A DNA stretch of 64,000 nt, from assembly GCF_001278115.1 (NCBI RefSeq), contig NZ_LIYD01000005.1, forward strand, positions 495,906 to 559,905. Reading direction: 5' to 3'. Source of the DNA: Flavobacterium akiainvivens (lineage in GTDB: Bacteria; Bacteroidota; Bacteroidia; Flavobacteriales; Flavobacteriaceae). How positions within the stretch are numbered: position 1 is the first letter of the stretch; each line of letters opens with the position of its first letter. Below, piece after piece: positions 1 to 64,000 of this stretch. The translations under genes were made by a program, and so were the position numbers. A model generated the notes under the pieces. It was not told where the DNA came from. It did not search any database and saw only the letters and a list, made by a program, of their open reading frames with translations.

Positions 1-555
1 AAGGTTGTTTAATTCTTTAAAATCACCTATATCTGCTTGTTTAAGTGCATTGATATAAACCGTTCTCGATTCACCGTCCCGGCTATAAAAATCTAAAGGA
101 TAATACCCTAACTTTAATGCTACAAGATTCATTAAAATACGGCCAAGCCTGCCATTTCCATTATTAAAGGGATGTATTATAACAAACTGGTAGTGTGCAA
201 ACACAATACAATCTATATGGTCCTGCCTGCTTTTTACAATATTAATTTTGTAATTGAGGTTATCAAGAAACTGATACATTAAGTTTGGTATGCGATGAGG
301 CTCAGGTAACTGTAACTGCCCGGCCTGAACGCTGATTTTACGCCATTTTCCTGCCCAGCCATACAAGACCTGAAATGCTGCTTTGTGTAGTTCGAGGATA
401 GTGTCAACTGTTATATTAGCCAGGATATCTATTTCAAACATCCTGATTTCTGCCTTGGCAATACCTTCAGCTTCAATTTCGTTAATCTTTGAAATATCGG
501 TTATACCTAACAGATTTTCTTCAGGGCCCGAAGTATAGTTTGTATTGTTATCCAT
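1..555 (-). CDS. Fic domain protein, C-terminus cut by window edge
   Basis: The 185 visible N-terminal residues form a Fic/DOC protein. The motif HPFNNGNGR starts near residue 128; H128 would be the catalytic base and the Gly/Asn/Arg residues bind the nucleotide phosphates. Known Fic enzymes usually transfer AMP or another nucleotide monophosphate to a hydroxyl of a protein; the target here cannot be told. The ATG at 555 follows the upstream membrane-protein gene by 7 bases, suggesting co-transcription. No toxin-antitoxin style small partner with an obvious inhibitory motif is visible. The family call is firm; the role is unknown because the C-terminus and downstream neighbours lie outside the window. 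Confidence 0.9.
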   Translation of the reverse strand, partial: MDNNTNYTSGPEENLLGITDISKINEIEAEGIAKAEIRMFEIDILANITVDTILELHKAAFQVLYGWAGKWRKISVQAGQLQLPEPHRIPNLMYQFLDNLNYKINIVKSRQDHIDCIVFAHYQFVIIHPFNNGNGRLGRILMNLVALKLGYYPLDFYSRDGESRTVYINALKQADIGDFKELNNL

Positions 556-562
556 TTCGACT

Positions 563-841
563 TTATATTTTTTTACGCCTCAACTTCATAAAAGCATACA
601 GAATCCCGGTATGTATAACAATATTGATTACCATAAGGGTAAGGCCAAACCATGTAGGACTGGTATAAAAAGGCCAAGTAGGGTTTATGAGACTAAGGGG
701 CAGGGCAAGGAGCACGTTTAATAAGTGCCCGATGGATTCGGCAAATTTGGGTACTATTTCCTGCGTGAGGAACAGCCCAAGCATACCGAGTAGCAATTCA
801 ACAATCAACAATATGGCGAAAAGCCTTAAATAGGTTTTCAT
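563..841 (-). CDS. Small membrane protein, function unknown
   Basis: This 92-residue protein is mostly hydrophobic. A first membrane segment covers about residues 5-28, a second lies near 38-55 (LLNVLLALPLSL), and a third near 63-85 ends in a positive LRRKKI tail that should face the cytoplasm. It has no lipoprotein cysteine. The stop lies 7 bases before the Fic gene start, so the two probably share a transcript. I do not recognise the family and no function can be given. Confidence 0.6.
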   Translation of the reverse strand: MKTYLRLFAILLIVELLLGMLGLFLTQEIVPKFAESIGHLLNVLLALPLSLINPTWPFYTSPTWFGLTLMVINIVIHTGILYAFMKLRRKKI

Positions 842-945
842 TGGTTAGGCGTATAAAAAAATTATGCCTCGAAAATAAGTATAATTTTTCGGCCTTTAAA
901 ATCATGTAGAATTACAAATAAAACGTTAAAAAACTTGCTCACATC

Positions 946-974
946 AAATTCACGATATATCGTGAATTTTTTTT
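946..974 (+). terminator. Perfect palindrome with plus-strand T-run, no plus-strand gene upstream
   Basis: Positions 946-969 are an exact palindrome centred at 957/958, and Ts continue to 974. On the plus strand this has the shape of an intrinsic terminator, but the neighbouring genes are all on the minus strand. It may end an unseen plus-strand RNA, or be an operator or a repeat instead. Confidence 0.4.
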
Positions 975-1155
975 AGCGACGAAAACGCAAAGCACTAACA
1001 AACAGAAACTTAACGAAAAAGCATTTTTTTGCTTCATAAATCATATAATTGGAAATCCTATCCGACAACAAAACCATGTCAAAACACACTACCTTCTTTT
1101 ACAACCAAACTTTTTATGGCTTTTTGATGCTGCTTTTTAAACGTAATTTCAAACT

Positions 1156-1181
1156 CCAAAAGTGAAATATTAAGCACTTTT
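1156..1181 (+). repeat. Dispersed intergenic element, copy 1
   Basis: This 26-mer begins CCAAAAGTGAAATATTA and ends GCACTTTT. It matches the reverse complement of 51060-51085 with one mismatch, and its first 17 bases are identical to 25512-25528. The ends (CCAAAAGTG and CACTTTTTGG) are inverted, so it can fold. It lies just downstream of the ABC transporter gene. Confidence 0.7.
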
Positions 1182-1228
1182 TGGGTTTGAGTGTAGTTCA
1201 TTCTGACGTCAAAAATCTGAAATTAGGA

Positions 1229-3001
1229 TTACTCTTCAGCTTCCACCGCAAATTGCGAGTAATAAAGGTTTTTGTAGTAGCCTTCGCTGCGGTTAATCAG
1301 TTCGTAATGAGTGCCTTCCTCTACAATTTTGCCTTTATCCATCACGATAATCTTGTCGGCATTGACAATCGTAGCCAGCCTGTGCGCAATTACAATTGAG
1401 GTGCGCCCCTGGGTTACGGCGTCGGTTGCATTGCGTATAAGTTCCTCACTATGAGTATCTATAGATGATGTAGCCTCGTCTAAAATCAGTATGGCAGGGT
1501 TGCTAACATAAGCCCTCAGGAAGGCTATGAGCTGCCTTTGCCCGCTACTGAGCATTACGCCACGCTCCTTAACATTGTAGTCGTACCCTTCCGGCAGGCT
1601 CATGATAAAGTCGTGTACGCCAATGGCTTGCGCGGCTTTTATAACCTGCTCACGGCTTATTTGCGGGTTATTAAGGGTAATGTTGTTGAGTATGGTATCT
1701 GCAAACAAAAACACATCCTGAAGCACCACAGCAATCTGGCGGCGCAGGCTGTCGAGTGTAAAGTGGTCAATATCAGTATTATCTATGGTGATAGTGCCGC
1801 TGTCAATCTCATAAAAACGGTTCAGCAGGTTGATAATTGTACTTTTACCGGCACCTGTTGCACCTACTATGGCTACGGTTTGCCCGGCCTCTACCTTAAG
1901 GGTAATCCCTTTTATAACTTCCTCATTTTCAATATAACTGAAGCGTACATCGTTAAAATACAGGTCGCCTTTAAAATGCCATGCTTCCTGGGTGCCCTGT
2001 TGCTGTATATTCTGTTCTAAATCAAGTACTTCAAACACACGGTCGCTTGCCACGATGCCCATTTGCATCTCGTTGAATTTATCGGCAATTTGTCGTAACG
2101 GGTTGAATAACATAGGGATATACATCAGGTAGCCTATCAGGTCGCCCGGTGTGGTAAAGTTATCATGGGCCACAATGCTCATACCTCCGTACCATATTAC
2201 AAACCCGAGGGTTACGGCCGAGACGATATCGGCAATAGGGAAGAACACCGAGTTGTACAGGATGTTCTTTTTCCAGGCATCGTTATGTTTTTGGTTTATT
2301 TTTTTAAAGTTCTCATATTCAATATCTTCACGGTTAAAAAGCTGTACGATTTTCATACCGGTAAGGCGCTCCTGAACAAAAGTATTGAGGTTGGCCACCT
2401 GGGCGCGTACCTCTACAAAGGCTACCTTCATTTTCTTCTGGAAGATGCGGGTGGCAATAACTAAAAACGGCATGGCAAGCATTACAACCACTGTCAGTTT
2501 CCAGTTGATCCAGAACATAAACCCTAAGATTACCAGCATTTTAAGTATGTCTGATACTATCATGAACAAACCCTGGCTGAATATTTTGGCAATGGACTCA
2601 ATATCAAAAACGGTGCGGGTAACAAGGCGTCCAACTGCCTCGTTATCAAAGAATTTCATCCTGAAACTGCTTATGTGGGCAAAGAGTTTCTCTCGGATAT
2701 CCTTTACAATATCCTGCCCAAGCCAGTTGGCCCAGTACACAAAATAGAACTGTGCGGCAACTTCAAGTATTAGTGCCACAGTCATTACTATAATGTAGGT
2801 AATGAGGCCGTTATAGTCTTTGTGTTCAAGTGTTTTATCTACCACATCGCCGGCATACATGGGGCGCAGGGCGGCAAATAATGAGAGGGCAAGGGCAAAA
2901 AGTACAACCCACACAAAGCGTGAGCGGTAGGGTTTTGCAAACTGCATCACTTTTTTGAGTGATGATATATTCTTATTCTTAGGGGTGTCTTTGGCTTTCA
3001 T
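1229..3001 (-). CDS. ABC exporter, MsbA-like, fused permease and ATPase
   Basis: This 590-residue half-transporter has six membrane segments in about residues 28-320 and an ATPase domain from about 345. Walker A GATGAGKST begins near residue 380; the signature LSSGQRQ and Walker B ILILDEATSS follow, with the switch histidine in IAHRLAT. Such proteins form homo- or heterodimers that export lipids, drugs or peptides across the inner membrane using ATP; the substrate cannot be read from sequence. I chose the ATG at 3001. An in-frame TTG at 3013 would overlap the truA stop by 4 bases and is possible. It probably forms an operon with truA. Confidence 0.92.
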   Translation of the reverse strand: MKAKDTPKNKNISSLKKVMQFAKPYRSRFVWVVLFALALSLFAALRPMYAGDVVDKTLEHKDYNGLITYIIVMTVALILEVAAQFYFVYWANWLGQDIVKDIREKLFAHISSFRMKFFDNEAVGRLVTRTVFDIESIAKIFSQGLFMIVSDILKMLVILGFMFWINWKLTVVVMLAMPFLVIATRIFQKKMKVAFVEVRAQVANLNTFVQERLTGMKIVQLFNREDIEYENFKKINQKHNDAWKKNILYNSVFFPIADIVSAVTLGFVIWYGGMSIVAHDNFTTPGDLIGYLMYIPMLFNPLRQIADKFNEMQMGIVASDRVFEVLDLEQNIQQQGTQEAWHFKGDLYFNDVRFSYIENEEVIKGITLKVEAGQTVAIVGATGAGKSTIINLLNRFYEIDSGTITIDNTDIDHFTLDSLRRQIAVVLQDVFLFADTILNNITLNNPQISREQVIKAAQAIGVHDFIMSLPEGYDYNVKERGVMLSSGQRQLIAFLRAYVSNPAILILDEATSSIDTHSEELIRNATDAVTQGRTSIVIAHRLATIVNADKIIVMDKGKIVEEGTHYELINRSEGYYKNLYYSQFAVEAEE

Positions 3002-3009
3002 AACGAGCC

Positions 3010-3744
3010 TCAAAGATACGGATATTTTACCTTAGTAAGGTACAATCCGTGTGCCGGAACCGAGAAACCTGCGGCACTACGGTCGCGGCTTTCTATTATC
3101 TGCCTGAAATCGTGCAGGTTAATTTTGCCAAGCCCCACATTTACAAGTGTACCCACAATGGCGCGCACCATGTTGCGCAAAAAACGGTCGGCCGTAACGG
3201 TAAATACAAGGCGGGTGCCGTTTTGCTGCCAGTAGGCTTCGGTAACCTTGCAGTTAAAGGTTTTTACATCGGTGTGGGTTTTGCTAAAGCATTTAAAATC
3301 AATATATTCAAAAAGTATTTTAGCGGCTTCGTTCATTTTATCCACATCCAGCGGGTGAAAGTTATACCAGCTGCCTTCGGTTACAAAAGCATCCTTAAAG
3401 GTATGGATATGATACTCATAAGTTCGGCTGGTGGCGTCAAAACGGGCATGAGCTTCGTCGTGCAACTGAATGAAACGGTACACCACAATATCCTTTGGCA
3501 AAAAGGCATTGAGGCGTTTGGTGAGGATGTCACTGTCTATAACATCTTCATAATCAAAGTGTGCAAACATCTGGGTGGCGTGCACGCCGGTATCGGTACG
3601 GCCTGCGCCTACAACGTCTATCTCTTTGCGTAGCAGGATAGAAAGCGCCTTGTTAAGCGTTTCCTGAACTGACGGGCTGTGGGGCTGGTACTGCCAACCG
3701 CAGTATTCCTTACCGTTATAAGCAAATTCTATGAAGTATCTCAT
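3010..3744 (-). CDS. truA: tRNA pseudouridine synthase A
   Basis: This 244-residue protein converts uridines 38-40 of the tRNA anticodon arm to pseudouridine. The catalytic aspartate is D51 in GAGRTDTGVHA, and length and layout match the TruA family end to end. The ATG at 3744 lies only 5 bases after a TATCTTTG promoter box on the same strand, so the mRNA may be leaderless or nearly so. The downstream ABC exporter begins within a few bases of the stop, suggesting co-transcription. Confidence 0.95.
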   Translation of the reverse strand: MRYFIEFAYNGKEYCGWQYQPHSPSVQETLNKALSILLRKEIDVVGAGRTDTGVHATQMFAHFDYEDVIDSDILTKRLNAFLPKDIVVYRFIQLHDEAHARFDATSRTYEYHIHTFKDAFVTEGSWYNFHPLDVDKMNEAAKILFEYIDFKCFSKTHTDVKTFNCKVTEAYWQQNGTRLVFTVTADRFLRNMVRAIVGTLVNVGLGKINLHDFRQIIESRDRSAAGFSVPAHGLYLTKVKYPYL

Positions 3745-3749
3745 GGGGG

Positions 3750-3757
3750 CAAAGATA
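3750..3757 (-). promoter_or_regulatory. Promoter box TAnnTTTG for truA
   Basis: TATCTTTG on the minus strand matches the Bacteroidota -7 consensus TAnnTTTG. It ends 5 bases before the truA ATG, so transcription should start at or next to the start codon. No clear -33 element is seen. Confidence 0.55.
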
Positions 3758-3764
3758 CTGTGTT

Positions 3765-3800
3765 TGTTTCAGGTTTAAAGTTTAAAGTTTCAGGTTCAGG
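3765..3800. repeat. Single word-run arm (GTTTCAGG/TTTAAAG words)
   Basis: A run of short imperfect words (GTTTCAGG, TTTAAAG, GTTTCAGG) lies between the divergent truA and phosphoesterase genes. It resembles one arm of the palindromic elements at 45.9 and 46.6 kb but has no complementary partner here, so it may be a remnant. Confidence 0.5.
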
Positions 3801-3813
3801 GCGCAAAACTTTG

Positions 3814-3821
3814 TAACTTTG
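3814..3821 (+). promoter_or_regulatory. Promoter box TAnnTTTG for the phosphoesterase gene
   Basis: TAACTTTG fits the Bacteroidota -7 consensus exactly and lies 25 bases before the ATG at 3847. It sits just after the word-run at 3765-3800, which would provide the -33 region. Confidence 0.55.
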
Positions 3822-3846
3822 CTGCTCTGCAACTTTGAAGCTTAAA

Positions 3847-4344
3847 ATGACAAAAATCCTGCTGCTTAGCGATACCCATAGCCATATAGACGATACCATA
3901 CTTAAATATGTAAACCTGGCCGACGAAGTGTGGCATGCGGGCGATATTGGCGACCTTAGCGTTACTGATGCTATAAAGAAAATTAAGCCGTTACGCGCTG
4001 TATACGGCAATATTGATGATGCTAAGGCGCGCCTGGAGTTTCCGTTAAATAACAGGTTTATGTGCGAAGGGGTAGAGGTGCTGATAACCCATATAGGCGG
4101 TTATCCCGGAAAATATAGCCCGTCTATCCGCCAGGAACTGATGCTGAACCCTCCTAAACTATTCATTTGTGGGCACAGCCATATACTCAAGGTGATGCCT
4201 GATAATAAGTTGGGATTGTTGCACATGAACCCCGGGGCGGCGGGTATGCACGGCTTTCAGCAGGTGCGCACCATGCTGCGGTTTGAAATAGACGGTGATA
4301 AAATTCAGAACCTTGAAGTGGTGGAAATGCCGAAGAAGGTTTGA
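3847..4344 (+). CDS. Metallophosphoesterase, YfcE/MJ0936 type
   Basis: This 165-residue single-domain phosphodiesterase has all the family metal ligands in order: DTHSH near the N-terminus, GDIGD, GNID, THIGG and CGHSH. Known relatives are cytoplasmic dimetal phosphodiesterases with poorly defined natural substrates. I start it at the ATG at 3847; a TTG four codons upstream is in frame but would add only MKLK before a normal family N-terminus. It is transcribed away from truA and stands alone. Confidence 0.85.
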   Translation: MTKILLLSDTHSHIDDTILKYVNLADEVWHAGDIGDLSVTDAIKKIKPLRAVYGNIDDAKARLEFPLNNRFMCEGVEVLITHIGGYPGKYSPSIRQELMLNPPKLFICGHSHILKVMPDNKLGLLHMNPGAAGMHGFQQVRTMLRFEIDGDKIQNLEVVEMPKKV

Positions 4345-4346
4345 TG

Positions 4347-4423
4347 TTTATTTTAAATTTTGAATGATTAATTTTAAATTACACAAAAACCAAATTAACT
4401 CATTAACAAATAACCAAATAACC
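4347..4423. repeat. Word-run AT-rich intergenic segment
   Basis: The gap between convergent genes holds two runs of short words, TTTTAAATT-type and then AACCAAATAAC-type. They do not pair with each other. They resemble the arm composition of the palindromic elements elsewhere in the window but could be simple AT-rich sequence. Confidence 0.3.
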
Positions 4424-4425
4424 CG

Positions 4426-5064
4426 TTAGTTGTTGAAGGCGTAATTCAGTATGTTAGCTCCCATTTTTAGGGCTTTTGTGCGTACTTCAAGTGGGTCATT
4501 GTGTACTTCGGCGTCTTCCCAGCCGTCGCCAAGGTCGGTTTCAAGGGTGTAGAGCAGTACTAACCTGCCCTCTACAAAAATACCCCAGGCCTGTGGTGCT
4601 TTGTTATCGTGCTCGTGTATTTTTGGCAATCCCTGTGGGAAACTAAAAGGCCCTTTAAAAATCTCATGGCTTGCAGGAACCAATGCTAACTCCTTATCTG
4701 GGAATATCTTTTTTATCTCACGGCGAATATACTGGTCCATGCCATAATTATCGTCAATATGCAAAAAACCGCCCGATGTAAGGTAGTTGCGCAGGTTGGT
4801 AATGTCATTATCGCTAAACACCACATTGCCGTGGCCCGTCATGTGCACAAAGGCATAGCTAAACAAATCAGCACTACCGGCCTCAACGGTAGATGTTTTG
4901 GCTGTTATTTTGGTATTGATGTTCTGGTTGCAAAATTTAGCCAGGTTGGGCAGCGATGTGGGGTTGCCATACCAGTCGCCGCCGCCGCTGTATTTAAGCA
5001 CGGCAATTTCCTGTGCAGCAAGCAAGGCGGGGGTAAGTAAGAGTATAGAGAGCAGTTTTTTCAT
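4426..5064 (-). CDS. DUF4159 domain protein, exported
   Basis: This 212-residue protein starts with a signal peptide (MKKLLSILLLTPALLAAQ). The rest is a DUF4159 domain: after EIAVLKYSGGGDWYGN comes the conserved core YAFVHMTGHG, then the GGFLHIDDNYG stretch. DUF4159 resembles class I glutamine-amidotransferase-like folds, and relatives occur next to membrane or gliding-related genes in Bacteroidota, but no activity is known to me. It is probably periplasmic. No operon partner is evident; the DUF1697 gene upstream is 47 bases away on the same strand. Confidence 0.85.
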   Translation of the reverse strand: MKKLLSILLLTPALLAAQEIAVLKYSGGGDWYGNPTSLPNLAKFCNQNINTKITAKTSTVEAGSADLFSYAFVHMTGHGNVVFSDNDITNLRNYLTSGGFLHIDDNYGMDQYIRREIKKIFPDKELALVPASHEIFKGPFSFPQGLPKIHEHDNKAPQAWGIFVEGRLVLLYTLETDLGDGWEDAEVHNDPLEVRTKALKMGANILNYAFNN

Positions 5065-5111
5065 AGCAAATATCTGTTGTAAAGATATAAAACAAACGGA
5101 AACACGGTGGC

Positions 5112-5663
5112 TTAATTGCCTTTTAGCATTTCCAGCAGTTTCAGGGTGGTGTTCCAGTTGCGTGTTGTAGATTTCAGCCCCAGCTTACCTTCTATAAACG
5201 AATTGCTGAATTTTGAGTCAGCCGCGCTTTGCGAAAGCTTAAGGTACAGTATATTATCTACGGTTTTAAACTCATCATCGCTGCGGTTGTATTTTTTAAG
5301 CTGGTCGTTGCCCTGTGGTGTGGCATCGCCGCTAAGGAATGCTACAAAATATTTCTTTACACCGCTTGGTTCGGGCTCCGGGCCTGTAAACGGGTTATTG
5401 TCAACGGCTTTTTGCAGTTCGGTTTCATCCAGTATAAAGTTAAAAACGTCGTGGCCATATTCTTTGTACAGCAGGGTTTCTATATCGCGTTTTAGCTTGG
5501 CTTTATCAGTTTCGTCTTTCTCAAAAACCACATTACCGCTTTGTATGTAGGTCTGCACGTTTTGGTAACCCTCTGCCGTCATTAGCTTTTTAAGGTGGTC
5601 CATCTTGATAATGTTGTGGCCGCTAACGTTTACGGCCCTGAATAACGCAAGGTATTTTGGCAT
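5112..5663 (-). CDS. DUF1697 protein
   Basis: This 183-residue soluble protein shows the DUF1697 signature from its first residues: LALFRAVNVSGHN, then a variant of the LKxLxxxxGYxNVQTYIQSGNVVF block near residues 25-50. The family is widespread and probably cytosolic, with no established function. Length fits the family. It is transcribed divergently from rlmD. Confidence 0.88.
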   Translation of the reverse strand: MPKYLALFRAVNVSGHNIIKMDHLKKLMTAEGYQNVQTYIQSGNVVFEKDETDKAKLKRDIETLLYKEYGHDVFNFILDETELQKAVDNNPFTGPEPEPSGVKKYFVAFLSGDATPQGNDQLKKYNRSDDEFKTVDNILYLKLSQSAADSKFSNSFIEGKLGLKSTTRNWNTTLKLLEMLKGN

Positions 5664-5719
5664 ACTTGTGTAGATTGATGATAAATTACAAATTTATTTA
5701 AATTCTGTGACCAATAACG

Positions 5720-5727
5720 TATTTTTG
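5720..5727 (+). promoter_or_regulatory. Promoter box TAnnTTTG for rlmD
   Basis: TATTTTTG matches the -7 consensus and ends 4 bases before the rlmD ATG at 5732. If it is used, the transcript would be leaderless or have a leader of a base or two. No clear -33 TTG is seen at the expected distance. Confidence 0.45.
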
Positions 5728-5731
5728 CCGC

Positions 5732-7144
5732 ATGGGAAAAAGAAAAACAGACAAAATTGTCTTTACTAATGTTGATGTGCTTGATGCCGGTGCAAAAGGC
5801 GTGAGTGTTGCCAAGGCGCCGGACGGCAAGGTAATTTTTATTCCGAATGTAGTGCCGGGCGATGTGGTTGATGTGCAGACGTTTAAAAAGCGTAAGGCCT
5901 ATTATGAAGGTAAAGCCGTGCATTTTCATGAATACAGCGCCGACAGGGTTATACCGCAGTGCCAGCATTTTGGTGCATGTGGCGGCTGCAAATGGCAAAA
6001 TATGCTGTATGAAAAGCAGCTGTATTATAAAAACCGTGAGGTATTTAACCACCTTAAGCGCATTGGTAAGGTAGAATTGCCTGAATTTGAGCCTATAAAA
6101 GGCAGCGATAAGCAGTTTTACTACCGCAACAAAATGGAGTTTTCTTTTAGTAATGCCCGTTGGATAACAGAGGAAGAATCTGCTTCAGGCGAAGAAATAG
6201 ACAACCGCAATGCGCTGGGTTTCCACATACCGCGCATGTGGGATAAAATTCTTGACATTACCCATTGCCACCTTCAGGGCGACCCAAGCAACATGATTCG
6301 TAATGCGGTGAGGGATTTTGCCAATGAGCACAACCTGGAGTTTTTTAACCCGCGCGAACACAGCGGCCTGCTGCGCACGCTTATGATTCGCAATACCAGT
6401 ATTGGTGAGCTGATGGTGCTTATCCAGTTCTTTGATAATAATAAAGAACAGCGCGAAATGCTGCTGGATTTCCTTATGGAGAAATTCCCGGGTATTACAT
6501 CGCTGCAATATGTGGTAAACCAAAAGGCTAATGACACGCTGTATGACCAGAATATAAAGCTGTATAAAGGGCGCGACTATATTCTGGAAGAGATGGAAGG
6601 CCTTACCTTTAAGATTAATGCCAAGTCTTTTTACCAGACAAACAGCGAACAGGCCTATGAACTGTACAGTATAACACGCGATTTTGCAGGGCTAACCGGC
6701 AACGAGCTGGTGTATGACCTGTATACCGGTACCGGCACTATTGCCCAGTTTGTATCGCGCAAAGCAAAAAAAGTGGTAGGGGTAGAGGCAGTGCCCGAGG
6801 CTATTGCCGATGCAAAGGAAAACGCCAAACGCAATAATATTGACAATTGCGAGTTTTTTGTTGGGGATATGAAGGATGTGTTTAACGCTGAATTCATTAA
6901 TACCCACGGCCACCCGGATGTTATTATAACCGACCCTCCGCGCGATGGTATGCATAAAGATGTAGTAGAGCAAATACTGCGCATTGCCCCTGAAAAGGTA
7001 GTGTATGTAAGCTGTAACAGCGCTACACAGGCGCGCGACCTGGCCCTTATGGACGAAATGTATAAAGTAACCCGTGTGCGCCCGGTAGATATGTTTCCGC
7101 AAACGCACCACGTGGAAAATGTTGTACTTTTAGAGAAACGATAA
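5732..7144 (+). CDS. rlmD: 23S rRNA (uracil-5)-methyltransferase, RlmD/RumA type
   Basis: This 470-residue SAM-dependent enzyme methylates C5 of a uridine in 23S rRNA (U1939 in E. coli numbering). An N-terminal TRAM domain covers about residues 1-70. C77, C83 and C86 in CQHFGACGGC plus a later cysteine (THCHLQG) should hold a 4Fe-4S cluster. The SAM site is DLYTGTGT, the catalytic cysteine lies in VSCNSATQARDL, and DPPRDGM is present. A sister enzyme (RlmCD/TrmA-like) cannot be fully excluded because several RumA paralogues exist. The next gene starts 8 bases downstream. Confidence 0.9.
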   Translation: MGKRKTDKIVFTNVDVLDAGAKGVSVAKAPDGKVIFIPNVVPGDVVDVQTFKKRKAYYEGKAVHFHEYSADRVIPQCQHFGACGGCKWQNMLYEKQLYYKNREVFNHLKRIGKVELPEFEPIKGSDKQFYYRNKMEFSFSNARWITEEESASGEEIDNRNALGFHIPRMWDKILDITHCHLQGDPSNMIRNAVRDFANEHNLEFFNPREHSGLLRTLMIRNTSIGELMVLIQFFDNNKEQREMLLDFLMEKFPGITSLQYVVNQKANDTLYDQNIKLYKGRDYILEEMEGLTFKINAKSFYQTNSEQAYELYSITRDFAGLTGNELVYDLYTGTGTIAQFVSRKAKKVVGVEAVPEAIADAKENAKRNNIDNCEFFVGDMKDVFNAEFINTHGHPDVIITDPPRDGMHKDVVEQILRIAPEKVVYVSCNSATQARDLALMDEMYKVTRVRPVDMFPQTHHVENVVLLEKR

Positions 7145-7152
7145 AACCCGCT

Positions 7153-7698
7153 ATGAAAAAATTAGTTGCCTGTATTGTTGTTTTTGGCACGCTTATGGTT
7201 TACCTGAGCAGCTGCGAAAAAGACGACCTGTGTGCCGATGGTACCCTTACCACACCCAGCCTGGTTATTGCCTTTTATGATGCCAACAACCGCACGCAGC
7301 TAAAATCGGTTACGGGCCTGCAATATTTTGCCGAGGGCAGGATAGACACGCTTTCGCCAGGAACGGTAAACCGCATACGTGTACCGCTAAAAACCGACCT
7401 GAATAACACCAAGTGGGGCTTTATTTTTAACGAAGTATTTTCAGGCAGTACGGTGCCTAACCTTGATTATCTTGATTTTAGCTATGTAACCAGCGAAGAA
7501 TATATATCAAGAGCCTGTGGGTACCGCTCTATTTTTCATTTAGACCCAAGTGTTCCCGGAGACCTTAACCCCCTGATTACCGATGGCGATGCTACACGAT
7601 GGATTCAGGAGGTTGAAGTGATGACCACCGAAATAACAGACGAATTTGAAACCGCAGAAGACGACGAAAACGATGTACACATTAAGATATATTTTTAG
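7153..7698 (+). CDS. DUF6452 family lipoprotein
   Basis: This 181-residue protein has a lipoprotein signal ending in LSSC, followed by EKDDLCADGTLTTP, which marks DUF6452, a family limited to Bacteroidota. It should be anchored to the envelope. Function is unknown. The gene follows rlmD by 8 bases and overlaps the next gene by 26 bases, an arrangement that indicates one operon and translational coupling with the DUF6048 protein. Confidence 0.85.
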   Translation: MKKLVACIVVFGTLMVYLSSCEKDDLCADGTLTTPSLVIAFYDANNRTQLKSVTGLQYFAEGRIDTLSPGTVNRIRVPLKTDLNNTKWGFIFNEVFSGSTVPNLDYLDFSYVTSEEYISRACGYRSIFHLDPSVPGDLNPLITDGDATRWIQEVEVMTTEITDEFETAEDDENDVHIKIYF

Positions 7699-8455
7699 CC
7701 TTTTTGTACTGGTGTCGTTTTGTGCTGCAGCACAGGAACAGCCTAAAGACAGTACTGCAAACAAAGTGCCCGGGCCTTACCCGCAGCGCTATGGCCTGCG
7801 TATAGGGGCCGATGTGCACAGGGCGGCACGATCTGTGTATGATGATGATTTTAGGGGGATAGAGCTGGTGGGCGATTTTCGCCTGTCAAGAAAAATGTAT
7901 GCCGCCGCTGAGCTGGGTACTACTAAAATCACGGTAGATGAGCCGCAGTTAAACTTTACAGCAAACGGCAGCTATATAAAGCTGGGCTTTGATTATAACG
8001 TATACCAAAACTGGCTTGATATGGAAAACATGATATATGCCGGTATGCGCTATGGTTTCAGTACGTTTAAGCAAACGCTTAATTCATACACCATATACCA
8101 GAATTCTGATATCCTTACCAATGATGATGTTAACGGTTCTTACAACTATTTTGATGAAGTAACCGTTTACCCTAATACTGAATACAGCAGCCTTACAGCC
8201 CATTGGGTAGAAATAGTAGGGGGCTTTAAGGCTGAAGTGCTTGATAATGTATTTATTGGCCTTAGCGCACGCCTTAATATAAAGCTGGCCGAAACTGAGC
8301 CCGCCGGTTTTGCCAACCTGTATATACCGGGCTTTAACCGCACTTATGAAGGTGCTTTTGGCGTAGGTTTTAACTATACCATATCGTACCTTATACCGTT
8401 GTTTAAAAAGCAGCCCAAACCCGCAGAACCTGCTCCGGTAAAGAAAAAACAATAA
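7673..8455 (+). CDS. DUF6048 family outer-membrane protein
   Basis: This 260-residue protein starts MYTLRYIFSLF, a signal peptide ending near FCAAAQ. The body, with alternating hydrophobic strands, NGSYIKLGFDYN and a final aromatic segment, looks like a small outer-membrane beta-barrel of the DUF6048 family. I chose ATG 7673 instead of an earlier in-frame TTG because it places the signal peptide at the N-terminus. It overlaps the DUF6452 gene by 26 bases; the two families occur together in Flavobacteriaceae, so the lipoprotein and barrel probably work as a pair. A strong terminator follows. Confidence 0.85.
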   Translation: MYTLRYIFSLFVLVSFCAAAQEQPKDSTANKVPGPYPQRYGLRIGADVHRAARSVYDDDFRGIELVGDFRLSRKMYAAAELGTTKITVDEPQLNFTANGSYIKLGFDYNVYQNWLDMENMIYAGMRYGFSTFKQTLNSYTIYQNSDILTNDDVNGSYNYFDEVTVYPNTEYSSLTAHWVEIVGGFKAEVLDNVFIGLSARLNIKLAETEPAGFANLYIPGFNRTYEGAFGVGFNYTISYLIPLFKKQPKPAEPAPVKKKQ

Positions 8456-8479
8456 ATTACATATCCCCGTAATAACAAA

Positions 8480-8503
8480 AATGCCGCCCGAAAGGGCGGC
8501 ATT
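8480..8503 (+). terminator. Intrinsic terminator of the rlmD operon
   Basis: A perfect 10-bp stem, AATGCCGCCC with GGGCGGCATT, closed by a GAAA tetraloop, lies 25 bases after the DUF6048 stop. Few Ts follow, but the hairpin is very stable. Confidence 0.85.
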
Positions 8504-8621
8504 TCGCATAGTTAACTAATCATCACTTTAATTTAACTACTACTTTTTATTTTTGGAATTTTACTAAGGTGGTGCAAAGGTTTCCCTTACTGCTTTTCGG
8601 GGAAACCCTGCCAAAACCAAT

Positions 8622-10796
8622 CTATTTCACCACTAATTTTTGGGTTGCGTGTGTGCTGCCGGCCTGCACGGTTACAAAATACACACCGCTGTTCAAGGCT
8701 GATACATCAAGCGTTACTTCGCCGTTAACCTGTGATTTTAATACTGTTTTGTCCAGCACATCAGTAATTATAACCCCGGCATTTACAGTATCCTGAAGTT
8801 TTATGTTTACGCTGTTGTTAGCCGGGTTAGGGTACAGGGCAAAGGTTTCTTTAACCACAGCATCAATAGCCATTGTTTCTATGGTTGTGTTGTAGGTATT
8901 GGTTATTACTGCTGTGTTAAAGTCAAAGTATATGCCCACCTGTGCGCTCATGGTGTCGCCTACCTGCACGCTTGCTTTTGGCTTAATTTTGTAAATTACA
9001 TAACCGTGGCTGGCAGCTTCATTGCTGGTGCTGTCGGGCAGGTTTATGGTATCAAACATAAACTTTATGTTGTCTTCGGTACGATAGGCCTGGTAGTTGT
9101 GGCTGGCATTTATAGGCTCAAACGTATCCCAGTCCAGCTTATCGTCCAGTATGCCTTCAACCCTTACATTGGTAGCAGGAAACGTACCAGTGTTCTGGAA
9201 ACGCACCATGTAGTGCAGGTAGCCGTCTGCCTGTTCTTCGGTAATAAATTCGCCCTCACGGCAGGTAATATCGTTAGGGTCGTAAGAATTTACAATCTGG
9301 TGGTCCAGCACATAGGTGTTATTATCAGGGTTTGCATCGCCTGTAAGGGGATTTGCCACGGCTGTAAAGGTTATTACATCGCCTATATTAAGTGCAGGAG
9401 GGGCTGCAAGCGTGCCCGAGAAGTAAAAATACTGCGTTTCGAAAGCACTTAGGTCAGTGTAGTTTACCGTTAGCATATTGCCAGATTGTGTAAAGCCGGG
9501 TGAAGGGATATAAGCCAGGTTGCTGGCATCATACTGTATGGTAATGCTGCCGCTAACCGTTGTAGTACCCAGGTTTTGCAGTACTACTACATAAGCGGTT
9601 TCAAAACCCGGTACAGCAAACGTAGATGGGTATATATAAACCAATATATCCTGAACGGGAGCGGCTGCTGTTATGCAAAAATCATTATCTATGGGGTCGT
9701 TACCCGGAAATGTTACAGCCATGCTTTGCGGAGATACATTAAATCCGGGTATGGCTTCTACACTTACATACGATTCGCCATCAGGTACATTGGTAAACTC
9801 GTAGTAACCATTGGCATCGGTATAAGCATAATATGTGGTGTTTTCATGTGTGTATGAAACCCAAACACCGGCGGCAGGGTTATCGTTGCCATCGCAGCCA
9901 TCATTATTTCCATCATATTTTACTGTGCCGGAAAATGAGTTGCCGGTAAGGTTGCATTCCGTAACAATAAGCTGCAACGGTAATATGGTTATGCAGCCAC
10001 TACCGGCAACCGCCCTGATGTATACCGTTACTATTTGTGGCATAACTGGTGATATGTAGCTTGAAAGGGATGGTACCGGGTTTGTGCCGTTTTCGGCATC
10101 TATAAAAGTTTCATGTACAGTAACACCGTCAATACCCTCAATACTTTCAATAGCTTCAACCAGGGTTGCCAGGTCAAAAGTTTCAAAACCATCGCCATCT
10201 TCATCGCAGGCTATCAATGGGTTTGGTGGTACAAGGGCAGGCCCGTTTCCTGTAATGGTAACGGTAAAGCTGCTTTCGTCATTGCAAACACCGTTAACGG
10301 CGTGTATATAAATGGTTTGGCTGGTAGTTATTGCAGTGCCGCTTTGCAGTGGTGTGCCGCCCATATTGGGTTCGGTATAATAGAGTGAAGGCCACTGTAT
10401 AAAGGGCAGGATAAAGCTGCCGCAGGTAACCACATCATCAAATTCTGGTACTTCAATGCCCTGATGCATACTAATGATAAAATCATCAACATCATAATCG
10501 CCGTTTGCGTTGTTTTCAACACGCACCCAAATGGTTTGTTGCCAGCCGTTGATAATATAAGCCTGAGGGTTGGTTATGGCGGCGGTATTGGCGTTAGCGT
10601 TGGCTTCGGTTGTAAAAAAGGTAACGCTGTATTCATCAGGATTCTGGTCGCCTAAAATAACGGGCGATAATGCTGCGAGGTCAAAAACCTCATACATGCA
10701 TTGGGAAATTTCGTCAACCTCATAAGCGGTTGCCTGTGCCCGCGCACCAAGGCTGCAAAAGGCAGCGAAGGCTAAGGTGAGTAAAAATTTTTTCAT
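8622..10796 (-). CDS. Secreted multi-domain protein with T9SS sorting domain
   Basis: This 724-residue protein starts with a signal peptide (MKKFLLTLAFAAFCSLGARAQ). Two or three repeated beta-rich segments follow (each with an FDL element and acidic CDEDGDG-like sequence). An SdrD B-like domain (FSGTVKYDGNNDGC to about YYEFTNVPDGESYVSV) comes next, then a DUF11/DUF7619 domain (SYDPNDITCREGE to YFDFNTAVITN), and finally a type A T9SS sorting domain (FALYPNPANNSVNIK to KLVVK). It should be exported through the outer membrane and attached to the cell surface or released. I start at the ATG at 10796 because an upstream extension would precede the signal peptide. It has no operon partner. Confidence 0.9.
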   Translation of the reverse strand: MKKFLLTLAFAAFCSLGARAQATAYEVDEISQCMYEVFDLAALSPVILGDQNPDEYSVTFFTTEANANANTAAITNPQAYIINGWQQTIWVRVENNANGDYDVDDFIISMHQGIEVPEFDDVVTCGSFILPFIQWPSLYYTEPNMGGTPLQSGTAITTSQTIYIHAVNGVCNDESSFTVTITGNGPALVPPNPLIACDEDGDGFETFDLATLVEAIESIEGIDGVTVHETFIDAENGTNPVPSLSSYISPVMPQIVTVYIRAVAGSGCITILPLQLIVTECNLTGNSFSGTVKYDGNNDGCDGNDNPAAGVWVSYTHENTTYYAYTDANGYYEFTNVPDGESYVSVEAIPGFNVSPQSMAVTFPGNDPIDNDFCITAAAPVQDILVYIYPSTFAVPGFETAYVVVLQNLGTTTVSGSITIQYDASNLAYIPSPGFTQSGNMLTVNYTDLSAFETQYFYFSGTLAAPPALNIGDVITFTAVANPLTGDANPDNNTYVLDHQIVNSYDPNDITCREGEFITEEQADGYLHYMVRFQNTGTFPATNVRVEGILDDKLDWDTFEPINASHNYQAYRTEDNIKFMFDTINLPDSTSNEAASHGYVIYKIKPKASVQVGDTMSAQVGIYFDFNTAVITNTYNTTIETMAIDAVVKETFALYPNPANNSVNIKLQDTVNAGVIITDVLDKTVLKSQVNGEVTLDVSALNSGVYFVTVQAGSTHATQKLVVK

Positions 10797-10908
10797 AACG
10801 GTAGGTTTTATGTTTGCTGTATAAACAAACATTATGTTAAAAACCCTACGTTATGAAAATTGCTTTATGCTAAAACACCAGTAAAATAAGGATAAAATAA
10901 TTGAAAAA

Positions 10909-12255
10909 TTATTTTCCCCTTTTCTTTTTGGCAGCTTTTTTGGCTTCGGCAGCACGGTTGCGCGGCGCAGTTTTGCGAGGTGTACGCTTACCGGGGCCAC
11001 CTAAGTTTACCTTTTTATTTTTATCAGATTTTTCATGGAAAGCGCCCCCGCCATCAAGCTTAACCTTTTTAAGCAGGAATTTTACTTTCTTTTTGTCCTT
11101 TTCAAATTCAAGCAGTTTTTCGGCAATAACTACATCTTCCGGAATAGGCAGTATTTCGATTTCCTTTTCCATAAGCACTTCTGCCGCCAGTTGAATTTCT
11201 TCCTCACGAGGGCTTATAAAGCTTATGGCTGTACCTTCTTTATCGGCACGCCCGGTGCGCCCTATGCGGTGAATGTACTGCTCAGGCACTTCGGGGAACT
11301 CCATGTTTACAACGTGGCTTATATCGCTTATATCAAGGCCGCGTGCCATAACATCGGTAGTAACAATACCCCTTAAGCCGCCATCCTGAAACGTGGCCAT
11401 GGTGTTTAGCCTGTAGTTTTGCGATTTGTTGCCGTGTATAACACCAAACTGCCCGCTAAAATCTTCTTCAAGTGATGTAAATAACAGGTCGGCTGTTTTT
11501 TTGTTGTTCACAAATACCAGCACACGCTCCATTGATTCGTCCTGCAATAATTCTTTAAACAGGTTTATCTTGGTAAGGAAGTTGGGCACGGCATAGCCCT
11601 GCTGGGTGATTTTTTCGAGCGGTGTGCCGCTTGCCGCAAGCGATACTTCTTCAGGGAAATCAAAAAAGTCGTTCAGCATCTCGTCCACTTCATCCGTCAT
11701 GGTGGCAGAGAATAATATGTTTTGCCTCTTGTCTTTCATCATAGAAAGTATAGAGGTTACCTGGAAACGGAAGCCCAGGTTTAGTATTTCGTCAAATTCG
11801 TCTATAACCAGCTTTTGCAGCGAGTCAAAACGCACAACGCCGTCAAGCGCCAGGTCCATTAGCCTGCCCGGTGTGCCCACCAGCACATCTACGCCCTCAT
11901 ACACGTTCTTTTTCTGGGTATTGATGTTTACCCCTCCATATACGCCCAGTGTGCGCACCGACATGTATTGCGTAAGTTTTACCACCTCTTCGGCTACCTG
12001 AACCACAAGTTCGCGGGTGGGTACAAGTATTACCACACGGGGGGCATCGGTAGCGGCAAATTTCCATTGTTTTAAAATGGGCAGCAGGTAGGCAAAGGTT
12101 TTACCTGTACCGGTTTGTGCAATACCCATCATATCGCGGCCACTCATAATTACCGGCATGGCCCGCTCCTGTATGGGGGTGGGGGTGGTAAAGCCAAGTT
12201 CGTCTAACGCTTTTTGCAGCGATTTTGGCAGGTCTAAATCATGAAATGTGGCCAT
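10909..12255 (-). CDS. DEAD-box RNA helicase with DEFD motif II
   Basis: This 448-residue helicase has the Q motif near residue 25-30 (TPTPIQ), motif I AQTGTGKT (46-53), Ia VPTRELV, motif II written DEFD (152-155), motif III SAT (183-185) and motif VI HRIGRTGR. A Lys/Arg-rich tail ends GGPGKRTPRKTAPRNRAAE. It probably unwinds or remodels RNA in ribosome assembly or mRNA decay; the exact RhlE/DeaD/DbpA role is not clear. The third residue of motif II is Phe where the family name-giving Ala is usual. A TAnnTTTG promoter box lies just upstream. It is transcribed alone. Confidence 0.9.
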   Translation of the reverse strand: MATFHDLDLPKSLQKALDELGFTTPTPIQERAMPVIMSGRDMMGIAQTGTGKTFAYLLPILKQWKFAATDAPRVVILVPTRELVVQVAEEVVKLTQYMSVRTLGVYGGVNINTQKKNVYEGVDVLVGTPGRLMDLALDGVVRFDSLQKLVIDEFDEILNLGFRFQVTSILSMMKDKRQNILFSATMTDEVDEMLNDFFDFPEEVSLAASGTPLEKITQQGYAVPNFLTKINLFKELLQDESMERVLVFVNNKKTADLLFTSLEEDFSGQFGVIHGNKSQNYRLNTMATFQDGGLRGIVTTDVMARGLDISDISHVVNMEFPEVPEQYIHRIGRTGRADKEGTAISFISPREEEIQLAAEVLMEKEIEILPIPEDVVIAEKLLEFEKDKKKVKFLLKKVKLDGGGAFHEKSDKNKKVNLGGPGKRTPRKTAPRNRAAEAKKAAKKKRGK

Positions 12256-12271
12256 GCGGTTAAATTTTTTG

Positions 12272-12279
12272 CAAAGATA
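12272..12279 (-). promoter_or_regulatory. Promoter box TAnnTTTG for the DEAD-box helicase gene
   Basis: TATCTTTG on the minus strand lies 16 bases before the ATG at 12255 and matches the Bacteroidota -7 consensus. Confidence 0.5.
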
Positions 12280-12420
12280 GGTTTTTTACGGCAAACGGCT
12301 AAGATTAGTTCTATACCGCTAATTGTAAGGTTAAAAAGGAGTTAAGTGTAAGAAAATTAACAAAATGTTGTCAATAATTGAATTTCAGCCTGTTAATTTA
12401 GTAGATATAAAATAATTGCT

Positions 12421-12675
12421 ATGTCAGAATTTGTAGTAGTGGGAGACCACATAACCGTTGCTTCTATAAGAAGCTACCTTTTTGCCAAGCGTATAGACAA
12501 GGGCGACACCCTGGTGCTGAACCCAATGGACTATGAGCACCTTGTGGGCGATATTAAAGAATCGGGCGAACCGATAGATATACCGCTAAACGTGCTGGGC
12601 GTGCTGCTTGCCAAAGACCCATCGGGCGATGTGCCTGTGGGCAAGGTGCAAATTGTTAAAAACGAAAAGCTATAG
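12421..12675 (+). CDS. Small conserved-looking protein, function unknown
   Basis: This 84-residue soluble protein reads MSEFVVVGDHITVAS at its start and holds a central DTLVLNPMDYEHLVGDI stretch. There is no signal peptide, membrane segment or metal motif. It has its own strong terminator, and codon use matches the neighbours, so I consider it a real single-gene unit. I do not recognise the family. Confidence 0.65.
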   Translation: MSEFVVVGDHITVASIRSYLFAKRIDKGDTLVLNPMDYEHLVGDIKESGEPIDIPLNVLGVLLAKDPSGDVPVGKVQIVKNEKL

Positions 12676-12700
12676 AAAATTTGTGTTTGTTTATAAATGT

Positions 12701-12734
12701 AAAACCCCGTGTGAGTAGTGCCATACGGGGTTTT
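12701..12734 (+). terminator. Intrinsic terminator
   Basis: AAAACCCCGT pairs with ACGGGGTTTT, and three further pairs extend the stem inward. A T-run follows on the plus strand, and the A-run on the left gives a T-run on the minus strand. It can serve both the 84-aa gene and the convergent metallopeptidase gene. Confidence 0.85.
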
Positions 12735-12753
12735 TACTTTTTGTATTTATCAT

Positions 12754-13602
12754 TTACTGTAGACTTTTAAAAGTATCTCCCTGGTTTATATCCCCGGTTT
12801 CAAAGCCTTTTTTAAACCAGTACATGCGTTGTTGCGACGTGCCGTGCGTAAACGAATCAGGCACTACATGCCCCTGCGAACGCTTTTGTATGGCATCATC
12901 GCCCACGGCGTTTGCAGCACTAAGGGCTTCTTCAATATCGCCCTCTTCCAGTATATTCTTCATTTTCTGGTCATAATGTGCCCACACACCAGCGTAAAAA
13001 TCGGCCTGTAGTTCTAAGGCTACCGATAGTTTATTGGCCTCAGCCTCAGATAGGTTTTCCTGGGCTTTACGCACTTTTTCGTTTGTGCCCAGCAGGGTTT
13101 GCACGTGGTGGCCTATTTCGTGGGCTATAACATAGGCCACGGCAAAATCGCCACCCTTTGCCCCGTAGCGGGATTGCAGCTCATCAAAAAATGAGAGGTC
13201 CATGTACACTTTTTGGTCTAACGGGCAGTAAAATGGCCCTACGGCAGATGAAGCCCCGCCACAGGCCGTTTGCACGCCATCTCGAAACAGCACCAGTTTA
13301 GGGTACTTGTAGGTCATGCCGTTTTCTTCAAAAATTTTGGTCCAAACATCTTCAGTATCAACCAGTATGGCGTTTACCATTTCGCCCTGTTCTTTATCGC
13401 GGGCGCTGAGTTCACGGGTTTGGCCGGGCTGGGTTTGAATCTGGTTATTGATGTCGTTAAGCACACTGGCATCGCCACCCATAAACATATTGATGAGCAG
13501 TACAATAATACCAATAATACCGCCACCCACGGCTACCTGCCCGCCCGAAACACCCCGGCGGTCTTCCATATTTTCACTTTGCCTGCGGCCTCCCCATTTC
13601 AT
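12754..13602 (-). CDS. Neutral zinc metallopeptidase, YpfJ family
   Basis: This 282-residue protein matches the YpfJ/KPN_02809 zinc metallopeptidase family. It starts with the typical basic segment MKWGGRRQSENMEDRRG, then a single membrane segment (VGGGIIGIIVLLINMFMGG, about 24-42). The zinc site HEIGHHVQ lies near residue 166, with a downstream Glu/Asp third ligand expected in LQADFYAGVW. The catalytic domain should face the periplasm. The substrate is unknown. Length and layout agree with the family. Confidence 0.92.
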   Translation of the reverse strand: MKWGGRRQSENMEDRRGVSGGQVAVGGGIIGIIVLLINMFMGGDASVLNDINNQIQTQPGQTRELSARDKEQGEMVNAILVDTEDVWTKIFEENGMTYKYPKLVLFRDGVQTACGGASSAVGPFYCPLDQKVYMDLSFFDELQSRYGAKGGDFAVAYVIAHEIGHHVQTLLGTNEKVRKAQENLSEAEANKLSVALELQADFYAGVWAHYDQKMKNILEEGDIEEALSAANAVGDDAIQKRSQGHVVPDSFTHGTSQQRMYWFKKGFETGDINQGDTFKSLQ

Positions 13603-13694
13603 ATCTGTACGATTTTTATGAGTTGAAATTAAGTAAAATAACAGTAAACAGGCGGTATTTTATTAACATTTTAGCATTTGCCTTTAATAAAAAA

Positions 13695-13713
13695 GGCAGC
13701 ACAAACGGCTGCC
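13695..13713 (-). terminator. Intrinsic terminator, minus strand
   Basis: On the minus strand GGCAGC pairs with GCTGCC across a short loop, followed by a run of seven Ts. It ends the transcript of the exported protein gene at 13737-14615. Confidence 0.75.
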
Positions 13714-13736
13714 CTGATTTTACGTGTTTATTTAAG

Positions 13737-14615
13737 CTATTCAAAAGCAATAGCGCGGGTTTCTATGTTGGTTTCGCCGTTAATGGTCATATCGCGCTGG
13801 TAAAACATATTGTAAGGCCATCCCGATGTGTGAATGTAAGCGCCATAATAATCTTCAAAACCACTGGCTGTTACTGCCTTGGTGTTCTCCGTTCCTAAAA
13901 AGTCGCCAATAAACTCGCCCATTGCGCTTTGTACGGACTCATCATCATAAGTCTGGAAAAACTTAATGAGGTAGGCTTCGTCTTCAAAATCAATTTCCTC
14001 AAGCACCAGGTACAGTTCTGATTTAACAGGTATGCCCAGGTCTCCGGCTTCTTCAGATGTATCAGATATTTCTTCGCCAAGGGTCATGGCAGTGCCATAA
14101 AAAGAGTGAAACTGCTGTATGTCTACCAAAAGCCCTTCTTCAACACTTTCGCGGGTGTTGATGGTTTTAAGGCTTTTGATAAAGAAAGGGGGCAACTTGG
14201 TGGTTTTTTCAAGATTGGCGATGCTCTTTTTAAGGTGTTCGTTTATTTCTTTCCAGTTAAGCAGCTCTTCATATTCGCCCATTTCGTTAGTTTTAAAGCG
14301 CACCGTAAGGCCATCTACAAGCCCGGCCGTTTTAGACGATGCACTTTTATCTGCCGATTTAAAGTCGCGGTATTTCCATTCAACGGTATAACTGTTTTCG
14401 GTAGAGTCTTTTATGGTAATGTCTACCTTATAATCTACGTGAAAGGTTACGGTAGTATCAGTGCCCTTAACCTTAAGCTTTTCATGCACTATGCTGTAGC
14501 TATGTGCCTCGTTTTTATCCCAGTAGGCAACAACCTGAACGGTAGAGTCCGCGGGGTTAATCTGGCAAAAGGCTTTGGCTGCAATAAGCAGGAATACAAG
14601 TAAAAATCGGTTCAT
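13737..14615 (-). CDS. Exported protein, function unknown
   Basis: This 292-residue protein starts with a signal peptide (MNRFLLVFLLIAAKAFCQ). The mature part is rich in charged residues and beta-strand-like segments and has no cysteines forming an evident motif or lipobox. I do not recognise the family. A terminator follows it. The DUF5723 gene upstream on the same strand is 25 bases away, so they may be transcribed together. Confidence 0.7.
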   Translation of the reverse strand: MNRFLLVFLLIAAKAFCQINPADSTVQVVAYWDKNEAHSYSIVHEKLKVKGTDTTVTFHVDYKVDITIKDSTENSYTVEWKYRDFKSADKSASSKTAGLVDGLTVRFKTNEMGEYEELLNWKEINEHLKKSIANLEKTTKLPPFFIKSLKTINTRESVEEGLLVDIQQFHSFYGTAMTLGEEISDTSEEAGDLGIPVKSELYLVLEEIDFEDEAYLIKFFQTYDDESVQSAMGEFIGDFLGTENTKAVTASGFEDYYGAYIHTSGWPYNMFYQRDMTINGETNIETRAIAFE

Positions 14616-14640
14616 AATGTTGGTTTAGGCGGCAAATATA

Positions 14641-15984
14641 TTAAAATCCGAACCTGAAACCAAGGTAGGCATCTGCCTGGTGTGTATCGGCAATGGCGGC
14701 CGAAAGTATAGAGCCGGAACCCAAATAAAAGAAACCTGCACGCAAGCCAAAACCCGCTGTAAAATCAGATATTTCGTTTACAGACATAGGGACAAAAACT
14801 TCAAAATTGCTGAGTGAAAAACGGGGTATAAGCGTTATCATGTTTTGCACGGCTATCTGGTTGTTGTTATTGTCTTCATTAAACTTTTGCTGAATGTATA
14901 GCGCTGCATAAAAGTTGCTTACAAAATTTACATCGGCATAGGCGGCAATGTAAGTGGGCAGGTTTATTTTAAAGTCGCGGTTTGTTTGTGTTAGTGTTAC
15001 AAAGCCACTTTGCAGCAATATGTCTTCAACTTCCTGAATGTTATCTACGTTTTCAAACTGATTGAGGTTGAGCGACTGATTTGCCGGAATATTTAGGTTG
15101 TAGTTATTTTCGCGGTTGTTATCATCTTTAAATGTAAGGCTGCCTATATTTTTTAAAGACAGGCCGGCATTTATAAAATAGCGCCCGGGGTCGGTACTGC
15201 TTTTTAACTGGTAGTTAACGCCTATATCTGCACCAAAACCGTTTAATCCGCCGGCGAAGAATTTGGTATAATTACTGCTGTCATCAAAACCGTTAGCAAG
15301 AGAGCCGCTATAGGCAAAGTTAAGGCTTGCAGTAGCATTTGTAAGGGCAACATCATTATTATTGTTAATTACAATACCATCAAGGTTTCCTGCACCAATA
15401 TTTGCATAAGACCCGGGAAACAAAAGTTTTAAATTAACCCCTACACTTAGCTTTTGTTTATCGGTTTCTAAAAGGGTTTTGGCTACATTAATACCTATTT
15501 CTCCCCAGGATGTGGCTACACCACGCTGGTTAAAATTGTCAATAATATCATAAACCTCAGTAACATTATCTATACCGCCATTTGTTACCGCATTAGCAAG
15601 GGCAGGGTTAAGGTCTATCATATCGGCACGCACTTTTGCAGTAGTGGAAACCCCAAAGGCCCAGCTGCGGTATTTAACTGCAAACGAAGGCCCCAGCAAC
15701 TCTATGTCTGTACGCAGGTTTGTAGGTTGCGTACCGCTAAAAACAAGGTCGCTAAAATTTTCGCCGCTCACAATATCGCCAAAGGTTATTTTATTATTTG
15801 CAATCCCGGCACTTACACCAAAAACATTGAGTTCGTATTTAGTGGTCAGGTTTGCCAGTTCGGCGGGGTTTATCCCGGCATTTAAAAAGCTAACGCGGCG
15901 TGATGTGCTCATGCCTGCAAAATGTTGCTGTGCAATTACAGATGTGCCGGTAAGCACAAAAGCTAATAGTAAGGTTTTTTTCAT
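14641..15984 (-). CDS. DUF5723 family outer-membrane protein, copy 1
   Basis: This 447-residue protein has a signal peptide ending IAQ, then the DUF5723 start QHFAGMSTSRRVSFLNAGINPA, which fits a PorV/FadL-like outer-membrane barrel. It ends in aromatic QADAYLGFRFGF, a typical barrel terminus. It is a close paralogue of the protein at 16148-17494: both share the INPAEL/LNPAEL region, FPGSYA, SLNFAYSGSL and the C-terminal DTHQADAYLGFR. Function is unknown. The pair is a tandem duplication on the minus strand, separated by a terminator and 163 bases. Confidence 0.85.
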   Translation of the reverse strand: MKKTLLLAFVLTGTSVIAQQHFAGMSTSRRVSFLNAGINPAELANLTTKYELNVFGVSAGIANNKITFGDIVSGENFSDLVFSGTQPTNLRTDIELLGPSFAVKYRSWAFGVSTTAKVRADMIDLNPALANAVTNGGIDNVTEVYDIIDNFNQRGVATSWGEIGINVAKTLLETDKQKLSVGVNLKLLFPGSYANIGAGNLDGIVINNNNDVALTNATASLNFAYSGSLANGFDDSSNYTKFFAGGLNGFGADIGVNYQLKSSTDPGRYFINAGLSLKNIGSLTFKDDNNRENNYNLNIPANQSLNLNQFENVDNIQEVEDILLQSGFVTLTQTNRDFKINLPTYIAAYADVNFVSNFYAALYIQQKFNEDNNNNQIAVQNMITLIPRFSLSNFEVFVPMSVNEISDFTAGFGLRAGFFYLGSGSILSAAIADTHQADAYLGFRFGF

Positions 15985-16096
15985 AAAAGGAGATTTAATA
16001 GTTGATTAGAGAACAATAAAAATAAATAAAAAATCTAATTAGCAACTACTTACAACCTAATTCGTAATGTTTCTTAATAAAATAATAACAAAAAAA

Positions 16097-16116
16097 ATCC
16101 TCCAAAAATGAAGGAT
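16097..16116 (-). terminator. Intrinsic terminator after the second DUF5723 gene
   Basis: On the minus strand ATCCTTC pairs with GGAGGAT (one wobble) over a six-base loop, followed by Ts. It separates the two DUF5723 paralogues into distinct transcripts. Confidence 0.65.
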
Positions 16117-16147
16117 CTGGTATTGTGCTATAAACAGGAAACAAACC

Positions 16148-17494
16148 TTAAAAAGCCCAGCGGAAGCCCAGGTAAGCATCGGCCTGGTGGGTGTCGCCAT
16201 CACTAAGCAAGGCGGTTAAAACAGAGCCTGAGCCTATAAAAAAGCCGCCATACCTAACGCCCAGCCCCGCGGCAAACCCCGAAATTTCGTTTGAAGACAG
16301 GGGAGCGAAGAACTCATATTTACCCGGTGAGAAACGGGGTATAAGGGTAACTGTGTTTTGTGCGGGAATCTGGTTTTGGCTTACATCGCTAACCAGCTTT
16401 TGCTGAAGGTAGCCGGTTATGTACCATGCGTTATACACTTTTACATCGGCATACAGCGAAAACATGGCGGGCAGTTTGGCCACAAAATCATTAGATTGCT
16501 TTGTAATCTTGGCATAGCCACTTTGCAGCAGTAGTGCCTCAATCTGGCTTATGGTGCTTACGTTTGCAAACTGGTTAAGGTTAAGATACTCGCCCTGCGG
16601 CACGTTTAATACATACGTATTACTCTCGTTGCCACTATCCCTGAATTTCATGCTGCCCAGGTTGCGGAACGACAGCCCCACATTTATACGGTAGCCGGTA
16701 TCGGTTTCCTGTTTCCAGCGGTAGTTAAAGCCAAAGTCTACCGCAAAGCCGTGGGGGCCGTTACCAAAATAATTGGTAAAGTTACCCGAATCGGTAAAAT
16801 CATTCCCCAGCGAGCCGGAGTAGGCAAAGTTAAGGCTTGTAGAAGCATCTGTTAAGCCTATACCGCCGGTGTAGCCCTCTATGGTGCCTGTAAAGTTGCT
16901 GGAGTACATCCTGGCGTAAGAACCCGGAAAGAGTACTTTAAATGTAACGCCTGCGTTTAAGGTATGCCCATTATCGCTATAGATTTCCCGTGCGGCAGAA
17001 AGGCCTATTTCGCCCCAGGTGGTTGCTGCGGCACTCTGGTTGTAGTCTACCAGTACGGCTGCTGCCGCTGCAAGCGAATCTACACCGCTATCGGCTATAA
17101 CAGCACGGCCCAATTGCGGATTAATGTCTTTAATATTGGCCTTGGTTTTACCGGCTGTTGTTATGGCAAATGCCCATTTCCCTTTTTTGAATGCAAATGA
17201 CGGACCCAGAATTTCGAGGTCGGCATTAAGGTTGGCCGGGGCATTACCATCAAAAAGCAGGTCGGTAAACTCGCGGTCGCCCCACAACTGGCTAAAGGCC
17301 ATTTTGTTGTTGGTGAAATTAGCGCTAAAGGTTATGATGTTGGCTTCGTTTTCTGAAGTGATATTGACAAGCTCGGCAGGGTTTAAGGCACCGCTAATAA
17401 TACCGGTGCGTTGCGATGTATTGATGCCCGCATAATGCTCCTGTGCCTGCATACTGTAGCAGCACAGCACAGTTAAAATCAGTATTGCTCTCAT
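16148..17494 (-). CDS. DUF5723 family outer-membrane protein, copy 2
   Basis: This 448-residue paralogue of the neighbouring DUF5723 protein starts MRAILILTVLCCYSMQAQ, a signal peptide. The mature protein begins EHYAGINTSQRTG, and the barrel ends ADAYLGFRWAF. I took ATG 17494; an in-frame TTG seven codons upstream would precede the signal. Both copies keep full length and the key shared segments, so both are probably functional. The duplication has diverged well, so it is not recent. Confidence 0.85.
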   Translation of the reverse strand: MRAILILTVLCCYSMQAQEHYAGINTSQRTGIISGALNPAELVNITSENEANIITFSANFTNNKMAFSQLWGDREFTDLLFDGNAPANLNADLEILGPSFAFKKGKWAFAITTAGKTKANIKDINPQLGRAVIADSGVDSLAAAAAVLVDYNQSAAATTWGEIGLSAAREIYSDNGHTLNAGVTFKVLFPGSYARMYSSNFTGTIEGYTGGIGLTDASTSLNFAYSGSLGNDFTDSGNFTNYFGNGPHGFAVDFGFNYRWKQETDTGYRINVGLSFRNLGSMKFRDSGNESNTYVLNVPQGEYLNLNQFANVSTISQIEALLLQSGYAKITKQSNDFVAKLPAMFSLYADVKVYNAWYITGYLQQKLVSDVSQNQIPAQNTVTLIPRFSPGKYEFFAPLSSNEISGFAAGLGVRYGGFFIGSGSVLTALLSDGDTHQADAYLGFRWAF

Positions 17495-17632
17495 AGTTGT
17501 GTGGTTTTTAACCAATTTAAGAATTAGTTAGCAACTGTTTATCTATGAGTGTGTTATAACTGTGTGAATGTTAGGTAGATATAAAAGGGGCTTTTAAGAA
17601 TAAAAACGTTTTCGTTTAACAGGTTGTGATAT

Positions 17633-18322
17633 TTATACCGATTTCCAAACCGAATCATCGGGCACCGGGGCGGTAATAACCAGCTGTTCTTTAGTAACCG
17701 GGTGTGTAAGCTGCAACCTCCTGGCGTGCAGGTGTATGCCGCCATCGGGGTTGCTGCGGCCGGCGCCATATTTAAGGTCGCCTTTAATGGGCGAGCCTAT
17801 TGCGGCCAGCTGAGCGCGTATCTGGTGGTGGCGGCCGGTGTGCAGGTCAATTTCGAGCGCAGTGTAGTTTTGCAGGTGCCTGATTATCTTGTAGTCAAGG
17901 CTGGCCTTTTTACTGCCTGAAACCTCTTTAGTGTGGGCGTGGCTGGTGTTGCTTTTTTCGTTGCGGGTAAGGTAGTGCACCAGTGTACCATTTTCCTGAA
18001 CAGGCGGGTTTTTTACCACTGCCCAGTAGGTTTTTTGGGTTTCACGGTTTTTAAACAGTTCGTTAAGCCTTGTTAGTGCCTTGCTGGTGCGGGCAAATAG
18101 CACTATGCCTGTAGTGGGCCTGTCGAGCCTGTGCACCACACCCAGGAATACTTCGCCGGGTTTGTTATACTTATCCTTAATATACTCCTTAACCACATCG
18201 CTAAGGGGCTTATCGCCAGTTTTATCGCCCTGCACAATATCGCCCACGCGTTTGTTGACCACTATTATGTGGTTGTCTTCGTAGAGGACGTTTAGGTTTT
18301 CTTTTGTGGATAGTACTTTCAA
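17633..18322 (-). CDS. RluA-family pseudouridine synthase
   Basis: This 229-residue enzyme isomerises uridine to pseudouridine in rRNA or tRNA. The catalytic motif HRLDRPTTG lies near residue 64-72, followed by LFARTSKALTRLNELF and later GRHHQIRAQL. There is no S4 domain, so it belongs to the compact RluA group. The substrate cannot be assigned. The start is TTG at 18322; the conserved N-terminus (MKVLSTKENLNVLYEDN) supports it. The arm of an inverted repeat begins four bases upstream, so this repeat supplies the 5' leader. Confidence 0.9.
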   Translation of the reverse strand: MKVLSTKENLNVLYEDNHIIVVNKRVGDIVQGDKTGDKPLSDVVKEYIKDKYNKPGEVFLGVVHRLDRPTTGIVLFARTSKALTRLNELFKNRETQKTYWAVVKNPPVQENGTLVHYLTRNEKSNTSHAHTKEVSGSKKASLDYKIIRHLQNYTALEIDLHTGRHHQIRAQLAAIGSPIKGDLKYGAGRSNPDGGIHLHARRLQLTHPVTKEQLVITAPVPDDSVWKSV

Positions 18323-18325
18323 AAT

Positions 18326-18360
18326 GGATTGTTAGATTATTGGATTTTTAGATTGTTAGA
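18326..18360 (+). repeat. Left arm of the inverted-repeat unit
   Basis: Built of the words GATTGTTA, GATTATTG and GATTTTTA. It is the reverse complement of 18719-18753 at 34 of 35 positions. Confidence 0.85.
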
Positions 18361-18363
18361 AAG

Positions 18364-18714
18364 CTACGATAGCGTTGATCGAAACTTAGATGTCATCCTG
18401 ATGATAGCCTGAAGTTTTAGTATTAAGGCTTCGAGTTCTTCAGGCTTTAAAAAACCCAAATCTGAAGAAATCAGTAATTGTGCTTCAACTTCGAATGCAG
18501 AGCCTATTGCAATCTCTAAAAATCTTGAAAAATCTTTGTTAGAACTTCTTGAAGAGCCTTCGGCTATATTACAGGGGATAGAAACAGAAGCGCGGCGCAA
18601 CTGGTTAGTTAAGCCAAATTTTTCTGACTCAGGAAATTTTGAAGTTACTGCATAAATATCGGTACAAAACTTCCTGCTTTGCTTCCAAATTTCCAAGTCC
18701 TTGAATCTATGCAT
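18364..18714 (-). CDS. Four-helix-bundle protein, S23/IVP family
   Basis: This 116-residue protein starts MHRFKDLEIWKQSRK and contains FPESEKFGLTNQLRRASVSIPCNIAEG-type sequence (NQLRRASVSIPCNIAEGS) typical of the family found in 23S rRNA intervening sequences and of the accessory proteins of diversity-generating retroelements. Known members form pentameric basic four-helix bundles and can bind nucleic acid; their role as free-standing genes is unresolved. I start at ATG 18714, leaving the arm of the flanking inverted repeat outside the coding region. No reverse transcriptase or rRNA is nearby. The gene is intact. Confidence 0.9.
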   Translation of the reverse strand: MHRFKDLEIWKQSRKFCTDIYAVTSKFPESEKFGLTNQLRRASVSIPCNIAEGSSRSSNKDFSRFLEIAIGSAFEVEAQLLISSDLGFLKPEELEALILKLQAIIRMTSKFRSTLS

Positions 18715-18718
18715 ACAG

Positions 18719-18753
18719 TCTAATAATCTAAAAATCCAATAATCTAACAATCC
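18719..18753 (-). repeat. Right arm of the inverted-repeat unit
   Basis: Inverted copy of 18326-18360 with one mismatch. It lies directly upstream of the four-helix-bundle gene and ends three bases before the panB stop codon. Confidence 0.85.
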
Positions 18754-18756
18754 AGC

Positions 18757-19575
18757 TTAATATTGCTCCTTCTCGTTAGGGAAATCGCCGCTCTTAACAT
18801 CTGCCGAATATTGTCCTATGGCCTGTGTCATGCCTTCAAACAGGTTCATGTAACGGCGCAGGAAACGTGGGCTAAACTCGTTGTTCATGCCCAGCATATC
18901 GTGTATAACCAGTACCTGGCCGTCTACACCGCCACCGGCACCAATGCCTATTACGGGTATGGTAAGGCTTTCGGCAACCCTTTGTGCAAGTGCAGCCGGA
19001 ATTTTTTCGAGCACTACGGCAAAACAGCCCAGGCGCTCTAAAAGCTGTGCGTCTTCAATTAGTTTTTCGGCTTCGGCATCTTCTTTGGCACGCACGGTGT
19101 AAGAGCCGAATTTATATATACTTTGCGGCGTTAGCCCCAGGTGGCCCATAACGGGTATGCCTGCATGCAGCAGTTTTTTAACCGAGTCTTTAATTTCGGC
19201 ACCGCCTTCCAGCTTAAGGGCGTGGGCACCGCTTTCTTTCATGATGCGTATGGCTGAGCGTAATGCCTCTTTTGGGTCGCTTTGATACGTACCAAACGGG
19301 AGGTCTACCACTACAAGGGCACGCTCTACACCACGCACTACCGATGAGGCGTGATACACCATTTGGTCGAGCGTAATGGGCAGGGTGGTTTCGTGGCCTG
19401 CCATAACGTTACTGGCCGAGTCGCCCACCAGGATTACATCTACACCCGCGGTATCAACTATTTTGGCCATGGTAAAATCATAGGCGGTTAGCATGGAGAT
19501 GCGCTCTCCATTGGCTTTCATTTCAATAAGCGACTTGGTGGTTATGCGTTTGTAATCTTTTTTAGCGACTGACAT
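18757..19575 (-). CDS. panB: 3-methyl-2-oxobutanoate hydroxymethyltransferase
   Basis: This 272-residue enzyme makes ketopantoate from 2-oxoisovalerate and methylene-tetrahydrofolate, the first step of pantothenate (CoA precursor) synthesis. Family hallmarks are [30 protein letters not shown], the metal-binding Asp residues in [16 protein letters not shown] and [11 protein letters not shown], and GIGAG late in the chain. Length is normal. No other pan gene is near; the four-helix-bundle unit sits directly downstream. Confidence 0.96.
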
Positions 19576-19610
19576 AAGTTTTTGTTTTAGGGCGGTAAAG
19601 TTACGAATTA

Positions 19611-19677
19611 AAGTTTTCAGTCGCAGTCACAGTTTTCAGTTTGGACAGCCTGATGACTGCGACTGCGACTGAAAACT
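19611..19677. repeat. Palindromic word-repeat element (CAGTCG words)
   Basis: Left arm AGTTTTCAGTCGCAGTC (19612-19628) is exactly complementary to the outer end of the right arm (19655-19677), which repeats GACTGC. The element lies between the divergent panB and NTF2-like genes. Architecture matches the other palindromes here, but the GAGTGAAG-like core is not seen. Confidence 0.75.
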
Positions 19678-19713
19678 AAAAAATCCTATCTTAGTAACCT
19701 AAACATCAATCAA

Positions 19714-20328
19714 ATGAAAAGAATATTACTTATAGCCCTGCTGGCGTTTGCGCCAATGGTTTTTGCACAGGATGAGGAAGCTGCCATTAAAAAATCGATA
19801 CAAACTTTTTTTGAGGGTATGTATGCACGCGATACGGTAATGATTAAATCGGTTTGTGTGGACGGAATGGCACTGCATTCGGTTAATGTAAGGGCTAAGA
19901 GCACTAAATTTACCACTGAAGATGTAAGCGAATTTTACAAAGGTATTGCCGCTGTGCCTAAAACCGAAGTTTTTGAAGAAAAGCTGCTGGGCTTTAAAAT
20001 ACAGTATGACGATGGTATTGCCCAGGTGTGGACATCCTATGAGTTTTACTTTGGCAACAAGTTGAGCCACACCGGCAATAATGCCTTTACATTAGTAAAA
20101 CATAATGGTGTGTGGAAGATAAGCTATATTGTTGATACGAGGAGAGCCCCCAGCCCCCAAAGGGGGAGTAGGCAGGTAGCAGGTAACAGTTTGCAGGCAG
20201 TAGCTCAACTTTCGACTTTTAAACTTTTGACTTTAGACTTAGAAAAGTATCTTTGCGCCCGAAACAGGCCGCCTTATCGCCCGTTAACCATTACGGGAGG
20301 AAAGTCCGGACACCATAGGGCAGCATAG
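19714..20328 (+). CDS. NTF2-like exported protein whose C-terminus runs into a repeat and rnpB
   Basis: Residues 1-144 look like a small exported NTF2-like (SnoaL/DUF4440-type) protein: signal peptide MKRILLIALLAFAPMVFAQ, then a cone-shaped fold with FEGMYARDT early and NAFTLVKHNGVWKISYIVDT late. Family members normally end about here. From residue 145 the frame reads through the GC-rich repeat at 20146 and the rnpB promoter and stops inside rnpB, giving about 60 residues with no family resemblance (APSPQRGSRQVAG on). Either the native stop was lost by repeat insertion or the tail is tolerated. Ligand and role are unknown. Confidence 0.7.
   Translation: MKRILLIALLAFAPMVFAQDEEAAIKKSIQTFFEGMYARDTVMIKSVCVDGMALHSVNVRAKSTKFTTEDVSEFYKGIAAVPKTEVFEEKLLGFKIQYDDGIAQVWTSYEFYFGNKLSHTGNNAFTLVKHNGVWKISYIVDTRRAPSPQRGSRQVAGNSLQAVAQLSTFKLLTLDLEKYLCARNRPPYRPLTITGGKSGHHRAA
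20146..20241 (+). repeat. Composite intergenic repeat between NTF2-like ORF and rnpB
   Basis: It begins with a GC-rich hairpin (CCCCC AAA GGGGG at 20154-20166), continues with GGCAGGTAGCAGGTAAC words, then GTAGCTCAAC and a word-run CTTTTGACTTTAGACTT. GTAGCTCAA also occurs in the core of the palindrome at 58931-59071. The right part supplies the -33 region of the rnpB promoter. Confidence 0.6.
20226..20255 (+). promoter_or_regulatory. Promoter of rnpB
   Basis: TTTG at 20226-20229 and TATCTTTG at 20248-20255 match the Bacteroidota -33 and -7 elements with 18 bases between. The RNA 5' end should lie near 20261, where helix P1 begins. Confidence 0.7.
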
Positions 20329-20573
20329 CGGGTAACGCCCGTCACCCCGCGCAGGTGGGGGAGGACAAGTGCAACAGAAAGTATGTACAGGTAATGCTGT
20401 AGTGAAACCAGGTAAACTCTATGCGGTGAAATGCCATGTATACCGGCTATATGTAGGGCTGCCCGCCCGATGCCGGGGGGTAGGCAGATAGATACAGGCA
20501 GTAATGCCTGTGCCAGATAAATGATAAGGGTTCTTTTTTAAGGATACAGAATCCGGCTTACAGGCCTGTTTTT
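20261..20573 (+). ncRNA. rnpB: RNase P RNA, bacterial type A
   Basis: The RNA subunit of RNase P, which matures tRNA 5' ends. Conserved core sequences are present: GAGGAAAGTCCGGAC at 20297-20311, an ACAGAAAG-like segment near 20375, GTGAAACCAGGTAAACTC near 20402, and ACAGAATCCGGCTTACAG at 20546-20563. Helix P1 is formed by ACAGGCC at 20264-20270 and GGCCTGT at 20563-20569, followed by a T-run acting as terminator. The first 68 bases overlap the end of the NTF2-like reading frame, and the T-run abuts the stop of a minus-strand gene. Ends are estimated from P1. Confidence 0.95.
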
Positions 20574-21185
20574 TTAATTTTTGAAGTAATCTTTCAGATT
20601 ATTGATAATATCTTCGGTTGCGGTATATTTAGAATCTTTTAATGATAACGATTCTGTTACCAAAGGAAACTCATCAACAAAGTTTATATCCTCTATATTC
20701 TGAAGCCCAAAATCAGCCATGACCTTCGTAAAGAACACTTCATCAGTGCCCCAGTACTGTATGTATTTTGCTTTTTTTATAAATACTTCAATAAGCTTGT
20801 CATCATCCTGATAAAGTAAGCCAAATTCAAGGAAGCCGTCTAACGATAACTCATCCTTAAATTCGGTAATTTTCTCTAATATGACAGGCCTTTCAAGATA
20901 TTGACTATAGTAAGGTTCGGTATCTATATGGCCATACACGAGGCATGATACATGGGGTAATCCCGAGAGCAATGCCTCAAACAAATTCCAAAGCCTGCTG
21001 TTATTTATGTTGATTTCGCTAAAAAAAGCAAACGGAAGTTCAGTTGTTGTATTACCATGAAGTGTATATCCTTCCACAAGGTTAGCCTGTTCACTTCTTA
21101 AAATATTACTTAAAATTTCAGGAGTGTTAGCAACCTCGTCTTTTGTGGCAAGGTGTACTGTTATAGGTAGTTCTAATTTCTTCAT
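20574..21185 (-). CDS. Soluble protein, function unknown
   Basis: This 203-residue acidic protein has no signal peptide or membrane segment. It carries YWGTDEVFFTKVMADFGL and a late TESLSLKDSKYTATEDII segment. I do not recognise it. Base composition looks more AT-rich than rsmD next door, hinting at separate origin. It ends at the T-run of rnpB and lies 6 bases after the rsmD stop, so it may be the last gene of the DUF3822-rsmD operon. Confidence 0.65.
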   Translation of the reverse strand: MKKLELPITVHLATKDEVANTPEILSNILRSEQANLVEGYTLHGNTTTELPFAFFSEININNSRLWNLFEALLSGLPHVSCLVYGHIDTEPYYSQYLERPVILEKITEFKDELSLDGFLEFGLLYQDDDKLIEVFIKKAKYIQYWGTDEVFFTKVMADFGLQNIEDINFVDEFPLVTESLSLKDSKYTATEDIINNLKDYFKN

Positions 21186-21191
21186 ATAAAA

Positions 21192-21767
21192 TTACTCCTC
21201 CTCGCCATCTTCATCCACTTCATCTTCCCGTTCAAATTCAAAGAAGCTGAAAATACTGCCTCCGTATTTCTTTAAGAATGAAAAATTTGTAGCGTGCTCC
21301 AGTTTGGTGTACTTGCTGTGCTCTATAATCATGATGCCGTCTTCCTGCAGGAGCCCGTTTTCAAAAATAAGGTGAACCAGCTCTTCAAAATGCTTTTGCT
21401 CCATGTTGTAGGGCGGGTCGGCCACAATAACATCATAGGCCGAACGGTGTGCAGCGAGGAATTTAAACACATCGCTTTTAATGGCAGTAATGTTAAACTC
21501 AAACTCGGCGGCGGTTTGCTTTATGAACTTTACACAGCCAAAATCGGCATCTACGCTGGTAATGCTGTCGGCGCCGCGAGAACCAAACTCATAGCTCAGG
21601 TTGCCCGTGCCGCTAAAAAGGTCGAGCACCTTAAGGCCGTCAAATTCAAGGCGGTTGTTGAGTATGTTAAACAACGATTCCTTGCTCATATCAGTGGTAG
21701 GCCTTACGGGCAGGTTTTTGGGTGCGTTTATCCTGCGGCCTTTATATTTTCCGGAAATAATCCTCAT
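21192..21767 (-). CDS. rsmD: 16S rRNA (guanine966-N2)-methyltransferase
   Basis: This 191-residue SAM enzyme methylates G966 (E. coli numbering) of 16S rRNA. It starts MRIISGKYKGRRI, the family's usual N-terminus; an upstream in-frame extension would be non-homologous. The SAM site LDLFSGTGNLSYE and the catalytic ADPPYN motif are intact, and there is an acidic C-terminal tail (EDEVDEDGEEE). ATG 21767 overlaps the DUF3822 stop by 4 bases (ATGA), so the two genes are translationally coupled. Confidence 0.93.
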   Translation of the reverse strand: MRIISGKYKGRRINAPKNLPVRPTTDMSKESLFNILNNRLEFDGLKVLDLFSGTGNLSYEFGSRGADSITSVDADFGCVKFIKQTAAEFEFNITAIKSDVFKFLAAHRSAYDVIVADPPYNMEQKHFEELVHLIFENGLLQEDGIMIIEHSKYTKLEHATNFSFLKKYGGSIFSFFEFEREDEVDEDGEEE

Positions 21768-22564
21768 GCGTTTAGTAAAATAAAGTGGGTTGATGCTTGC
21801 TGCGGGGTTACCTGCCACCTTTGGGCAAGCGCGGTGGTATCGTGTAGCGCCACGTGGCGAATGTAGGTGTAAGCAGCCTCAAACAGTGCGCTCTCCTGCG
21901 TAATATCGCCCAATAGCCATACCTTAACCGTTTCGGGGTTTAGTGAAAGTTGTTCGAGGGTAAAGAGCAGGTAGTATAAAAAGTCTACCGGGGCGGCATA
22001 TTCAAACGAATTGAACAGCAGTAACTTTTGGTCCTGCGCCACCACAATTTCAAAGTGGGTGGGCTGTATGTGTACAAATACCTGTTTTTCTTCTATATTA
22101 ACGCTGGCATCCAGCAGTTTTTCTACCAGTATGCTGTTGGTGTTTTTATAGTCAAAGCTGCCCAGGCGGTCAATTAAAAAGTTATTAACGTTCATAAGCG
22201 GCACATATACATTGGCCATGTCATGGCCCTGCAGGCTGTCCCACGCAAAAAAATCGCCTTCAAACACGCGGGTGCTGTATTGCAGGTAGCTGCCGGGGTA
22301 GTTTTCGTCAAACAGTGCATTGGGCACCAGGGTATTAAAACTGTTGTCGTGCAGTACCAGGGTGTTGTCAAACTGTAGTTTCAGCTCCGGGTGGTGTACA
22401 AAAACCTTCCACAGCTCATCGTCTATATTACTGCCTTTAGGGAAGTTTACCTGATGCAAGTTGCTAACCTGTCCGTTAAGGGTGTCAAACTCGCAAAAAG
22501 ACATACCGGTGGCGGCCACCTGCAGGGCGAGTTTCTTGTAATTACGGTGGGTTATGCTGTTCAT
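21764..22564 (-). CDS. DUF3822 family protein
   Basis: This 266-residue soluble protein belongs to DUF3822, a Bacteroidota family with an actin/ASKHA-like fold that often lies next to rsmD, as here. Typical elements are LALQVAATGMSFCEFD at the start, FEIVVAQDQKLLLFNSFEYAAPVDFLYYLLF in the middle (each cited only as parts), and a central DYKNTNSILV region. Function is unknown; coupling to rsmD suggests a link to ribosome maturation or simply co-expression. Confidence 0.85.
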   Translation of the reverse strand: MNSITHRNYKKLALQVAATGMSFCEFDTLNGQVSNLHQVNFPKGSNIDDELWKVFVHHPELKLQFDNTLVLHDNSFNTLVPNALFDENYPGSYLQYSTRVFEGDFFAWDSLQGHDMANVYVPLMNVNNFLIDRLGSFDYKNTNSILVEKLLDASVNIEEKQVFVHIQPTHFEIVVAQDQKLLLFNSFEYAAPVDFLYYLLFTLEQLSLNPETVKVWLLGDITQESALFEAAYTYIRHVALHDTTALAQRWQVTPQQASTHFILLNA

Positions 22565-22640
22565 GTAGTGCTTGCTTGGGTTACAAATTTACAATATTGT
22601 ACTGCAAAGTTGGGCAGGCAAGGGGTACTAAAATATGAAA

Positions 22641-23375
22641 TTACTTAAAAATACTGCCTATACCGTGCAGTATGCGCCCTACAAATGTGCGGCGTTTGGT
22701 TTGCAGCTCCTTCGCCGGTACCGTTGTTATGGCGCCCATTGTTATAGTGTGTTTTTGAGTACTGTAACCCATTATTATTACTTCTTCCATTAGCGAGCCA
22801 TCGGGTTCAAGGCATATGGTGTATGTATCTTGTGCTGTAATGGTTACCAACGTTTTTAAATAGCCCTGGTATTCAACGGAAAGGACATTGCCTACGGCGG
22901 CGCGGATGCTAAACATGCCGTTTAAATCGGTACTGACTGTGCCTGATTGCAGTGATACGGTAGCGCCGGGAAGAGGCAGGCCGTCCTGATCTGTAACAGT
23001 GCCGGTTATGGTTTTAGGGCCACCCGGCATCATGAATTTGCCTTTTACTACGTGTTGCTCCGTTTCAGTTTGAGGTGTTTGTGCCAGAGCGCCTGCGCTA
23101 CCTAAGCTCAACGCTGCCAATGCTGCTGCACCCGCCCACAGGCTATTTTTTTCTTTTGGGATAACCAGTTCGCGGTCCAGTTGTGTGTTGAGGAACCTGC
23201 CGCATAATTTTTCGTCACGGTTATAGGCTGCTACAATCTCGCGGTCGGTAGCGCGGGTAAAGTCAACCACGGTTTTCTGGCAGGCAGCGCAAAACCGGCC
23301 GCGGTCGGCTGGGGTCATATTCTGCCAGTTTTCGTGGCAGGGTTTGGGGATTGATATTTTGATTTTATGATCCAT
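22641..23375 (-). CDS. Cys-rich/carboxypeptidase-regulatory-like protein, tandem copy 1
   Basis: Four similar genes lie in tandem; this is the most downstream. Residues 1-75 carry the shared motif CHENW, MTPADRGRFCAACQKTV and KLCGRF, which looks able to bind a metal. Then comes a hydrophobic segment (LWAGAAALAALSLGSAGA) ending ALAQ like a cleavage site. After this is a CarboxypepD_reg-like beta-sandwich (TITGTVTDQDGLPLPGATVSL), and the tail ends GRILHGIGSIFK. Its ATG overlaps the stop of copy 2 by 1 base. Function is unknown. Confidence 0.8.
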   Translation of the reverse strand: MDHKIKISIPKPCHENWQNMTPADRGRFCAACQKTVVDFTRATDREIVAAYNRDEKLCGRFLNTQLDRELVIPKEKNSLWAGAAALAALSLGSAGALAQTPQTETEQHVVKGKFMMPGGPKTITGTVTDQDGLPLPGATVSLQSGTVSTDLNGMFSIRAAVGNVLSVEYQGYLKTLVTITAQDTYTICLEPDGSLMEEVIIMGYSTQKHTITMGAITTVPAKELQTKRRTFVGRILHGIGSIFK

Positions 23376-24067
23376 TACCTGAATATATTGCCTATGGCGT
23401 GAAATATGCGTCCAAAAAATGTACGTTCTTTAGGGGTTGTTTCCCATACAGCTACACTCATTTGAACCCAAGTTATATTTTTTAATGTAATTGGGTAGTC
23501 ATCTTCTTTTGTTACCTCTATTTCTTTATTATGCTCACCAAATGTAACAATCAGTATGTCGCCCACTTCTCCCTGAATATTAAAATTACCATCAAAATCA
23601 GTTACGGTTGTTAATTCTTCTTTACTTTGAATGGTTACTTTACAACCCGGGATAGGCATTCCCTCGCTATCTGTTATTATTCCGGTTATTGTTTTAGTTA
23701 TGATTGATTTGGATTTACCTACTAATACCTCATTTTTAACCTCACGTAACTCTGTTTTTTCAGGTGTTTGCGCCAAAGTTTCTACACCACCCATACTCAG
23801 TACTGTTAATGCTGCGGCCCTTGCCCACAGGCTATTTTTTTCTTTTGGGATAACCAATTCCCGGTTGAGTTGAGTGCTAAGGAAACGCCCGCATAGTTTT
23901 TCGTCACGGTTGTAGGCCGCTACAATTTCGCGGTCGGTAGCGCGGGTAAAGTCAACCACGGTTTTCTGGCAGGCAGCGCAAAACCGTCCGCGGTCAGCGG
24001 GAGTCATGTTGTCCCAGTTTTCGTGGCAGGGTGTGGGGATTGATATTTTTATGCCGGATGCAGCCAT
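23375..24067 (-). CDS. Cys-rich/carboxypeptidase-regulatory-like protein, tandem copy 2
   Basis: This 230-residue paralogue shares the N-terminal Cys-rich domain of its neighbours almost word for word (CHENWDNMTPADRGRFCAACQ), then a hydrophobic segment with ETLAQ, and a diverged beta-sandwich with TITGIITDSEGMPIPGCKVTI. Its C-terminus (TFFGRIFHAIGNIFR) matches copy 1 and not copies 3 and 4. Start is MAASGIKISIP, identical to copy 3. It is translationally linked to copy 1 (TAATG). Confidence 0.8.
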   Translation of the reverse strand: MAASGIKISIPTPCHENWDNMTPADRGRFCAACQKTVVDFTRATDREIVAAYNRDEKLCGRFLSTQLNRELVIPKEKNSLWARAAALTVLSMGGVETLAQTPEKTELREVKNEVLVGKSKSIITKTITGIITDSEGMPIPGCKVTIQSKEELTTVTDFDGNFNIQGEVGDILIVTFGEHNKEIEVTKEDDYPITLKNITWVQMSVAVWETTPKERTFFGRIFHAIGNIFR

Positions 24068-25355
24068 AAGTGCTTATTTATTGTTTTGGCTTGATAAGCA
24101 TTTTCCCCATTATAGTTGTATGAACTTCCTGTTTAACTACACGGCTGAGCACTACTTTGTAGTATGATTCGTCAGTAACTTTTATCTCAGCAGTTTCAAA
24201 ATCGTCATGTATTATCTGTATGTAATCTCCCGTTTTTGCAGTTACAGAAAACTTACCATTTTTATCTGTTGTGCCGCTATTGGTATTATTAACCATTACA
24301 GTACAGCCGGCCAGGGCAATATTGTAATATACATTTCCTGTAATGGTGCGTGGTTTGGCAGGGGTAAACCGGTTATTTGAATCAGGTTCGGTTTGTTCTG
24401 TTTGTACTGAGTTTTGCGCATTTGCCGCCGTAGTGCCCAAGCTTAATAATGCTAAGGCTGCTGCGCCTGCCCACAGGCTTCCTTTTTCTTTTGGGATAAG
24501 CAATTCCCGGTTGAGTTGAGTGCTAAGGAAACGCCCGCATAGTTTTTCGTTACGGTTATAGGCAGCTACAATCTCGCGGTCGGTAGCACGGGTAAAGTCA
24601 ACCACGGTTTTCTGGCAGGCAGTGCAAAACCGTCCGCGGTCAGCGGGAGTCATGTTGCCCCAGTTTTCGTGGCAGGGTGTGGGGATTGATATTTTTATGC
24701 CGGATGCAGCCATAAGTGCTTATTTATTGTTTTGGCTTGATAAGCATTTTCCCCATTATAGTTGTATGAACTTCCTGTTTAACTACACGGCTGAGCATTA
24801 CTTTGTAGTATGATTCGTCAGTAACTTTTATCTCAGCAGTTTCAAAACCGTCATGTATTATCTGTATGTAATCTCCCGTTTTTGCAGTTACAGAAAACTT
24901 ACCATTTTTATCTGTTGTGCCGCTATTGGTATTATTAACCATTACAGTACAGCCGGCCAGGGCAATATTGTAATATACATTTCCGGTAATGGTGCGTGGT
25001 GTGGCAAGGGGATGCCGGTTGTTTGAATCAGGTTCGGTTTGTTCCGTTTGTATTGAGGTTTGTGCATTTGCCGCCGTAGTACCCAGGCTTAATAGTGCCA
25101 ATGCCGCTGCGCCTGCCCACAGGCTGTTTTTTTCTTTTGGGAAAACCAGTTCGCGGTCCAGCTGTGTATTGAGGAAACGCCCACATAGTTTTTCGTTACC
25201 GTTATAGGCTGCTACAATCTCGCGGTCGGTAGCGCGGGTAAAGTCAACCACGGTTTTTTGGCAGGCAGCGCAAAAGCGGCCACGGTCGGCTGGGGTCATA
25301 TCCTGCCAGTTTTCATGGCAGGGGGTGGGGATTGATATTTTTATGCCTTGTACCA
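24064..25355. repeat. Tandem duplication, two copies of about 646 bp
   Basis: 24064-24709 and 24710-25355 are near-identical direct copies carrying paralogues 3 and 4 plus the spacer CATAAGTGCTTATTTATTG. The spacer sequence appears unchanged at both joints, which indicates a recent unequal duplication. Confidence 0.8.
24078..24713 (-). CDS. Cys-rich/carboxypeptidase-regulatory-like protein, tandem copy 3
   Basis: This 211-residue paralogue has the same Cys-rich start (CHENWGNMTPADRGRFCTACQ), hydrophobic segment (LWAGAAALALLSLG) and a shorter extracytoplasmic part (RTITGNVYYNIALAGCTVMV). The C-terminal domain is nearly identical to copy 4, ending IMGKMLIKPKQ. It and copy 4 form a recent duplication with period about 646 bp that includes the intergenic spacer. 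Confidence 0.8.
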   Translation of the reverse strand: MAASGIKISIPTPCHENWGNMTPADRGRFCTACQKTVVDFTRATDREIVAAYNRNEKLCGRFLSTQLNRELLIPKEKGSLWAGAAALALLSLGTTAANAQNSVQTEQTEPDSNNRFTPAKPRTITGNVYYNIALAGCTVMVNNTNSGTTDKNGKFSVTAKTGDYIQIIHDDFETAEIKVTDESYYKVVLSRVVKQEVHTTIMGKMLIKPKQ

Positions 25356-25356
25356 T
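24724..25356 (-). CDS. Cys-rich/carboxypeptidase-regulatory-like protein, tandem copy 4
   Basis: First gene of the four in transcription order, 210 residues, start MVQGIKISIPTPCHENW at ATG 25356. Cys-rich domain, hydrophobic segment with TTAANAQ, and the beta-sandwich are the same as copy 3 with few changes. Known proteins with this N-terminal motif occur in Bacteroidota beside SusD/TonB or regulatory-domain proteins, but I know no activity. The internal signal-like segment after about 75 residues is the peculiar part. Confidence 0.8.
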   Translation of the reverse strand: MVQGIKISIPTPCHENWQDMTPADRGRFCAACQKTVVDFTRATDREIVAAYNGNEKLCGRFLNTQLDRELVFPKEKNSLWAGAAALALLSLGTTAANAQTSIQTEQTEPDSNNRHPLATPRTITGNVYYNIALAGCTVMVNNTNSGTTDKNGKFSVTAKTGDYIQIIHDGFETAEIKVTDESYYKVMLSRVVKQEVHTTIMGKMLIKPKQ

Positions 25357-25511
25357 AGTACACTCTTTTTTATATAAGAGCATTTTTTATGGCGAAAGGT
25401 TGGGAGAGGTGCCTAAAATTTTTCAGGTCAAATTCCTGTAAACAATTTTAGAATTTCTACATGATTTAAGTATGCAATCTATTATTTGATTTCACACCGT
25501 GAATCCAAGTT

Positions 25512-25528
25512 CCAAAAGTGAAATATTA
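25512..25528 (+). repeat. Dispersed intergenic element, copy 2 (partial)
   Basis: CCAAAAGTGAAATATTA is identical to the first 17 bases of copy 1 (1156-1172). The match then fades, so this copy lacks the GCACTTTT half. It lies in the gap downstream of the lipoprotein hydrolase gene. Confidence 0.65.
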
Positions 25529-25566
25529 GCGTTAAAATATTGTTAAAAAGTAAGAAAAAAATTACT

Positions 25567-26418
25567 TTAATTGGTGTTTAAATTTTCCTGGATAAAGATT
25601 ACCATACTTGGGTATACTTCAGAATAAATACTGTCATTCCAGTCATTATGCCCGCCATTTGGGTATAAATAGAGTTGGTTTACCACGCCCATTTCATTTA
25701 GTTTATTATGAAGCCTTGGGCCTTGGCTATCAGGTACTAAGGGGTCTTGTCCGCCATAAAATGAAATGGTTGGGGTACTGGTAGCGGTAACATAAGTTAT
25801 TGGGCTAACCTCTTCAATTTTAGATATTTGAGGATTTTCTGACCCAGTTATGTTACGGATGTATCCGCTATATGCTGATAGTGAAGGATATTGAGGGTCA
25901 GAAAAGTCTGATGGGCCTACAAAGTTTACAACTGCCTTAATATCATGGTTTTGGTCAAATCCGTAAGAATAGAGCATGGACAGGTGCCCACCTGCGCTTG
26001 ACCCCATTAAAGCATAATTGTTTGATAATGTGTAGTTTGATGAATTTAATTTAGCAAGGGCAAGGCCAATATCCTCAATTTGCTTTGAGTAGGCCGGGCT
26101 GGCAGAGGTAGCCAGCCTGTAGTTAAGATTAACTATCGCATAACCAGGGAATAAGCCTTGTAGGAATACCATGAAATCAGTATGTTCAGACTTGTCTCCG
26201 GCTTCCCATGCGCCGCCATGTATGTATATAACTGTCTTAGTTTCAGTAGTTCGGCCTGCCGGAAGATATATATCCATAGTTTGTTGAGGGTCAGTGCCGT
26301 AGTGTTCATTCTCAATAACAATGGCCTCGGATGGGTTATATGTTGGCGATGGGGTATCGTTTGAATTACAGCTTGTTAACAGTAAAAAAAGTGGTATTAT
26401 GTATAGTATTCTTTTCAT
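25567..26418 (-). CDS. Alpha/beta hydrolase lipoprotein
   Basis: This 283-residue protein starts with a lipoprotein signal (LFLLLTSC). It shows the esterase/BD-FAE-like elements HGGAW (oxyanion side) and the nucleophile motif GSSAGG near residue 140, with later Asp and the His in NGGHNDW. It should be an envelope-anchored carboxylesterase or lipase-like enzyme of unknown substrate. No partner gene is evident. Confidence 0.85.
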   Translation of the reverse strand: MKRILYIIPLFLLLTSCNSNDTPSPTYNPSEAIVIENEHYGTDPQQTMDIYLPAGRTTETKTVIYIHGGAWEAGDKSEHTDFMVFLQGLFPGYAIVNLNYRLATSASPAYSKQIEDIGLALAKLNSSNYTLSNNYALMGSSAGGHLSMLYSYGFDQNHDIKAVVNFVGPSDFSDPQYPSLSAYSGYIRNITGSENPQISKIEEVSPITYVTATSTPTISFYGGQDPLVPDSQGPRLHNKLNEMGVVNQLYLYPNGGHNDWNDSIYSEVYPSMVIFIQENLNTN

Positions 26419-26478
26419 AATGCTTATTTTCCTTTAAATAACAAAAATCTCCTAATTAATATCTTAAATTATTGTTGG

Positions 26479-27240
26479 CTACAGTATTTTCTTGATTACC
26501 CGTAGTTTATGAGTGTGCCGGTTTGTGTCTACGTTGTAAATACCCAGGTGATCGAGCCTGTCTATACGCACCTTTCCGTGGGCATGGATAATGTGGTTGT
26601 CTTCCATAATGATACCTACATGGATTATGCGGCCTTCCTCATTATCAAAGAATGCCAAATCGCCGGGTTCACTTTCTTCAATAAAGCTAAGTGCTTCGCC
26701 CATAGTAGCTTGCTGAGATGCATCACGCAGCATATTGTGTCCATTAAGCTTGTATACCATTTGCACCATGCCTGAGCAGTCTATGCCAAAAGGGGTTTTA
26801 CCGCCCCAAAGATAAGGCGTGTTGAGATACATAAAGGCCGTTTGTATGATTTCCTGCCTGCCTTTTTTGCCCGTAACACTCAGGCCTTCAAATACAAAGC
26901 CGTCAGTATTAATGCCAGGGTCTGAAAGAAATGATACATCTGCACCCAAGGGTATGGTTGCCAGCAGGTTGTTTGACGAGGTTACGTATTCAACCAGGTC
27001 TCCATTAAGGGTAACGGGGTTATTATGTATTGTATTGTATTGGTATTCAGTAATTAGCCTGAATTGTTTATTGTCTATCCAACCGTTATAGCCATCAAAA
27101 GCCAGCTCTATGCGGCTCCAGTTAAGGGTTTGTTCCAGTACTTTAAAGTAGTCGCCAAATAGTACCTGCGATGTCATTTCGCTGCGGTCTGAGGGTTCTA
27201 AACGGAGGGGTACAATGGCTAAATGACAGATACCGAACAT
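26479..27240 (-). CDS. C40 (NlpC/P60) peptidase with SH3-like N-terminus
   Basis: This 253-residue peptidase has an SH3-like N-terminal part (about 1-75, PLRLEPSDRSEMTSQVLFGD) and an NlpC/P60 catalytic domain. The catalytic cysteine is in PFGIDCSGMVQMVY, the histidine in IIHVGI and a further His in IIHAHG. The family cuts gamma-D-glutamyl-diamino-acid links in cell-wall peptides. No signal peptide is visible at the chosen start, as in other cytoplasmic members that recycle muropeptides (YkfC type). Confidence 0.88.
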   Translation of the reverse strand: MFGICHLAIVPLRLEPSDRSEMTSQVLFGDYFKVLEQTLNWSRIELAFDGYNGWIDNKQFRLITEYQYNTIHNNPVTLNGDLVEYVTSSNNLLATIPLGADVSFLSDPGINTDGFVFEGLSVTGKKGRQEIIQTAFMYLNTPYLWGGKTPFGIDCSGMVQMVYKLNGHNMLRDASQQATMGEALSFIEESEPGDLAFFDNEEGRIIHVGIIMEDNHIIHAHGKVRIDRLDHLGIYNVDTNRHTHKLRVIKKIL

Positions 27241-27276
27241 TTAAGAGGCTTTAAAGTTTAAGGGTGGTACAAAAAT

Positions 27277-27331
27277 ATAATGCTGCTTCAGTTTACTACA
27301 AATATAGCAGTAAAATCTGAAGCAGCATTAT
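27277..27331 (-). terminator. Long hairpin terminator downstream of the thiolase gene
   Basis: ATAATGCTGCTTCAG (27277-27291) is exactly complementary to 27317-27331, and TTTACT/AGTAAA continue the stem inside. A T-rich tail follows on the minus strand (ATATTTTTG). It should end the thiolase transcript. Confidence 0.75.
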
Positions 27332-27348
27332 GATATGAAAATAATCAG

Positions 27349-28527
27349 TTATGCTCTTTCAATAACAATTGCAGAAGCACCGCCACCACCGTTGCAAATG
27401 GCTGCAGCTCCGGTTTTTGCGTTGTTTTGTTCTAGTACATTGATAAGGGTAACTATAATCCTGGCACCTGAGCAGCCCAGTGGGTGGCCCAGTGAAACGG
27501 CACCTCCGTTTACATTAACTTTTTCAGCATCAAGGCCTAATATTTTGCTGTTGGCAAGGCCCACTACCGAAAATGCCTCGTTAAACTCAAAGAAATCAAC
27601 ATCTTCCTTGTTTATACCAGCTTTAGCAAGCGCTTTAGGTAATGCTTTGGCAGGGGCAGTGGTAAACCATTTTGGTTCCTGCTCGGCATCAGAATAGCTT
27701 TTAATGTAGGCTAATGGCTTAAGGCCAAGTTCGTTGGCTTTATCTTCACTCATAAGTACAAGTGCAGCAGCACCATCATTTATAGTAGAGGCGTTGGCAG
27801 CGGTAACGGTACCGTCTTTAGTAAACACGGCGTTAAGCGCAGGTATCTTGTCCAGCTTAACGTTAGTATATTCTTCGTCTTTGGTAACCATAATTGGGTC
27901 GCCCTTACGTTGCGGTACCGCAACCGGAACAACTTCATTATCAAACTTTCCGGCATCCCATGCGGAGGCAGAGCGTTGGTATGAGGCTATAGCGAAAGCG
28001 TCCTGCTCTTCGCGGGTTATATTATATTCTGTTGCACAGGCATCGGCAAAAACGCCCATTGCGTTGTTGTCATAAGCATCGCTAAGGCCATCACGCTGAA
28101 GGCCATCGGCCATAGATGCAGGGCCAAATTTAACGCCGTTACGCATGTGCACATAGTGTGGTATAAGGCTCATGTTTTCCATACCACCGGCCACAATAAT
28201 TTCAGCATCGCCACACATAATAGCCTGTGCTGCCTGTGTAACGGCTTTCATACCGCTGGCACATACTTTGTTGACGGTAGTAGCAATAACGCTGTCCGGA
28301 AGCCCTGCAAACCTTGATGCCTGCCTTGCCGGAGCCTGGCCTACACCTGCCTGAACTACGTTACCCATTATTACTTCGTCTACAAGTTCTGGCTTAAGGC
28401 CTATTTTATCAAGAGCACCTTTAATAGCTGTAGCGCCCAGTTGTGGCGCGGCTACTGTTGAAAGACCTCCCATGAAACTGCCTATTGGCGTACGTACTGC
28501 CGATACTATTACTACTTTTTTATTCAT
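27349..28527 (-). CDS. Acetyl-CoA C-acyltransferase (thiolase)
   Basis: This 392-residue thiolase has the acyl-accepting cysteine in VNKVCASGMKAV near residue 88, the NEAFS motif with VNGGAVSLGHPLG near the end, and the second cysteine in AAICNGGGGAS. It makes or cleaves acetoacetyl-CoA or longer 3-ketoacyl-CoA with CoA; whether the role is biosynthetic or beta-oxidation is not decided by sequence. It is transcribed alone, with a terminator on both sides. Confidence 0.95.
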   Translation of the reverse strand: MNKKVVIVSAVRTPIGSFMGGLSTVAAPQLGATAIKGALDKIGLKPELVDEVIMGNVVQAGVGQAPARQASRFAGLPDSVIATTVNKVCASGMKAVTQAAQAIMCGDAEIIVAGGMENMSLIPHYVHMRNGVKFGPASMADGLQRDGLSDAYDNNAMGVFADACATEYNITREEQDAFAIASYQRSASAWDAGKFDNEVVPVAVPQRKGDPIMVTKDEEYTNVKLDKIPALNAVFTKDGTVTAANASTINDGAAALVLMSEDKANELGLKPLAYIKSYSDAEQEPKWFTTAPAKALPKALAKAGINKEDVDFFEFNEAFSVVGLANSKILGLDAEKVNVNGGAVSLGHPLGCSGARIIVTLINVLEQNNAKTGAAAICNGGGGASAIVIERA

Positions 28528-28697
28528 GACTGTTTATAGCTGTTTATATAGTTTGTTGTTGCGAATTTAATGATTTATACCTTTTATAAAAACGATTAAT
28601 TAAAAAATATTTTAAATATATTTATAATTGTTGCGAAATGATGAATAACTGTTTGTGTTTTGAAATATACAGTTTTAAATAATGTACTTAATAAAAA

Positions 28698-28718
28698 AAG
28701 CCGCTAAAAAAGCGGCTT
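28698..28718 (-). terminator. Intrinsic terminator after the barrel protein gene
   Basis: AAGCCGCT and AGCGGCTT form an 8-bp stem over a five-base loop, followed by seven Ts on the minus strand. It ends the transcript of the 28746-29246 gene. Confidence 0.85.
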
Positions 28719-28745
28719 ATGGTAATTACGTCGTTAGAAGCAGTA

Positions 28746-29246
28746 TTAAAATTTGAACCTGATACCCAATGCGATATCCGGGCCAAAGTTATCTCCTCTG
28801 TAGTCATCGTTAAAATATAGTTCCGGCCTGAAGTCAAGTGATAGCTGTAGTGGTATATCAAAGTTATATTCTATACCTATATCACCTGCTACAAATATAA
28901 ATGTTCCATCATCATCAAAATCGTTTGATCCCGGGCCGTCATAATCATAGCTCCATGTACCTAAACCACCACCTACACCGGCATACCAGTTAAAGCCACC
29001 TTCAATATTCCATACCCATTGGTATAGGGCAGCAAGCTTAAAAGCATCATAGTTATTAGAGTTTCTCCAGCCAAGGTCAAGTTCAAGGCGGTTATTATCG
29101 CCTAATAGCCTTTGGTATGATATTTCACCACCAAAACCATCGTTATCGCCAAGGCGAAGACCCAGTGCATTTCTTCCGCCATCCTGCGCCTGTGCTGCAA
29201 ATGCTAACCCTAGTAGCATAAAAGCAGATAAAAATAATTTTCTCAT
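28746..29246 (-). CDS. Small outer-membrane beta-barrel protein
   Basis: This 166-residue protein starts with a signal peptide (MRKLFLSAFMLLGLAFAAQAQ) and continues with eight or so amphipathic strands (GLRLGDNDGFGGEISYQRL, LELDLGWRNS, FIFVAGDIGIEYNF) ending in aromatic ALGIRFKF. This is the look of an 8-stranded OmpX/OprF-like barrel. It is probably in the outer membrane; function is unknown. A strong terminator follows. Confidence 0.8.
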   Translation of the reverse strand: MRKLFLSAFMLLGLAFAAQAQDGGRNALGLRLGDNDGFGGEISYQRLLGDNNRLELDLGWRNSNNYDAFKLAALYQWVWNIEGGFNWYAGVGGGLGTWSYDYDGPGSNDFDDDGTFIFVAGDIGIEYNFDIPLQLSLDFRPELYFNDDYRGDNFGPDIALGIRFKF

Positions 29247-29344
29247 AATAATGAATTAGTTGTTTCTTATGAGCAAAATTAAAGACCTCTTTTTTGTAGG
29301 AATATAATGATGTTAAAGTTTTAACAGTTATCATTTTGTTAAAA

Positions 29345-30163
29345 CTACTCTACATTATAAGTATCAAGTACTTCCTCTTGCTGTATGGTTCCTGATTGGG
29401 GTATGGGCAGGTTAACGTTTAATCCGGAAAGGTCTACCAGGTTATATTCTATTAGTGTTGATACATGTACGGCGCCAATGTTTTCTACATAATACTGGGT
29501 TGATGTAACCACATCCTGTTCCGGTAATACTTCAAACGGAATTGTAAAGCCTCCGGCATCAAAAAGTGCTGTAATAGTTAAGGTTAGTGTTATATTTACC
29601 GTTTTTACATTGCTGTAAGTATCACCACCCTGTACAGTGTGGCTATTCAGGGTTTCGCCGGTAGTTGCTTTTAGTTCATATTCAATACTAAGGTTATAGC
29701 CTTCTTCTGTTGGTTGCTCAATGGTACCGCTTGTAGTACCTAATTGAGTTCCTGCAGAAGCCGCAGAATCAAAAAAAGTAAAATCTGTAATGCTTAGTTC
29801 TACCGGAAAATATTCGCTAAAAGCAAATGCGGTGCTACCTGTTAATTGCAGCTTAGTGCCGTTTTGCCTTATAGCATTGCCGCTTAAAGCCCCGGAAAAG
29901 AAGCCGTTGGCCATGCTTTGTGTCTTTAGCTTTTTGTATGTAGTACTGCCCACTACAGTATCGTTGGCTACATATAATGAGTCGCGTCCTGTTGCCTGGC
30001 CGGCTTCCTGAGTGCTGGTAACATCATACACCCAATAATTACCCTGGCTTAAGGGCAGGTATACAGTATTGTCTATAGGAGGGGTATCGTTACTGTCATC
30101 GCTTGAGCAGGAAACAGCAAGCACAGATGCTGCTGCCATAATAAATAGGAATGTTTTTTTCAT
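29345..30163 (-). CDS. Lipoprotein, function unknown
   Basis: This 272-residue lipoprotein has the lipobox AVSCSSDDSND near residue 19. The mature protein has long beta-rich segments (GNYWVYDVTSTQEAGQATG, TYSNVKTVNITLTL) and no catalytic motif I recognise. It should be on the periplasmic or surface side of the envelope. Neighbouring genes on the same strand are not closely spaced, so it may have its own promoter. Confidence 0.75.
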   Translation of the reverse strand: MKKTFLFIMAAASVLAVSCSSDDSNDTPPIDNTVYLPLSQGNYWVYDVTSTQEAGQATGRDSLYVANDTVVGSTTYKKLKTQSMANGFFSGALSGNAIRQNGTKLQLTGSTAFAFSEYFPVELSITDFTFFDSAASAGTQLGTTSGTIEQPTEEGYNLSIEYELKATTGETLNSHTVQGGDTYSNVKTVNITLTLTITALFDAGGFTIPFEVLPEQDVVTSTQYYVENIGAVHVSTLIEYNLVDLSGLNVNLPIPQSGTIQQEEVLDTYNVE

Positions 30164-30219
30164 GTGTAGCTATAGTTATGTTTTTTGCGAATATAGCTAA
30201 CATAAATGTATACCTTGGT

Positions 30220-31053
30220 TTAATTTTTATTAAAAAATAAAGTGGCAACAAGTTGCTGGCTTAGCAGTTGGTTGTCCATTTCTGGTAATTCTTCTTCGGT
30301 GCTAACCTCTATTTCATTAGTGTATTGATACAACTTCCATTTCTTTTTATGATACTCTAAAGCCGTTAGGTTTTCTATCCAGTCACCGGAATTAAGATAA
30401 GTTACGCTGCCTTTTTTATTGGTAATAACGGTGTGTTTTGGCTCATGTATATGCCCGCAAACTACATAGTCATAGTTGTTTTCAATGGCCAGGTCGGCCG
30501 CAGTGGTTTCAAAATCAGTAATAAATTTAACTGCTTTTTTTACACTGGCTTTAATTTTCTTAGAAAGGGAGTAGGGTTCACGGCCCATTTTAACCAGGCA
30601 CCAGTTAACAAAACGGTTTAATAATATAAGATAGTCATAGCCTATGCCGCCCAGTTTGGCAATCCATTTTGCGTGGTGTACAGAATTATCAAAAATATCG
30701 CCGTGAAAAAACCAGGCCTTTTTACCGTCAAGTTCTAAAACTACTTTGTTTACAATAGAAAAATTACCCATTTCGGTATCGGCAAACTTCCTCAGCATTT
30801 CGTCATGATTTCCGGTAATGTAGTATACTTTGGTGCCCTTTCCGGCAAAATCAAGCAGTTTTTTAACTACTTTAAGGTGTGATTTAGGAAAGTATGATTT
30901 CCTGAACTGCCAGATATCAATAATATCTCCGTTAAGGATAAGGGTTTTGGGCTTAATTGTGCCCAGGTAGGCAAGCAGTTCTTTTGCGTGGCAGCCGTAC
31001 GTGCCAAGGTGAACATCTGAAAGTACTACAACATCAACACTCCTTTTTTTCAT
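30220..31053 (-). CDS. UDP-2,3-diacylglucosamine diphosphatase-like phosphoesterase
   Basis: This 277-residue calcineurin-type phosphoesterase starts MKKRSVDVVVLSDVHLG. Metal ligands appear as SDVHLGTYG, NGDIIDIWQF, GNHDE, FHGDIFD and GHIHEP in the usual order. It resembles the LpxH branch that cleaves UDP-2,3-diacylglucosamine to lipid X in lipid A synthesis, but the family also holds enzymes of other substrates. I chose ATG 31053 because homologues start there; ATG 31071 would add a short leader. It is a monocistronic gene. Confidence 0.8.
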   Translation of the reverse strand: MKKRSVDVVVLSDVHLGTYGCHAKELLAYLGTIKPKTLILNGDIIDIWQFRKSYFPKSHLKVVKKLLDFAGKGTKVYYITGNHDEMLRKFADTEMGNFSIVNKVVLELDGKKAWFFHGDIFDNSVHHAKWIAKLGGIGYDYLILLNRFVNWCLVKMGREPYSLSKKIKASVKKAVKFITDFETTAADLAIENNYDYVVCGHIHEPKHTVITNKKGSVTYLNSGDWIENLTALEYHKKKWKLYQYTNEIEVSTEEELPEMDNQLLSQQLVATLFFNKN

Positions 31054-31191
31054 TGGAAACGTTTCTTGCAAATTAAGAATGTGGGTGTAACTTATTTATT
31101 AGTAGAACTTTATTAAAATATTACGGAAGTTGTGCTGTATATTAAGTTTATGTACGCAAAAAATGTTCTGCAAACTAAGCGGTTAAACCCT

Positions 31192-31199
31192 TACATTTG
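31192..31199 (+). promoter_or_regulatory. Promoter box TAnnTTTG for aroC
   Basis: TACATTTG fits the -7 consensus and lies 17 bases before the aroC ATG. The -33 element is not clear. Confidence 0.5.
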
Positions 31200-31216
31200 T
31201 TATAAATCAATATAAA

Positions 31217-32281
31217 ATGGCAGGTAATTCTTTTGGCACACTATTTAATCTTACCACATTTGGAGAGTCTCATGGCCCGGCAGTAGGAGGGGTTATTGAT
31301 GGTTGCCCATCAGGCTTAGAGGTAAATTTTAATGCAATACAGCACGAACTTAACAGGCGCAGGCCGGGGCAATCTGCTATTGTTACCCAAAGAAAAGAGC
31401 CGGATGAAGTACAGTTTCTATCGGGTATATTTGAAGGTAAAACTACCGGGGCGCCAATAGGTTTCATGGTGCAGAATACCAACCAAAAAAGTGGCGACTA
31501 TGACCATATAAAAGATGCTTACCGTCCTTCGCATGCTGACTATACATATGACAAGAAATATGGTTTTCGTGATTATCGTGGCGGTGGGCGCAGTTCTGCC
31601 CGCGAAACCATAAGCAGGGTGGTGGCCGGTGCTATTGCAAAGCAAATCCTGCCCGGCATAACAATTAATGCATTTGTGTCTTCGGTAGGCGATATATTTA
31701 TAGATAAACCTTACCAGGCGCTTGATTTTTCGCTTATAGAAAGCAATGATGTGCGCTGCCCTGATAGTACAACAGCAGAAAAAATGGAGGCCTATATTAA
31801 AGAGATACGCAAGCAGGGTGATACCGTAGGCGGAACCGTTACCTGTGTAATAAAAGGTGTGCCTGTAGGGCTTGGTGAGCCGGCCTTTGATAAATTGCAT
31901 GCAGAGCTGGGTAAAGCTATGCTGTCAATTAATGCGGTAAAGGGCTTTGAATATGGCAGCGGTTTTTGTGGCGCTAAGATGAAAGGAAGTGAACACAACG
32001 ACCTTTTTAATACTGACGGTACTACTAAAAGTAACCTTAGCGGTGGTATACAGGGTGGTATTAGTAATGGTATGGATATTTATTTCAGGGTAGCTTTTAA
32101 ACCCGTTGCCACCATAATGCAGGAGCAGGAAACCATAGATAAACAGGGTAATATTGTAAAAATGCAGGGTAGGGGCAGGCATGATCCTTGCGTTGTGCCG
32201 CGTGCAGTGCCTATTGTTGAGGCTATGGCCGCAATTGTTTTAGCTGATTTTTATCTTATTAATAAATCTTACACTAAATAA
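31217..32281 (+). CDS. aroC: Chorismate synthase
   Basis: This 354-residue FMN-dependent enzyme makes chorismate from EPSP, the last shikimate-pathway step. Family motifs are all present: [38 protein letters not shown] with the conserved Arg/His sites, and [18 protein letters not shown] near the end. It is full length. The gene stands alone after a TAnnTTTG promoter. Confidence 0.97.
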
Positions 32282-32366
32282 ATCAACTTTACTGCTTATT
32301 AATCAGTAAATTGTGTTATTGTCTGTTTTTTTATATAATTTTTTTTGTTTTTTTAATATAAATTAA

Positions 32367-32395
32367 TTGTTATCGATATATTTTTTCTATATTTG
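32367..32395 (+). promoter_or_regulatory. Promoter of the first T9SS gene
   Basis: TTG at 32367-32369 and TATATTTG at 32388-32395 are spaced 18 bases apart and match the Bacteroidota -33/-7 elements. The region is strongly AT-rich. Confidence 0.65.
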
Positions 32396-32422
32396 GAAAA
32401 TATTAATTCTATTTTAATCATC

Positions 32423-33289
32423 ATGAAAAAACTTTTACTTACTGGTGCTTTTGCACTTTCGACTTTTTTAACAGCTAATGCCCAAGATGTTCTTTTTAAT
32501 GTAGATTTTACTGATCTTGAGGCTCTTTCTGACTGGTATTTGATGAATGCTGACGGTGATAACCAAACTTGGAATGTTGTTGAAGATGCAGAGGTTGACG
32601 GTTATGGAGCTGGTATTGCATTTTCTGCATCATGGACTCAAGCTGCTGGAGCTCTAACTCCTGACAACTCTCTTATTACTCAGGCTTTTGAATTGCCTGC
32701 TAACGGTGGCTATGCTTCTTTTAAAATTGGTGGTATAGATCCTCAGTTTTTTCAAGAGCATTATGCTGTGTATGTAGTAGCTGATGATGCCTTTACAGAA
32801 GTAATTGACGGTCTTAGCGCTGAGCCGGCAACTGCTACAGTTGAAGATTATCTTGCACTGCTTGTTGACCCGCTTTTAGAAGAAACCATTGCTACAGCTG
32901 GACCATCTGTTAAAAACATAGACCTTGCCGATTTTTCTGGCCAAACAGTTCGTATTGTTTTTAGGCATTTTGATGTTACTGATATGAATCTTCTACTTTT
33001 AGATGATGTATCTGTTACTACAGGTACAATGTCAGCTGGTTCTGTTATAGCTTCTCAATTCTCTGTATCTCCAAACCCTGCTAACAATATTGTAACTGTT
33101 GCTAATGCTAACAATGCTCTTGTAACAGGTGTAAGTGTTGCAGATGTAAACGGCCGTGTGGTTAAAAATGTATCTTTTGCATCAGTTTCTGAAGCTCAGA
33201 TTAATGTTTCTGACCTTTCAAACGGTGTTTATATGATGACAATTTCATCTGATAAAGGTGCTGTAACTAAAAAGATTGTTAAAAACTAA
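32423..33289 (+). CDS. Secreted protein with choice-of-anchor-J-like domain and T9SS sorting domain
   Basis: This 288-residue protein starts MKKLLLTGAFALSTFLTANAQ, a signal peptide. A jelly-roll-like domain (VLFNVDFTDLEALSDWYLMNADGD-type start, IRIVFRHFDVTDMNLLLLDDVSV-type end in short quoted parts) follows, then a type A sorting domain SVSPNPANNIVTV to KIVKN. It should be exported by T9SS to the surface or medium. ATG 32423 is preferred over 32393 because it starts the signal peptide. T-ending codons (GCT, GGT, CTT) dominate, unlike most neighbours, and promoter and terminator are both strong. Confidence 0.88.
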   Translation: MKKLLLTGAFALSTFLTANAQDVLFNVDFTDLEALSDWYLMNADGDNQTWNVVEDAEVDGYGAGIAFSASWTQAAGALTPDNSLITQAFELPANGGYASFKIGGIDPQFFQEHYAVYVVADDAFTEVIDGLSAEPATATVEDYLALLVDPLLEETIATAGPSVKNIDLADFSGQTVRIVFRHFDVTDMNLLLLDDVSVTTGTMSAGSVIASQFSVSPNPANNIVTVANANNALVTGVSVADVNGRVVKNVSFASVSEAQINVSDLSNGVYMMTISSDKGAVTKKIVKN

Positions 33290-33315
33290 TTTATCTTAGT
33301 TCATACAATATATTT

Positions 33316-33340
33316 AAAGCTACCCTATATGGGTAGCTTT
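33316..33340 (+). terminator. Intrinsic terminator
   Basis: AAAGCTACCC pairs with GGGTAGCTTT over a TATAT loop, followed by a T-rich tail. It ends the first T9SS gene. Confidence 0.9.
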
Positions 33341-33421
33341 TTTATTTTTGTTATATCCTGAGAGTTTCATAAAATATTTGTTAATAATTAGTGAATAATT
33401 AATGTAGGTTATTTTTTTTTC

Positions 33422-33429
33422 TATTTTTG
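33422..33429 (+). promoter_or_regulatory. Promoter box TAnnTTTG for the second T9SS gene
   Basis: TATTTTTG matches the -7 consensus and lies 27 bases before ATG 33457. The -33 element is weak. Confidence 0.55.
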
Positions 33430-33456
33430 GTTGAAACATAAAAACTATTGTCAACC

Positions 33457-34953
33457 ATGAAAAAAAAATTACTTACTGGTGCTTTTTTACTTACAGCTCT
33501 GTTTGCTGCTAAAGCGCAGGATTCTTGTGCAGATGCGCTCGAAATTACCGCAAGCGGTAGCTTTACTGTAGATGCTATTAACGGAACGTATATTGGTACC
33601 TGTCTTACCGGTGCCGCCACCGCTACTGAATGGTATAAAATTACACCTACAGAAAACTCTTTAATCAGGGTTAATACAAACCTTCCTGCAAACGTTACCG
33701 CCCAGGCCGATACAAGGTTTTCAATTGCTACAGGTACTTGTGCTGCAAATGGATTAACTTGTGTAGATGGTATGGATGATATTAGCTCAAGTAACTTTTT
33801 AGGAGATCTAACATTCCAGGCAGTTGCAGGAGACACTTATTTTATAATGTTTGATAACCGTTGGCTATCAACCGGCTTTGATTTTGAAATTACTATTACA
33901 CCTGCCAGTTGCTTTACCCCATCTGGATTTGCATTCTCAGCTGAGGGTGGCCTTACAACTACGAGTGCTTCAATTGAGTGGGATGAGCCTGCAACAGCTC
34001 CGGTAGGGTATGAGTTTGAATATGGTCCGGCAGGATTTACTCAAGGCAGTGGTACAACATTAAATCTTGATACGCCTATTGCTGATATTGAAGGGCTTAC
34101 TTCTGGTACTAATTATGCATTTTATGTAAGGACTGATTGTGGTGAAGGCGATTTTAGCGAATGGTTAGGCCCTATTACATTTACAACTCTATTTGATCCT
34201 GCAAACCTTAACTATTACTATGGTTTTGAAACAACAAACTTGGATGGCTGGACAACAAATATAGTAGCAGGATCTCCTTGGGCAATTGAGAATGCAGATT
34301 CTCTTGAAGGTTTTACCGCTCAGGAAGGTGAGAACGCAATAGGTGCAGGCGCATATACTACCTCTGATTCTTGGTTGTTTTCAAGGGGCATAAATGTTGA
34401 GGCTGGCCAGGTTGTTAATATTTCTTACTATGTTGCTAAACTTACCGGTGCAGGAACTGGCGGAGAAAACAATATTGGCCTTACAAGGGGTAATGATACT
34501 ACTGTAGCGGGCCAAACTGTGATTACTGAACAAACTATTGTTGATAGTGCAGATTGGACTCAAAGGACCGCAACTTTTACAGCTGCTACTGCCGGGGTAT
34601 ATTATTTAGGTTTCCATTATACATCTACCGGTCAGGCTGCAGCTAATTACGGATATGCATTGATTGATAATGTGGCTATTACTTCGCCTACAGGTGGTGT
34701 TGCTGGTTTTAATACAGCTTCATTCCTTGTGTCTCCAAACCCTGCTAACAATTTTGTAACTGTTTCTAATACTGATAATGTACTAATCAACAACATCCAG
34801 CTTACTGACCTTAATGGCCGTATTGTTAAGACTATGTCTTTTGACGGTGTTGCTCAGGCTCAGGTTGGCGTTTCAGATCTTGCTAATGGTGTTTATATGA
34901 TGAACATTTCATCAGACAAAGGTTCTGTAACCAAGAAAATTGTTAAAAACTAA
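33457..34953 (+). CDS. Secreted fibronectin-III protein with T9SS sorting domain
   Basis: This 498-residue protein starts MKKKLLTGAFLLTALFAAKAQ. A first beta-domain with Cys pairs (DSCADALEI, GTCLTG, GTCAANGLTCVDG) is followed by a fibronectin type III domain (about 150-245, LTTTSASIEWDEPA), a choice-of-anchor-J-like domain (YYYGFETTNLDGWT) and the C-terminal sorting domain LVSPNPANNFVTV to KKIVKN. Signal and C-terminus are nearly the same as in the gene before it, so the pair likely share export and attachment. It is probably surface-bound. Its function is unknown. Codon use is T-rich as in its partner. Confidence 0.9.
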   Translation: MKKKLLTGAFLLTALFAAKAQDSCADALEITASGSFTVDAINGTYIGTCLTGAATATEWYKITPTENSLIRVNTNLPANVTAQADTRFSIATGTCAANGLTCVDGMDDISSSNFLGDLTFQAVAGDTYFIMFDNRWLSTGFDFEITITPASCFTPSGFAFSAEGGLTTTSASIEWDEPATAPVGYEFEYGPAGFTQGSGTTLNLDTPIADIEGLTSGTNYAFYVRTDCGEGDFSEWLGPITFTTLFDPANLNYYYGFETTNLDGWTTNIVAGSPWAIENADSLEGFTAQEGENAIGAGAYTTSDSWLFSRGINVEAGQVVNISYYVAKLTGAGTGGENNIGLTRGNDTTVAGQTVITEQTIVDSADWTQRTATFTAATAGVYYLGFHYTSTGQAAANYGYALIDNVAITSPTGGVAGFNTASFLVSPNPANNFVTVSNTDNVLINNIQLTDLNGRIVKTMSFDGVAQAQVGVSDLANGVYMMNISSDKGSVTKKIVKN

Positions 34954-34979
34954 ATTAGTTAGTTTTTTTAGAACATATT

Positions 34980-35006
34980 AAAGGCTGCCTGAAATGGGCA
35001 GCCTTT
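34980..35006 (+). terminator. Intrinsic terminator
   Basis: AAAGGCTGCC pairs with GGCAGCCTTT, with Ts following. It ends the second T9SS gene. Confidence 0.9.
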
Positions 35007-35029
35007 TTATTTGAGTTTGGTCTGAAAAA

Positions 35030-35449
35030 TTATACCAGTGTAGCTGATAATGTTATTTCTGCGGCAGCTAAAACTTTAGAAAGCGGGCAAATTTCTTTTG
35101 CTTTTTTAGCGATATCCTGAAAGTCCTGTTCTGTAATTCCGGGAACGCTGCCTTCAAGCTTTAAGTGTATTTTAGTGATAGTGCCATCTTCAAATGTTAC
35201 CTGGGCTTCAGTGTCAAGGTTATCGGCTGTAAAGCCTTTCTCGTTAAGTAAGAAGCTAAATTGCATGGTAAAACATCCTGCATGTGCTGCGCCTAAAAGT
35301 TCTTCAGGGTTAGTGCCTACACCGTCTTCAAAACGGGTTTTAAATGAGTACTGTGCTTTGTTTAAAGTTGTACTTTCTGTGCTTACAGAGCCTTTTCCGT
35401 CTTTGCCGGTCCCTTTCCAGTTTGCGCTTGCTTTTCTTGTAAATTTCAT
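35030..35449 (-). CDS. OsmC-family peroxiredoxin
   Basis: This 139-residue protein is of the OsmC/Ohr type that reduces organic hydroperoxides. The two active cysteines are in HAGCFTMQFS (about residue 59) and ICPLSKVLA near the C-terminus, with the Arg/Glu ligands expected in TRFEDGVGTNPEELLGA. Sequence favours OsmC over Ohr (GTNPEELLGAAHAGC). Nearby lie an esterase and an OxyR-like regulator, a possible oxidative-stress neighbourhood. Confidence 0.9.
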   Translation of the reverse strand: MKFTRKASANWKGTGKDGKGSVSTESTTLNKAQYSFKTRFEDGVGTNPEELLGAAHAGCFTMQFSFLLNEKGFTADNLDTEAQVTFEDGTITKIHLKLEGSVPGITEQDFQDIAKKAKEICPLSKVLAAAEITLSATLV

Positions 35450-35569
35450 GGTTTATTGATTTTTAGATTATTAAAGATATTAGTTTTAAAAGTATTTAAG
35501 TGTAGCTATAAAGTTATTTATTGTATGAGCTCTAACTTGTTAAGCCTTTGTTATTTTTCTTACTGATTA

Positions 35570-36598
35570 TTAATTGTGTAGTTTGTCTTTTAGTGCATCG
35601 GTAGCCTGTTTAATAGCAGCTCGAGGTGCAGGTGTATCTGTAATGGGATTTAGCATTACAAAGTCGTGTATAGTGCCTATATATCGGGTTGCGGTAACTT
35701 TTACGCCTGCTGCATTCAGTTTTTTTGCATAGGCTTCACCTTCATCACGCAGTACATCATTTTCTGCTGTAATTATCAATGCTTCAGGCAGGTTTTTTAG
35801 TTGTTCAAAATCAGCACGTAGTGGCGAGGCAGTAATTTGGTTACGGTCTGCTGCATTGGGTGCATATTGGTTCCAAAACCATATCATGGCATTAAGGGTA
35901 AGAAAGTGTCCGTTGGCAAATTGCTGGTATGAGGCTGTGTTAAAGTTAGCATCGGTAACAGGGTAGAAAAGTAGCTGAAAATCAATAGCCGGGCCTTTGC
36001 GCTCTTTTGCCATGAGTGTTACGGCTATGGCCATATTTCCACCTACACTATCGCCGCCCACAGCCAGTTTTGAAGTGTCAAGTCCCAGTTTACTGCCGTT
36101 TTCTTTAATCCACTTAGTTGCAGCATAAGCCTCTTCGTTAGCCTGCGGATACCTGGCTTCGGGGGTTGGGGTATAGTTAACAAAAACTACGGCTATATTT
36201 GCACCAACCGCCAGTTCCCTTACTAACCTGTCGTGTGTAAAGGCATTGCCTAAAATCCATCCGCCACCATGAAAATACATCAACACCGGTAGCTTTTCTT
36301 TAGCCCCCTGGGGTTTCACAATTCTTATAGATACTTTATAACCATCCTGGGTTATGGTTTTCTCTTCAATGTCGGCCGGTAGTTTTTTGTAATCGCCGGT
36401 CTGCGCATTTATAAGTACGTTGCGGGCATCTTGAATGGAAAGCTCATAAAGTTGTGGGCCATTGCCACTATGTACCGCTTTTAAAAATTCGCGGGTTTGT
36501 TTTTCAATGTTATAGCTTCCCGCTAAAGATGGGTCGGTTTGTGCGGTGGCAATGCTTAATCCTATAAGTACTAAAGCCAATGTTGCAAATTTTTTCAT
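35570..36598 (-). CDS. Exported alpha/beta hydrolase (HSL/GDSAGG-like)
   Basis: This 342-residue esterase has a signal peptide ending ATAQ. The oxyanion motif HGGGW lies near residue 114, the nucleophile serine in GGDSVGG near residue 164, and the catalytic His in GTIHDFVML near the end. This is the hormone-sensitive-lipase branch of the fold; substrate unknown. It is transcribed divergently from the oxyR-like gene, which may regulate it. Confidence 0.88.
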   Translation of the reverse strand: MKKFATLALVLIGLSIATAQTDPSLAGSYNIEKQTREFLKAVHSGNGPQLYELSIQDARNVLINAQTGDYKKLPADIEEKTITQDGYKVSIRIVKPQGAKEKLPVLMYFHGGGWILGNAFTHDRLVRELAVGANIAVVFVNYTPTPEARYPQANEEAYAATKWIKENGSKLGLDTSKLAVGGDSVGGNMAIAVTLMAKERKGPAIDFQLLFYPVTDANFNTASYQQFANGHFLTLNAMIWFWNQYAPNAADRNQITASPLRADFEQLKNLPEALIITAENDVLRDEGEAYAKKLNAAGVKVTATRYIGTIHDFVMLNPITDTPAPRAAIKQATDALKDKLHN

Positions 36599-36735
36599 AA
36601 TGATTTGTATTAATTGTTGATTGTTTACATTTTATGAGGTTTTAATTACCTCATTTTGACAAGACAAATTTATTTCGATAGCTATATATAAATCAAATTA
36701 ATAATTTTTTATCTTTATAAAATAAAATTATAACA

Positions 36736-37707
36736 ATGACAATTCAACAATTAAGATATATTGTGGCGCTCGATGAACACCGCCATTTTGCAAGGGCTGC
36801 CGAAGAATGTAACGTTACACAGCCGGGCTTAACCATTCAGCTTAAAAACCTTGAAGAAGAGATTGGTATTAAGGTTTTTGACCGGGCTAAAGTGCCTTTA
36901 AAGCCCACACTTGCCGGTTTTGAGATTATTGAGAGGGCTAAGAAGCTGCTGCGTGAGGCAGATTCTATTCGTGATTATGTAGTGCATAAAAAAAATGACC
37001 TGACCGGTAAGGTAACAATAGGGGTAATAAGTACCCTTTCGCCTTATTTAATGCCTGTATTTATTAAAAAGATTAAAGATGTTGTGCCCGATGTTGCGTT
37101 TACTATAGTGGAGGCCGGTACCGTACATTTAATGCACTATCTGGAAACAGGAGCTATAGATATAGCACTCATGGCTACACCTACATCTAATCCCGGTTTA
37201 AATGAATACCCGGTTTTTCAGGAACCTTTTGTGGCATGCTTGCCTGAAGGGCATAGTATGGCTAATACCCCTTTTTATGAGCTGAATGAAAATGATAAGC
37301 CTGATTTACTTTTGCTGCAAAACGAGTATTGTTTTAATGCGCAGCTTTTGGATATTTGCAGCCTGGGCGAACCGGGCTTGCAGTCTGGTAATGTTAAGTA
37401 TGAAATAAACTCAATTGAAACCCTTAAAAACCTGGTTAAGGCGGGGATGGGGTTTGCTATACTGCCTCAATTATCAGCCCAAAATAAAGATGAAGGCATT
37501 TATAAGCCTTTTAAGGATACCATACCGGTAAGGGAAATAAGCCTGGTAGTGGCCGATACTTTTAGCCGCAAGCTTTTGCTTGAAAAGATAAGCGAAACAT
37601 TGTGGCTGTGCCTGCCGGAATCATTAAAACAGCAAAAACAATACAAGAAAATACGCTGGAACGACTCGCCCTATTTTATAAAGGCTTTAGAACAATATAA
37701 AGGATAA
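36736..37707 (+). CDS. oxyR: LysR-type regulator, OxyR-like
   Basis: This 323-residue LysR-family protein has the DNA-binding helix-turn-helix MTIQQLRYIVALDEHRHFARAAEECNVTQ in its first 30 residues. The effector domain has YCFNAQLLDICS, with two cysteines 9 apart, the spacing of the redox pair in E. coli OxyR (C199 and C208). This supports a peroxide sensor. It lies 137 bases from a divergent esterase gene, the usual place for LysR operators. OsmC is 1.3 kb away. The gene call is firm; peroxide response is inferred from the cysteines. Confidence 0.85.
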   Translation: MTIQQLRYIVALDEHRHFARAAEECNVTQPGLTIQLKNLEEEIGIKVFDRAKVPLKPTLAGFEIIERAKKLLREADSIRDYVVHKKNDLTGKVTIGVISTLSPYLMPVFIKKIKDVVPDVAFTIVEAGTVHLMHYLETGAIDIALMATPTSNPGLNEYPVFQEPFVACLPEGHSMANTPFYELNENDKPDLLLLQNEYCFNAQLLDICSLGEPGLQSGNVKYEINSIETLKNLVKAGMGFAILPQLSAQNKDEGIYKPFKDTIPVREISLVVADTFSRKLLLEKISETLWLCLPESLKQQKQYKKIRWNDSPYFIKALEQYKG

Positions 37708-37709
37708 AA

Positions 37710-37734
37710 AAACCGCAGCTGTATGCTGCGGTTT
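37710..37734. terminator. Bidirectional terminator
   Basis: AAACCGCAGC and GCTGCGGTTT form a 10-bp stem over a five-base loop. The A-run on the left gives a good T-run for the minus-strand gene; the plus side has a weaker tail. It separates convergent genes. Confidence 0.85.
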
Positions 37735-37737
37735 GTG

Positions 37738-39225
37738 TTATATCTGTGGCTGGCTTTCAGTAGATTCGGCCAGTTGCTTTTTTGGGTCGTAACCAAACAG
37801 GTGGTTCTGTTTAATTATTTCAGCAATACCGGCAGGTAGCATGGTTTCCCACCCGGCTTTTCCTTTGCTGATCATTTTAAGTACTTCACGGCTAAAGATG
37901 TTCAGGTTGTTTACATCAACATCAGGAATATCATTAACCTTACCGTTGTATTTAAAGAACTTATACAACTCTTTCATGCGCGGGTGTACTTTAAGGTTTT
38001 CAGAGTCAATAACATGGCCTTCTTCGTCTTTCATAGGGTAGAGGTATACCTTAAGATCGCGGTAAAACAGTTTGCCAAATGCCTCTAATATGCCTCCGCT
38101 AAGGTGGCGGTAATATTTTTCATCAAAAATATCAATCAGGTTACTTACACCCATTGATAGTCCCATACGGGCTTTGGTATAAGAGCTAAAGTATTCAACA
38201 ACCTTATAGTATTCCTGGAAATTAGATATCATAACCGTTTGGCCAAGCGAGCATAAAAGCTCAGCCCTGTCCATAAAGTCACGCTCATCAATCTCACCAT
38301 CGCTGCGCAGGTTGCTAAGGGTTATTTCAAACACCACAAGTGCCTTATCAGGGTCAACCTTGTTTTCTTCAAGAAACATTTTGTATGATTTCTCATACAT
38401 ATCCATGTTTACCTTGGTTACCGGGCGGAAACTTCCACGCAGCGCAAGGATATTCTTTTTATAAAGTACAGCAGCTGGCAGTACATTGTGGCCGCTTGGG
38501 TCAAACATTACGGCATCGGTCATGCCGTTTTTAACCAGCTGAAGGCTCATAAGCCTGTTGTCTACATCGGCAAAGCGTGGGCCTGAAAAGTTTATGGTAT
38601 CAATTTCAAGCTGGTCTTTGTCAAGGTGGTCATATAGGTAGCGCAGTAGTTTTTTAGGGTCGTTATACTTGTAAAACGCGCCATAAATAAGATTTACACC
38701 TAAAATGCCCAGTGTTTCCTGCTGAAGGCGTGCATCGGTTTCCCTAAAACGTATGTGCAGTATAATCTCGTTGTAATCTTCATCCGGCTCAACCTGGTAC
38801 CTTATGCCTACCCAGCCGTGTCCTTTAAATTGCTTGGCAAAATCTATAGTGGCAACGGTATTTGCATAGCTAAAAAATACCTTGTTGGGGTGTTTTTCGC
38901 GCTTAAGCCTGTCTTCCATAATGCGCACCTCGTGGCCCAGCATCTTTTTAAGGCGGCTTTCGGTAACATATCTTCCGTCTTCCTCAACGCCGTAAATGGC
39001 ATCACTAAAATCTTTATCGTAGGCAGACATGGCTTTGGCTATCGTTCCACTCGATGCTCCTGAGCGGAAGAAATGGCGCACAGTTTCCTGTCCGGCACCT
39101 ATTTCGGCAAATGTGCCGTAAATGTTTTCGTTCAGGTTTATGCGCAGCGCTTTATCTTTTATAGATGGAACGTGAGCAATAATCCTGTCGCCCTTTAAAG
39201 TTATTTCGTCGTCAGATAGTTTCAT
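37738..39225 (-). CDS. 495-residue soluble protein, function unknown
   Basis: This large protein has no signal peptide and no obvious membrane segment. It contains GAGQETVRHFFRSGASSGTIAK near its start, a Glu/Asp-rich region and many aromatic segments such as GRYVTESRLKKML. I cannot place it: no Walker, Rossmann or metal motif stands out. Codon use and length suggest a real, expressed gene. A TAnnTTTG box (39245-39252, minus strand) lies 20 bases upstream. Confidence 0.8.
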   Translation of the reverse strand: MKLSDDEITLKGDRIIAHVPSIKDKALRINLNENIYGTFAEIGAGQETVRHFFRSGASSGTIAKAMSAYDKDFSDAIYGVEEDGRYVTESRLKKMLGHEVRIMEDRLKREKHPNKVFFSYANTVATIDFAKQFKGHGWVGIRYQVEPDEDYNEIILHIRFRETDARLQQETLGILGVNLIYGAFYKYNDPKKLLRYLYDHLDKDQLEIDTINFSGPRFADVDNRLMSLQLVKNGMTDAVMFDPSGHNVLPAAVLYKKNILALRGSFRPVTKVNMDMYEKSYKMFLEENKVDPDKALVVFEITLSNLRSDGEIDERDFMDRAELLCSLGQTVMISNFQEYYKVVEYFSSYTKARMGLSMGVSNLIDIFDEKYYRHLSGGILEAFGKLFYRDLKVYLYPMKDEEGHVIDSENLKVHPRMKELYKFFKYNGKVNDIPDVDVNNLNIFSREVLKMISKGKAGWETMLPAGIAEIIKQNHLFGYDPKKQLAESTESQPQI

Positions 39226-39244
39226 AGCGGTGAAAGATATGCTG

Positions 39245-39293
39245 CAAAGTTAGGAAATGACTGCATTTTATAAAACAAATTATGCTATTTTTG
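39245..39293. promoter_or_regulatory. Divergent promoter region
   Basis: TAACTTTG on the minus strand (39245-39252) serves the 495-residue gene, and TATTTTTG on the plus strand (39286-39293) serves the MBL gene. Both match the -7 consensus. Confidence 0.55.
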
Positions 39294-39311
39294 TGTAAAA
39301 AATAAAGTATT

Positions 39312-40076
39312 TTGAACGTTTGGTTTCTCGGTACCGGCACATCCCAGGGCATTCCCATCATTGGCAGCACACATCCTGTATGCCTGAGCAGCGACCCAAA
39401 AGACAAGCGCCTGCGTGTTTCGGTATGGATATCATGGCCGGGACACTCATTTGTAATAGATTGCGGGCCTGATTTCAGGCAGCAAATGCTAACCAGCGGC
39501 TGTACTGCATTAGACGGCATACTTTATACCCATGAACACAGCGACCATACCGCCGGATTAGACGATATAAGGCCTTTTTTCTTTCGTCAGGGCAACATAC
39601 CCATTTATGCCCACAATCGTGTAATAAACAACTTGCAAAAACGTTTTGAATATATCTTTCAGGAAGAAAACAAATACCCCGGGGCACCATCAGTAAATAG
39701 TAACCCTGTTGAAGCCTACAAACCTTTTGCTATTGGCAATAAAACGGCAACCGCGTTTACGGTATTGCACGGCAGCCTCGAAATTTTTGGCTACAGGATT
39801 GACGGTTTTGCTTATATAACCGATGCAAAAATAATTCCTGACGAGAGCCTGGAGCTTATAAAAGAAGTTGATGTATTGGTAGTTAGTGCCTTAAGGATAG
39901 AACCTCATGAAAACCATTTTAACCTGCAGGAGGCATTAGATTTTATTGCTCTTGTTAATCCAGGAAGAGCCTATTTAACGCATATAAGCCACATGTTAGG
40001 TTTTCATGAAGAAGTGCAGAAAATACTGCCGGAAAATGTATTTTTGGCCTACGATAATTTAGAAATAACCATTTAA
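39312..40076 (+). CDS. MBL-fold metallo-hydrolase, PhnP-like
   Basis: This 254-residue enzyme has the metallo-beta-lactamase metal motif THEHSDHTAGLDD near residue 77 and further His/Asp ligands (VLHGS, YITDAK, LTHISHMLG). It looks like the PhnP/Lipoyl-synthase-neighbour type that acts on cyclic phosphates or similar, but the substrate is unknown. The start is TTG at 39312, because MNVWFLGTGTSQGIP is the normal family N-terminus. The next gene begins 4 bases after its stop, so they form an operon. Confidence 0.88.
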   Translation: MNVWFLGTGTSQGIPIIGSTHPVCLSSDPKDKRLRVSVWISWPGHSFVIDCGPDFRQQMLTSGCTALDGILYTHEHSDHTAGLDDIRPFFFRQGNIPIYAHNRVINNLQKRFEYIFQEENKYPGAPSVNSNPVEAYKPFAIGNKTATAFTVLHGSLEIFGYRIDGFAYITDAKIIPDESLELIKEVDVLVVSALRIEPHENHFNLQEALDFIALVNPGRAYLTHISHMLGFHEEVQKILPENVFLAYDNLEITI

Positions 40077-40080
40077 AATA

Positions 40081-40575
40081 ATGAAGAAGAATATTTTTCT
40101 ATACCTGTTTATTTTTTCGCTGGCAATCAATGTGTTTGCGTATATGTATTTTACAAACCAGCAAAATTTTGACCATGGGCGCATAGACAAGCTTCAGGGT
40201 AAACTTAAGTCAGTTCGCGACAGCATAAAGACTGAAAGTGCCAAAAGTGCTTCTGATAGTTATTTTTCGCTTGAAAATAACGCCAATGCACAGGAGTATT
40301 TTGCAGGTAAAGATGTAAAAGAGATTGCCATAAAAGTAAGAGATGCCATATATGCCCAAAATGCAACTAAGGGCGGTAACCCGCTTGTTGGCTATCCTGC
40401 CATGGAAGGCCAGCCGTTTTCGGTATCTAAAATAAAAGTGCTTAACCACAGGTGGGTAATTATAGACTACAGCAACGGTAAATACTGGGGAGAAGCACTG
40501 CTACGCTACTTTGTGGAAGATAACGGCAGCATAACCCTTGAAAAGGCCGACACGCTGTTATATCCGCAGCAATAA
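40081..40575 (+). CDS. Membrane-anchored protein, function unknown
   Basis: This 164-residue protein has an N-terminal anchor or uncleaved signal (about 4-23), then a charged coiled-coil-like stretch (RIDKLQGKLKSVRDSIKTES) and a compact C-terminal domain ending LRYFVEDNGSITLEKADTLLYP. It should face the periplasm. I do not recognise it. It follows the MBL gene by 4 bases. Confidence 0.7.
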   Translation: MKKNIFLYLFIFSLAINVFAYMYFTNQQNFDHGRIDKLQGKLKSVRDSIKTESAKSASDSYFSLENNANAQEYFAGKDVKEIAIKVRDAIYAQNATKGGNPLVGYPAMEGQPFSVSKIKVLNHRWVIIDYSNGKYWGEALLRYFVEDNGSITLEKADTLLYPQQ

Positions 40576-40622
40576 CAATTATTTTTTGTACTTTAGGCAC
40601 GTGTAATACATCCTTGAATTTT

Positions 40623-41108
40623 ATGAAAAAGCATATTGTAATGATTGCTGTTGCCGGTCTTTTGTTTTCGTGTGATTATATTTTGAAGCCGAAAGATAAA
40701 GATTCAACCGCTAAAACGCCGCAGGTTGTTACCGGGACAGATACTGATAAGGATGATAAAGGCTGTGTAATATCTGCCGGTTACAGGTGGAGCCAGCTTA
40801 AAGAAGACTGTATAAGGCCTATTGAAGAGGGGTACAGGCTTAACAGTATAGAACAGGTAGAAGGGGAAAGCACTTACAAAAGTGCTTTTGTTACCTTTGA
40901 TGAAGATAAAGAAAAAGCCGAACTGTTCCTGCCCAATGTAAGGACTTCTGCCATACTGAAAAAAGATAAGAATGGAGTTTACTCTGATGGTAAATGGGTA
41001 CTTTCAGTAAACGAAAAATACAGCCTGCATAAAAACGGGGCACTCCTGTTTCAGGGGGCTGCCGTGCAGGAAGGCCAGGTAACCGGAGACGACAAGGCCG
41101 AAGATTAA
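40623..41108 (+). CDS. Lipoprotein, function unknown
   Basis: This 161-residue lipoprotein has the signal MKKHIVMIAVAGLLFSC followed by DYILKPKDKDST. The mature protein has a GCVISAGYRWSQLKEDCIR segment with two cysteines, which could form a disulfide. I start at ATG 40623, not the TTG three codons upstream. The function is unknown. Confidence 0.7.
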   Translation: MKKHIVMIAVAGLLFSCDYILKPKDKDSTAKTPQVVTGTDTDKDDKGCVISAGYRWSQLKEDCIRPIEEGYRLNSIEQVEGESTYKSAFVTFDEDKEKAELFLPNVRTSAILKKDKNGVYSDGKWVLSVNEKYSLHKNGALLFQGAAVQEGQVTGDDKAED

Positions 41109-41163
41109 AATTAAATAGTAACAAAACAGTTTTATAATAGTCTTATTTAGAAACTGAAAAAGC

Positions 41164-41268
41164 ATGAACGATAAAACTACTTCCTGGAAAAAAAGCTACA
41201 GCCTTGTGCTGCTGCTTAATGTTATATACATAGTTGTGTTTTATTTTATAATGCAGATATATACATAG
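41164..41268 (+). CDS. 34-residue membrane protein before a symporter
   Basis: A short frame codes MNDKTTSWKKSYSLVLLLN and a single membrane helix (about residues 11-33), ending QIYT. Its stop is followed by the symporter ATG after 1 base, so translation must be coupled. Small hydrophobic partners just upstream of SSS transporters are known in other groups (for example DUF3311 and DUF4212). This one is too short for those families but may play the same role. Evidence is position, reading frame and hydrophobicity. Confidence 0.6.
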   Translation: MNDKTTSWKKSYSLVLLLNVIYIVVFYFIMQIYT

Positions 41269-41269
41269 T

Positions 41270-43048
41270 ATGCAGCCGTTAGACTGGATTATACTTACAG
41301 TTACGCTTTTGTTTATAGTTGCCTATGGGGCACTTAAAACCAAAGGCAGCCAAAATGTTGAAGAATATATATTAGGCAGTAACCAAACGCCCTGGTGGAC
41401 TGTAGGCCTTTCTGTAATGGCTACACAGGCAAGTGCCATTACCTTTTTATCCACACCCGGCCAGGCCTATCATGATGGCCTTGGTTTTGTACAGTTTTAC
41501 TTCGGGTTGCCGCTTGCCATGGTGGTTATATGCCTCACTTTCATACCTATTTACCACAAGCTAAAGGTTTATACCGCCTATGAGTTTCTTGAGCAGCGTT
41601 TTGATGTTAAATCAAGGTCGCTGGCGGCAATAATTTTCCTTATACAACGCGGGCTTGGCACAGGCCTTACCATTTATGCGCCTGCTATAATTTTATCGTC
41701 ATTATTAGGGTGGAACCTTAATGCTATGAACATTGCCATAGGTGCGCTGGTAATAATTTACACCATGACGGGGGGCACAAGGGCGGTAAACGTTACCCAT
41801 AAACAACAGATGTTTGTAATAATGTCGGGCATGATAATTACCTTTTTTATCATACTTGATTACCTGCCCGATGAGCTTAGCTTTAACAATGCACTGCACA
41901 TAGCCGGTGCTAACGATAAACTGAATATACTTGATTTTTCGGTAGACCCGGATAAGCGTTATACGATATGGACGGGCCTTGCCGGTGGTTTCTTTTTAGC
42001 ACTGTCTTATTTTGGTACAGACCAAAGCCAGGTACAGCGCTATCTTTCAGGCAAAAGCATAAAAGAAAGCCAGATGGGCCTTATTATGAACGGCCTGCTA
42101 AAAGTGCCTATGCAGTTTTTTATACTGTTAATAGGGGTAATGGTATTTGTGTTTTTCCAGTTTCACAGTGCCCCGCTGCACTTTAACCCAAACAATACCA
42201 ATAGCATAAACAAATCGGTTTATAAAAAAGACTACAATGCACTTGAAACCCAGCTTAAAGAAGTAGCTGCCGAAAAAGAAGAAATAAGCCACCTGTATGT
42301 AGGGCAGCTACACCAGGATTATGATAATAAAGAGCTGCACAACCGCCTGGTAAGCCTTAACAGCCGTGAAAAAGATTTACGTGAACAGGCCAGGCAACTG
42401 ATTGAAAAAGTAGACAAAGGCGCAGAAACCAATGATAAAGACTATGTGTTTTTATACTTCATACTCAATTTCCTGCCTAAAGGACTGGTAGGGCTGTTGC
42501 TTGCAGTGATATTCTCAGCAGCCATGTCATCTTCAGCTTCGGGGTTAAATGCCTTGGCTTCAACTACTTCTATTGATATTTATAAGCGCTTATATCCCGG
42601 CGAAAAAGAAGACAAGCACATGGTGAACATGACCAAGCTGTTTACCCTTTTCTGGGGGCTTGTGGCCATTCTGTTTGCCTGTTTCGGCACTTTGTTTGAA
42701 AACCTTATACAGCTTGTAAATATTATTGGCTCAATATTTTACGGTACAGTGCTGGGCATTTTCCTTGTAGCGTTTTACATAAAATACATAAAGGCCGATG
42801 CTATGTTTTGGGGGGCTTTCCTTGCACAGCTTATTATTATAGTAGTATATGAAAGCGATATTGTAAGCTTCCTGTGGCTCAATGTATTGGGAGCAGCACT
42901 TGCTATAGGATTATCATTCCTGTTACAGGCCATGTACAACAGCGCGTCTAAAGATCTTTATAAAGTTATAAGCCGTGTATGCTTATCGCTGGTGTGCCTA
43001 ATGTCTGCGGCCATAATTACCTATTACATCATGAAGATATTTGCGTAA
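41270..43048 (+). CDS. Sodium:solute symporter, SSS family
   Basis: This 592-residue transporter has about 13 membrane helices. The SSS family signature region includes WTVGLSVMATQASAITFLSTPGQ near residues 43-65 and AGGFFLALSYFGTDQSQVQRYLSGKS near 236. Between helices, about residues 310-390 form a long charged, coiled-coil-like insertion (ETQLKEVAAEKEEISHLY to LREQARQLIEKV). It takes up a solute with sodium; the substrate is not evident. It follows the 34-residue protein by 1 base and ends at a strong bidirectional terminator. Confidence 0.92.
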   Translation: MQPLDWIILTVTLLFIVAYGALKTKGSQNVEEYILGSNQTPWWTVGLSVMATQASAITFLSTPGQAYHDGLGFVQFYFGLPLAMVVICLTFIPIYHKLKVYTAYEFLEQRFDVKSRSLAAIIFLIQRGLGTGLTIYAPAIILSSLLGWNLNAMNIAIGALVIIYTMTGGTRAVNVTHKQQMFVIMSGMIITFFIILDYLPDELSFNNALHIAGANDKLNILDFSVDPDKRYTIWTGLAGGFFLALSYFGTDQSQVQRYLSGKSIKESQMGLIMNGLLKVPMQFFILLIGVMVFVFFQFHSAPLHFNPNNTNSINKSVYKKDYNALETQLKEVAAEKEEISHLYVGQLHQDYDNKELHNRLVSLNSREKDLREQARQLIEKVDKGAETNDKDYVFLYFILNFLPKGLVGLLLAVIFSAAMSSSASGLNALASTTSIDIYKRLYPGEKEDKHMVNMTKLFTLFWGLVAILFACFGTLFENLIQLVNIIGSIFYGTVLGIFLVAFYIKYIKADAMFWGAFLAQLIIIVVYESDIVSFLWLNVLGAALAIGLSFLLQAMYNSASKDLYKVISRVCLSLVCLMSAAIITYYIMKIFA

Positions 43049-43077
43049 AAAACTATTTCTTAAGGTATAAGCATAAA

Positions 43078-43104
43078 AAAATCGCCCGGTTAAAGGGCGA
43101 TTTT
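43078..43104. terminator. Bidirectional terminator
   Basis: AAAATCGCCC pairs with GGGCGATTTT over a seven-base loop. Runs of A and T on the two sides allow termination in both directions, between the symporter and the convergent DUF2911 gene. Confidence 0.9.
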
Positions 43105-43125
43105 TTATTGGTATTTACATCAGGA

Positions 43126-43983
43126 TTATTTCTTGCTCCACTCTTTAATAGAGTCCTGGTTCATTTTAATATAGTCCTGGTTGTTCGCTTTTTGAGCGCC
43201 TGCAAGCGATAGTTTAGCCGTTTCTACAGCACCTGCCTTATCGCCAAGTTTAGCCTGTATAAGTGCTTTTTGCCTTAAGATATAGAAAGGGGCATCCTGT
43301 CCTTTTTCAGTTTTTTCAATTGAAAGGTTAATCCATGTAAGCGCCTTGTTAAGGTCGGCATTGCTTTGGTAGTAGTATTGGGCAGCAGCAAAGTAAGCGC
43401 CTTGTGTAGGGCCGCTCATGGCTTCTTCAATACTTTTAAGTGCGGTAGCCTTGGTGGGTACTTCAATCTTAAGGGCTACCATGGTTTTTTCCCATGCAAT
43501 TTCAAGGAAACCAAAATCATTCTCAAGGGCGTTCATGCCAATTGTAAGGGTTTCAACATGGCGTGAAACAAACTCCGGTTTAACCGTTGCCCTTACCACT
43601 TCTTTGGTTTCATCCCATTTTTCGGGCGTACCCCAGTTGTTGATGTCGTTATACAAAATCACATCCCAGCTGTCAGCTTTCGGCTGGGTATAAAGTGCAT
43701 ATTTACCGGCTTTTATGTCTTTACCGTTTATTTTTACATCATCGCCAAATGTTATAACGGTATTCATATTAGCACCTGTCCTCCAGATACGGCCAAAAGG
43801 AACCAATTCGCCATATACAGCCCTTCCGCGTGCACTTGGGCGGGAGTAGTCTATCTTAACCGTTGTAAGGCCTACCGTTTGTTCTATAACAGCGTGCGGG
43901 CTTGCCTGTGGTGTTTGTATCTGTGCGTTAGAAGTTAAAGACAGCGCAATTACCAGTGCGGCTGTAAGAAATATCTTTTTCAT
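43126..43983 (-). CDS. DUF2911 domain protein, exported
   Basis: This 285-residue protein has a signal peptide ending SNAQ, then a DUF2911 domain (SPHAVIEQTVGLTTVKIDYSRPSARGR-type start and GRIWRTGANMNTVI). The second half (about 170-285) is helical with TPR-like repeats (AAQYYYQSNADLNKALTWI). It should be periplasmic. The DUF2911 function is unknown. It is transcribed alone. Confidence 0.88.
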   Translation of the reverse strand: MKKIFLTAALVIALSLTSNAQIQTPQASPHAVIEQTVGLTTVKIDYSRPSARGRAVYGELVPFGRIWRTGANMNTVITFGDDVKINGKDIKAGKYALYTQPKADSWDVILYNDINNWGTPEKWDETKEVVRATVKPEFVSRHVETLTIGMNALENDFGFLEIAWEKTMVALKIEVPTKATALKSIEEAMSGPTQGAYFAAAQYYYQSNADLNKALTWINLSIEKTEKGQDAPFYILRQKALIQAKLGDKAGAVETAKLSLAGAQKANNQDYIKMNQDSIKEWSKK

Positions 43984-44113
43984 GATATTGTTTATATGTT
44001 AATGTTTGTACTGCGAAAATAGTAATAATAGATGTTACGGTTGTTAAAAAATACTAAAATTGCTGTAAGGGTTTTAAGTATGTTTAGTAATTTCACTCCA
44101 TACAAACAGCCCC

Positions 44114-44578
44114 ATGATTTACACCCTGCACCGCATTCAAAAACTGCCCATACCACTGCAACAGGCCTGGGATTTTATGGCCGACCCTAAAAACCTTGCC
44201 GTTATAACGCCCGATAGTATGGGGTTTGTAACCAAAAGCGGCGACGAACGCAAAATGTTTGCTGGCCAGATAATTACCTATACCATAACGCCTTTATTTG
44301 GTATAAAATTGCAATGGGTTACCGAAATTACGCATGTAAAGCCTGTTGAATTTTTTGTAGATGAGCAGCGTTACGGGCCTTACGCATTTTGGCATCATAA
44401 GCATTTTTTGAAGGAAATACTGGGTGGTACCGAGATGGAAGACATAGTGCATTACAAGGTGCCAATGGGCTTTTTAGGCAGGCTGGTACATCCATTTTTG
44501 GTTAAGCCCAAGCTTGAAGAGATTTTTGCTTACCGCGAAAAGAAGCTTATTGAACTGTTTGGAGGATTTAAAGGTTAA
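44114..44578 (+). CDS. SRPBCC family protein
   Basis: This 154-residue protein has the START/SRPBCC helix-grip fold start (LHRIQKLPIPLQQAWDFMADP) and a conserved VTKSGDERKMFAG-like segment. It binds a hydrophobic ligand in related proteins. The gene lies 3 bases before photolyase; the pairing of these two families is common in Bacteroidota and suggests a link to a flavin or antenna pigment, or to photoprotection. This link is an inference. Confidence 0.85.
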   Translation: MIYTLHRIQKLPIPLQQAWDFMADPKNLAVITPDSMGFVTKSGDERKMFAGQIITYTITPLFGIKLQWVTEITHVKPVEFFVDEQRYGPYAFWHHKHFLKEILGGTEMEDIVHYKVPMGFLGRLVHPFLVKPKLEEIFAYREKKLIELFGGFKG

Positions 44579-44581
44579 CAC

Positions 44582-45865
44582 ATGATAGTATTTTGGTTTA
44601 GGCGCGACCTGCGTATTGATGATAACACCGCCCTGCATGAAGCCCTGGCAGCAGGCGAGGAGGTATTTCCTGTTTTTATTTTCGACAAAAATATACTCGA
44701 AGAATTACCCAAAGATGATGCGCGGGTTACATTCATTATGTCTCTTTTAGAGGGATTTAACAGCGAATTTAAAAAGCACAGCCGGTCGCTTGCGGTGTTT
44801 TATGATACGCCCGAAAACGTGTTTAAGCACCTGTTGAAAGACCATGATATTACCGCCCTGTATGCCAACCGCGATTATGAGCCCTATGCCCGCAAGCGCG
44901 ATAAGGCCGTGTATGAAGTGCTTCAGGAGAAAAATATTCCTTTTAAAAGCTTTAAGGACCAGGTAATTTTTGAGAAAAGCGAGGTGGTAAAGGATAACGG
45001 CGAACCTTATTCGGTTTACACACCGTATAAGAACCGTTGGCTACTACATTTTAAGGATGTTCAGCTTAGGATGCACCATCCTCAAATTGAGGCTAAAAGC
45101 ATCGTTAAACACGATTATCCATTCTTAACTCTTACAGATATTGGCTTTACCGAAAGCAGCATTAAGCCCGAACCGTATGATGTATCGCCTTCGCTGATAG
45201 AAGGATACGAAAATACACGTAACTATCCGGCTATAGAGGGCACCAGTAAGCTGAGCCCGTACCTGCGTTTTGGTGCTTTGAGTATCAGGCAGTTGGTTAA
45301 AAAAGCTCTTGCGGCTAAAAACCAGACATTCCTTAACGAGCTGATTTGGAGGGAATTCTTCATGCAATTACTGTGGCATTACCCTGAAACGGTTACCAAA
45401 GCCTTTAAGCCTAAGTACGACAATGTTAAATGGCGTTATAGTGAGAAAGATTTTAAAGCCTGGTGCGAGGGTAAAACCGGATTTCCTATAGTAGATGCCG
45501 GCATGCGCGAACTAAACGCTACAGGCCACATGCACAACCGTGTACGTATGATAACCGCAAGCTTTTTATGCAAGCAATTACTGCTTGACTGGCGCAAAGG
45601 TGAGGCTTATTTTGCTGAGAAACTGCTTGATTATGAACAATCCAGCAATGTGGGTAACTGGCAGTGGGCAGCCAGCAGTGGGGCAGATGCATCGCCATAC
45701 TTCCGTATTTTTAATCCTGATGAGCAGGTTAAAAAGTTTGATAAAGACCTTAAGTACATCAAAAAATGGGTGCCCGAGTTCCAGGATATTGATTATAAAC
45801 CCATTGTAGACTATAAAGAAAGCCGCGAAAGGGCGCTAAAGGTTTACAAGGAAGCGGTGAGCTAA
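44582..45865 (+). CDS. phrB: Cryptochrome/deoxyribodipyrimidine photolyase
   Basis: This 427-residue FAD enzyme repairs cyclobutane pyrimidine dimers with blue light. The N-terminal photolyase domain starts MIVFWFRRDLRIDDNTAL. The FAD-binding part contains TGFPIVDAGMRELNATGHMHNRVRMI (quoted in parts) and the Trp electron chain in WQWAASSGADASPYFRIFNP. Sequence fits class I photolyase; a cryptochrome role cannot be fully excluded. It ends 2 bases before a palindromic word-repeat element. Confidence 0.93.
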   Translation: MIVFWFRRDLRIDDNTALHEALAAGEEVFPVFIFDKNILEELPKDDARVTFIMSLLEGFNSEFKKHSRSLAVFYDTPENVFKHLLKDHDITALYANRDYEPYARKRDKAVYEVLQEKNIPFKSFKDQVIFEKSEVVKDNGEPYSVYTPYKNRWLLHFKDVQLRMHHPQIEAKSIVKHDYPFLTLTDIGFTESSIKPEPYDVSPSLIEGYENTRNYPAIEGTSKLSPYLRFGALSIRQLVKKALAAKNQTFLNELIWREFFMQLLWHYPETVTKAFKPKYDNVKWRYSEKDFKAWCEGKTGFPIVDAGMRELNATGHMHNRVRMITASFLCKQLLLDWRKGEAYFAEKLLDYEQSSNVGNWQWAASSGADASPYFRIFNPDEQVKKFDKDLKYIKKWVPEFQDIDYKPIVDYKESRERALKVYKEAVS

Positions 45866-45867
45866 CT

Positions 45868-45954
45868 GGTTATGGTTTGTGGTTTATGGTTTATAGTTTA
45901 AGAGCTGAGTAAGCAACCATAAACCATAAACCATAAACCACAAACTATAAACTA
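45868..45954. repeat. Palindromic word-repeat element (GTTTATG words)
   Basis: Left arm from 45868 and right arm to 45954 are complementary and built of 7-base words GTTTATG/CATAAAC; GTTTGTGGTTTATGGTTTAT occurs in both arms in inverted order. The centre holds CTGAGTAAG (45905-45913), as in the element at 46616. The right arm contains the TAG stop of the HAD gene that follows on the minus strand. Confidence 0.85.
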
Positions 45955-46608
45955 TTTTATGTCTCTGATTATCTGGTAGTTAAGCTGGCTGAAATCACTG
46001 ATAACCTGGTCAGCAAGGGATGTATCCTGTGTAGTATGTTCGTCGTTTTTATAACCAATGCAATATACCCCGGCAGCTTTAGCAGCTTTCACACCGTTGG
46101 TACTGTCTTCAATTACAATACATTCATCCGCCGTAAAGCCTGATTTGGCTACAGCTTCTAAGAAAATTGCAGGGTGCGGCTTGCTGAATTCAAAGTCCTG
46201 TCCGCTTATTTTATGGCTAAAATAAGGGTTTAATCCAAAACGGTTAAACACCCTTTCTATCTTAACTTTAGATGATGACGATGCAAGTAATATCGTTACA
46301 CCGTTATTGTAAAGGTCTACAATAAGGTCTTTAACACCGGGCATCAGCTCAAGGGTTTCATCAGCATCAAAGGCTTCACAGTAGTAATCAAGGCACTGTT
46401 GCAGCATATCGTCTACAGTAGCGTCAAGCGTGTACATATCCTTTATTTTCTGTAGTATATTGCGGTCAGAATTGCCTATAAAGGTAGAATACACTTCATC
46501 GGTAACAGTAATGCCCATGGCATCATAAAACTTGGTATTTGCCCTGTGGCTAAGGGGTTCGGTGTCTACAACAACACCATCCATATCAAAAATAACGGCT
46601 TTAATCAT
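45952..46608 (-). CDS. HAD-family phosphatase, beta-phosphoglucomutase-like, copy 1
   Basis: This 218-residue HAD enzyme has motif I FDMDGVVVDTEP, motif II LASSSSKVK, and VIEDSTNGVKAAKAAG with the motif IV aspartates. It resembles beta-phosphoglucomutase and small sugar-phosphate phosphatases. The substrate cannot be assigned. It is a paralogue of the next gene upstream (46697-47353). The two are separated by a palindromic repeat. Its stop TAG lies in the arm of another such element. Confidence 0.88.
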   Translation of the reverse strand: MIKAVIFDMDGVVVDTEPLSHRANTKFYDAMGITVTDEVYSTFIGNSDRNILQKIKDMYTLDATVDDMLQQCLDYYCEAFDADETLELMPGVKDLIVDLYNNGVTILLASSSSKVKIERVFNRFGLNPYFSHKISGQDFEFSKPHPAIFLEAVAKSGFTADECIVIEDSTNGVKAAKAAGVYCIGYKNDEHTTQDTSLADQVISDFSQLNYQIIRDIK

Positions 46609-46615
46609 GTTTTTT

Positions 46616-46692
46616 GTTTCGAGTTTCAGGTTTCAAGTTTCAGGTTCTTACTCAGTCCCTAAACTTGAAACCTGAAACCTGAAACTCGAAAC
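46616..46692. repeat. Palindromic word-repeat element (GTTTCAGG words)
   Basis: The first 20 bases of the left arm (from 46616) are exactly complementary to the end of the right arm (to 46692). Words are GTTTCAGG/CCTGAAAC. The reverse-strand centre holds CTGAGTAAG (46647-46655) between AGTTTAGGGA and AACC, as in the element at 45868. The flanking Ts are on the plus strand although the genes are on the minus strand, so it is not their terminator. Confidence 0.85.
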
Positions 46693-46696
46693 TTTT

Positions 46697-47353
46697 TTAA
46701 ACTAAATTCTTTACTATTTCGGCGTTTAATTCATTAAAATGGCTAATAACCTTGTTGGCATCGCTCAGTTCCTGTGGTGCTGTGTTTTCACTTTTATAAC
46801 CCACCACAAAAATACCGGCGGCGTTGGCAGCCTTAATACCGTTTGTACTGTCTTCGATAACAATACATTGGCTTACCGGAGTACCCGATAGTTCGGCAGC
46901 TTTTAAAAATATGGCAGGGTGGGGTTTAGATTGCGGAAAGTCTTCACCGCTAACCTTATGGGTAAAATACTGGTGCAGGTTAAAGCGGTCAAACACCTTT
47001 TTAATTGTTATGTTTGATGCAGAAGATGCCAAAACCAACTGTAAACCACTGCTGTGCAGGTTTTTAATAAGGTCAAACACACCCGGAAGCAGTTCAAGGT
47101 CTTCCTTGGTATCAAACAACCCGTTAAAAAAGTCGCGCTTGCTTTGTATAAGGTCTTGTACCTCATGCTCAAGATTAAAGTTTTCCTTAAGGCGCTGGTA
47201 GGTGTTTTTGGTGCTAAGGCCTGTAAAACCGGCATACATTTCATGCGGAACCTCAATGTTAAGGTGCTCAAAATGTTGATGGTAGGCGTGGTAGTGCAGG
47301 GGCTCGGTGTCAACAATAACACCGTCCATGTCAAAAATAACTGTGTTAACCAT
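46697..47353 (-). CDS. HAD-family phosphatase, beta-phosphoglucomutase-like, copy 2
   Basis: This 218-residue paralogue starts MVNTVIFDMDGVIVDTEP (ATG 47353) and shares motifs LASSASNITIKKVFDRF and VIEDSTNGIKAANAAG with copy 1. Identity is high in motifs and moderate elsewhere, so the duplication is old. The substrate is unknown; the two may have different sugar-phosphate specificities. Confidence 0.88.
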   Translation of the reverse strand: MVNTVIFDMDGVIVDTEPLHYHAYHQHFEHLNIEVPHEMYAGFTGLSTKNTYQRLKENFNLEHEVQDLIQSKRDFFNGLFDTKEDLELLPGVFDLIKNLHSSGLQLVLASSASNITIKKVFDRFNLHQYFTHKVSGEDFPQSKPHPAIFLKAAELSGTPVSQCIVIEDSTNGIKAANAAGIFVVGYKSENTAPQELSDANKVISHFNELNAEIVKNLV

Positions 47354-47424
47354 TTTTCTTCTTAAAGCCCAAAAATACAACATAACGGCCTAACAGAAAA
47401 GCCAAAAGGTTATTTAAACGTTAT

Positions 47425-47742
47425 TTAGTAGGCCATACATTCCTCGGCACATTCGCGGCAGGCCCGGGCACACTCGTGGCAGTGGCTGTGGTGAGTGGCA
47501 AATTTTTCGCATTCTTCGGCACAGGCGCTGCACATATCGGCGCAAAGCCTCATGGCGTGGTGGCTGTACTCACTTTCGCGCTCCTCCAGTTTTACGCACA
47601 GTGCGCAAATTTCGGCACAGTCGCGGCACAGGGCAATGCAACGCAGATGGTCTTCGCTAAGCAGTTTAATGCATTGGGTAGCACACATTTCGCAGGCCGC
47701 AAAACAGGCCAGGCAGGCATCTATCATGGCTTCATTTTTCAT
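47425..47742 (-). CDS. Four-helix-bundle copper-binding protein
   Basis: This 105-residue cytosolic protein has 17 or so cysteines in CxxC and CxxxC spacing (ACLACFAACEMC, LCRDCAEICALC, CADMCSACAEEC, CHECARACRECAEEC). This matches the Csp/YhjQ-type copper-storage four-helix bundle, in which the Cys line a channel holding Cu(I). Copper storage or detoxification is inferred from the family. It has no copper exporter or regulator beside it. Confidence 0.9.
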   Translation of the reverse strand: MKNEAMIDACLACFAACEMCATQCIKLLSEDHLRCIALCRDCAEICALCVKLEERESEYSHHAMRLCADMCSACAEECEKFATHHSHCHECARACRECAEECMAY

Positions 47743-47850
47743 AATGATTTGATTTTGTGGTTACTGATTAACACAAAGTTAGCCTATACCACCCGCAGAC
47801 TGCCTTAAAACCCTGTTAAAGGTTTACCTGAAAAGTTTTAAATGATGCAG

Positions 47851-47880
47851 ATTAAACCTTTTACATTAACTTTAGTCTTA
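47851..47880 (+). promoter_or_regulatory. Putative ECF-sigma promoter of the sigma factor gene
   Basis: ATTAAACC at the start and TTTAGTCTTA at the end match 25 of 30 bases with 48440-48469. AAACC and GTCTTA, 15 bases apart, look like the -35 (AAC) and -10 (GTC) elements of ECF promoters, suggesting autoregulation. It lies 21 bases before the TTG start. Confidence 0.55.
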
Positions 47881-47901
47881 CAAACAAAGAGCTTTTAAAC
47901 A

Positions 47902-48444
47902 TTGCAGGACGAGAAGGAATTTATAGCACAGTTGCTTGACCCTAAAACGCAGCAGGCCGCATTTAACCGCCTTGTAGGGCAGTATAGCAGGCCGCTGTAC
48001 AGCCATATACGCAACATTGTGCTTAGCCACGATGATGCCGACGACGTGCTGCAAAACACCTTTGTAAAGGTGTTCCAGAACCTTAAAAATTTTAAAGGAG
48101 AGAGCAAACTGTTTAGCTGGATGTACCGCATTGCTACTAATGAGGCCATTACCTTTATAAACCAAAGGGCTAAGAAAAGCGGCATAAGCAGCGAAGAAGT
48201 ACAGCAAAAAGCTATCATGAACCTGCAAGCCGATGAGTATTTTGAGGGCGATACACTTCAGCTAAAACTACAGCAGGCTATTGCCAGGCTGCCTGAAAAA
48301 CAGCAGCTTGTGTTTAAAATGCGCTATTTTGAAGACCTGAAGTATGAAGATATATCTGAAATACTGGGCACGTCTGTAGGGGCGTTAAAGGCATCTTACC
48401 ACCATGCCGCCAAAAAAATTGAAGAATACATAAACCACCATTAA
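47902..48444 (+). CDS. ECF-type RNA polymerase sigma factor
   Basis: This 180-residue sigma factor has region 2 (YSRPLYSHIRNIVLSHDDADDVLQNTFVKVFQNL; core DDADDVLQ) and region 4 (LPEKQQLVFKMRYFEDLKYEDISEILGTS; core YEDISEILG) without regions 1.1 and 3. The start is TTG at 47902, as MQDEKEFIAQLLDPKTQ is the normal family start. The next genes, a membrane anti-sigma-like protein and a small exported protein, follow closely. A 30-base element is repeated before this gene and before the next. Confidence 0.92.
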   Translation: MQDEKEFIAQLLDPKTQQAAFNRLVGQYSRPLYSHIRNIVLSHDDADDVLQNTFVKVFQNLKNFKGESKLFSWMYRIATNEAITFINQRAKKSGISSEEVQQKAIMNLQADEYFEGDTLQLKLQQAIARLPEKQQLVFKMRYFEDLKYEDISEILGTSVGALKASYHHAAKKIEEYINHH

Positions 48445-48469
48445 ACCATTTGCAATTAATTTAGTCTTA
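48440..48469 (+). promoter_or_regulatory. Putative second ECF-type promoter before the anti-sigma gene
   Basis: Matches 47851-47880 at 25 of 30 bases, including ATTAAACC and TTTAGTCTTA. It overlaps the last bases of the sigma gene and lies 6 bases before the anti-sigma ATG, so any transcript would be nearly leaderless. Confidence 0.5.
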
Positions 48470-48474
48470 ACACC

Positions 48475-48885
48475 ATGAGCCAGTTTAAATTAGATGAAGG
48501 AGATAACATAAAGTCCGGGTTCAGTACGCCCAATGGCTACTTTGAAGGCTTTGCTGACAGGCTTTCAGAAAGGCTTGCTATTGCTAATGAACCCAAAGTA
48601 GTGCCGCTTTACAGGCGCAGGCCGGTATGGTTAAGTGCTGCTGCTGTGTTTGTTATACTGCTGGGGCTTGGCATTTTCTTTAAAGATATGATAGTACCCA
48701 AAACGGTTCAGCCTGATGCCGAGGCTATTGAAAGTTACCTGGTGTACCAGCAGGGTATTAATTCTTACGATCTTATCCAAAACCTTGATGTTCAGGATAT
48801 AAAGGAGATAGAGGTGTCGCTGGATGATATTCCTGATGACGCCATTCAGGACTACTTAACCACCGAAGATATTTACCTGGAATAA
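48475..48885 (+). CDS. Probable membrane anti-sigma factor
   Basis: This 136-residue protein has a cytosolic N-terminus of about 50 residues, one membrane helix (about 52-69, LSAAAVFVILLGLGIFF) and an acidic periplasmic part (DLIQNLDVQDIKEIEVSLDD). Single-helix proteins after ECF genes usually bind and hold the sigma factor until a signal arrives. This is inferred from position and topology; a canonical anti-sigma motif is not visible. Confidence 0.7.
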   Translation: MSQFKLDEGDNIKSGFSTPNGYFEGFADRLSERLAIANEPKVVPLYRRRPVWLSAAAVFVILLGLGIFFKDMIVPKTVQPDAEAIESYLVYQQGINSYDLIQNLDVQDIKEIEVSLDDIPDDAIQDYLTTEDIYLE

Positions 48886-48908
48886 TACAACCACCGCAAT
48901 AAACAACA

Positions 48909-49370
48909 ATGAAAATGAAAATGAAGTTACTAACGCCGCTGCTTTTGCTGTTCAGCATCAGTATGTTAGCGCAAAAAGACCACAAGGAAAAATGGGAGCA
49001 GATCAAGGCGCTCAAGGTTTCTTTCCTTACTACCGAATTAAGTTTAACCCCCCAGGAATCAGAGAAGTTTTGGCCGGTTTACAATGTTTATGAGGAAAAA
49101 CAATGGCAGATAAGGCACGATAAAATGCGCCCCATCATAAAAAAGATAGACGAAGTGGGCTTTGATAAGGTGAATGAAAAAGATGCAGCAGCTTATCTGG
49201 AGAAGTTGCAAGATGCTGAAGAAGAGCTTCTTACTTTAAGGAATAAACTTATCTCTGACCTAAAACCCATTATTGGCTCTGCCAGGTTGCTAAAACTCAA
49301 GAAAGCTGAGGACGACTTCAACAAAAAACTCCTGGAAAAATATAAGGATAAGGACAAAAAGAAAAACTAA
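48909..49370 (+). CDS. Exported helical protein of the ECF operon
   Basis: This 153-residue protein starts with a signal peptide (MKMKMKLLTPLLLLFSISMLAQ) and then has helical charged segments with LTTELSLTPQESEKFWPVYN, a Spy/CpxP-like LTPxQ start. Such proteins are annotated in Bacteroidota as sensors of ECF sigma pathways, and Spy-like proteins act as periplasmic chaperones. It is the third gene of the sigma operon and probably a periplasmic stress protein or sensor. A terminator follows. ATG 48915 or 48921 could also be the start. Confidence 0.75.
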   Translation: MKMKMKLLTPLLLLFSISMLAQKDHKEKWEQIKALKVSFLTTELSLTPQESEKFWPVYNVYEEKQWQIRHDKMRPIIKKIDEVGFDKVNEKDAAAYLEKLQDAEEELLTLRNKLISDLKPIIGSARLLKLKKAEDDFNKKLLEKYKDKDKKKN

Positions 49371-49391
49371 AAGGCTCATTATGAGCCTTTT
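49371..49391 (+). terminator. Terminator of the ECF operon
   Basis: AAAGGCTCA and TGAGCCTTT form a stem with a short loop, and Ts follow. The minus side also has a T-run for the convergent helicase. Confidence 0.85.
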
Positions 49392-49395
49392 TTGT

Positions 49396-50949
49396 TTAAT
49401 TTAACTTGTTGAGTTCTATATCTTCGTCTTCATCATCGTTATCCTTAACCTTGTGGAAAATACGGCCTATCATCACACTTAGGCGGTTTTTGTAATCTTC
49501 CACAAGCCACTCACGATAGTTTTTAGTTGTCTTAGACAGCAACTTAGCATACTGTTTAACCCTGTATTCAATATCGCCATCCAGCTCGCGGGCCAGTTTG
49601 CGGGCTTCGCTAACCGTTTCGCTGTTTTCAATACACATAAAGGCATGCTGGCGTATTGACTTCTCAATCACCACTTTAGGCTTTTCTTTATCATCAGTAG
49701 CCTGCCTGAATTCGGCCTCTACATCAAACGTAACATCCAGAGTATTAGCAAATTTAGCCCTTAGCTCATCGGTCATGGTGTACACATGGTAACTCTCGAT
49801 TTCGGCGTCGGAGCGTATATTCTCCAGGAACAGTTCCGGGTTCTTAAAAATGTAGTGCCAGTCTACCGGGTCGCTCCATAAACCAAAGCGTTGTGCGTTG
49901 TTACCCAGGTCAATAACCGTAAAATAGTCCTTGTTTGGCAGCTTGCGCGAACCACGGCCTATCATCTGGAAGTACAGCGTTAGCGACCTCGTGGCGCGGT
50001 TAAGTATTATGGTTTCAACCGTTGGTTCATCAAAACCGGTGGTAAGTATTGATACTGAGGTAAGTATGGCGTCAGGGGTCTTCCTGAACCAGCTTAGTAT
50101 TTTCTTGCGTTCTACATCGGGCGTCTTGTTGTCGAGGTGCTTAATGGGTAATCCAGCTGCTTTAAATGTTTCATAAACATAGAGCGATGTATTGATACCG
50201 TTATTGAAAATCAGTGTTTTACGTCCAGAAGAACGCGCCACATACGACTGTAATAACAAATCCTGCATTATGGTACGGGAGTACAGTTCATCTGAAGATG
50301 ATACCGTATAATCGCCGTTAATGCCTAATTTTAAAGAAGTTAGCTCCACATCATAGCCATACATTGCTGCATTTGCAAGGAAGCCTTTGTCAATCAGGGC
50401 TTTAATAGGTTCGCCCGTAATAAGCTCATCATAGGTTTCATACATAGGTAATTCTATGTTAGAGCTTAAGGGTGTGGCAGTTACGCCCAAAAACAGCGAA
50501 TCTTTAAAGTAGGTAAAAAGCTTACGGAAGGAGTTGTAATGCGCCTCGTCTACAATAACCAGTCCCACATAATCCATGTGGAACTTCTTGTCTTTCAGGC
50601 GGTTATTAAGTGTTTCAACCATAGCCACATAGCAGTCAAAATCGTTATCCTGTGGCAGGTCTTTAACGGCGCTGTCTATTATGGTGTTGCGCACCCCAAA
50701 GCCGTTAAGCATTTGCGATGTTTGCTTGCTAAGCTCAATCCTGTGGGTGAGTACCAGCACTTTTCGGCCGTATTTCTCTATGAAACGGCGTGCTATTTCG
50801 CTAAAAATCACGGTTTTACCGCCGCCGGTTGGCAGCTGGTAGAGCAGGTGGTAGTTGTTGGGCTTGCCCTCAAACTTCTCAAAAATGGCGTCGATGTCCT
50901 GCTGTTGGTAGTTGTACAGCTCTTTCCTTTCGGCTTCTTCCGGTTGCAT
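49396..50949 (-). CDS. SF2 DEAH-type helicase, XPB/UvrB-like
   Basis: This 517-residue protein has helicase motif I QLPTGGGKTV (about residue 41), Ia LTHRIEL, motif II VDEAH, motif III VTATP, motif V TTGFDEP and motif VI QMIGRGSRKLP. The N-terminal YNYQQQDID Q-like motif and the layout place it with XPB/RadD-type DNA helicases. Its C-terminal third (about 390-517) is charged and family-specific. The role is probably DNA repair or recombination but is not proven here. It is monocistronic. Confidence 0.88.
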   Translation of the reverse strand: MQPEEAERKELYNYQQQDIDAIFEKFEGKPNNYHLLYQLPTGGGKTVIFSEIARRFIEKYGRKVLVLTHRIELSKQTSQMLNGFGVRNTIIDSAVKDLPQDNDFDCYVAMVETLNNRLKDKKFHMDYVGLVIVDEAHYNSFRKLFTYFKDSLFLGVTATPLSSNIELPMYETYDELITGEPIKALIDKGFLANAAMYGYDVELTSLKLGINGDYTVSSSDELYSRTIMQDLLLQSYVARSSGRKTLIFNNGINTSLYVYETFKAAGLPIKHLDNKTPDVERKKILSWFRKTPDAILTSVSILTTGFDEPTVETIILNRATRSLTLYFQMIGRGSRKLPNKDYFTVIDLGNNAQRFGLWSDPVDWHYIFKNPELFLENIRSDAEIESYHVYTMTDELRAKFANTLDVTFDVEAEFRQATDDKEKPKVVIEKSIRQHAFMCIENSETVSEARKLARELDGDIEYRVKQYAKLLSKTTKNYREWLVEDYKNRLSVMIGRIFHKVKDNDDEDEDIELNKLN

Positions 50950-51059
50950 GGGCAGTTACTAAACAACAAAAATAAAATTTTAGTTAGATATATCTGTTTA
51001 AAAAATCTTAATTGTTTTTCTAATTTTCATATTCAGAAATAACCTACGGTTATCTTGCG

Positions 51060-51085
51060 AAAAGTGCTTAATTTTTCACTTTTGG
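51060..51085 (-). repeat. Dispersed intergenic element, copy 3
   Basis: Reverse complement matches 1156-1181 with one mismatch over 26 bases; the match extends about 13 bases further (GGAcTTcGAAATT) with two more mismatches. It lies between the divergent SF2 helicase and endonuclease V genes. Confidence 0.7.
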
Positions 51086-51206
51086 ACTTCGAAATTCAAA
51101 ATCAAAATAGCGTATTATTACAAGTGGTGTTTTTTGGTCTTTTAGCCAAATTTTAGCTCGTAAAATAAATTATAAAATTTTCCTTTTATTTATTAGAAAA
51201 TATTCT

Positions 51207-51214
51207 TAACTTTG
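51207..51214 (+). promoter_or_regulatory. Promoter box TAnnTTTG for the endonuclease V gene
   Basis: TAACTTTG matches the -7 consensus and ends 14 bases before ATG 51229, implying a leader of only a few bases. Confidence 0.55.
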
Positions 51215-51228
51215 TACCGAAGATTTTA

Positions 51229-51948
51229 ATGCAGATGATACCAAACTATAACAACCTGCCGCTTGACCAAGCAACGCGAATGCAAAACGAGATGAAGGGC
51301 AACATCTTGCTTGCCGGTTTGCAGGGTAAGGTTGTTACAATAGGAGGGGCAGATATTTCGCATAATAAATATGAAGACACCGTATATGCGGGCATTGTGG
51401 TGCTGAGCTATCCGCAAATGACACTGCTAAGCTATTCTTTAGTGGTTAGTGAGACTAAGTTCCCTTATGTGCCGGGGTATTTAGGCTTTCGCGAAGTACC
51501 CGCATTGCTCGAGGCCTGGCAACAGTTACCGCAAAAACCGGATATTATGGTGCTCGACGGGCAGGGCATAACACATCCCCGGCGAATGGGTATAGCCAGC
51601 CATTTCGGGCTGTTGGCTAATTGTGCTGCTATAGGTTGTGCAAAGAATATGCTGTATGGTAAGTTCCCGGAGCTTGGGGAAGAAAAGTTTAGCAGCAGCC
51701 CGATAACTAACGGGGGTGAGTTGTTGGGCTATGCGCTGCGCACAAAGCAGGGGGTAAAGCCGGTATATATTTCACCCGGTAATACGGTAAGCGTACCGCA
51801 AAGCCTTGAAATTATGAACAATTGTATAGGCAAACACCGCATACCTGAACCTACGCGACTGGCACATAACGCGGTAAACCTGCTGCGCACAGGCAATTTA
51901 AAGCCCGGTTACCACAGCCTTAACCCGCAAATGGATCTCTTTGGATAG
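51229..51948 (+). CDS. nfi: Endonuclease V (deoxyinosine 3' endonuclease)
   Basis: This 239-residue repair enzyme cuts the second phosphodiester bond 3' of deoxyinosine in DNA. Motifs are intact: GGADISHNK (metal), YVPGYLGFRE with the catalytic Asp/Glu set, LDGQGITHPRRMGIASHFG and the SPGN wall. The start can be ATG 51229 or 51235. Its TAG stop is the first three bases of the palindromic element that follows. Confidence 0.95.
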   Translation: MQMIPNYNNLPLDQATRMQNEMKGNILLAGLQGKVVTIGGADISHNKYEDTVYAGIVVLSYPQMTLLSYSLVVSETKFPYVPGYLGFREVPALLEAWQQLPQKPDIMVLDGQGITHPRRMGIASHFGLLANCAAIGCAKNMLYGKFPELGEEKFSSSPITNGGELLGYALRTKQGVKPVYISPGNTVSVPQSLEIMNNCIGKHRIPEPTRLAHNAVNLLRTGNLKPGYHSLNPQMDLFG

Positions 51949-52076
51949 ATTATTGGATTTTTAGATGGTTCAATTGCTCGACTTAATCAATACTTATAAA
52001 CCTGAATAACAAGGCTATTATAGGATTCGAGTGAAGCTATCTAATAATCGAACCATCTAAAAATCCAACAATCCTA
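51946..52076. repeat. Palindromic element without a gene, related to the 18.3-kb unit
   Basis: Left arm 51946-51971 (TAGATTATTGGATTTTTAGA and on) is complementary to right arm 52050-52076 with few differences. Words ATTATTGGATTTTTAGAT are as in the inverted repeat at 18326. The middle holds TTCGAGTGAAGCT (52026-52038) before the right arm. The arm ends supply the TAG stops of both flanking genes (endonuclease V and PIG-L). Confidence 0.85.
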
Positions 52077-54551
52077 TTGGCCAATCGCTATCAAATTAGC
52101 CATAAGCCTGTAGGCGCCGCTAACGCCCTCGGGCAGTTCACGGAAAAAGCTCAGGCCGGTGTATACATAATAGCCCTTACCGTACTTTGCAACCAGTATG
52201 GCGCTTTTTTTGTCAGGTTCGCCCTTATCGTGGCTTGAAATTATTGGGGTGTATTCCGGTGCCCATTCGTCAGGGTAGTATAGGCCCTGTTCCTGTACCC
52301 AGCCTTTAAAATCGGCTTCGGTAAGCTTGTTAGGGTAATTTAGCACGGGGTGTTTGGGATCTATAAACGTTACCTGGGCATCTTCCTCAGTAACCCTGTC
52401 CCTCGATATGCGGAATGGGTAGGGGCCAACGTTCTTTGTGGTCAGTGCGCCGGTAGTGTTGTACTGCACCACCATAGTGCCGCCCTGGTGTACATAATCA
52501 AGCAGGGTTTGCTGCTTGTAGGCAAGGCCATCGAGCACGTTGTAGGCGCGTATGCCCACCACTACAGCGTCAAATTTTTTCAACTTTTCAGCAGATAGGT
52601 CGCCTATGCCAATAAGGGTAACGTTATAGCCCATTTGCTCAAGGCTTGCCGGTACGTTGTCTCCTGCGCCCATCAGGTAAGCTATGTCTTTGCCCTTAAT
52701 GCGCACATTGGCACGGGTAAACTTGGCCGTGCTGGGCAACAGTACCTGCTGTATGTTTATGTGAGGGTAGTTTATAATGGTTTGTTCCAGGTCATATTCC
52801 CTGCCATCCATAGTGGCAATACTGCGGCCGGTAACTTCGCTGGGTGCATCGGGCGCGGTAACCTCAAACTCAACCGTAACCTCGCTGCCCTTGGTTTTCA
52901 GGTCAAACGGAATACTGGCTGGGGTAACCTCCCATCCGGCAGGCAGTTCAAAGCGCAGGCTACCTTTGCAGTTATCTTTCCCGGCCTTGATTTTTATGCT
53001 CACGGTTTGGCTGTCATCATCGGTAAACAGCTGTACCTTGTTGGCAATGCGTGTGGTAACAGCCGGAATTATGTCCAGCGGCTGGTACACCTCGCCATCA
53101 ACAGGGTCGTTGTATTTATACACAATTTGTTTAGGAAATCCAAAGGTAGTGCCGTTAATATCTACGGTAAACAGCAGGTTCAGGTTCCTTATAATATCTG
53201 GGATGCCAATTTTTTTAAGGTCGTTTACAGCATACATACCTGCCGTGCCGGGTTCCATAAGCCAGTAGGGCGAGGTGTAGGCAAAGTTATCGGGCACTTT
53301 AACGTCATATTCGCCGCTTTGGCCCTGGTTATTTTTAAGGGAGATGCCCATTTTTTGGGTCGAGATGTTCGAAAGCGTAATGTTTATGCCGCTGCGGTTT
53401 ATGGCTTCCCATTTTACCTTGAGCGTGCTGCCGGGTGTAATGCTCTGCACATCGGCCACAGCCTCAAGGTACAGGCCGCTGCAATCGGCAATAATTTCTT
53501 TAAGTTCTTCCGTTTTCTGCCATTTCCAGTAACCGTCTTCAAGCGCCATAACCTGGTTGTAAACCGCTATAAGCGCAGGCACTGAGGCTGATGGGTTCTT
53601 AAAGTCATAATTTTTCATGATGGCTGCCACGGCATCGCCTATGGCCTTGCCGCCTTTAACGCGGTTCCATGAGGTGTCTATGCCTTCAAACAGGTTCAGG
53701 TTTTTACGGTCCTTAAAATCAGGGCCTTTTATAAGTTCCAGGTATTCCATGTCTTCGCCGCGTTCGCCGGTAGAACCAAAGCCCTGGCTTTTGTGCCTGC
53801 TGCGGCTAAGGGCGGCAATTTCCTGGTTCGATTTGCCCAGCAGCGGGTAGTAGCTGCCGGTGGAGATGTTTACGTACTTTGACTTATCGGCTTTCTCAAA
53901 GTTTTCCTTACCGCCAAAAAACCACCACGACACGTTAAAAAACAGGCGTTGCGGCGCCCATGCTGTGGTATATTTCAGTTGGTTGGGTTCATAGTTTTTA
54001 TCCTGTGCCAGTTCAAAGGCTTCCTGTGCCAGCATGGCCGATGATGTGTGGTGGCCGTGGGTGGTGCCCGGCGAACGGTGGTCAAACCTTGTAATGATAA
54101 CATCGGGCTGAAAGTTACGTATCACCCAAACCATGTCCTGTAATACCTGCTCTTTGTCCCATATTTGCAGGGTTTCATTGGGCATTTTGCTGAACCCGAA
54201 GTCATTGGCGCGGCTAAAAAACTGTTCGCCCCCGTCTATCTTGCGGGCTTCTATAAGTTCTTGCGTGCGGATTACGCCCAACAGTTCGCGCAGCTCGGTG
54301 CCAATAAGGTTCTGTCCGCCGTCGCCACGGGTAAGCGACAAATAGCCGGTGCGGGCAAGGCTGGTATTGGCAAGGTAGGATATCAGGCGGGTATTCTCAT
54401 CATCAGGGTGTGCGGCAAGGTACAGTGCCGACCCTAAAAAGTTGAGTTTCTCAATCTTGTGGTATATTTCTGCCGAAGTAGGCTTTTCGGGCTGCTGGGC
54501 ATGGCTTACGCCAAAAATAAGCAGCAGGGCATATAGCAGGCTTTTGTGCAT
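52074..54551 (-). CDS. PIG-L family deacetylase with C-terminal amidotransferase-like domain
   Basis: This 825-residue protein has a signal peptide ending HAQQ. The PIG-L/LmbE domain (about 35-300) shows the zinc motif AAHPDDEN and the HxxH-like HHTSSAM segment after GTTHG. A long middle part contains beta-sandwich domains (NEW3-like, GKDNCKGSLRFELPAGWEV). The last third looks like a ThuA/class I glutamine-amidotransferase-like fold (DAVVVGIRAYN). It likely deacetylates a sugar conjugate in the periplasm or on the surface. The substrate is unknown. It is the last gene of the six-gene run. Confidence 0.88.
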   Translation of the reverse strand: MHKSLLYALLLIFGVSHAQQPEKPTSAEIYHKIEKLNFLGSALYLAAHPDDENTRLISYLANTSLARTGYLSLTRGDGGQNLIGTELRELLGVIRTQELIEARKIDGGEQFFSRANDFGFSKMPNETLQIWDKEQVLQDMVWVIRNFQPDVIITRFDHRSPGTTHGHHTSSAMLAQEAFELAQDKNYEPNQLKYTTAWAPQRLFFNVSWWFFGGKENFEKADKSKYVNISTGSYYPLLGKSNQEIAALSRSRHKSQGFGSTGERGEDMEYLELIKGPDFKDRKNLNLFEGIDTSWNRVKGGKAIGDAVAAIMKNYDFKNPSASVPALIAVYNQVMALEDGYWKWQKTEELKEIIADCSGLYLEAVADVQSITPGSTLKVKWEAINRSGINITLSNISTQKMGISLKNNQGQSGEYDVKVPDNFAYTSPYWLMEPGTAGMYAVNDLKKIGIPDIIRNLNLLFTVDINGTTFGFPKQIVYKYNDPVDGEVYQPLDIIPAVTTRIANKVQLFTDDDSQTVSIKIKAGKDNCKGSLRFELPAGWEVTPASIPFDLKTKGSEVTVEFEVTAPDAPSEVTGRSIATMDGREYDLEQTIINYPHINIQQVLLPSTAKFTRANVRIKGKDIAYLMGAGDNVPASLEQMGYNVTLIGIGDLSAEKLKKFDAVVVGIRAYNVLDGLAYKQQTLLDYVHQGGTMVVQYNTTGALTTKNVGPYPFRISRDRVTEEDAQVTFIDPKHPVLNYPNKLTEADFKGWVQEQGLYYPDEWAPEYTPIISSHDKGEPDKKSAILVAKYGKGYYVYTGLSFFRELPEGVSGAYRLMANLIAIGQ

Positions 54552-54562
54552 GTAGTAAATCT

Positions 54563-55093
54563 TTAGTCGTAAAATTCTTTGTCTTCCTGCTTTATGGGCA
54601 CAATGCTCACGCCTTTTTGCAGCAGGAGGCTGTTGGGGTAGGTAATAATTTCGCCCTCACGGGTGCGCAGTATGGTATGGAAGGATTTTATGTCTTCAAT
54701 CTGTGCTTCTATGGGGAAATCTTTGTCGTGCACGCGAATTACATCGCCTATGCGGAACGGGAAGGTAAAAAACATAATCACCCCCGAGGTTATGTTGCTC
54801 AAAATGCTCCATTGTGCAAAAAACGCAACGCCTATAACGGCAAGTGTACCGCCTATAAAACCAAAAAGGCCGTCTTCTTTAATGCCCCAAACGCCTACAA
54901 GGGCAACCACAAACAGTAAAAACATGGCATAGTCTATATACTTGCCTATAAGGTTGGTGCGGTGTTCGCTTAGGTGTGATGCCTTTGCGTATCGTTTTGT
55001 AAGCTTGGTAATTATAAAGTTGAGTGCAATAAAAATCAGTATGGTTATAATGGTGCTTACTATCTCATTTTTATGTTCAAAATCGTCGAGCAT
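54563..55093 (-). CDS. Short MscS-type mechanosensitive channel
   Basis: This 176-residue protein has helices at about 14-32 and 53-71 and the MscS pore helix region near GGTLAVIGVAFFAQWSILSN, followed by the beta domain (FRIGDVIRVHDKDFPIEAQIEDI). It lacks the large C-terminal cage of E. coli MscS. Such short channels open under membrane tension and release small solutes. It lies 11 bases after maf and 11 bases before the PIG-L gene, inside one transcription unit. Confidence 0.88.
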   Translation of the reverse strand: MLDDFEHKNEIVSTIITILIFIALNFIITKLTKRYAKASHLSEHRTNLIGKYIDYAMFLLFVVALVGVWGIKEDGLFGFIGGTLAVIGVAFFAQWSILSNITSGVIMFFTFPFRIGDVIRVHDKDFPIEAQIEDIKSFHTILRTREGEIITYPNSLLLQKGVSIVPIKQEDKEFYD

Positions 55094-55104
55094 TTCATTG
55101 GGTT

Positions 55105-55689
55105 TTACGCAAATTTACTTAAATATTGGTAAACCTTGTCTACCGGCATGCCCACAACATTGGCATAAGAGCCGTCTATACGGGCAATGGCCACCAGGCC
55201 TATCCACTCCTGTATGCCATAAGAACCGGCCTTGTCAAACGGTTGGTAGTTGTCAAGGTAGTAGCGTATTTCTTTGTCTGTCAGAGGGTTAAAGGTAACG
55301 CGGGTGGTTTCGTTAAACACATCGGCCTTAGCCGCTGTTTTTATACAAACCGATGTTATAACCTCATGCGTTTTTCCCTGTAAAGACTGTAGCATGGCAA
55401 AGGCATCATTGTAATCCTTTGGCTTGCCCAGGGCTTTATTTTGGTGCCACACAATGGTGTCGCTGGTTATGGCAATCTCATTTTCGGCCAGGGTGTCTTC
55501 CAGCGCTGCGGCCTTTAGTTTGGCCAGGTAGTCGGTAATTTCAGCGCCCTGAAGGTGGTCAGGATAAATTTCCTCCACATCTTTAAGGCGGATTTCAAAG
55601 TCTACGTTAAGCTCCTTTAAAAACTGCTGCCTGCGGGGCGAACCCGATGCCAGTATCAGTTTGAAGTCCTTCAGTTTTTGTTTCAGCAT
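55105..55689 (-). CDS. maf: Maf-type nucleotide pyrophosphatase
   Basis: This 194-residue enzyme hydrolyses non-canonical or free nucleoside triphosphates (dTTP/UTP type). The family start ILASGSPRRQQFLKEL is followed by the conserved TSDTIVWHQNKALGKPKD and the catalytic QPFDKAGSYGIQEW loop. Full length. Its start lies inside the end of the UbiA-like gene (83-base overlap) in another frame. Confidence 0.92.
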   Translation of the reverse strand: MLKQKLKDFKLILASGSPRRQQFLKELNVDFEIRLKDVEEIYPDHLQGAEITDYLAKLKAAALEDTLAENEIAITSDTIVWHQNKALGKPKDYNDAFAMLQSLQGKTHEVITSVCIKTAAKADVFNETTRVTFNPLTDKEIRYYLDNYQPFDKAGSYGIQEWIGLVAIARIDGSYANVVGMPVDKVYQYLSKFA

Positions 55690-56581
55690 CTGCTTTTAAT
55701 TTTATGTTGAATGAAATAACTGCAATAGATAACGCCGTAAACAGCAGCACCAGCTTTAGTGCGCTCTCCATCTGGCGGAATTCTTTTTGTGTAGCGCCGT
55801 TCCACAATTTTATGATGCAGAATACCAGCGGCCCGCCTAAAAACAACAGTACAAAAGCCAGTGCAAACGGCAGGTTTATAAGGTATACCTTGCCATAAAC
55901 CACCACGGCCAGTACCGGTAATATACAAAGGCCCAGCAGTATTTTAACCGTACGCGCCCTGCCCAGGGTAATGGGCAGCGTATTAAGCCCGGCGTTATAG
56001 TCGGCATCGCTGTTGGTAAGGTCGTTTATAAAGGTAAGTATCAGGTTTATAATAAAGGAAAAAATTATATAGTCCAGCAGTACCTCAAACATGGGTTTTG
56101 CCATAGAATAATTAATGTTGGTAAGCCCGAAATACATATTAAAAACGCCAATAGCCACAAGGGGCAGGGTCATAATCAATGCCAGTAAAATATTGCTAAT
56201 CAGCAGGCTTTGTTTAAGACTGGTAGCATACAGATAAAGCGTTGCCGCACCCACTACAAAAATACCCAGGTACATGGGCTTTTCGCCAAGGTTGGCCAGG
56301 TAGTAACCTATGCCCACACCCACCACGTTTAGGGCTATATAAATGTTATAAACGGTTGCCTCGCTTAGGCCTGACTTATCTTCGCGGCCCACGCCATACG
56401 TGTTGTTCATTAAAAAGCCACCCGCGGCAATCAGCACGCAAGACAGCACCAGCAGCGCATACTGCCAGTCGTTAAGAAAAGGGCTAAAGCCTTCCTGCTG
56501 CGTTAAAAACCCGTATCGGAAAGAAAACATGGCAACTGCAAGGATTGCAAGGGCAGGAATGTTAAAAAGCTTGATCTTCAT
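55607..56581 (-). CDS. UbiA-family prenyltransferase with degenerate first Asp motif
   Basis: This 324-residue membrane protein has about nine helices and the UbiA fold. Relatives in Flavobacteria are annotated as geranylgeranylglycerol-phosphate or related transferases. The second Asp-rich motif (NDLTNSDADYNAGLNTLP) is intact, but the first, usually NDxxDxxxD, reads NNTYGVGRED (about residues 58-67), missing the first and third aspartates. The last 20 or so residues (KADAETKTEGLQTDTG on) come from the maf overlap. It lies between kdsC-like and maf genes. Activity is uncertain. Confidence 0.85.
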   Translation of the reverse strand: MKIKLFNIPALAILAVAMFSFRYGFLTQQEGFSPFLNDWQYALLVLSCVLIAAGGFLMNNTYGVGREDKSGLSEATVYNIYIALNVVGVGIGYYLANLGEKPMYLGIFVVGAATLYLYATSLKQSLLISNILLALIMTLPLVAIGVFNMYFGLTNINYSMAKPMFEVLLDYIIFSFIINLILTFINDLTNSDADYNAGLNTLPITLGRARTVKILLGLCILPVLAVVVYGKVYLINLPFALAFVLLFLGGPLVFCIIKLWNGATQKEFRQMESALKLVLLFTALSIAVISFNIKLKADAETKTEGLQTDTGIGFAPQAAVFKGA

Positions 56582-56655
56582 TTGTTTATTTAAAGATTGA
56601 AAAATTTAAATATTGAAAGATGTTTGGAATTTAAAATTTGTTTTTTGGAATTTTC

Positions 56656-57183
56656 TCAGTCGTATTTTGCATTAAAATGCTCCATCCATTTACCCTGAAC
56701 CTTCATTACCTGCTCAATAACATCGCGCACACAGCCGGTACCGCCCGTTTTGTGCGATATGTACCTGCTGATTTCCTTAATTTCGGGTGCGGCATCCTGT
56801 GGGCAGGTAGGTAGCCCTACAAGCTGCATTACATAATAATCCGGAATATCGTCGCCCATATACAGCACTTGTTCAGGCTTAATGTTGTAAATATCAATAA
56901 ACTCATTAAACGTTTCCACCTTATTTGGCACCCCCAGGTGAATATCAGTAATACCCAGGTTGCGCAGGCGAATGCGCACACCCTCGTTGCTACCGCCCGA
57001 AATAATGCATACCGTGTAGCCGTTTTCAACCGCGGCTTTCATGGCATACCCATCGCGAATGTTCATATTGCGCAGCATTTCGCCGTTTGGCGCCACGTGT
57101 ATGGTGCCGTCTGTAAGCACGCCGTCCACATCAAAAATAAATGTGGTAATATCGTTCATAAGCTCTTTATAGCTTTTGCTCAT
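56656..57183 (-). CDS. KdsC-like HAD phosphatase
   Basis: This 175-residue HAD enzyme has FDVDGVLTDGTI, IISGGSN and YMGDDIPDYYVM, the pattern of KDO-8-phosphate phosphatase (KdsC), which releases KDO for LPS inner core. The start overlaps the end of the DUF2520 gene by 17 bases. No KdsD/KdsA is present, so the exact substrate is inferred. It is part of the six-gene minus-strand unit. Confidence 0.88.
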   Translation of the reverse strand: MSKSYKELMNDITTFIFDVDGVLTDGTIHVAPNGEMLRNMNIRDGYAMKAAVENGYTVCIISGGSNEGVRIRLRNLGITDIHLGVPNKVETFNEFIDIYNIKPEQVLYMGDDIPDYYVMQLVGLPTCPQDAAPEIKEISRYISHKTGGTGCVRDVIEQVMKVQGKWMEHFNAKYD

Positions 57184-57925
57184 CTTGTATAGATTGGGTT
57201 AATAACGTATATATGGCCTTTTGGTGTTTGTTTATAATAAAATCCAAATGGCGTTGTATGGTCTTCTCGTCGTGGCGTATGGCCGGGCCTGTTTGCGCCT
57301 GTAGCGGGTGCAGGGTAGCCACTTTGGCTGCTGTTTCCTGAATCAACGGTTGCAGGATAGCGAAGGGAATGCCGTGCTCCTCACACACCTTAGCGCCCTG
57401 TGCATACATATGGTTGGCAAAGTTGCTTACAAACACCGCCGCCACGTGCAGCGCCTGCCTTTGTGCCTGGCTAATACTGTACACACTATTGCTCAAGGCT
57501 TCGGCCAGGGTTCTTAGTGTGTCAAAGTCAGCCTCGTTTTCGGCCTCCAGGCAAAGGGGAATGGCTTTAAAATCAACATCTTTGGCTTTACTGAAGGTTT
57601 GCAGTGGGTAAAACACGCCGCGCCTGTTTTTGGCATCAAGCGCCTCCATATCTGTACTGCCCGATGTATGCACCACAAGCCTTCCGGTAAACGGTAACTG
57701 TGCAGAAACCTGGGCAATAGCGCCATCGGTTACTGATATCAGGTACACGTCGGCTTCGGTAATTTCGTTAAAGTTATGTGTAATTTTTTCAGGGGGCAGT
57801 ACACCCTCAAGCTGCTCAGGCCTGCGCGCAACTGCCTGTACCAGTTGTACCTGCGGTGAGCTGCCAAGCGCTTTTATTAAATGGGCAGCCACATTGCCGC
57901 TGCCTATAACCACTGCCTTTATCAT
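57167..57925 (-). CDS. DUF2520/Rossmann-fold reductase-like protein
   Basis: This 252-residue protein has a dinucleotide fold (VVIGSGNVAAHLIKAL) and the DUF2520 domain in the C-terminal half, with VFVSNFANHMYAQG and a late LHPLQAQTGPAIRHD segment. The family resembles ketopantoate or pyrroline-carboxylate reductases; the substrate is not known. It heads the unit with kdsC-like, ubiA-like, maf, mscS-like and PIG-L genes. Confidence 0.88.
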   Translation of the reverse strand: MIKAVVIGSGNVAAHLIKALGSSPQVQLVQAVARRPEQLEGVLPPEKITHNFNEITEADVYLISVTDGAIAQVSAQLPFTGRLVVHTSGSTDMEALDAKNRRGVFYPLQTFSKAKDVDFKAIPLCLEAENEADFDTLRTLAEALSNSVYSISQAQRQALHVAAVFVSNFANHMYAQGAKVCEEHGIPFAILQPLIQETAAKVATLHPLQAQTGPAIRHDEKTIQRHLDFIINKHQKAIYTLLTQSIQDEQKL

Positions 57926-57956
57926 AGCGCGCTAAATTATAAAAATAAAACGGCTT

Positions 57957-57985
57957 TTTGTTCTCAATTTTATAAAGTAACTTTG
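57957..57985 (+). promoter_or_regulatory. Promoter of the ribonuclease Z gene
   Basis: TTTG at 57957-57960 and TAACTTTG at 57978-57985 match the -33 and -7 consensus, with 17 bases between. A small hairpin (ACCCG/CGGGT, 57991-58006) follows in the leader. Confidence 0.65.
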
Positions 57986-58025
57986 TTATTACCCGCTAAA
58001 ACGGGTTATTATCAATTTAACTGTA

Positions 58026-58931
58026 ATGACCATAAATATACTGGGCTGTTATGCAGCCACACCGCGCACATTTACAAACCCAACCTCTCAGGTACTCGAA
58101 ATTAAAGGCCGTATGTTTTTAATAGACTGTGGGGAAGGCACACAGGTACAGCTGCGCAAGCAAAAAATAAAGTTTGGGCGCATAGAGCACATATTCATTT
58201 CGCACCTGCACGGCGACCATTTTTACGGGCTTATAGGCCTTATATCTACTTTTGCATTGCTGGGCCGCAAAAACGATTTGCACGTATACGGGCCCAAAGG
58301 CATTAAAGAAGTTATACTCCTGCTACTTAAGGTTTCTAATTCGTGGACTACATACAACCTGTATTTCCATGAGCTGGAATCTGCCGAAAGCGAGGTGGTA
58401 TATGAAGACGAAAAAGTACGTGTAAGCACCATTCCGCTGCGCCACAGGGTATACACAAACGGCTACCTGTTTGAAGAAAAACCTGCTGAGCGTACCCTGA
58501 ATATAGAAGCGGTGGAAGCGTATGAAATAGACCAGGCATACTACCGCAAGATTAAGTATGGTGGCGACATAACCCTTGAAGACGGGCGCGTGATACCCAA
58601 TGCTGAACTGACGTTTGACCCGCCGCCGTGCAAGAGCTATGCTTTTTGCAGCGACACGGCCTATAAGGAAGATATTGTACCCATTATAAAAGATGTTACG
58701 GTGCTGTACCATGAAAGTACATTTTTGGAAAGCGAGGAACGCTACTGCGAAACCACCATGCACTGTACCGCAAAACAGGCCGCCCGCATAGCCCTTAAGG
58801 CCAATGCCGGCAACCTGATATTGGGGCACTTTAGCACCCGTTATGAAAGTATAGACCTTTTTCGTGAAGAAGCCGCCACTATTTTTGAAAACGTAGATGT
58901 GGCCGATGACGGGAAGGTATTTGAATATTAA
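58026..58931 (+). CDS. rnz: Ribonuclease Z (tRNA 3' processing)
   Basis: This 301-residue MBL-fold nuclease removes 3' tails of tRNA precursors. The metal motif FISHLHGDHFYGLIG lies near residue 57, with further metal ligands in LYHESTFL and ILGHFSTRY. The YGPKGIK segment is typical. It is full length. The stop overlaps by 1 base the palindromic element that separates it from pdxH. Confidence 0.95.
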   Translation: MTINILGCYAATPRTFTNPTSQVLEIKGRMFLIDCGEGTQVQLRKQKIKFGRIEHIFISHLHGDHFYGLIGLISTFALLGRKNDLHVYGPKGIKEVILLLLKVSNSWTTYNLYFHELESAESEVVYEDEKVRVSTIPLRHRVYTNGYLFEEKPAERTLNIEAVEAYEIDQAYYRKIKYGGDITLEDGRVIPNAELTFDPPPCKSYAFCSDTAYKEDIVPIIKDVTVLYHESTFLESEERYCETTMHCTAKQAARIALKANAGNLILGHFSTRYESIDLFREEAATIFENVDVADDGKVFEY

Positions 58932-59071
58932 TTTCAGATTGTAGATTTCAGATTTCAGATTTTTTGGAATCTGAAAATCAGCTTTGGGTGTAGCTCAATC
59001 TACAATCTGAAATAGCTTTGAGTGAAGTTCAATCTGAAATCTGAAATCTACAATCTACAATCTGAAATCTA
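58931..59071. repeat. Nested palindromic word-repeat element (TTTCAGATTGTAGA words)
   Basis: ATTTCAGATTGTAGATT at 58931-58947 is exactly complementary to 58997-59013. A second arm of the same words follows to 59071. The core TTTGrGTGwAGyTCAATCT occurs twice, at 58983-59001 and 59017-59035, with three differences between the copies. The element looks like a double or nested insertion between rnz and pdxH. Confidence 0.9.
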
Positions 59072-59075
59072 TAAA

Positions 59076-59720
59076 ATGACCGACCTAAGCAACTACCGCA
59101 AAGTATACGATAAAAGCATTTTAACCGAAGAGCACCTGCCGGAAGACCCTATAACGCTGTTTAAAAACTGGTTTATAGAGTTTGAGGAAAGCGGCTCAGC
59201 CGGAGAGGTAAACGCCATGACGGTAAGCACCTTTGGCCTTGACGGTTTCCCTAAAAACAGGGTGGTGCTGCTCAAGCAGTTTACGTTTGAAGGTTTTACG
59301 TTTTATACAAATTACGACAGCGAAAAGGGCAGGGCCATTGCGGCCAACCCTAATGTATGCCTGTCGTTCTTCTGGCAGGAAATGGAGCGCCAGGTAATCA
59401 TAAAAGGTGTGGCAGAAAAAACATCAGCTAATAATTCTGACGGGTATTTTGAAAGCCGCCCTCACGGCAGCCAGCTTGGGGCAAAGGTTTCGCCGCAAAG
59501 CGAAGTAATACCCTCTCGCGATTTTCTTGAAGATGCCCTTAAAGCGCTTGAAGCCGAATATGAAGGTAAAGAAGTGCCTCGCCCTGATAACTGGGGGGGC
59601 TATTTGGTACGTCCGGTAGAAGTAGAATTCTGGCAGGGCAGGCCCAACCGCCTGCACGACCGCATACGCTACACCCAGCAGCAAGATCTGGGTTGGAAAA
59701 CAGAACGCCTTGCGCCCTGA
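59076..59720 (+). CDS. pdxH: Pyridoxamine 5'-phosphate oxidase
   Basis: This 214-residue FMN enzyme oxidises pyridoxamine or pyridoxine 5'-phosphate to PLP. Motifs are NRVVLLKQFTFEGFTFYTN, SFFWQEMERQVIIKG, SRPHGSQLGAKVSPQSE and the C-terminal WQGRPNRLHDRIRY with LAP at the end. I use ATG 59076. A longer frame from 59022 exists but its extra residues come from the upstream repeat. Full length. Confidence 0.96.
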   Translation: MTDLSNYRKVYDKSILTEEHLPEDPITLFKNWFIEFEESGSAGEVNAMTVSTFGLDGFPKNRVVLLKQFTFEGFTFYTNYDSEKGRAIAANPNVCLSFFWQEMERQVIIKGVAEKTSANNSDGYFESRPHGSQLGAKVSPQSEVIPSRDFLEDALKALEAEYEGKEVPRPDNWGGYLVRPVEVEFWQGRPNRLHDRIRYTQQQDLGWKTERLAP

Positions 59721-59863
59721 TTTTCTGAAGTAAATACATAATAATTCCGTCTTAATTAAAAATTTAAGAACTTATTAACAGGTTTTAAGTGAATAGTGTT
59801 AGATTTTTTTGGATATTTAATTAACTGAATATTTGGATTTTAACCAACTTAAATTTAAAGCGT

Positions 59864-60385
59864 ATGAAAAACCTGATCCTGATACGCCATGCTAAGTCAA
59901 GCTGGGATGCACCGCTGATTGATAAAGACAGGCCGCTTAGCAAAAGAGGTATAAACGATGCACACCTGGTTGCCGATAATGTAGAGGGCAGCCTGCCGCA
60001 ACAATATATAGTATGGAGCAGCACCGCACAAAGGGCTAAAAATACGGCCTATATTTTTGCCGAAAACCTTTCTATACCGGTAGAGACTATTGTGTTTAAA
60101 GACGACCTCTATACTTTTGACGAAAAAAAGCTGGAAAAGATTATAAAAAGCTGCGATGACCAATTTGATAACTTAATTCTTTTTGGTCATAACGACGCGA
60201 TTACTAATTTTGTTAATACCTTTGGCAATCGCGATATCGATAACGTGCCCACATCGGGTGTGGTATCGCTGCATTTTGACCAGGATAACTGGAAAGATAT
60301 CCGCAAAGGCAGAACAGAAACAGTACTATTTCCAAGTGACTTAAAAAAATATGATCCACCACTCACCGGACAACCGGTACATTGA
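59864..60385 (+). CDS. sixA: SixA-type histidine phosphatase
   Basis: This 173-residue protein has LILIRHAKSSW (catalytic His) and LFGHND (second His) of the histidine-phosphatase superfamily. The SixA family removes phosphate from His on phosphotransfer proteins. It overlaps ppk1 by 35 bases, so the two are translationally linked. Its role with polyphosphate is inferred from neighbourhood. Confidence 0.88.
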   Translation: MKNLILIRHAKSSWDAPLIDKDRPLSKRGINDAHLVADNVEGSLPQQYIVWSSTAQRAKNTAYIFAENLSIPVETIVFKDDLYTFDEKKLEKIIKSCDDQFDNLILFGHNDAITNFVNTFGNRDIDNVPTSGVVSLHFDQDNWKDIRKGRTETVLFPSDLKKYDPPLTGQPVH

Positions 60386-62534
60386 CAGGGAGAAAAGCTG
60401 GCTTGCCTTTAACGCAAGGGTGCTGCAGGAAGCTGCCGATGATACCGTTCCGCTTTTAGACAGGCTTAGGTTTTTAGGGATATTTTCAAACAACTTCGAC
60501 GAGTTTTTCCGCGTGCGCTATGCTGCCATCCGCAGGCTTAGCCTGGAGGGCATTACCAGCGAAGAACTGCCCATGAGCGAAAGCGCCGCCGAGCTGCTTA
60601 GCGAAATTACCGATATTGTAATTGAGCAGCAAAGCGAGAGCCTTCGCATACTTAGTGTTATAGAAAAAGAGCTGGAAAAGGAAAATATCTTTATGGTAAA
60701 CGAAACCCAGCTTAACCGTGAGCAGGCCGTTTTTGTAAAAGACTTCTTTATCCAGAAGGTAAGCAATGAGCTGGTTACCATTATACTTAACGACCTCGAG
60801 GAGTTTCCGCTGCTTAGGGATACCGCAGGCTATCTTGCCGTTAAAATGGTTATGAAAACCAAAACGCCCGATGAAGACGGTGCAATGTCAGACCAGCGTG
60901 TGCGCTATGCCGTTATAGAAATGCCGCGCACCATAAACCGCTTTGTTATCCTTCCGTCAGACGGCGACCATAAGTGTATTATAATGCTTGATGATGTTAT
61001 CAGGTTTAACCTGCACAGCATTTTCAACATCTTTAAATACGAGAGCATTTCGGCGCACATGATAAAAATTACGCGCGATGCACAGCTCGACCTGGATTCT
61101 GACCAGAGCAAGAGCCTTATGGAAAAGATTTCTACCGGCGTGAAAGACCGCCGCATAGGCGAGCCCGTGCGTTTTGTGTATGACCAGGCTATTGAAGATG
61201 ATACGCTGGAGTACTTCCTAACGAACCTGCAAATAGACAAGTCAGACAGTATTATACCCGGTGGGCGCTACCACAATCGCCGCGATTATATGGATTTCCC
61301 CACTCTGGGCCGCAGCGACCTGCATTATGCAGCCAACGCGCCACTGCCGGTGCCGGGGCTTTCGCTTGACGGAAATATTCTGCAAAAGGTTAAAAAGAAA
61401 GACTACCTGCTGTATGCGCCTTACCAAAGCTATTCTTATGTAATTAAGTTTTTGCGTGAAGCCGCACTCGACCCAAAGGTGCAGAGCATAAAAATCACGC
61501 TCTACAGGCTGGCCAAGAACTCGCAGATTATCAGCTCACTTATAAATGCCGCTAAAAATGGTAAAAAAGTCACGGTGCAGATTGAGCTTCAGGCGCGTTT
61601 TGACGAGGCCAGTAACATTACCTATGCAGAGCAAATGCAAACCGAGGGCATTAACCTTATCTTTGGGGTTAAAGGCCTTAAGGTGCACAGTAAAATATGC
61701 CTTATAGAAAGGCTGGAGGGCAACAAGATTAAGCGCTACGGCTTTATTTCTACCGGTAACTTTAATGAGAGTACGGCAAAGGTATATACCGATGTTACGC
61801 TCTTTACCGGCCATCAGCAAATAATGAAGGAAGTCAGCAAGATATTCGACTTTTTTGATGTTAACTACAAAGTGCACCGCTACAAGCACCTTGTGGTTTC
61901 GCCGCACTACACCCGTAATAAGTTTTACAAGCTTATAGATAAGGAAATACTGAATGCCATTGCCGGTAAAGAGGCTTACATAAAGCTTAAAATGAACAGC
62001 CTTACCGATTACAGGATGATAGATAAGCTGTATGAAGCCAGCCGCGAGGGCGTTAAAATTCAGCTTGTTATCAGGGGTATGTGCTGCCTTATACCGGGCG
62101 TACCGGGAATGAGCGATAATATAGAGGCCATAAGTATTGTAGATAATTACCTGGAACACCCGCGTATTTATATATTTGCAAATGATGGCGAGCCTGTGGT
62201 ATATATATCATCGGCAGATTTTATGACCCGTAACCTTGACAGCAGGGTAGAGGTAACCTGCCCTATATATGACGAGGAAATTAAGCAGGAGCTTATAGAC
62301 ACGTTTGAAATAGGCTGGAAAGGCAACGTAAAAGCCCGTTTGCACAGCGAAAACCTTGAAAACAAATACCGTAAGCGCCCCAAGGCAAAGCCATTCCGTG
62401 CGCAGTTTGAAACATACAATTATTACAGGAACAAATTAGAGGTGGTGTATGAGGTTGTAAACCCGGGAGATGAAGAAGAAACTCAGCAACTCAGTACCTT
62501 AGAACCTCAGGACCTTACAGAAACGAATGATTAA
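60351..62534 (+). CDS. ppk1: Polyphosphate kinase
   Basis: This 727-residue enzyme makes polyphosphate from ATP. The N-terminal part starts MIHHSPDNRYIDREKSWLAFN; the catalytic histidine is in LKVHSKICLIE; ARFDEASNI and the C-terminal phospholipase D-like HPRIYIFANDGEPVVYISSADF are present. It overlaps sixA (35 bases) upstream and ppx (8 bases) downstream, so the three form one coupled unit that makes and breaks polyphosphate. Full length. Confidence 0.96.
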   Translation: MIHHSPDNRYIDREKSWLAFNARVLQEAADDTVPLLDRLRFLGIFSNNFDEFFRVRYAAIRRLSLEGITSEELPMSESAAELLSEITDIVIEQQSESLRILSVIEKELEKENIFMVNETQLNREQAVFVKDFFIQKVSNELVTIILNDLEEFPLLRDTAGYLAVKMVMKTKTPDEDGAMSDQRVRYAVIEMPRTINRFVILPSDGDHKCIIMLDDVIRFNLHSIFNIFKYESISAHMIKITRDAQLDLDSDQSKSLMEKISTGVKDRRIGEPVRFVYDQAIEDDTLEYFLTNLQIDKSDSIIPGGRYHNRRDYMDFPTLGRSDLHYAANAPLPVPGLSLDGNILQKVKKKDYLLYAPYQSYSYVIKFLREAALDPKVQSIKITLYRLAKNSQIISSLINAAKNGKKVTVQIELQARFDEASNITYAEQMQTEGINLIFGVKGLKVHSKICLIERLEGNKIKRYGFISTGNFNESTAKVYTDVTLFTGHQQIMKEVSKIFDFFDVNYKVHRYKHLVVSPHYTRNKFYKLIDKEILNAIAGKEAYIKLKMNSLTDYRMIDKLYEASREGVKIQLVIRGMCCLIPGVPGMSDNIEAISIVDNYLEHPRIYIFANDGEPVVYISSADFMTRNLDSRVEVTCPIYDEEIKQELIDTFEIGWKGNVKARLHSENLENKYRKRPKAKPFRAQFETYNYYRNKLEVVYEVVNPGDEEETQQLSTLEPQDLTETND

Positions 62535-63417
62535 CATAAAAAAATACGCTGCCATAGACATCGGCTCAAATGCCGTAAGGCTGCTGATAAGCAACATTGT
62601 AGAGCAGGAAGGGCGTGAACCCCAGTTTAATAAAAGTTCGCTTGTGCGCGTGCCCATCCGTTTGGGGCAGGATGCCTTTACCGTGGGCGAAATTACCGAG
62701 GAAAACATTGCCCGCATGGTAGATGCCATGAAAGCCTACAAGCTGCTTATGAAGGTGCATGGGGTAGAGCGCTATATGGCGTGTGCCACATCGGCCATGC
62801 GCGAGGCGTATAACGCGGCTGATATTGTAGAAACCATTCAGCGTGAGGCAGATATTAAAATAGATATTATAGACGGCAAGAAAGAAGCGGCTATTATTGC
62901 TGCAACCGACCTGCACGAATTTATAAAGCCTGATACCACCTATCTTTTTGTAGATGTGGGCGGCGGCAGTACAGAGTTTTCGTTATTTGCCAAAGGGCAG
63001 ATAGTGGCCTCAAAATCATTTAAAAATGGTACCGTGCGCCTGCTTAACAATATGGTTAATGATGTGGTATGGGTAGAAATAGAAAAATGGATAAAAGCCG
63101 TTACAGAGCCTTATGAAACCGTAAACCTTATAGGGTCGGGCGGAAACATAAATAAGCTGTTTAAGCTTTCGGGCAAAAAGCAGGACAAGCCCTTGTCTTA
63201 CTTTTATGTACACAGCCAGTACCAGGCGCTTAACAGCATGAGCTACGAGCAGCGCATTGCCGACCTGGGCCTTAATCCCGATCGTGCCGATGTTATTATC
63301 CATGCGGCGCGCATATATTTAAACGCCATGCGCTGGAGCGGCGCCCGTAATATTTTTGTACCCAAGATAGGATTGTCAGACGGTATTGTAAAAGCCATGT
63401 ACAACGGCACTATATAG
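62527..63417 (+). CDS. ppx: Exopolyphosphatase/guanosine pentaphosphate phosphatase
   Basis: This 296-residue Ppx/GppA protein has the ASKHA-fold motifs AAIDIGSNAVRLLI, ATSAMREAYN, FVDVGGGSTEFSLF and LIGSGGN. It releases phosphate from polyphosphate ends or hydrolyses pppGpp; which is main is not decided. It lacks the long HD-like C-terminal domain of some relatives, being the short form. It is coupled to ppk1 by an 8-base overlap. Confidence 0.93.
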   Translation: MINIKKYAAIDIGSNAVRLLISNIVEQEGREPQFNKSSLVRVPIRLGQDAFTVGEITEENIARMVDAMKAYKLLMKVHGVERYMACATSAMREAYNAADIVETIQREADIKIDIIDGKKEAAIIAATDLHEFIKPDTTYLFVDVGGGSTEFSLFAKGQIVASKSFKNGTVRLLNNMVNDVVWVEIEKWIKAVTEPYETVNLIGSGGNINKLFKLSGKKQDKPLSYFYVHSQYQALNSMSYEQRIADLGLNPDRADVIIHAARIYLNAMRWSGARNIFVPKIGLSDGIVKAMYNGTI

Positions 63418-63527
63418 CCGTGTTTGCAGGCATTGTAGTTACTATCGGTATATCTTAATCTTATATTAAATGAAAATCATTTAGTAATTTTTTTCATACA
63501 TTCGGGTAACTAAAAACACAAAGACAA

Positions 63528-64000
63528 ATGGTTACTGCCAAAATTATTTCAAACGGCCTTTTGCGTGCCATAGGCATACTGGTTGCTATATGCCTTGGGC
63601 TATATTTTTTATACAGCATATCGGCTGTAATAACGTACCTGTTTGTAGCGCTTATTGTAAGCATGATTGCCAGTCCGGTGGTATTCTTTTTAAAAACAAA
63701 GCTTAAGTTTCCGCACACATTGGCGGTACTTGTAACGCTCATCTTTTTTATATCGTTATTGGCAGGCTTTATAATGTTGTTTGTGCCGCTTATTATATCG
63801 CAAAGCGAAAACCTTTCGCTGCTTGATATGGGCCAGCTTGAAAAAGATGTCATGGACCTTATAAAACAGGTTGATAACAGTTTTGGTATTGATACACAAA
63901 AGCTTATATCTGAATCTGACCTTACAAAAAAATTAAACTTCAGTTTTATACCTAATTTTATAAACAGCCTTTTAGGGGTGCTAAGCGGTTTTGGTATAGG
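63528..64000 (+). CDS. AI-2E family transporter, C-terminus cut by window edge
   Basis: The visible 157 residues begin MVTAKIISNGLLRAIGIL and have three hydrophobic helices in the first 90 residues, then a polar segment (SENLSLLDMGQLEKDVMDLIKQ) and LLGVLSGFGIG. This is the AI-2E (YdiK/TqsA-like) membrane family, thought to export small molecules. The ATG at 63528 is chosen as the only start after the ppx terminus. The gene continues beyond 64000. Confidence 0.85.
   Translation, partial: MVTAKIISNGLLRAIGILVAICLGLYFLYSISAVITYLFVALIVSMIASPVVFFLKTKLKFPHTLAVLVTLIFFISLLAGFIMLFVPLIISQSENLSLLDMGQLEKDVMDLIKQVDNSFGIDTQKLISESDLTKKLNFSFIPNFINSLLGVLSGFGI

Follow-up and report, generated by a model that had tools for sequence, protein, structure and literature searches.

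An S23/IVP gene enclosed by complementary short-unit arrays in the panB-rluA gap of Flavobacterium akiainvivens: a probable free-standing relative of 23S rRNA intervening sequences

Introduction

The closest described systems to the locus analyzed here are the intervening sequences (IVSs) of 23S rRNA. As given in the available sections of PMC4990558, the Coxiella IVS is located in a 23S rRNA helix, has a 28-bp stem with GACAGAT heptamers ahead of an S23 ORF, and is excised by RNase III; the excised length is 428 nt, within a length range of 428-444 nt, and the S23 ORF is described there as undergoing decay and as probably not expressed. S23/IVP ORFs within rRNA inserts are known from these sections and from the available part of PMC11270868, and the family protein 2gsc is described as a homopentameric ring (PMC4990558, same sections, citing Lin et al. 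2006). Intergenic short-unit repeats have been described as well. In the accessible portions of the corresponding reports, heptameric repeats are over-represented and hardly studied, with Xanthomonas GGGAATC often occurring as inverted pairs (PMC4692102); the STRRs of Nostoc, GGGGA(T/C)T, are hairpin-forming and their function is left open (PMC2670836); and the TAACTGA repeats of Beggiatoaceae may travel on mobile elements or be the binding site of a mobile protein (PMC4679880). The accessible text of PMC4692102 and PMC4679880 gave 0 matches for S23. As far as the accessible text of PMC4990558, PMC4692102 and PMC2670836 extends, the origin and role of rRNA IVSs and of heptameric intergenic repeats are left open in print. 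Full-text literature searches, with the papers listed judged mostly by title and abstract beginning and with most subscription journals and all preprints outside their scope, gave no title or abstract beginning linking the S23/IVP family to inverted short-unit arrays outside rRNA; this absence is weak evidence of novelty.

Here, we analyzed a window of 64,000 nucleotides from the 4.53-Mb genome of F. akiainvivens, in which an S23/IVP unit occupies the panB-rluA gap on the minus strand. An earlier note had described this unit as a candidate minimal mobile element.

Results

Anatomy of the unit in the panB-rluA gap

In the sense direction, the upstream neighbour of the unit is panB (18757..19575, minus strand; PF02548, 382.2 bits; TIGR00222, 329.7 bits) and the downstream neighbour is an RluA-family pseudouridine synthase gene (17633..18322, minus strand; PF00849, 123.7 bits). 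The panB stop (18757) and the rluA start (18322) are separated by a 434-bp gap, and the unit occupies all of it except 2 bases on each side, in line with the earlier description of a unit that fills the gap between two unrelated genes. On the minus strand, the order in the gap was found to be the 5' arm (18719..18754), the S23/IVP four-helix-bundle gene (18364..18714; 116 aa from ATG) and the 3' arm (18325..18360), an inverted copy of the 5' arm. The complement of each arm is the other arm, 358 nt apart. The inverted match of 34/35 noted previously concerns the same pair of arms and became 35/36 when these were extended to 18325-18360 and 18719-18754. The arms are indeed inverted copies of each other; they do not form a plain terminal repeat, as each is instead an array of the 8-bp unit GATTNTTR (5' arm: period 8, 0.79), and they differ in this from the tandem 7-bp units of STRRs and heptameric repeats.

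With the ATG at 18714 as the start, 4 and 3 bases separate the arms from the gene, which confirmed the distances reported before. The Pfam domain starts just past this ATG, and the alternative TTG start at 18750 in the ORF listing falls within the 5' arm and is unlikely to be the true one. The proposed S23/IVP assignment was borne out by profile scores far above the cut-offs (PF05635, 132.4 vs 33.8 bits; TIGR02436, 126.1 vs 24 bits). In the predicted RNA fold, the stem formed with the 3' arm closes the whole ORF (-133 kcal/mol, z -5.3), and 0/100 shuffles were equally good. The PF05635 gene was the sole ORF of at least 60 aa between the arms, where the transposase of a DNA transposon or MITE is absent. 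Additionally, the arms reach within 2 bp of the genes, and empty gaps carried no clear target-site duplicate by eye. Elsewhere in the window, two adjacent similar tandem ORFs of 447 and 455 aa (14641-17515) were observed, which are candidates for secreted or outer-membrane-like proteins.

Inverted arms within this genome

To place the unit against the genomic background, 464 kb were scanned, comprising the window and 20 stretches of the same genome. Inverted repeats with a score of at least 30 numbered 36, against 3 in one dinucleotide shuffle of each stretch, and the panB-rluA unit was the top-scoring one. Among 80 small genes (ATG ORFs of 290-520 bp), 3 had flanking arms with a score of at least 28: the panB-rluA S23/IVP gene, a GIY-YIG gene (L057) and, in L059, a gene next to arrays of the GATTNTTR type. 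The genome contained 8 PF05635 genes, and inverted arms were found at all 8 (score 22 to 67; at least 28 in 7/8), which answered positively the question raised earlier of whether arms and gene are associated elsewhere. Each of the 8 genes had a different arm unit, e.g. AGGTNCTG, CAGTCG/CA or AAAGTCA, and an alignment of these paralogs was too divergent to serve as the query for the collection scan. The arms of the panB-rluA unit matched 17 other places in the genome.

The GIY-YIG gene (L057:2910-3351; PF01541, 55.5 bits) lay within 39-bp non-periodic inverted arms between convergent ORFs and possibly represents a second family of gene-in-palindrome units.

Recurrence of the arms around the S23/IVP family

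Across the genus, inverted arms with a score of at least 28 were found at 27/35 of the first-fetched loci, against 1/700 shifted positions, and at 42/55 loci of the enlarged set, from which L027 and L045 were left out as cut by contig ends. A scan of named genomes gave a wide set of 80 loci, of which 77 were used (L179, L212 and L213 were too near a contig end); such arms were present at 53/77, against 24/3637 controls. The controls of the first-fetched genus and wide sets were shifted positions, mostly coding, to which the small-gene set adds real genes. L161 has the same arms as L083, so that independence of the wide set from the genus set is incomplete. Plasmids showed the pattern in all 12 loci taken from 29 plasmid records matching the family (score 31 to 63, best period 7; controls 1/232). 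Loci below a score of 28, namely 13/55 in the genus set and 24/77 in the wide set, count against a general association.

The arms at these loci were mostly arrays of 7-8 bp units that differed from locus to locus. Of the 95 genus and wide loci that passed, 55 had a best period of 7, 29 one of 8 and 11 some other value. By record title, the passing wide loci included Bacteroidota, Verrucomicrobiia, Pontiellaceae, Clostridia, Chloroflexi, Syntrophobacterales, Limnohabitans, Gracilibacteria, Kaiserbacteria and Lambdaproteobacteria, and many were MAGs. The nearest named matches of the panB-rluA protein were mostly from Flavobacteriales, records very near the window possibly being excluded. Within the genus, 60/61 genomes carried 1-16 copies of the gene family and one carried 0. 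In a 1.36-Mb sample biased towards family loci, 14/82 long-loop inverted repeats lacked the family gene, and 8 of these 14 were periodic.

Orientation and operon context

The gene was co-directed with both neighbouring long ORFs, which were not curated genes, at 50/55 genus and 56/59 wide loci (106/114 in total). Adjacent ORF pairs in general were co-directed in 246/375 cases, and random insertion would therefore give co-direction with both neighbours in about one third. The observed count differed from random insertion with p about 1e-41, and from insertion into co-directed pairs alone with p 7e-12. Among the 11 non-rRNA plasmid loci, 7 genes were co-directed with both annotated neighbours, 3 were opposed to both and 1 had a neighbour visible on one side only. 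We read the co-direction as dependence on read-through transcription.

On two cyanobacterial plasmids (L237 and L244), the family gene was located between cas6 and cas4 with heptamer arms, where it is probably an operon passenger and not a CRISPR part. The available part of PMC10910872 mentions the S23/IVP family in the legend of a figure about CRISPR-linked genes, and operon insertion of this kind may lie behind that naming. On a Gracilibacteria contig, a 6S RNA match (L228:2183-2341, minus strand; 50.3 bits, gathering score 46.4) was observed just upstream of the family gene.

The panB-rluA site across the genus

For the site survey, one panB locus was taken from each of 70 of the 73 genus genomes; 65 of these contained both PanB and RluA, and one further contig (L073) ended in the gene. 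The gene was present at the site in 16/66 species, scattered on the tree, and a panB+rluA tree of 65 (15 filled) needed at least 10 changes to account for its presence. Empty-site orthologues of the rluA-panB gap, which the earlier note had suggested looking for, were thereby found in the other 50/66 species, and the unit, with arms also at other loci, was not an identical one shared by all relatives at one site only. Among the 50 gene-less gaps, at most 8 bp followed the panB stop in 10, and 5 were longer than 500 bp with other sequence. The gene-less gaps of L078, L081, L096 and L106 carried CTAAG- and CAAAG-type arrays and a GCCTCCAGC hairpin, so that the repeats in this gap vary between species.

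The 16 site proteins clustered, the only extra row being L024, which is the same gene as L070; an AU test of the 16 as one clade gave p 0.17, a value that is uninformative because L024 duplicates L070 among the rows. Judged by this grouping, the unit at the site is old, and its present mobility is therefore doubtful. Upon comparison of the gene and flank trees, G052 and G071 were found to be sisters in the gene tree (98/98) and were placed apart by panB+rluA. AU tests revealed that the gene data rejected the flank clades (p 6e-5 and 0.019) and that the flanks rejected the gene pair (p 5e-51), for clades chosen after earlier trees had been seen and with 345 nt, a short length for tree inference. 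GATTNTTR arms at the site were common to G000, G052 and G071. The conflict between the trees, together with the shared arms, points to probable lateral movement, between lineages and apart from the neighbours, of the whole unit or at the least of its gene; short-tract recombination could be an alternative source of the conflict. None of the loci examined showed an insertion event or a target duplication, and no pair of strains with a filled and an empty site was encountered. The idea of a mobile element was thus upheld as regards lateral movement in the past, which the tree conflict supports, and weakened as regards the present by the age of the site unit and by arms that are changing, locus-specific arrays.

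At the same site in G062, TTAGACTTC arms surrounded a PF00144 gene (beta-lactamase-fold family) in place of an S23/IVP gene (L125:803-1971), a candidate for a change of cargo or an insertion. The four-helix protein, proposed earlier as the only product, is the sole ORF of this size between the arms in F. akiainvivens; at the site in one other species, like arms enclose another gene. The S23/IVP family as the sole occupant of such arms is ruled out by L057 and L125.

Turnover of the arms

The arm units at the site were GATTNTCA in G055 and TTAGACTTC in most others. For the 15 species compared at the site, arms paired with their own partners scored 768, against 521 when partners were swapped (sd 41, p 5e-5; also p 5e-5 without two near copies). 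The own partner ranked strictly first in 7/15 rows; it took places 2 to 4 in 5 others and places 8 to 11 in the remaining 3 (L072, L108 and L120). In the wide set, the median pairing score was 33 for own and 17 for cross pairs, with 194/5852 cross pairs reaching at least 28; the own partner was strictly best in only 32/77 rows, and units therefore recur between loci. An early cross-locus control, inflated by orthologous loci among the rows (cross 95% 79.6), was not relied on. From these comparisons, the arms appear to be kept complementary within a unit, through selection on the stem or arm-to-arm copying.

In G036, exact matches to the 14-mer TTAGACTTCTTAGA were restricted to the pair of arms at the site; in G009, G006, G057 and G054 they were scattered through the genome (36, 22, 13 and 37 matches, site included); GATTNTCAGATTNTCA in G055 had three matches at the site and one elsewhere. 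The idea that every arm is a copy taken from a family of its unit spread over the genome was not borne out in G036 (TTAGACTTCTTAGA) and G055 (GATTNTCAGATTNTCA). TTAGACTTCTTAGA was present in 10/13 filled and 14/46 other genomes (p 0.004, relatedness being ignored and site matches counted); G014 and G003, whose contigs end near the site, were left out, and G002, G020, G041, G044 and G048, with the site unresolved or not examined, were counted as other. Paralog pairs at separate places within one genome shared the gene and its leader, and homology ended within the 5' arm (L252/L260) or before it (L268/L270), short of the flanks.

The S23/IVP protein

The dN/dS ratio (NG86) of the gene was 0.03 to 0.09 in seven measurable pairs, one further pair being saturated and another (L069/L068) nearly so, and the values for panB+rluA were close (0.02 to 0.07). 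Decaying copies were found elsewhere, with in-frame stops at several loci in G044 and G055. A profile of the 8 family proteins of the genome matched the solved structure 2gsc (XCC0516; E 9e-29), and 2rld is also a solved relative. A search for phage carriage gave no match to the target protein at E 1e-5 in 50,697 records, and PADLOC, used to look for a defence role, gave no match for the 4 family proteins tried.

The bAvd profile scored 22.8 bits, below its cut-off of 40, so that the protein does not qualify as a DGR accessory. All three RVT_1 matches of the genome lay outside the window. Among the 61 genus genomes, 28 had the gene and lacked an RVT_1 match, including G042 (1 contig) and G057 (2 contigs), many others being drafts, and gene copy number was 5.9 with and 5.4 without RVT_1 (p 0.34). 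RT-dependent copying was set aside on the basis of these 28/61 genomes, in which the gene is present and an RT is accordingly not required for its presence.

Gene-less palindromes

The related empty palindrome reported earlier in the window was recovered at 51948..52073, between convergent ORFs; its 28-bp arms (51948-51975 and 52046-52073, period 8) flank a 70-nt loop and carry the same GATTNTTN-type unit as the panB-rluA arms. Further empty palindromes were located at 19612..19677 (CAGTCG/CA type, as around the L014 family gene; period 6, 0.50) and, with 7-bp units, at 45870..45950 (period 7, 0.88), 46616..46692 (period 7, 0.85) and 58931..59068 (period 7, 0.84). Palindromes of CACGAAT / GCGGATT type units (L054:8267-8327, L059:15987-16069 and L061:13029-13307) are another repeat kind of this genome.

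In total, 21 gene-less periodic palindromes were found in the 464 kb, with flanks co-directed in 10, convergent in 8 and divergent in 3, and their orientation differed from that of filled palindromes (p 3e-6). The 5' arm contained more G than C in 34/42, 46/53 and 12/12 filled palindromes and in 15/21 gene-less ones (3 equal), compared with 2/12 other inverted repeats of the genome; for filled palindromes this is partly confounded, as the upstream DNA was also G>C at 60/75 wide loci. Filled and gene-less palindromes look like one class.

A family gene inside 23S rRNA

On the Azospirillum lipoferum plasmid AZO_p2 (L247), the family gene was found inside 23S rRNA, with Rfam RF02541 covering 283-3318 and the gene match at 1501-1818, and its arms consisted of GACAGAG/GACGGAT-type heptamers. 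Exact matches to six 23S strings were found in none of the 80 wide loci, a search limited by contig ends and mismatches, and the units there are therefore mostly outside rRNA.

Discussion

Anatomy, recurrence, co-direction, patchy site occupation, a gene tree at odds with the flanks, purifying selection on the protein and arms that vary among species and for the most part remain complementary are established here, and a lateral history is supported. The panB-rluA unit is probably a free-standing relative of the 23S rRNA IVS, residing within an operon and transcribed by read-through from the gene upstream. In such an element, the transcript would fold with the arms pairing as a long stem around the four-helix message. 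By analogy with rRNA, RNase III would cut this stem, which would release a short mRNA and part the panB message from that of rluA, and the S23/IVP protein, a pentameric ring in a solved relative, would bind such stems and favour persistence or spread of the element.

The arms might instead belong to the target, the gene alone moving into the loops of resident short-period palindromes. This would fit the eight different units around the eight genes of the genome and the 21 gene-less periodic palindromes in the 464 kb, as well as the paralog pairs L252/L260 and L268/L270, whose homology stops inside and ahead of the 5' arm, respectively, and leaves out the flanks, and the available sections of PMC4990558 likewise place the Coxiella IVS inside a 23S rRNA helix. 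The G-rich 5' arm shared by filled and gene-less palindromes, against 2/12 other inverted repeats, points the same way; it is, however, partly confounded by G>C upstream DNA (60/75 wide loci). Against such homing, gene-less palindromes were co-directed in only 10/21 cases and, at the orthologous site, which is old, the arms vary among species. For the exact unit, TTAGACTTCTTAGA is confined to the site arms in G036 and GATTNTCAGATTNTCA has one match outside the site in G055, and therefore a resident palindrome family of that exact unit was not seen in these genomes. We regard movement of the gene alone as rather unlikely. A host gene regulated by its own hairpin, with the protein binding the stem to tune the operon and with no present mobility, is an unlikely but serious reading: purifying selection, co-direction, a single old group of site proteins and the stable predicted stem agree with it, whereas absence of the gene at the site in 50/66 species, 0-16 copies per genome at other sites, the conflict of the gene tree with its flanks and the presence of the same design inside 23S rRNA do not.

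The two remaining readings are much less probable. Gene-less periodic palindromes often lie between convergent ORFs (8/21), as would be expected if the arms were merely bidirectional terminators flanking a small gene; yet each arm pairs with the other arm 358 nt off, no self-complementarity of a single arm was reported, such flanks occur at only 2/79 other small genes and the family gene is co-directed with its neighbours, which makes this very unlikely. Copying of the element through RNA by a resident RT, with the protein as an Avd-like accessory, seems most improbable: the weak bAvd match (22.8 bits, below the cut-off of 40) and the sense orientation in operons are set against 28/61 genus genomes with the gene and without RVT_1 and a copy number that is not different with and without it (5.9 vs 5.4, p 0.34).

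If the panB-rluA unit is a relative of the IVS as we propose, a broader picture can be considered, tentatively and with somewhat more doubt than confidence. The rRNA IVSs could be the rRNA-located minority of bacteria-wide, operon-carried hairpin elements, each composed of an S23/IVP gene and two complementary arrays that turn over in concert; gene-less relatives could lie behind many as yet unexplained palindromes and 6-9 bp repeats in bacterial genomes, such as STRRs, GGGAATC and TAACTGA, and the ring protein could bind the stem and let the arrays persist or spread. The findings suggest that the inserts known from rRNA represent only the conspicuous part of a widespread class of element. A single anatomy covering IVSs and heptameric repeats makes them one testable problem, and for the S23/IVP family, which is common and whose function is open, its own stem is a concrete substrate to test. 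The shared anatomy also suggests why the family gene appears in unrelated operons, e.g. between cas6 and cas4.

Comparison with known systems

Palindromes with and without a central gene in a single genome are known for MITEs and REP-RAYT systems, which resemble this element in that respect. Unlike these, the present element has no transposase between its arms, and the arms are locus-specific arrays, not conserved termini. Compared with the PF05635/TIGR02436 proteins (2gsc and 2rld), the profile match was full-length; the protein is unremarkable and its context is new. Like STRRs and heptameric repeats, the arrays are intergenic tandem units of about 7 bp (PMC4692102, PMC2670836 and PMC4679880, accessible portions); in contrast to the repeats as described there, they form the arms around an S23/IVP gene.

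The proposal that the unit shares its plan with 23S rRNA IVSs agrees with the matching anatomy of L247 and of the reported Coxiella IVS: both have the same protein family and complementary ends closing a stem around the ORF, and the panB-rluA unit is additionally similar to the Coxiella IVS in length and in the short-unit repeats adjoining the ORF. It differs from rRNA IVSs in lying between two protein genes and in its octamer unit, and from Coxiella in that its protein is under purifying selection, whereas the Coxiella ORF is reported to be decaying. The panB-rluA unit therefore has the complementary, stem-forming ends and the S23/IVP ORF of an rRNA IVS at a location outside rRNA and, because it lies between panB and rluA, is classed not as an rRNA IVS but only as working like one.
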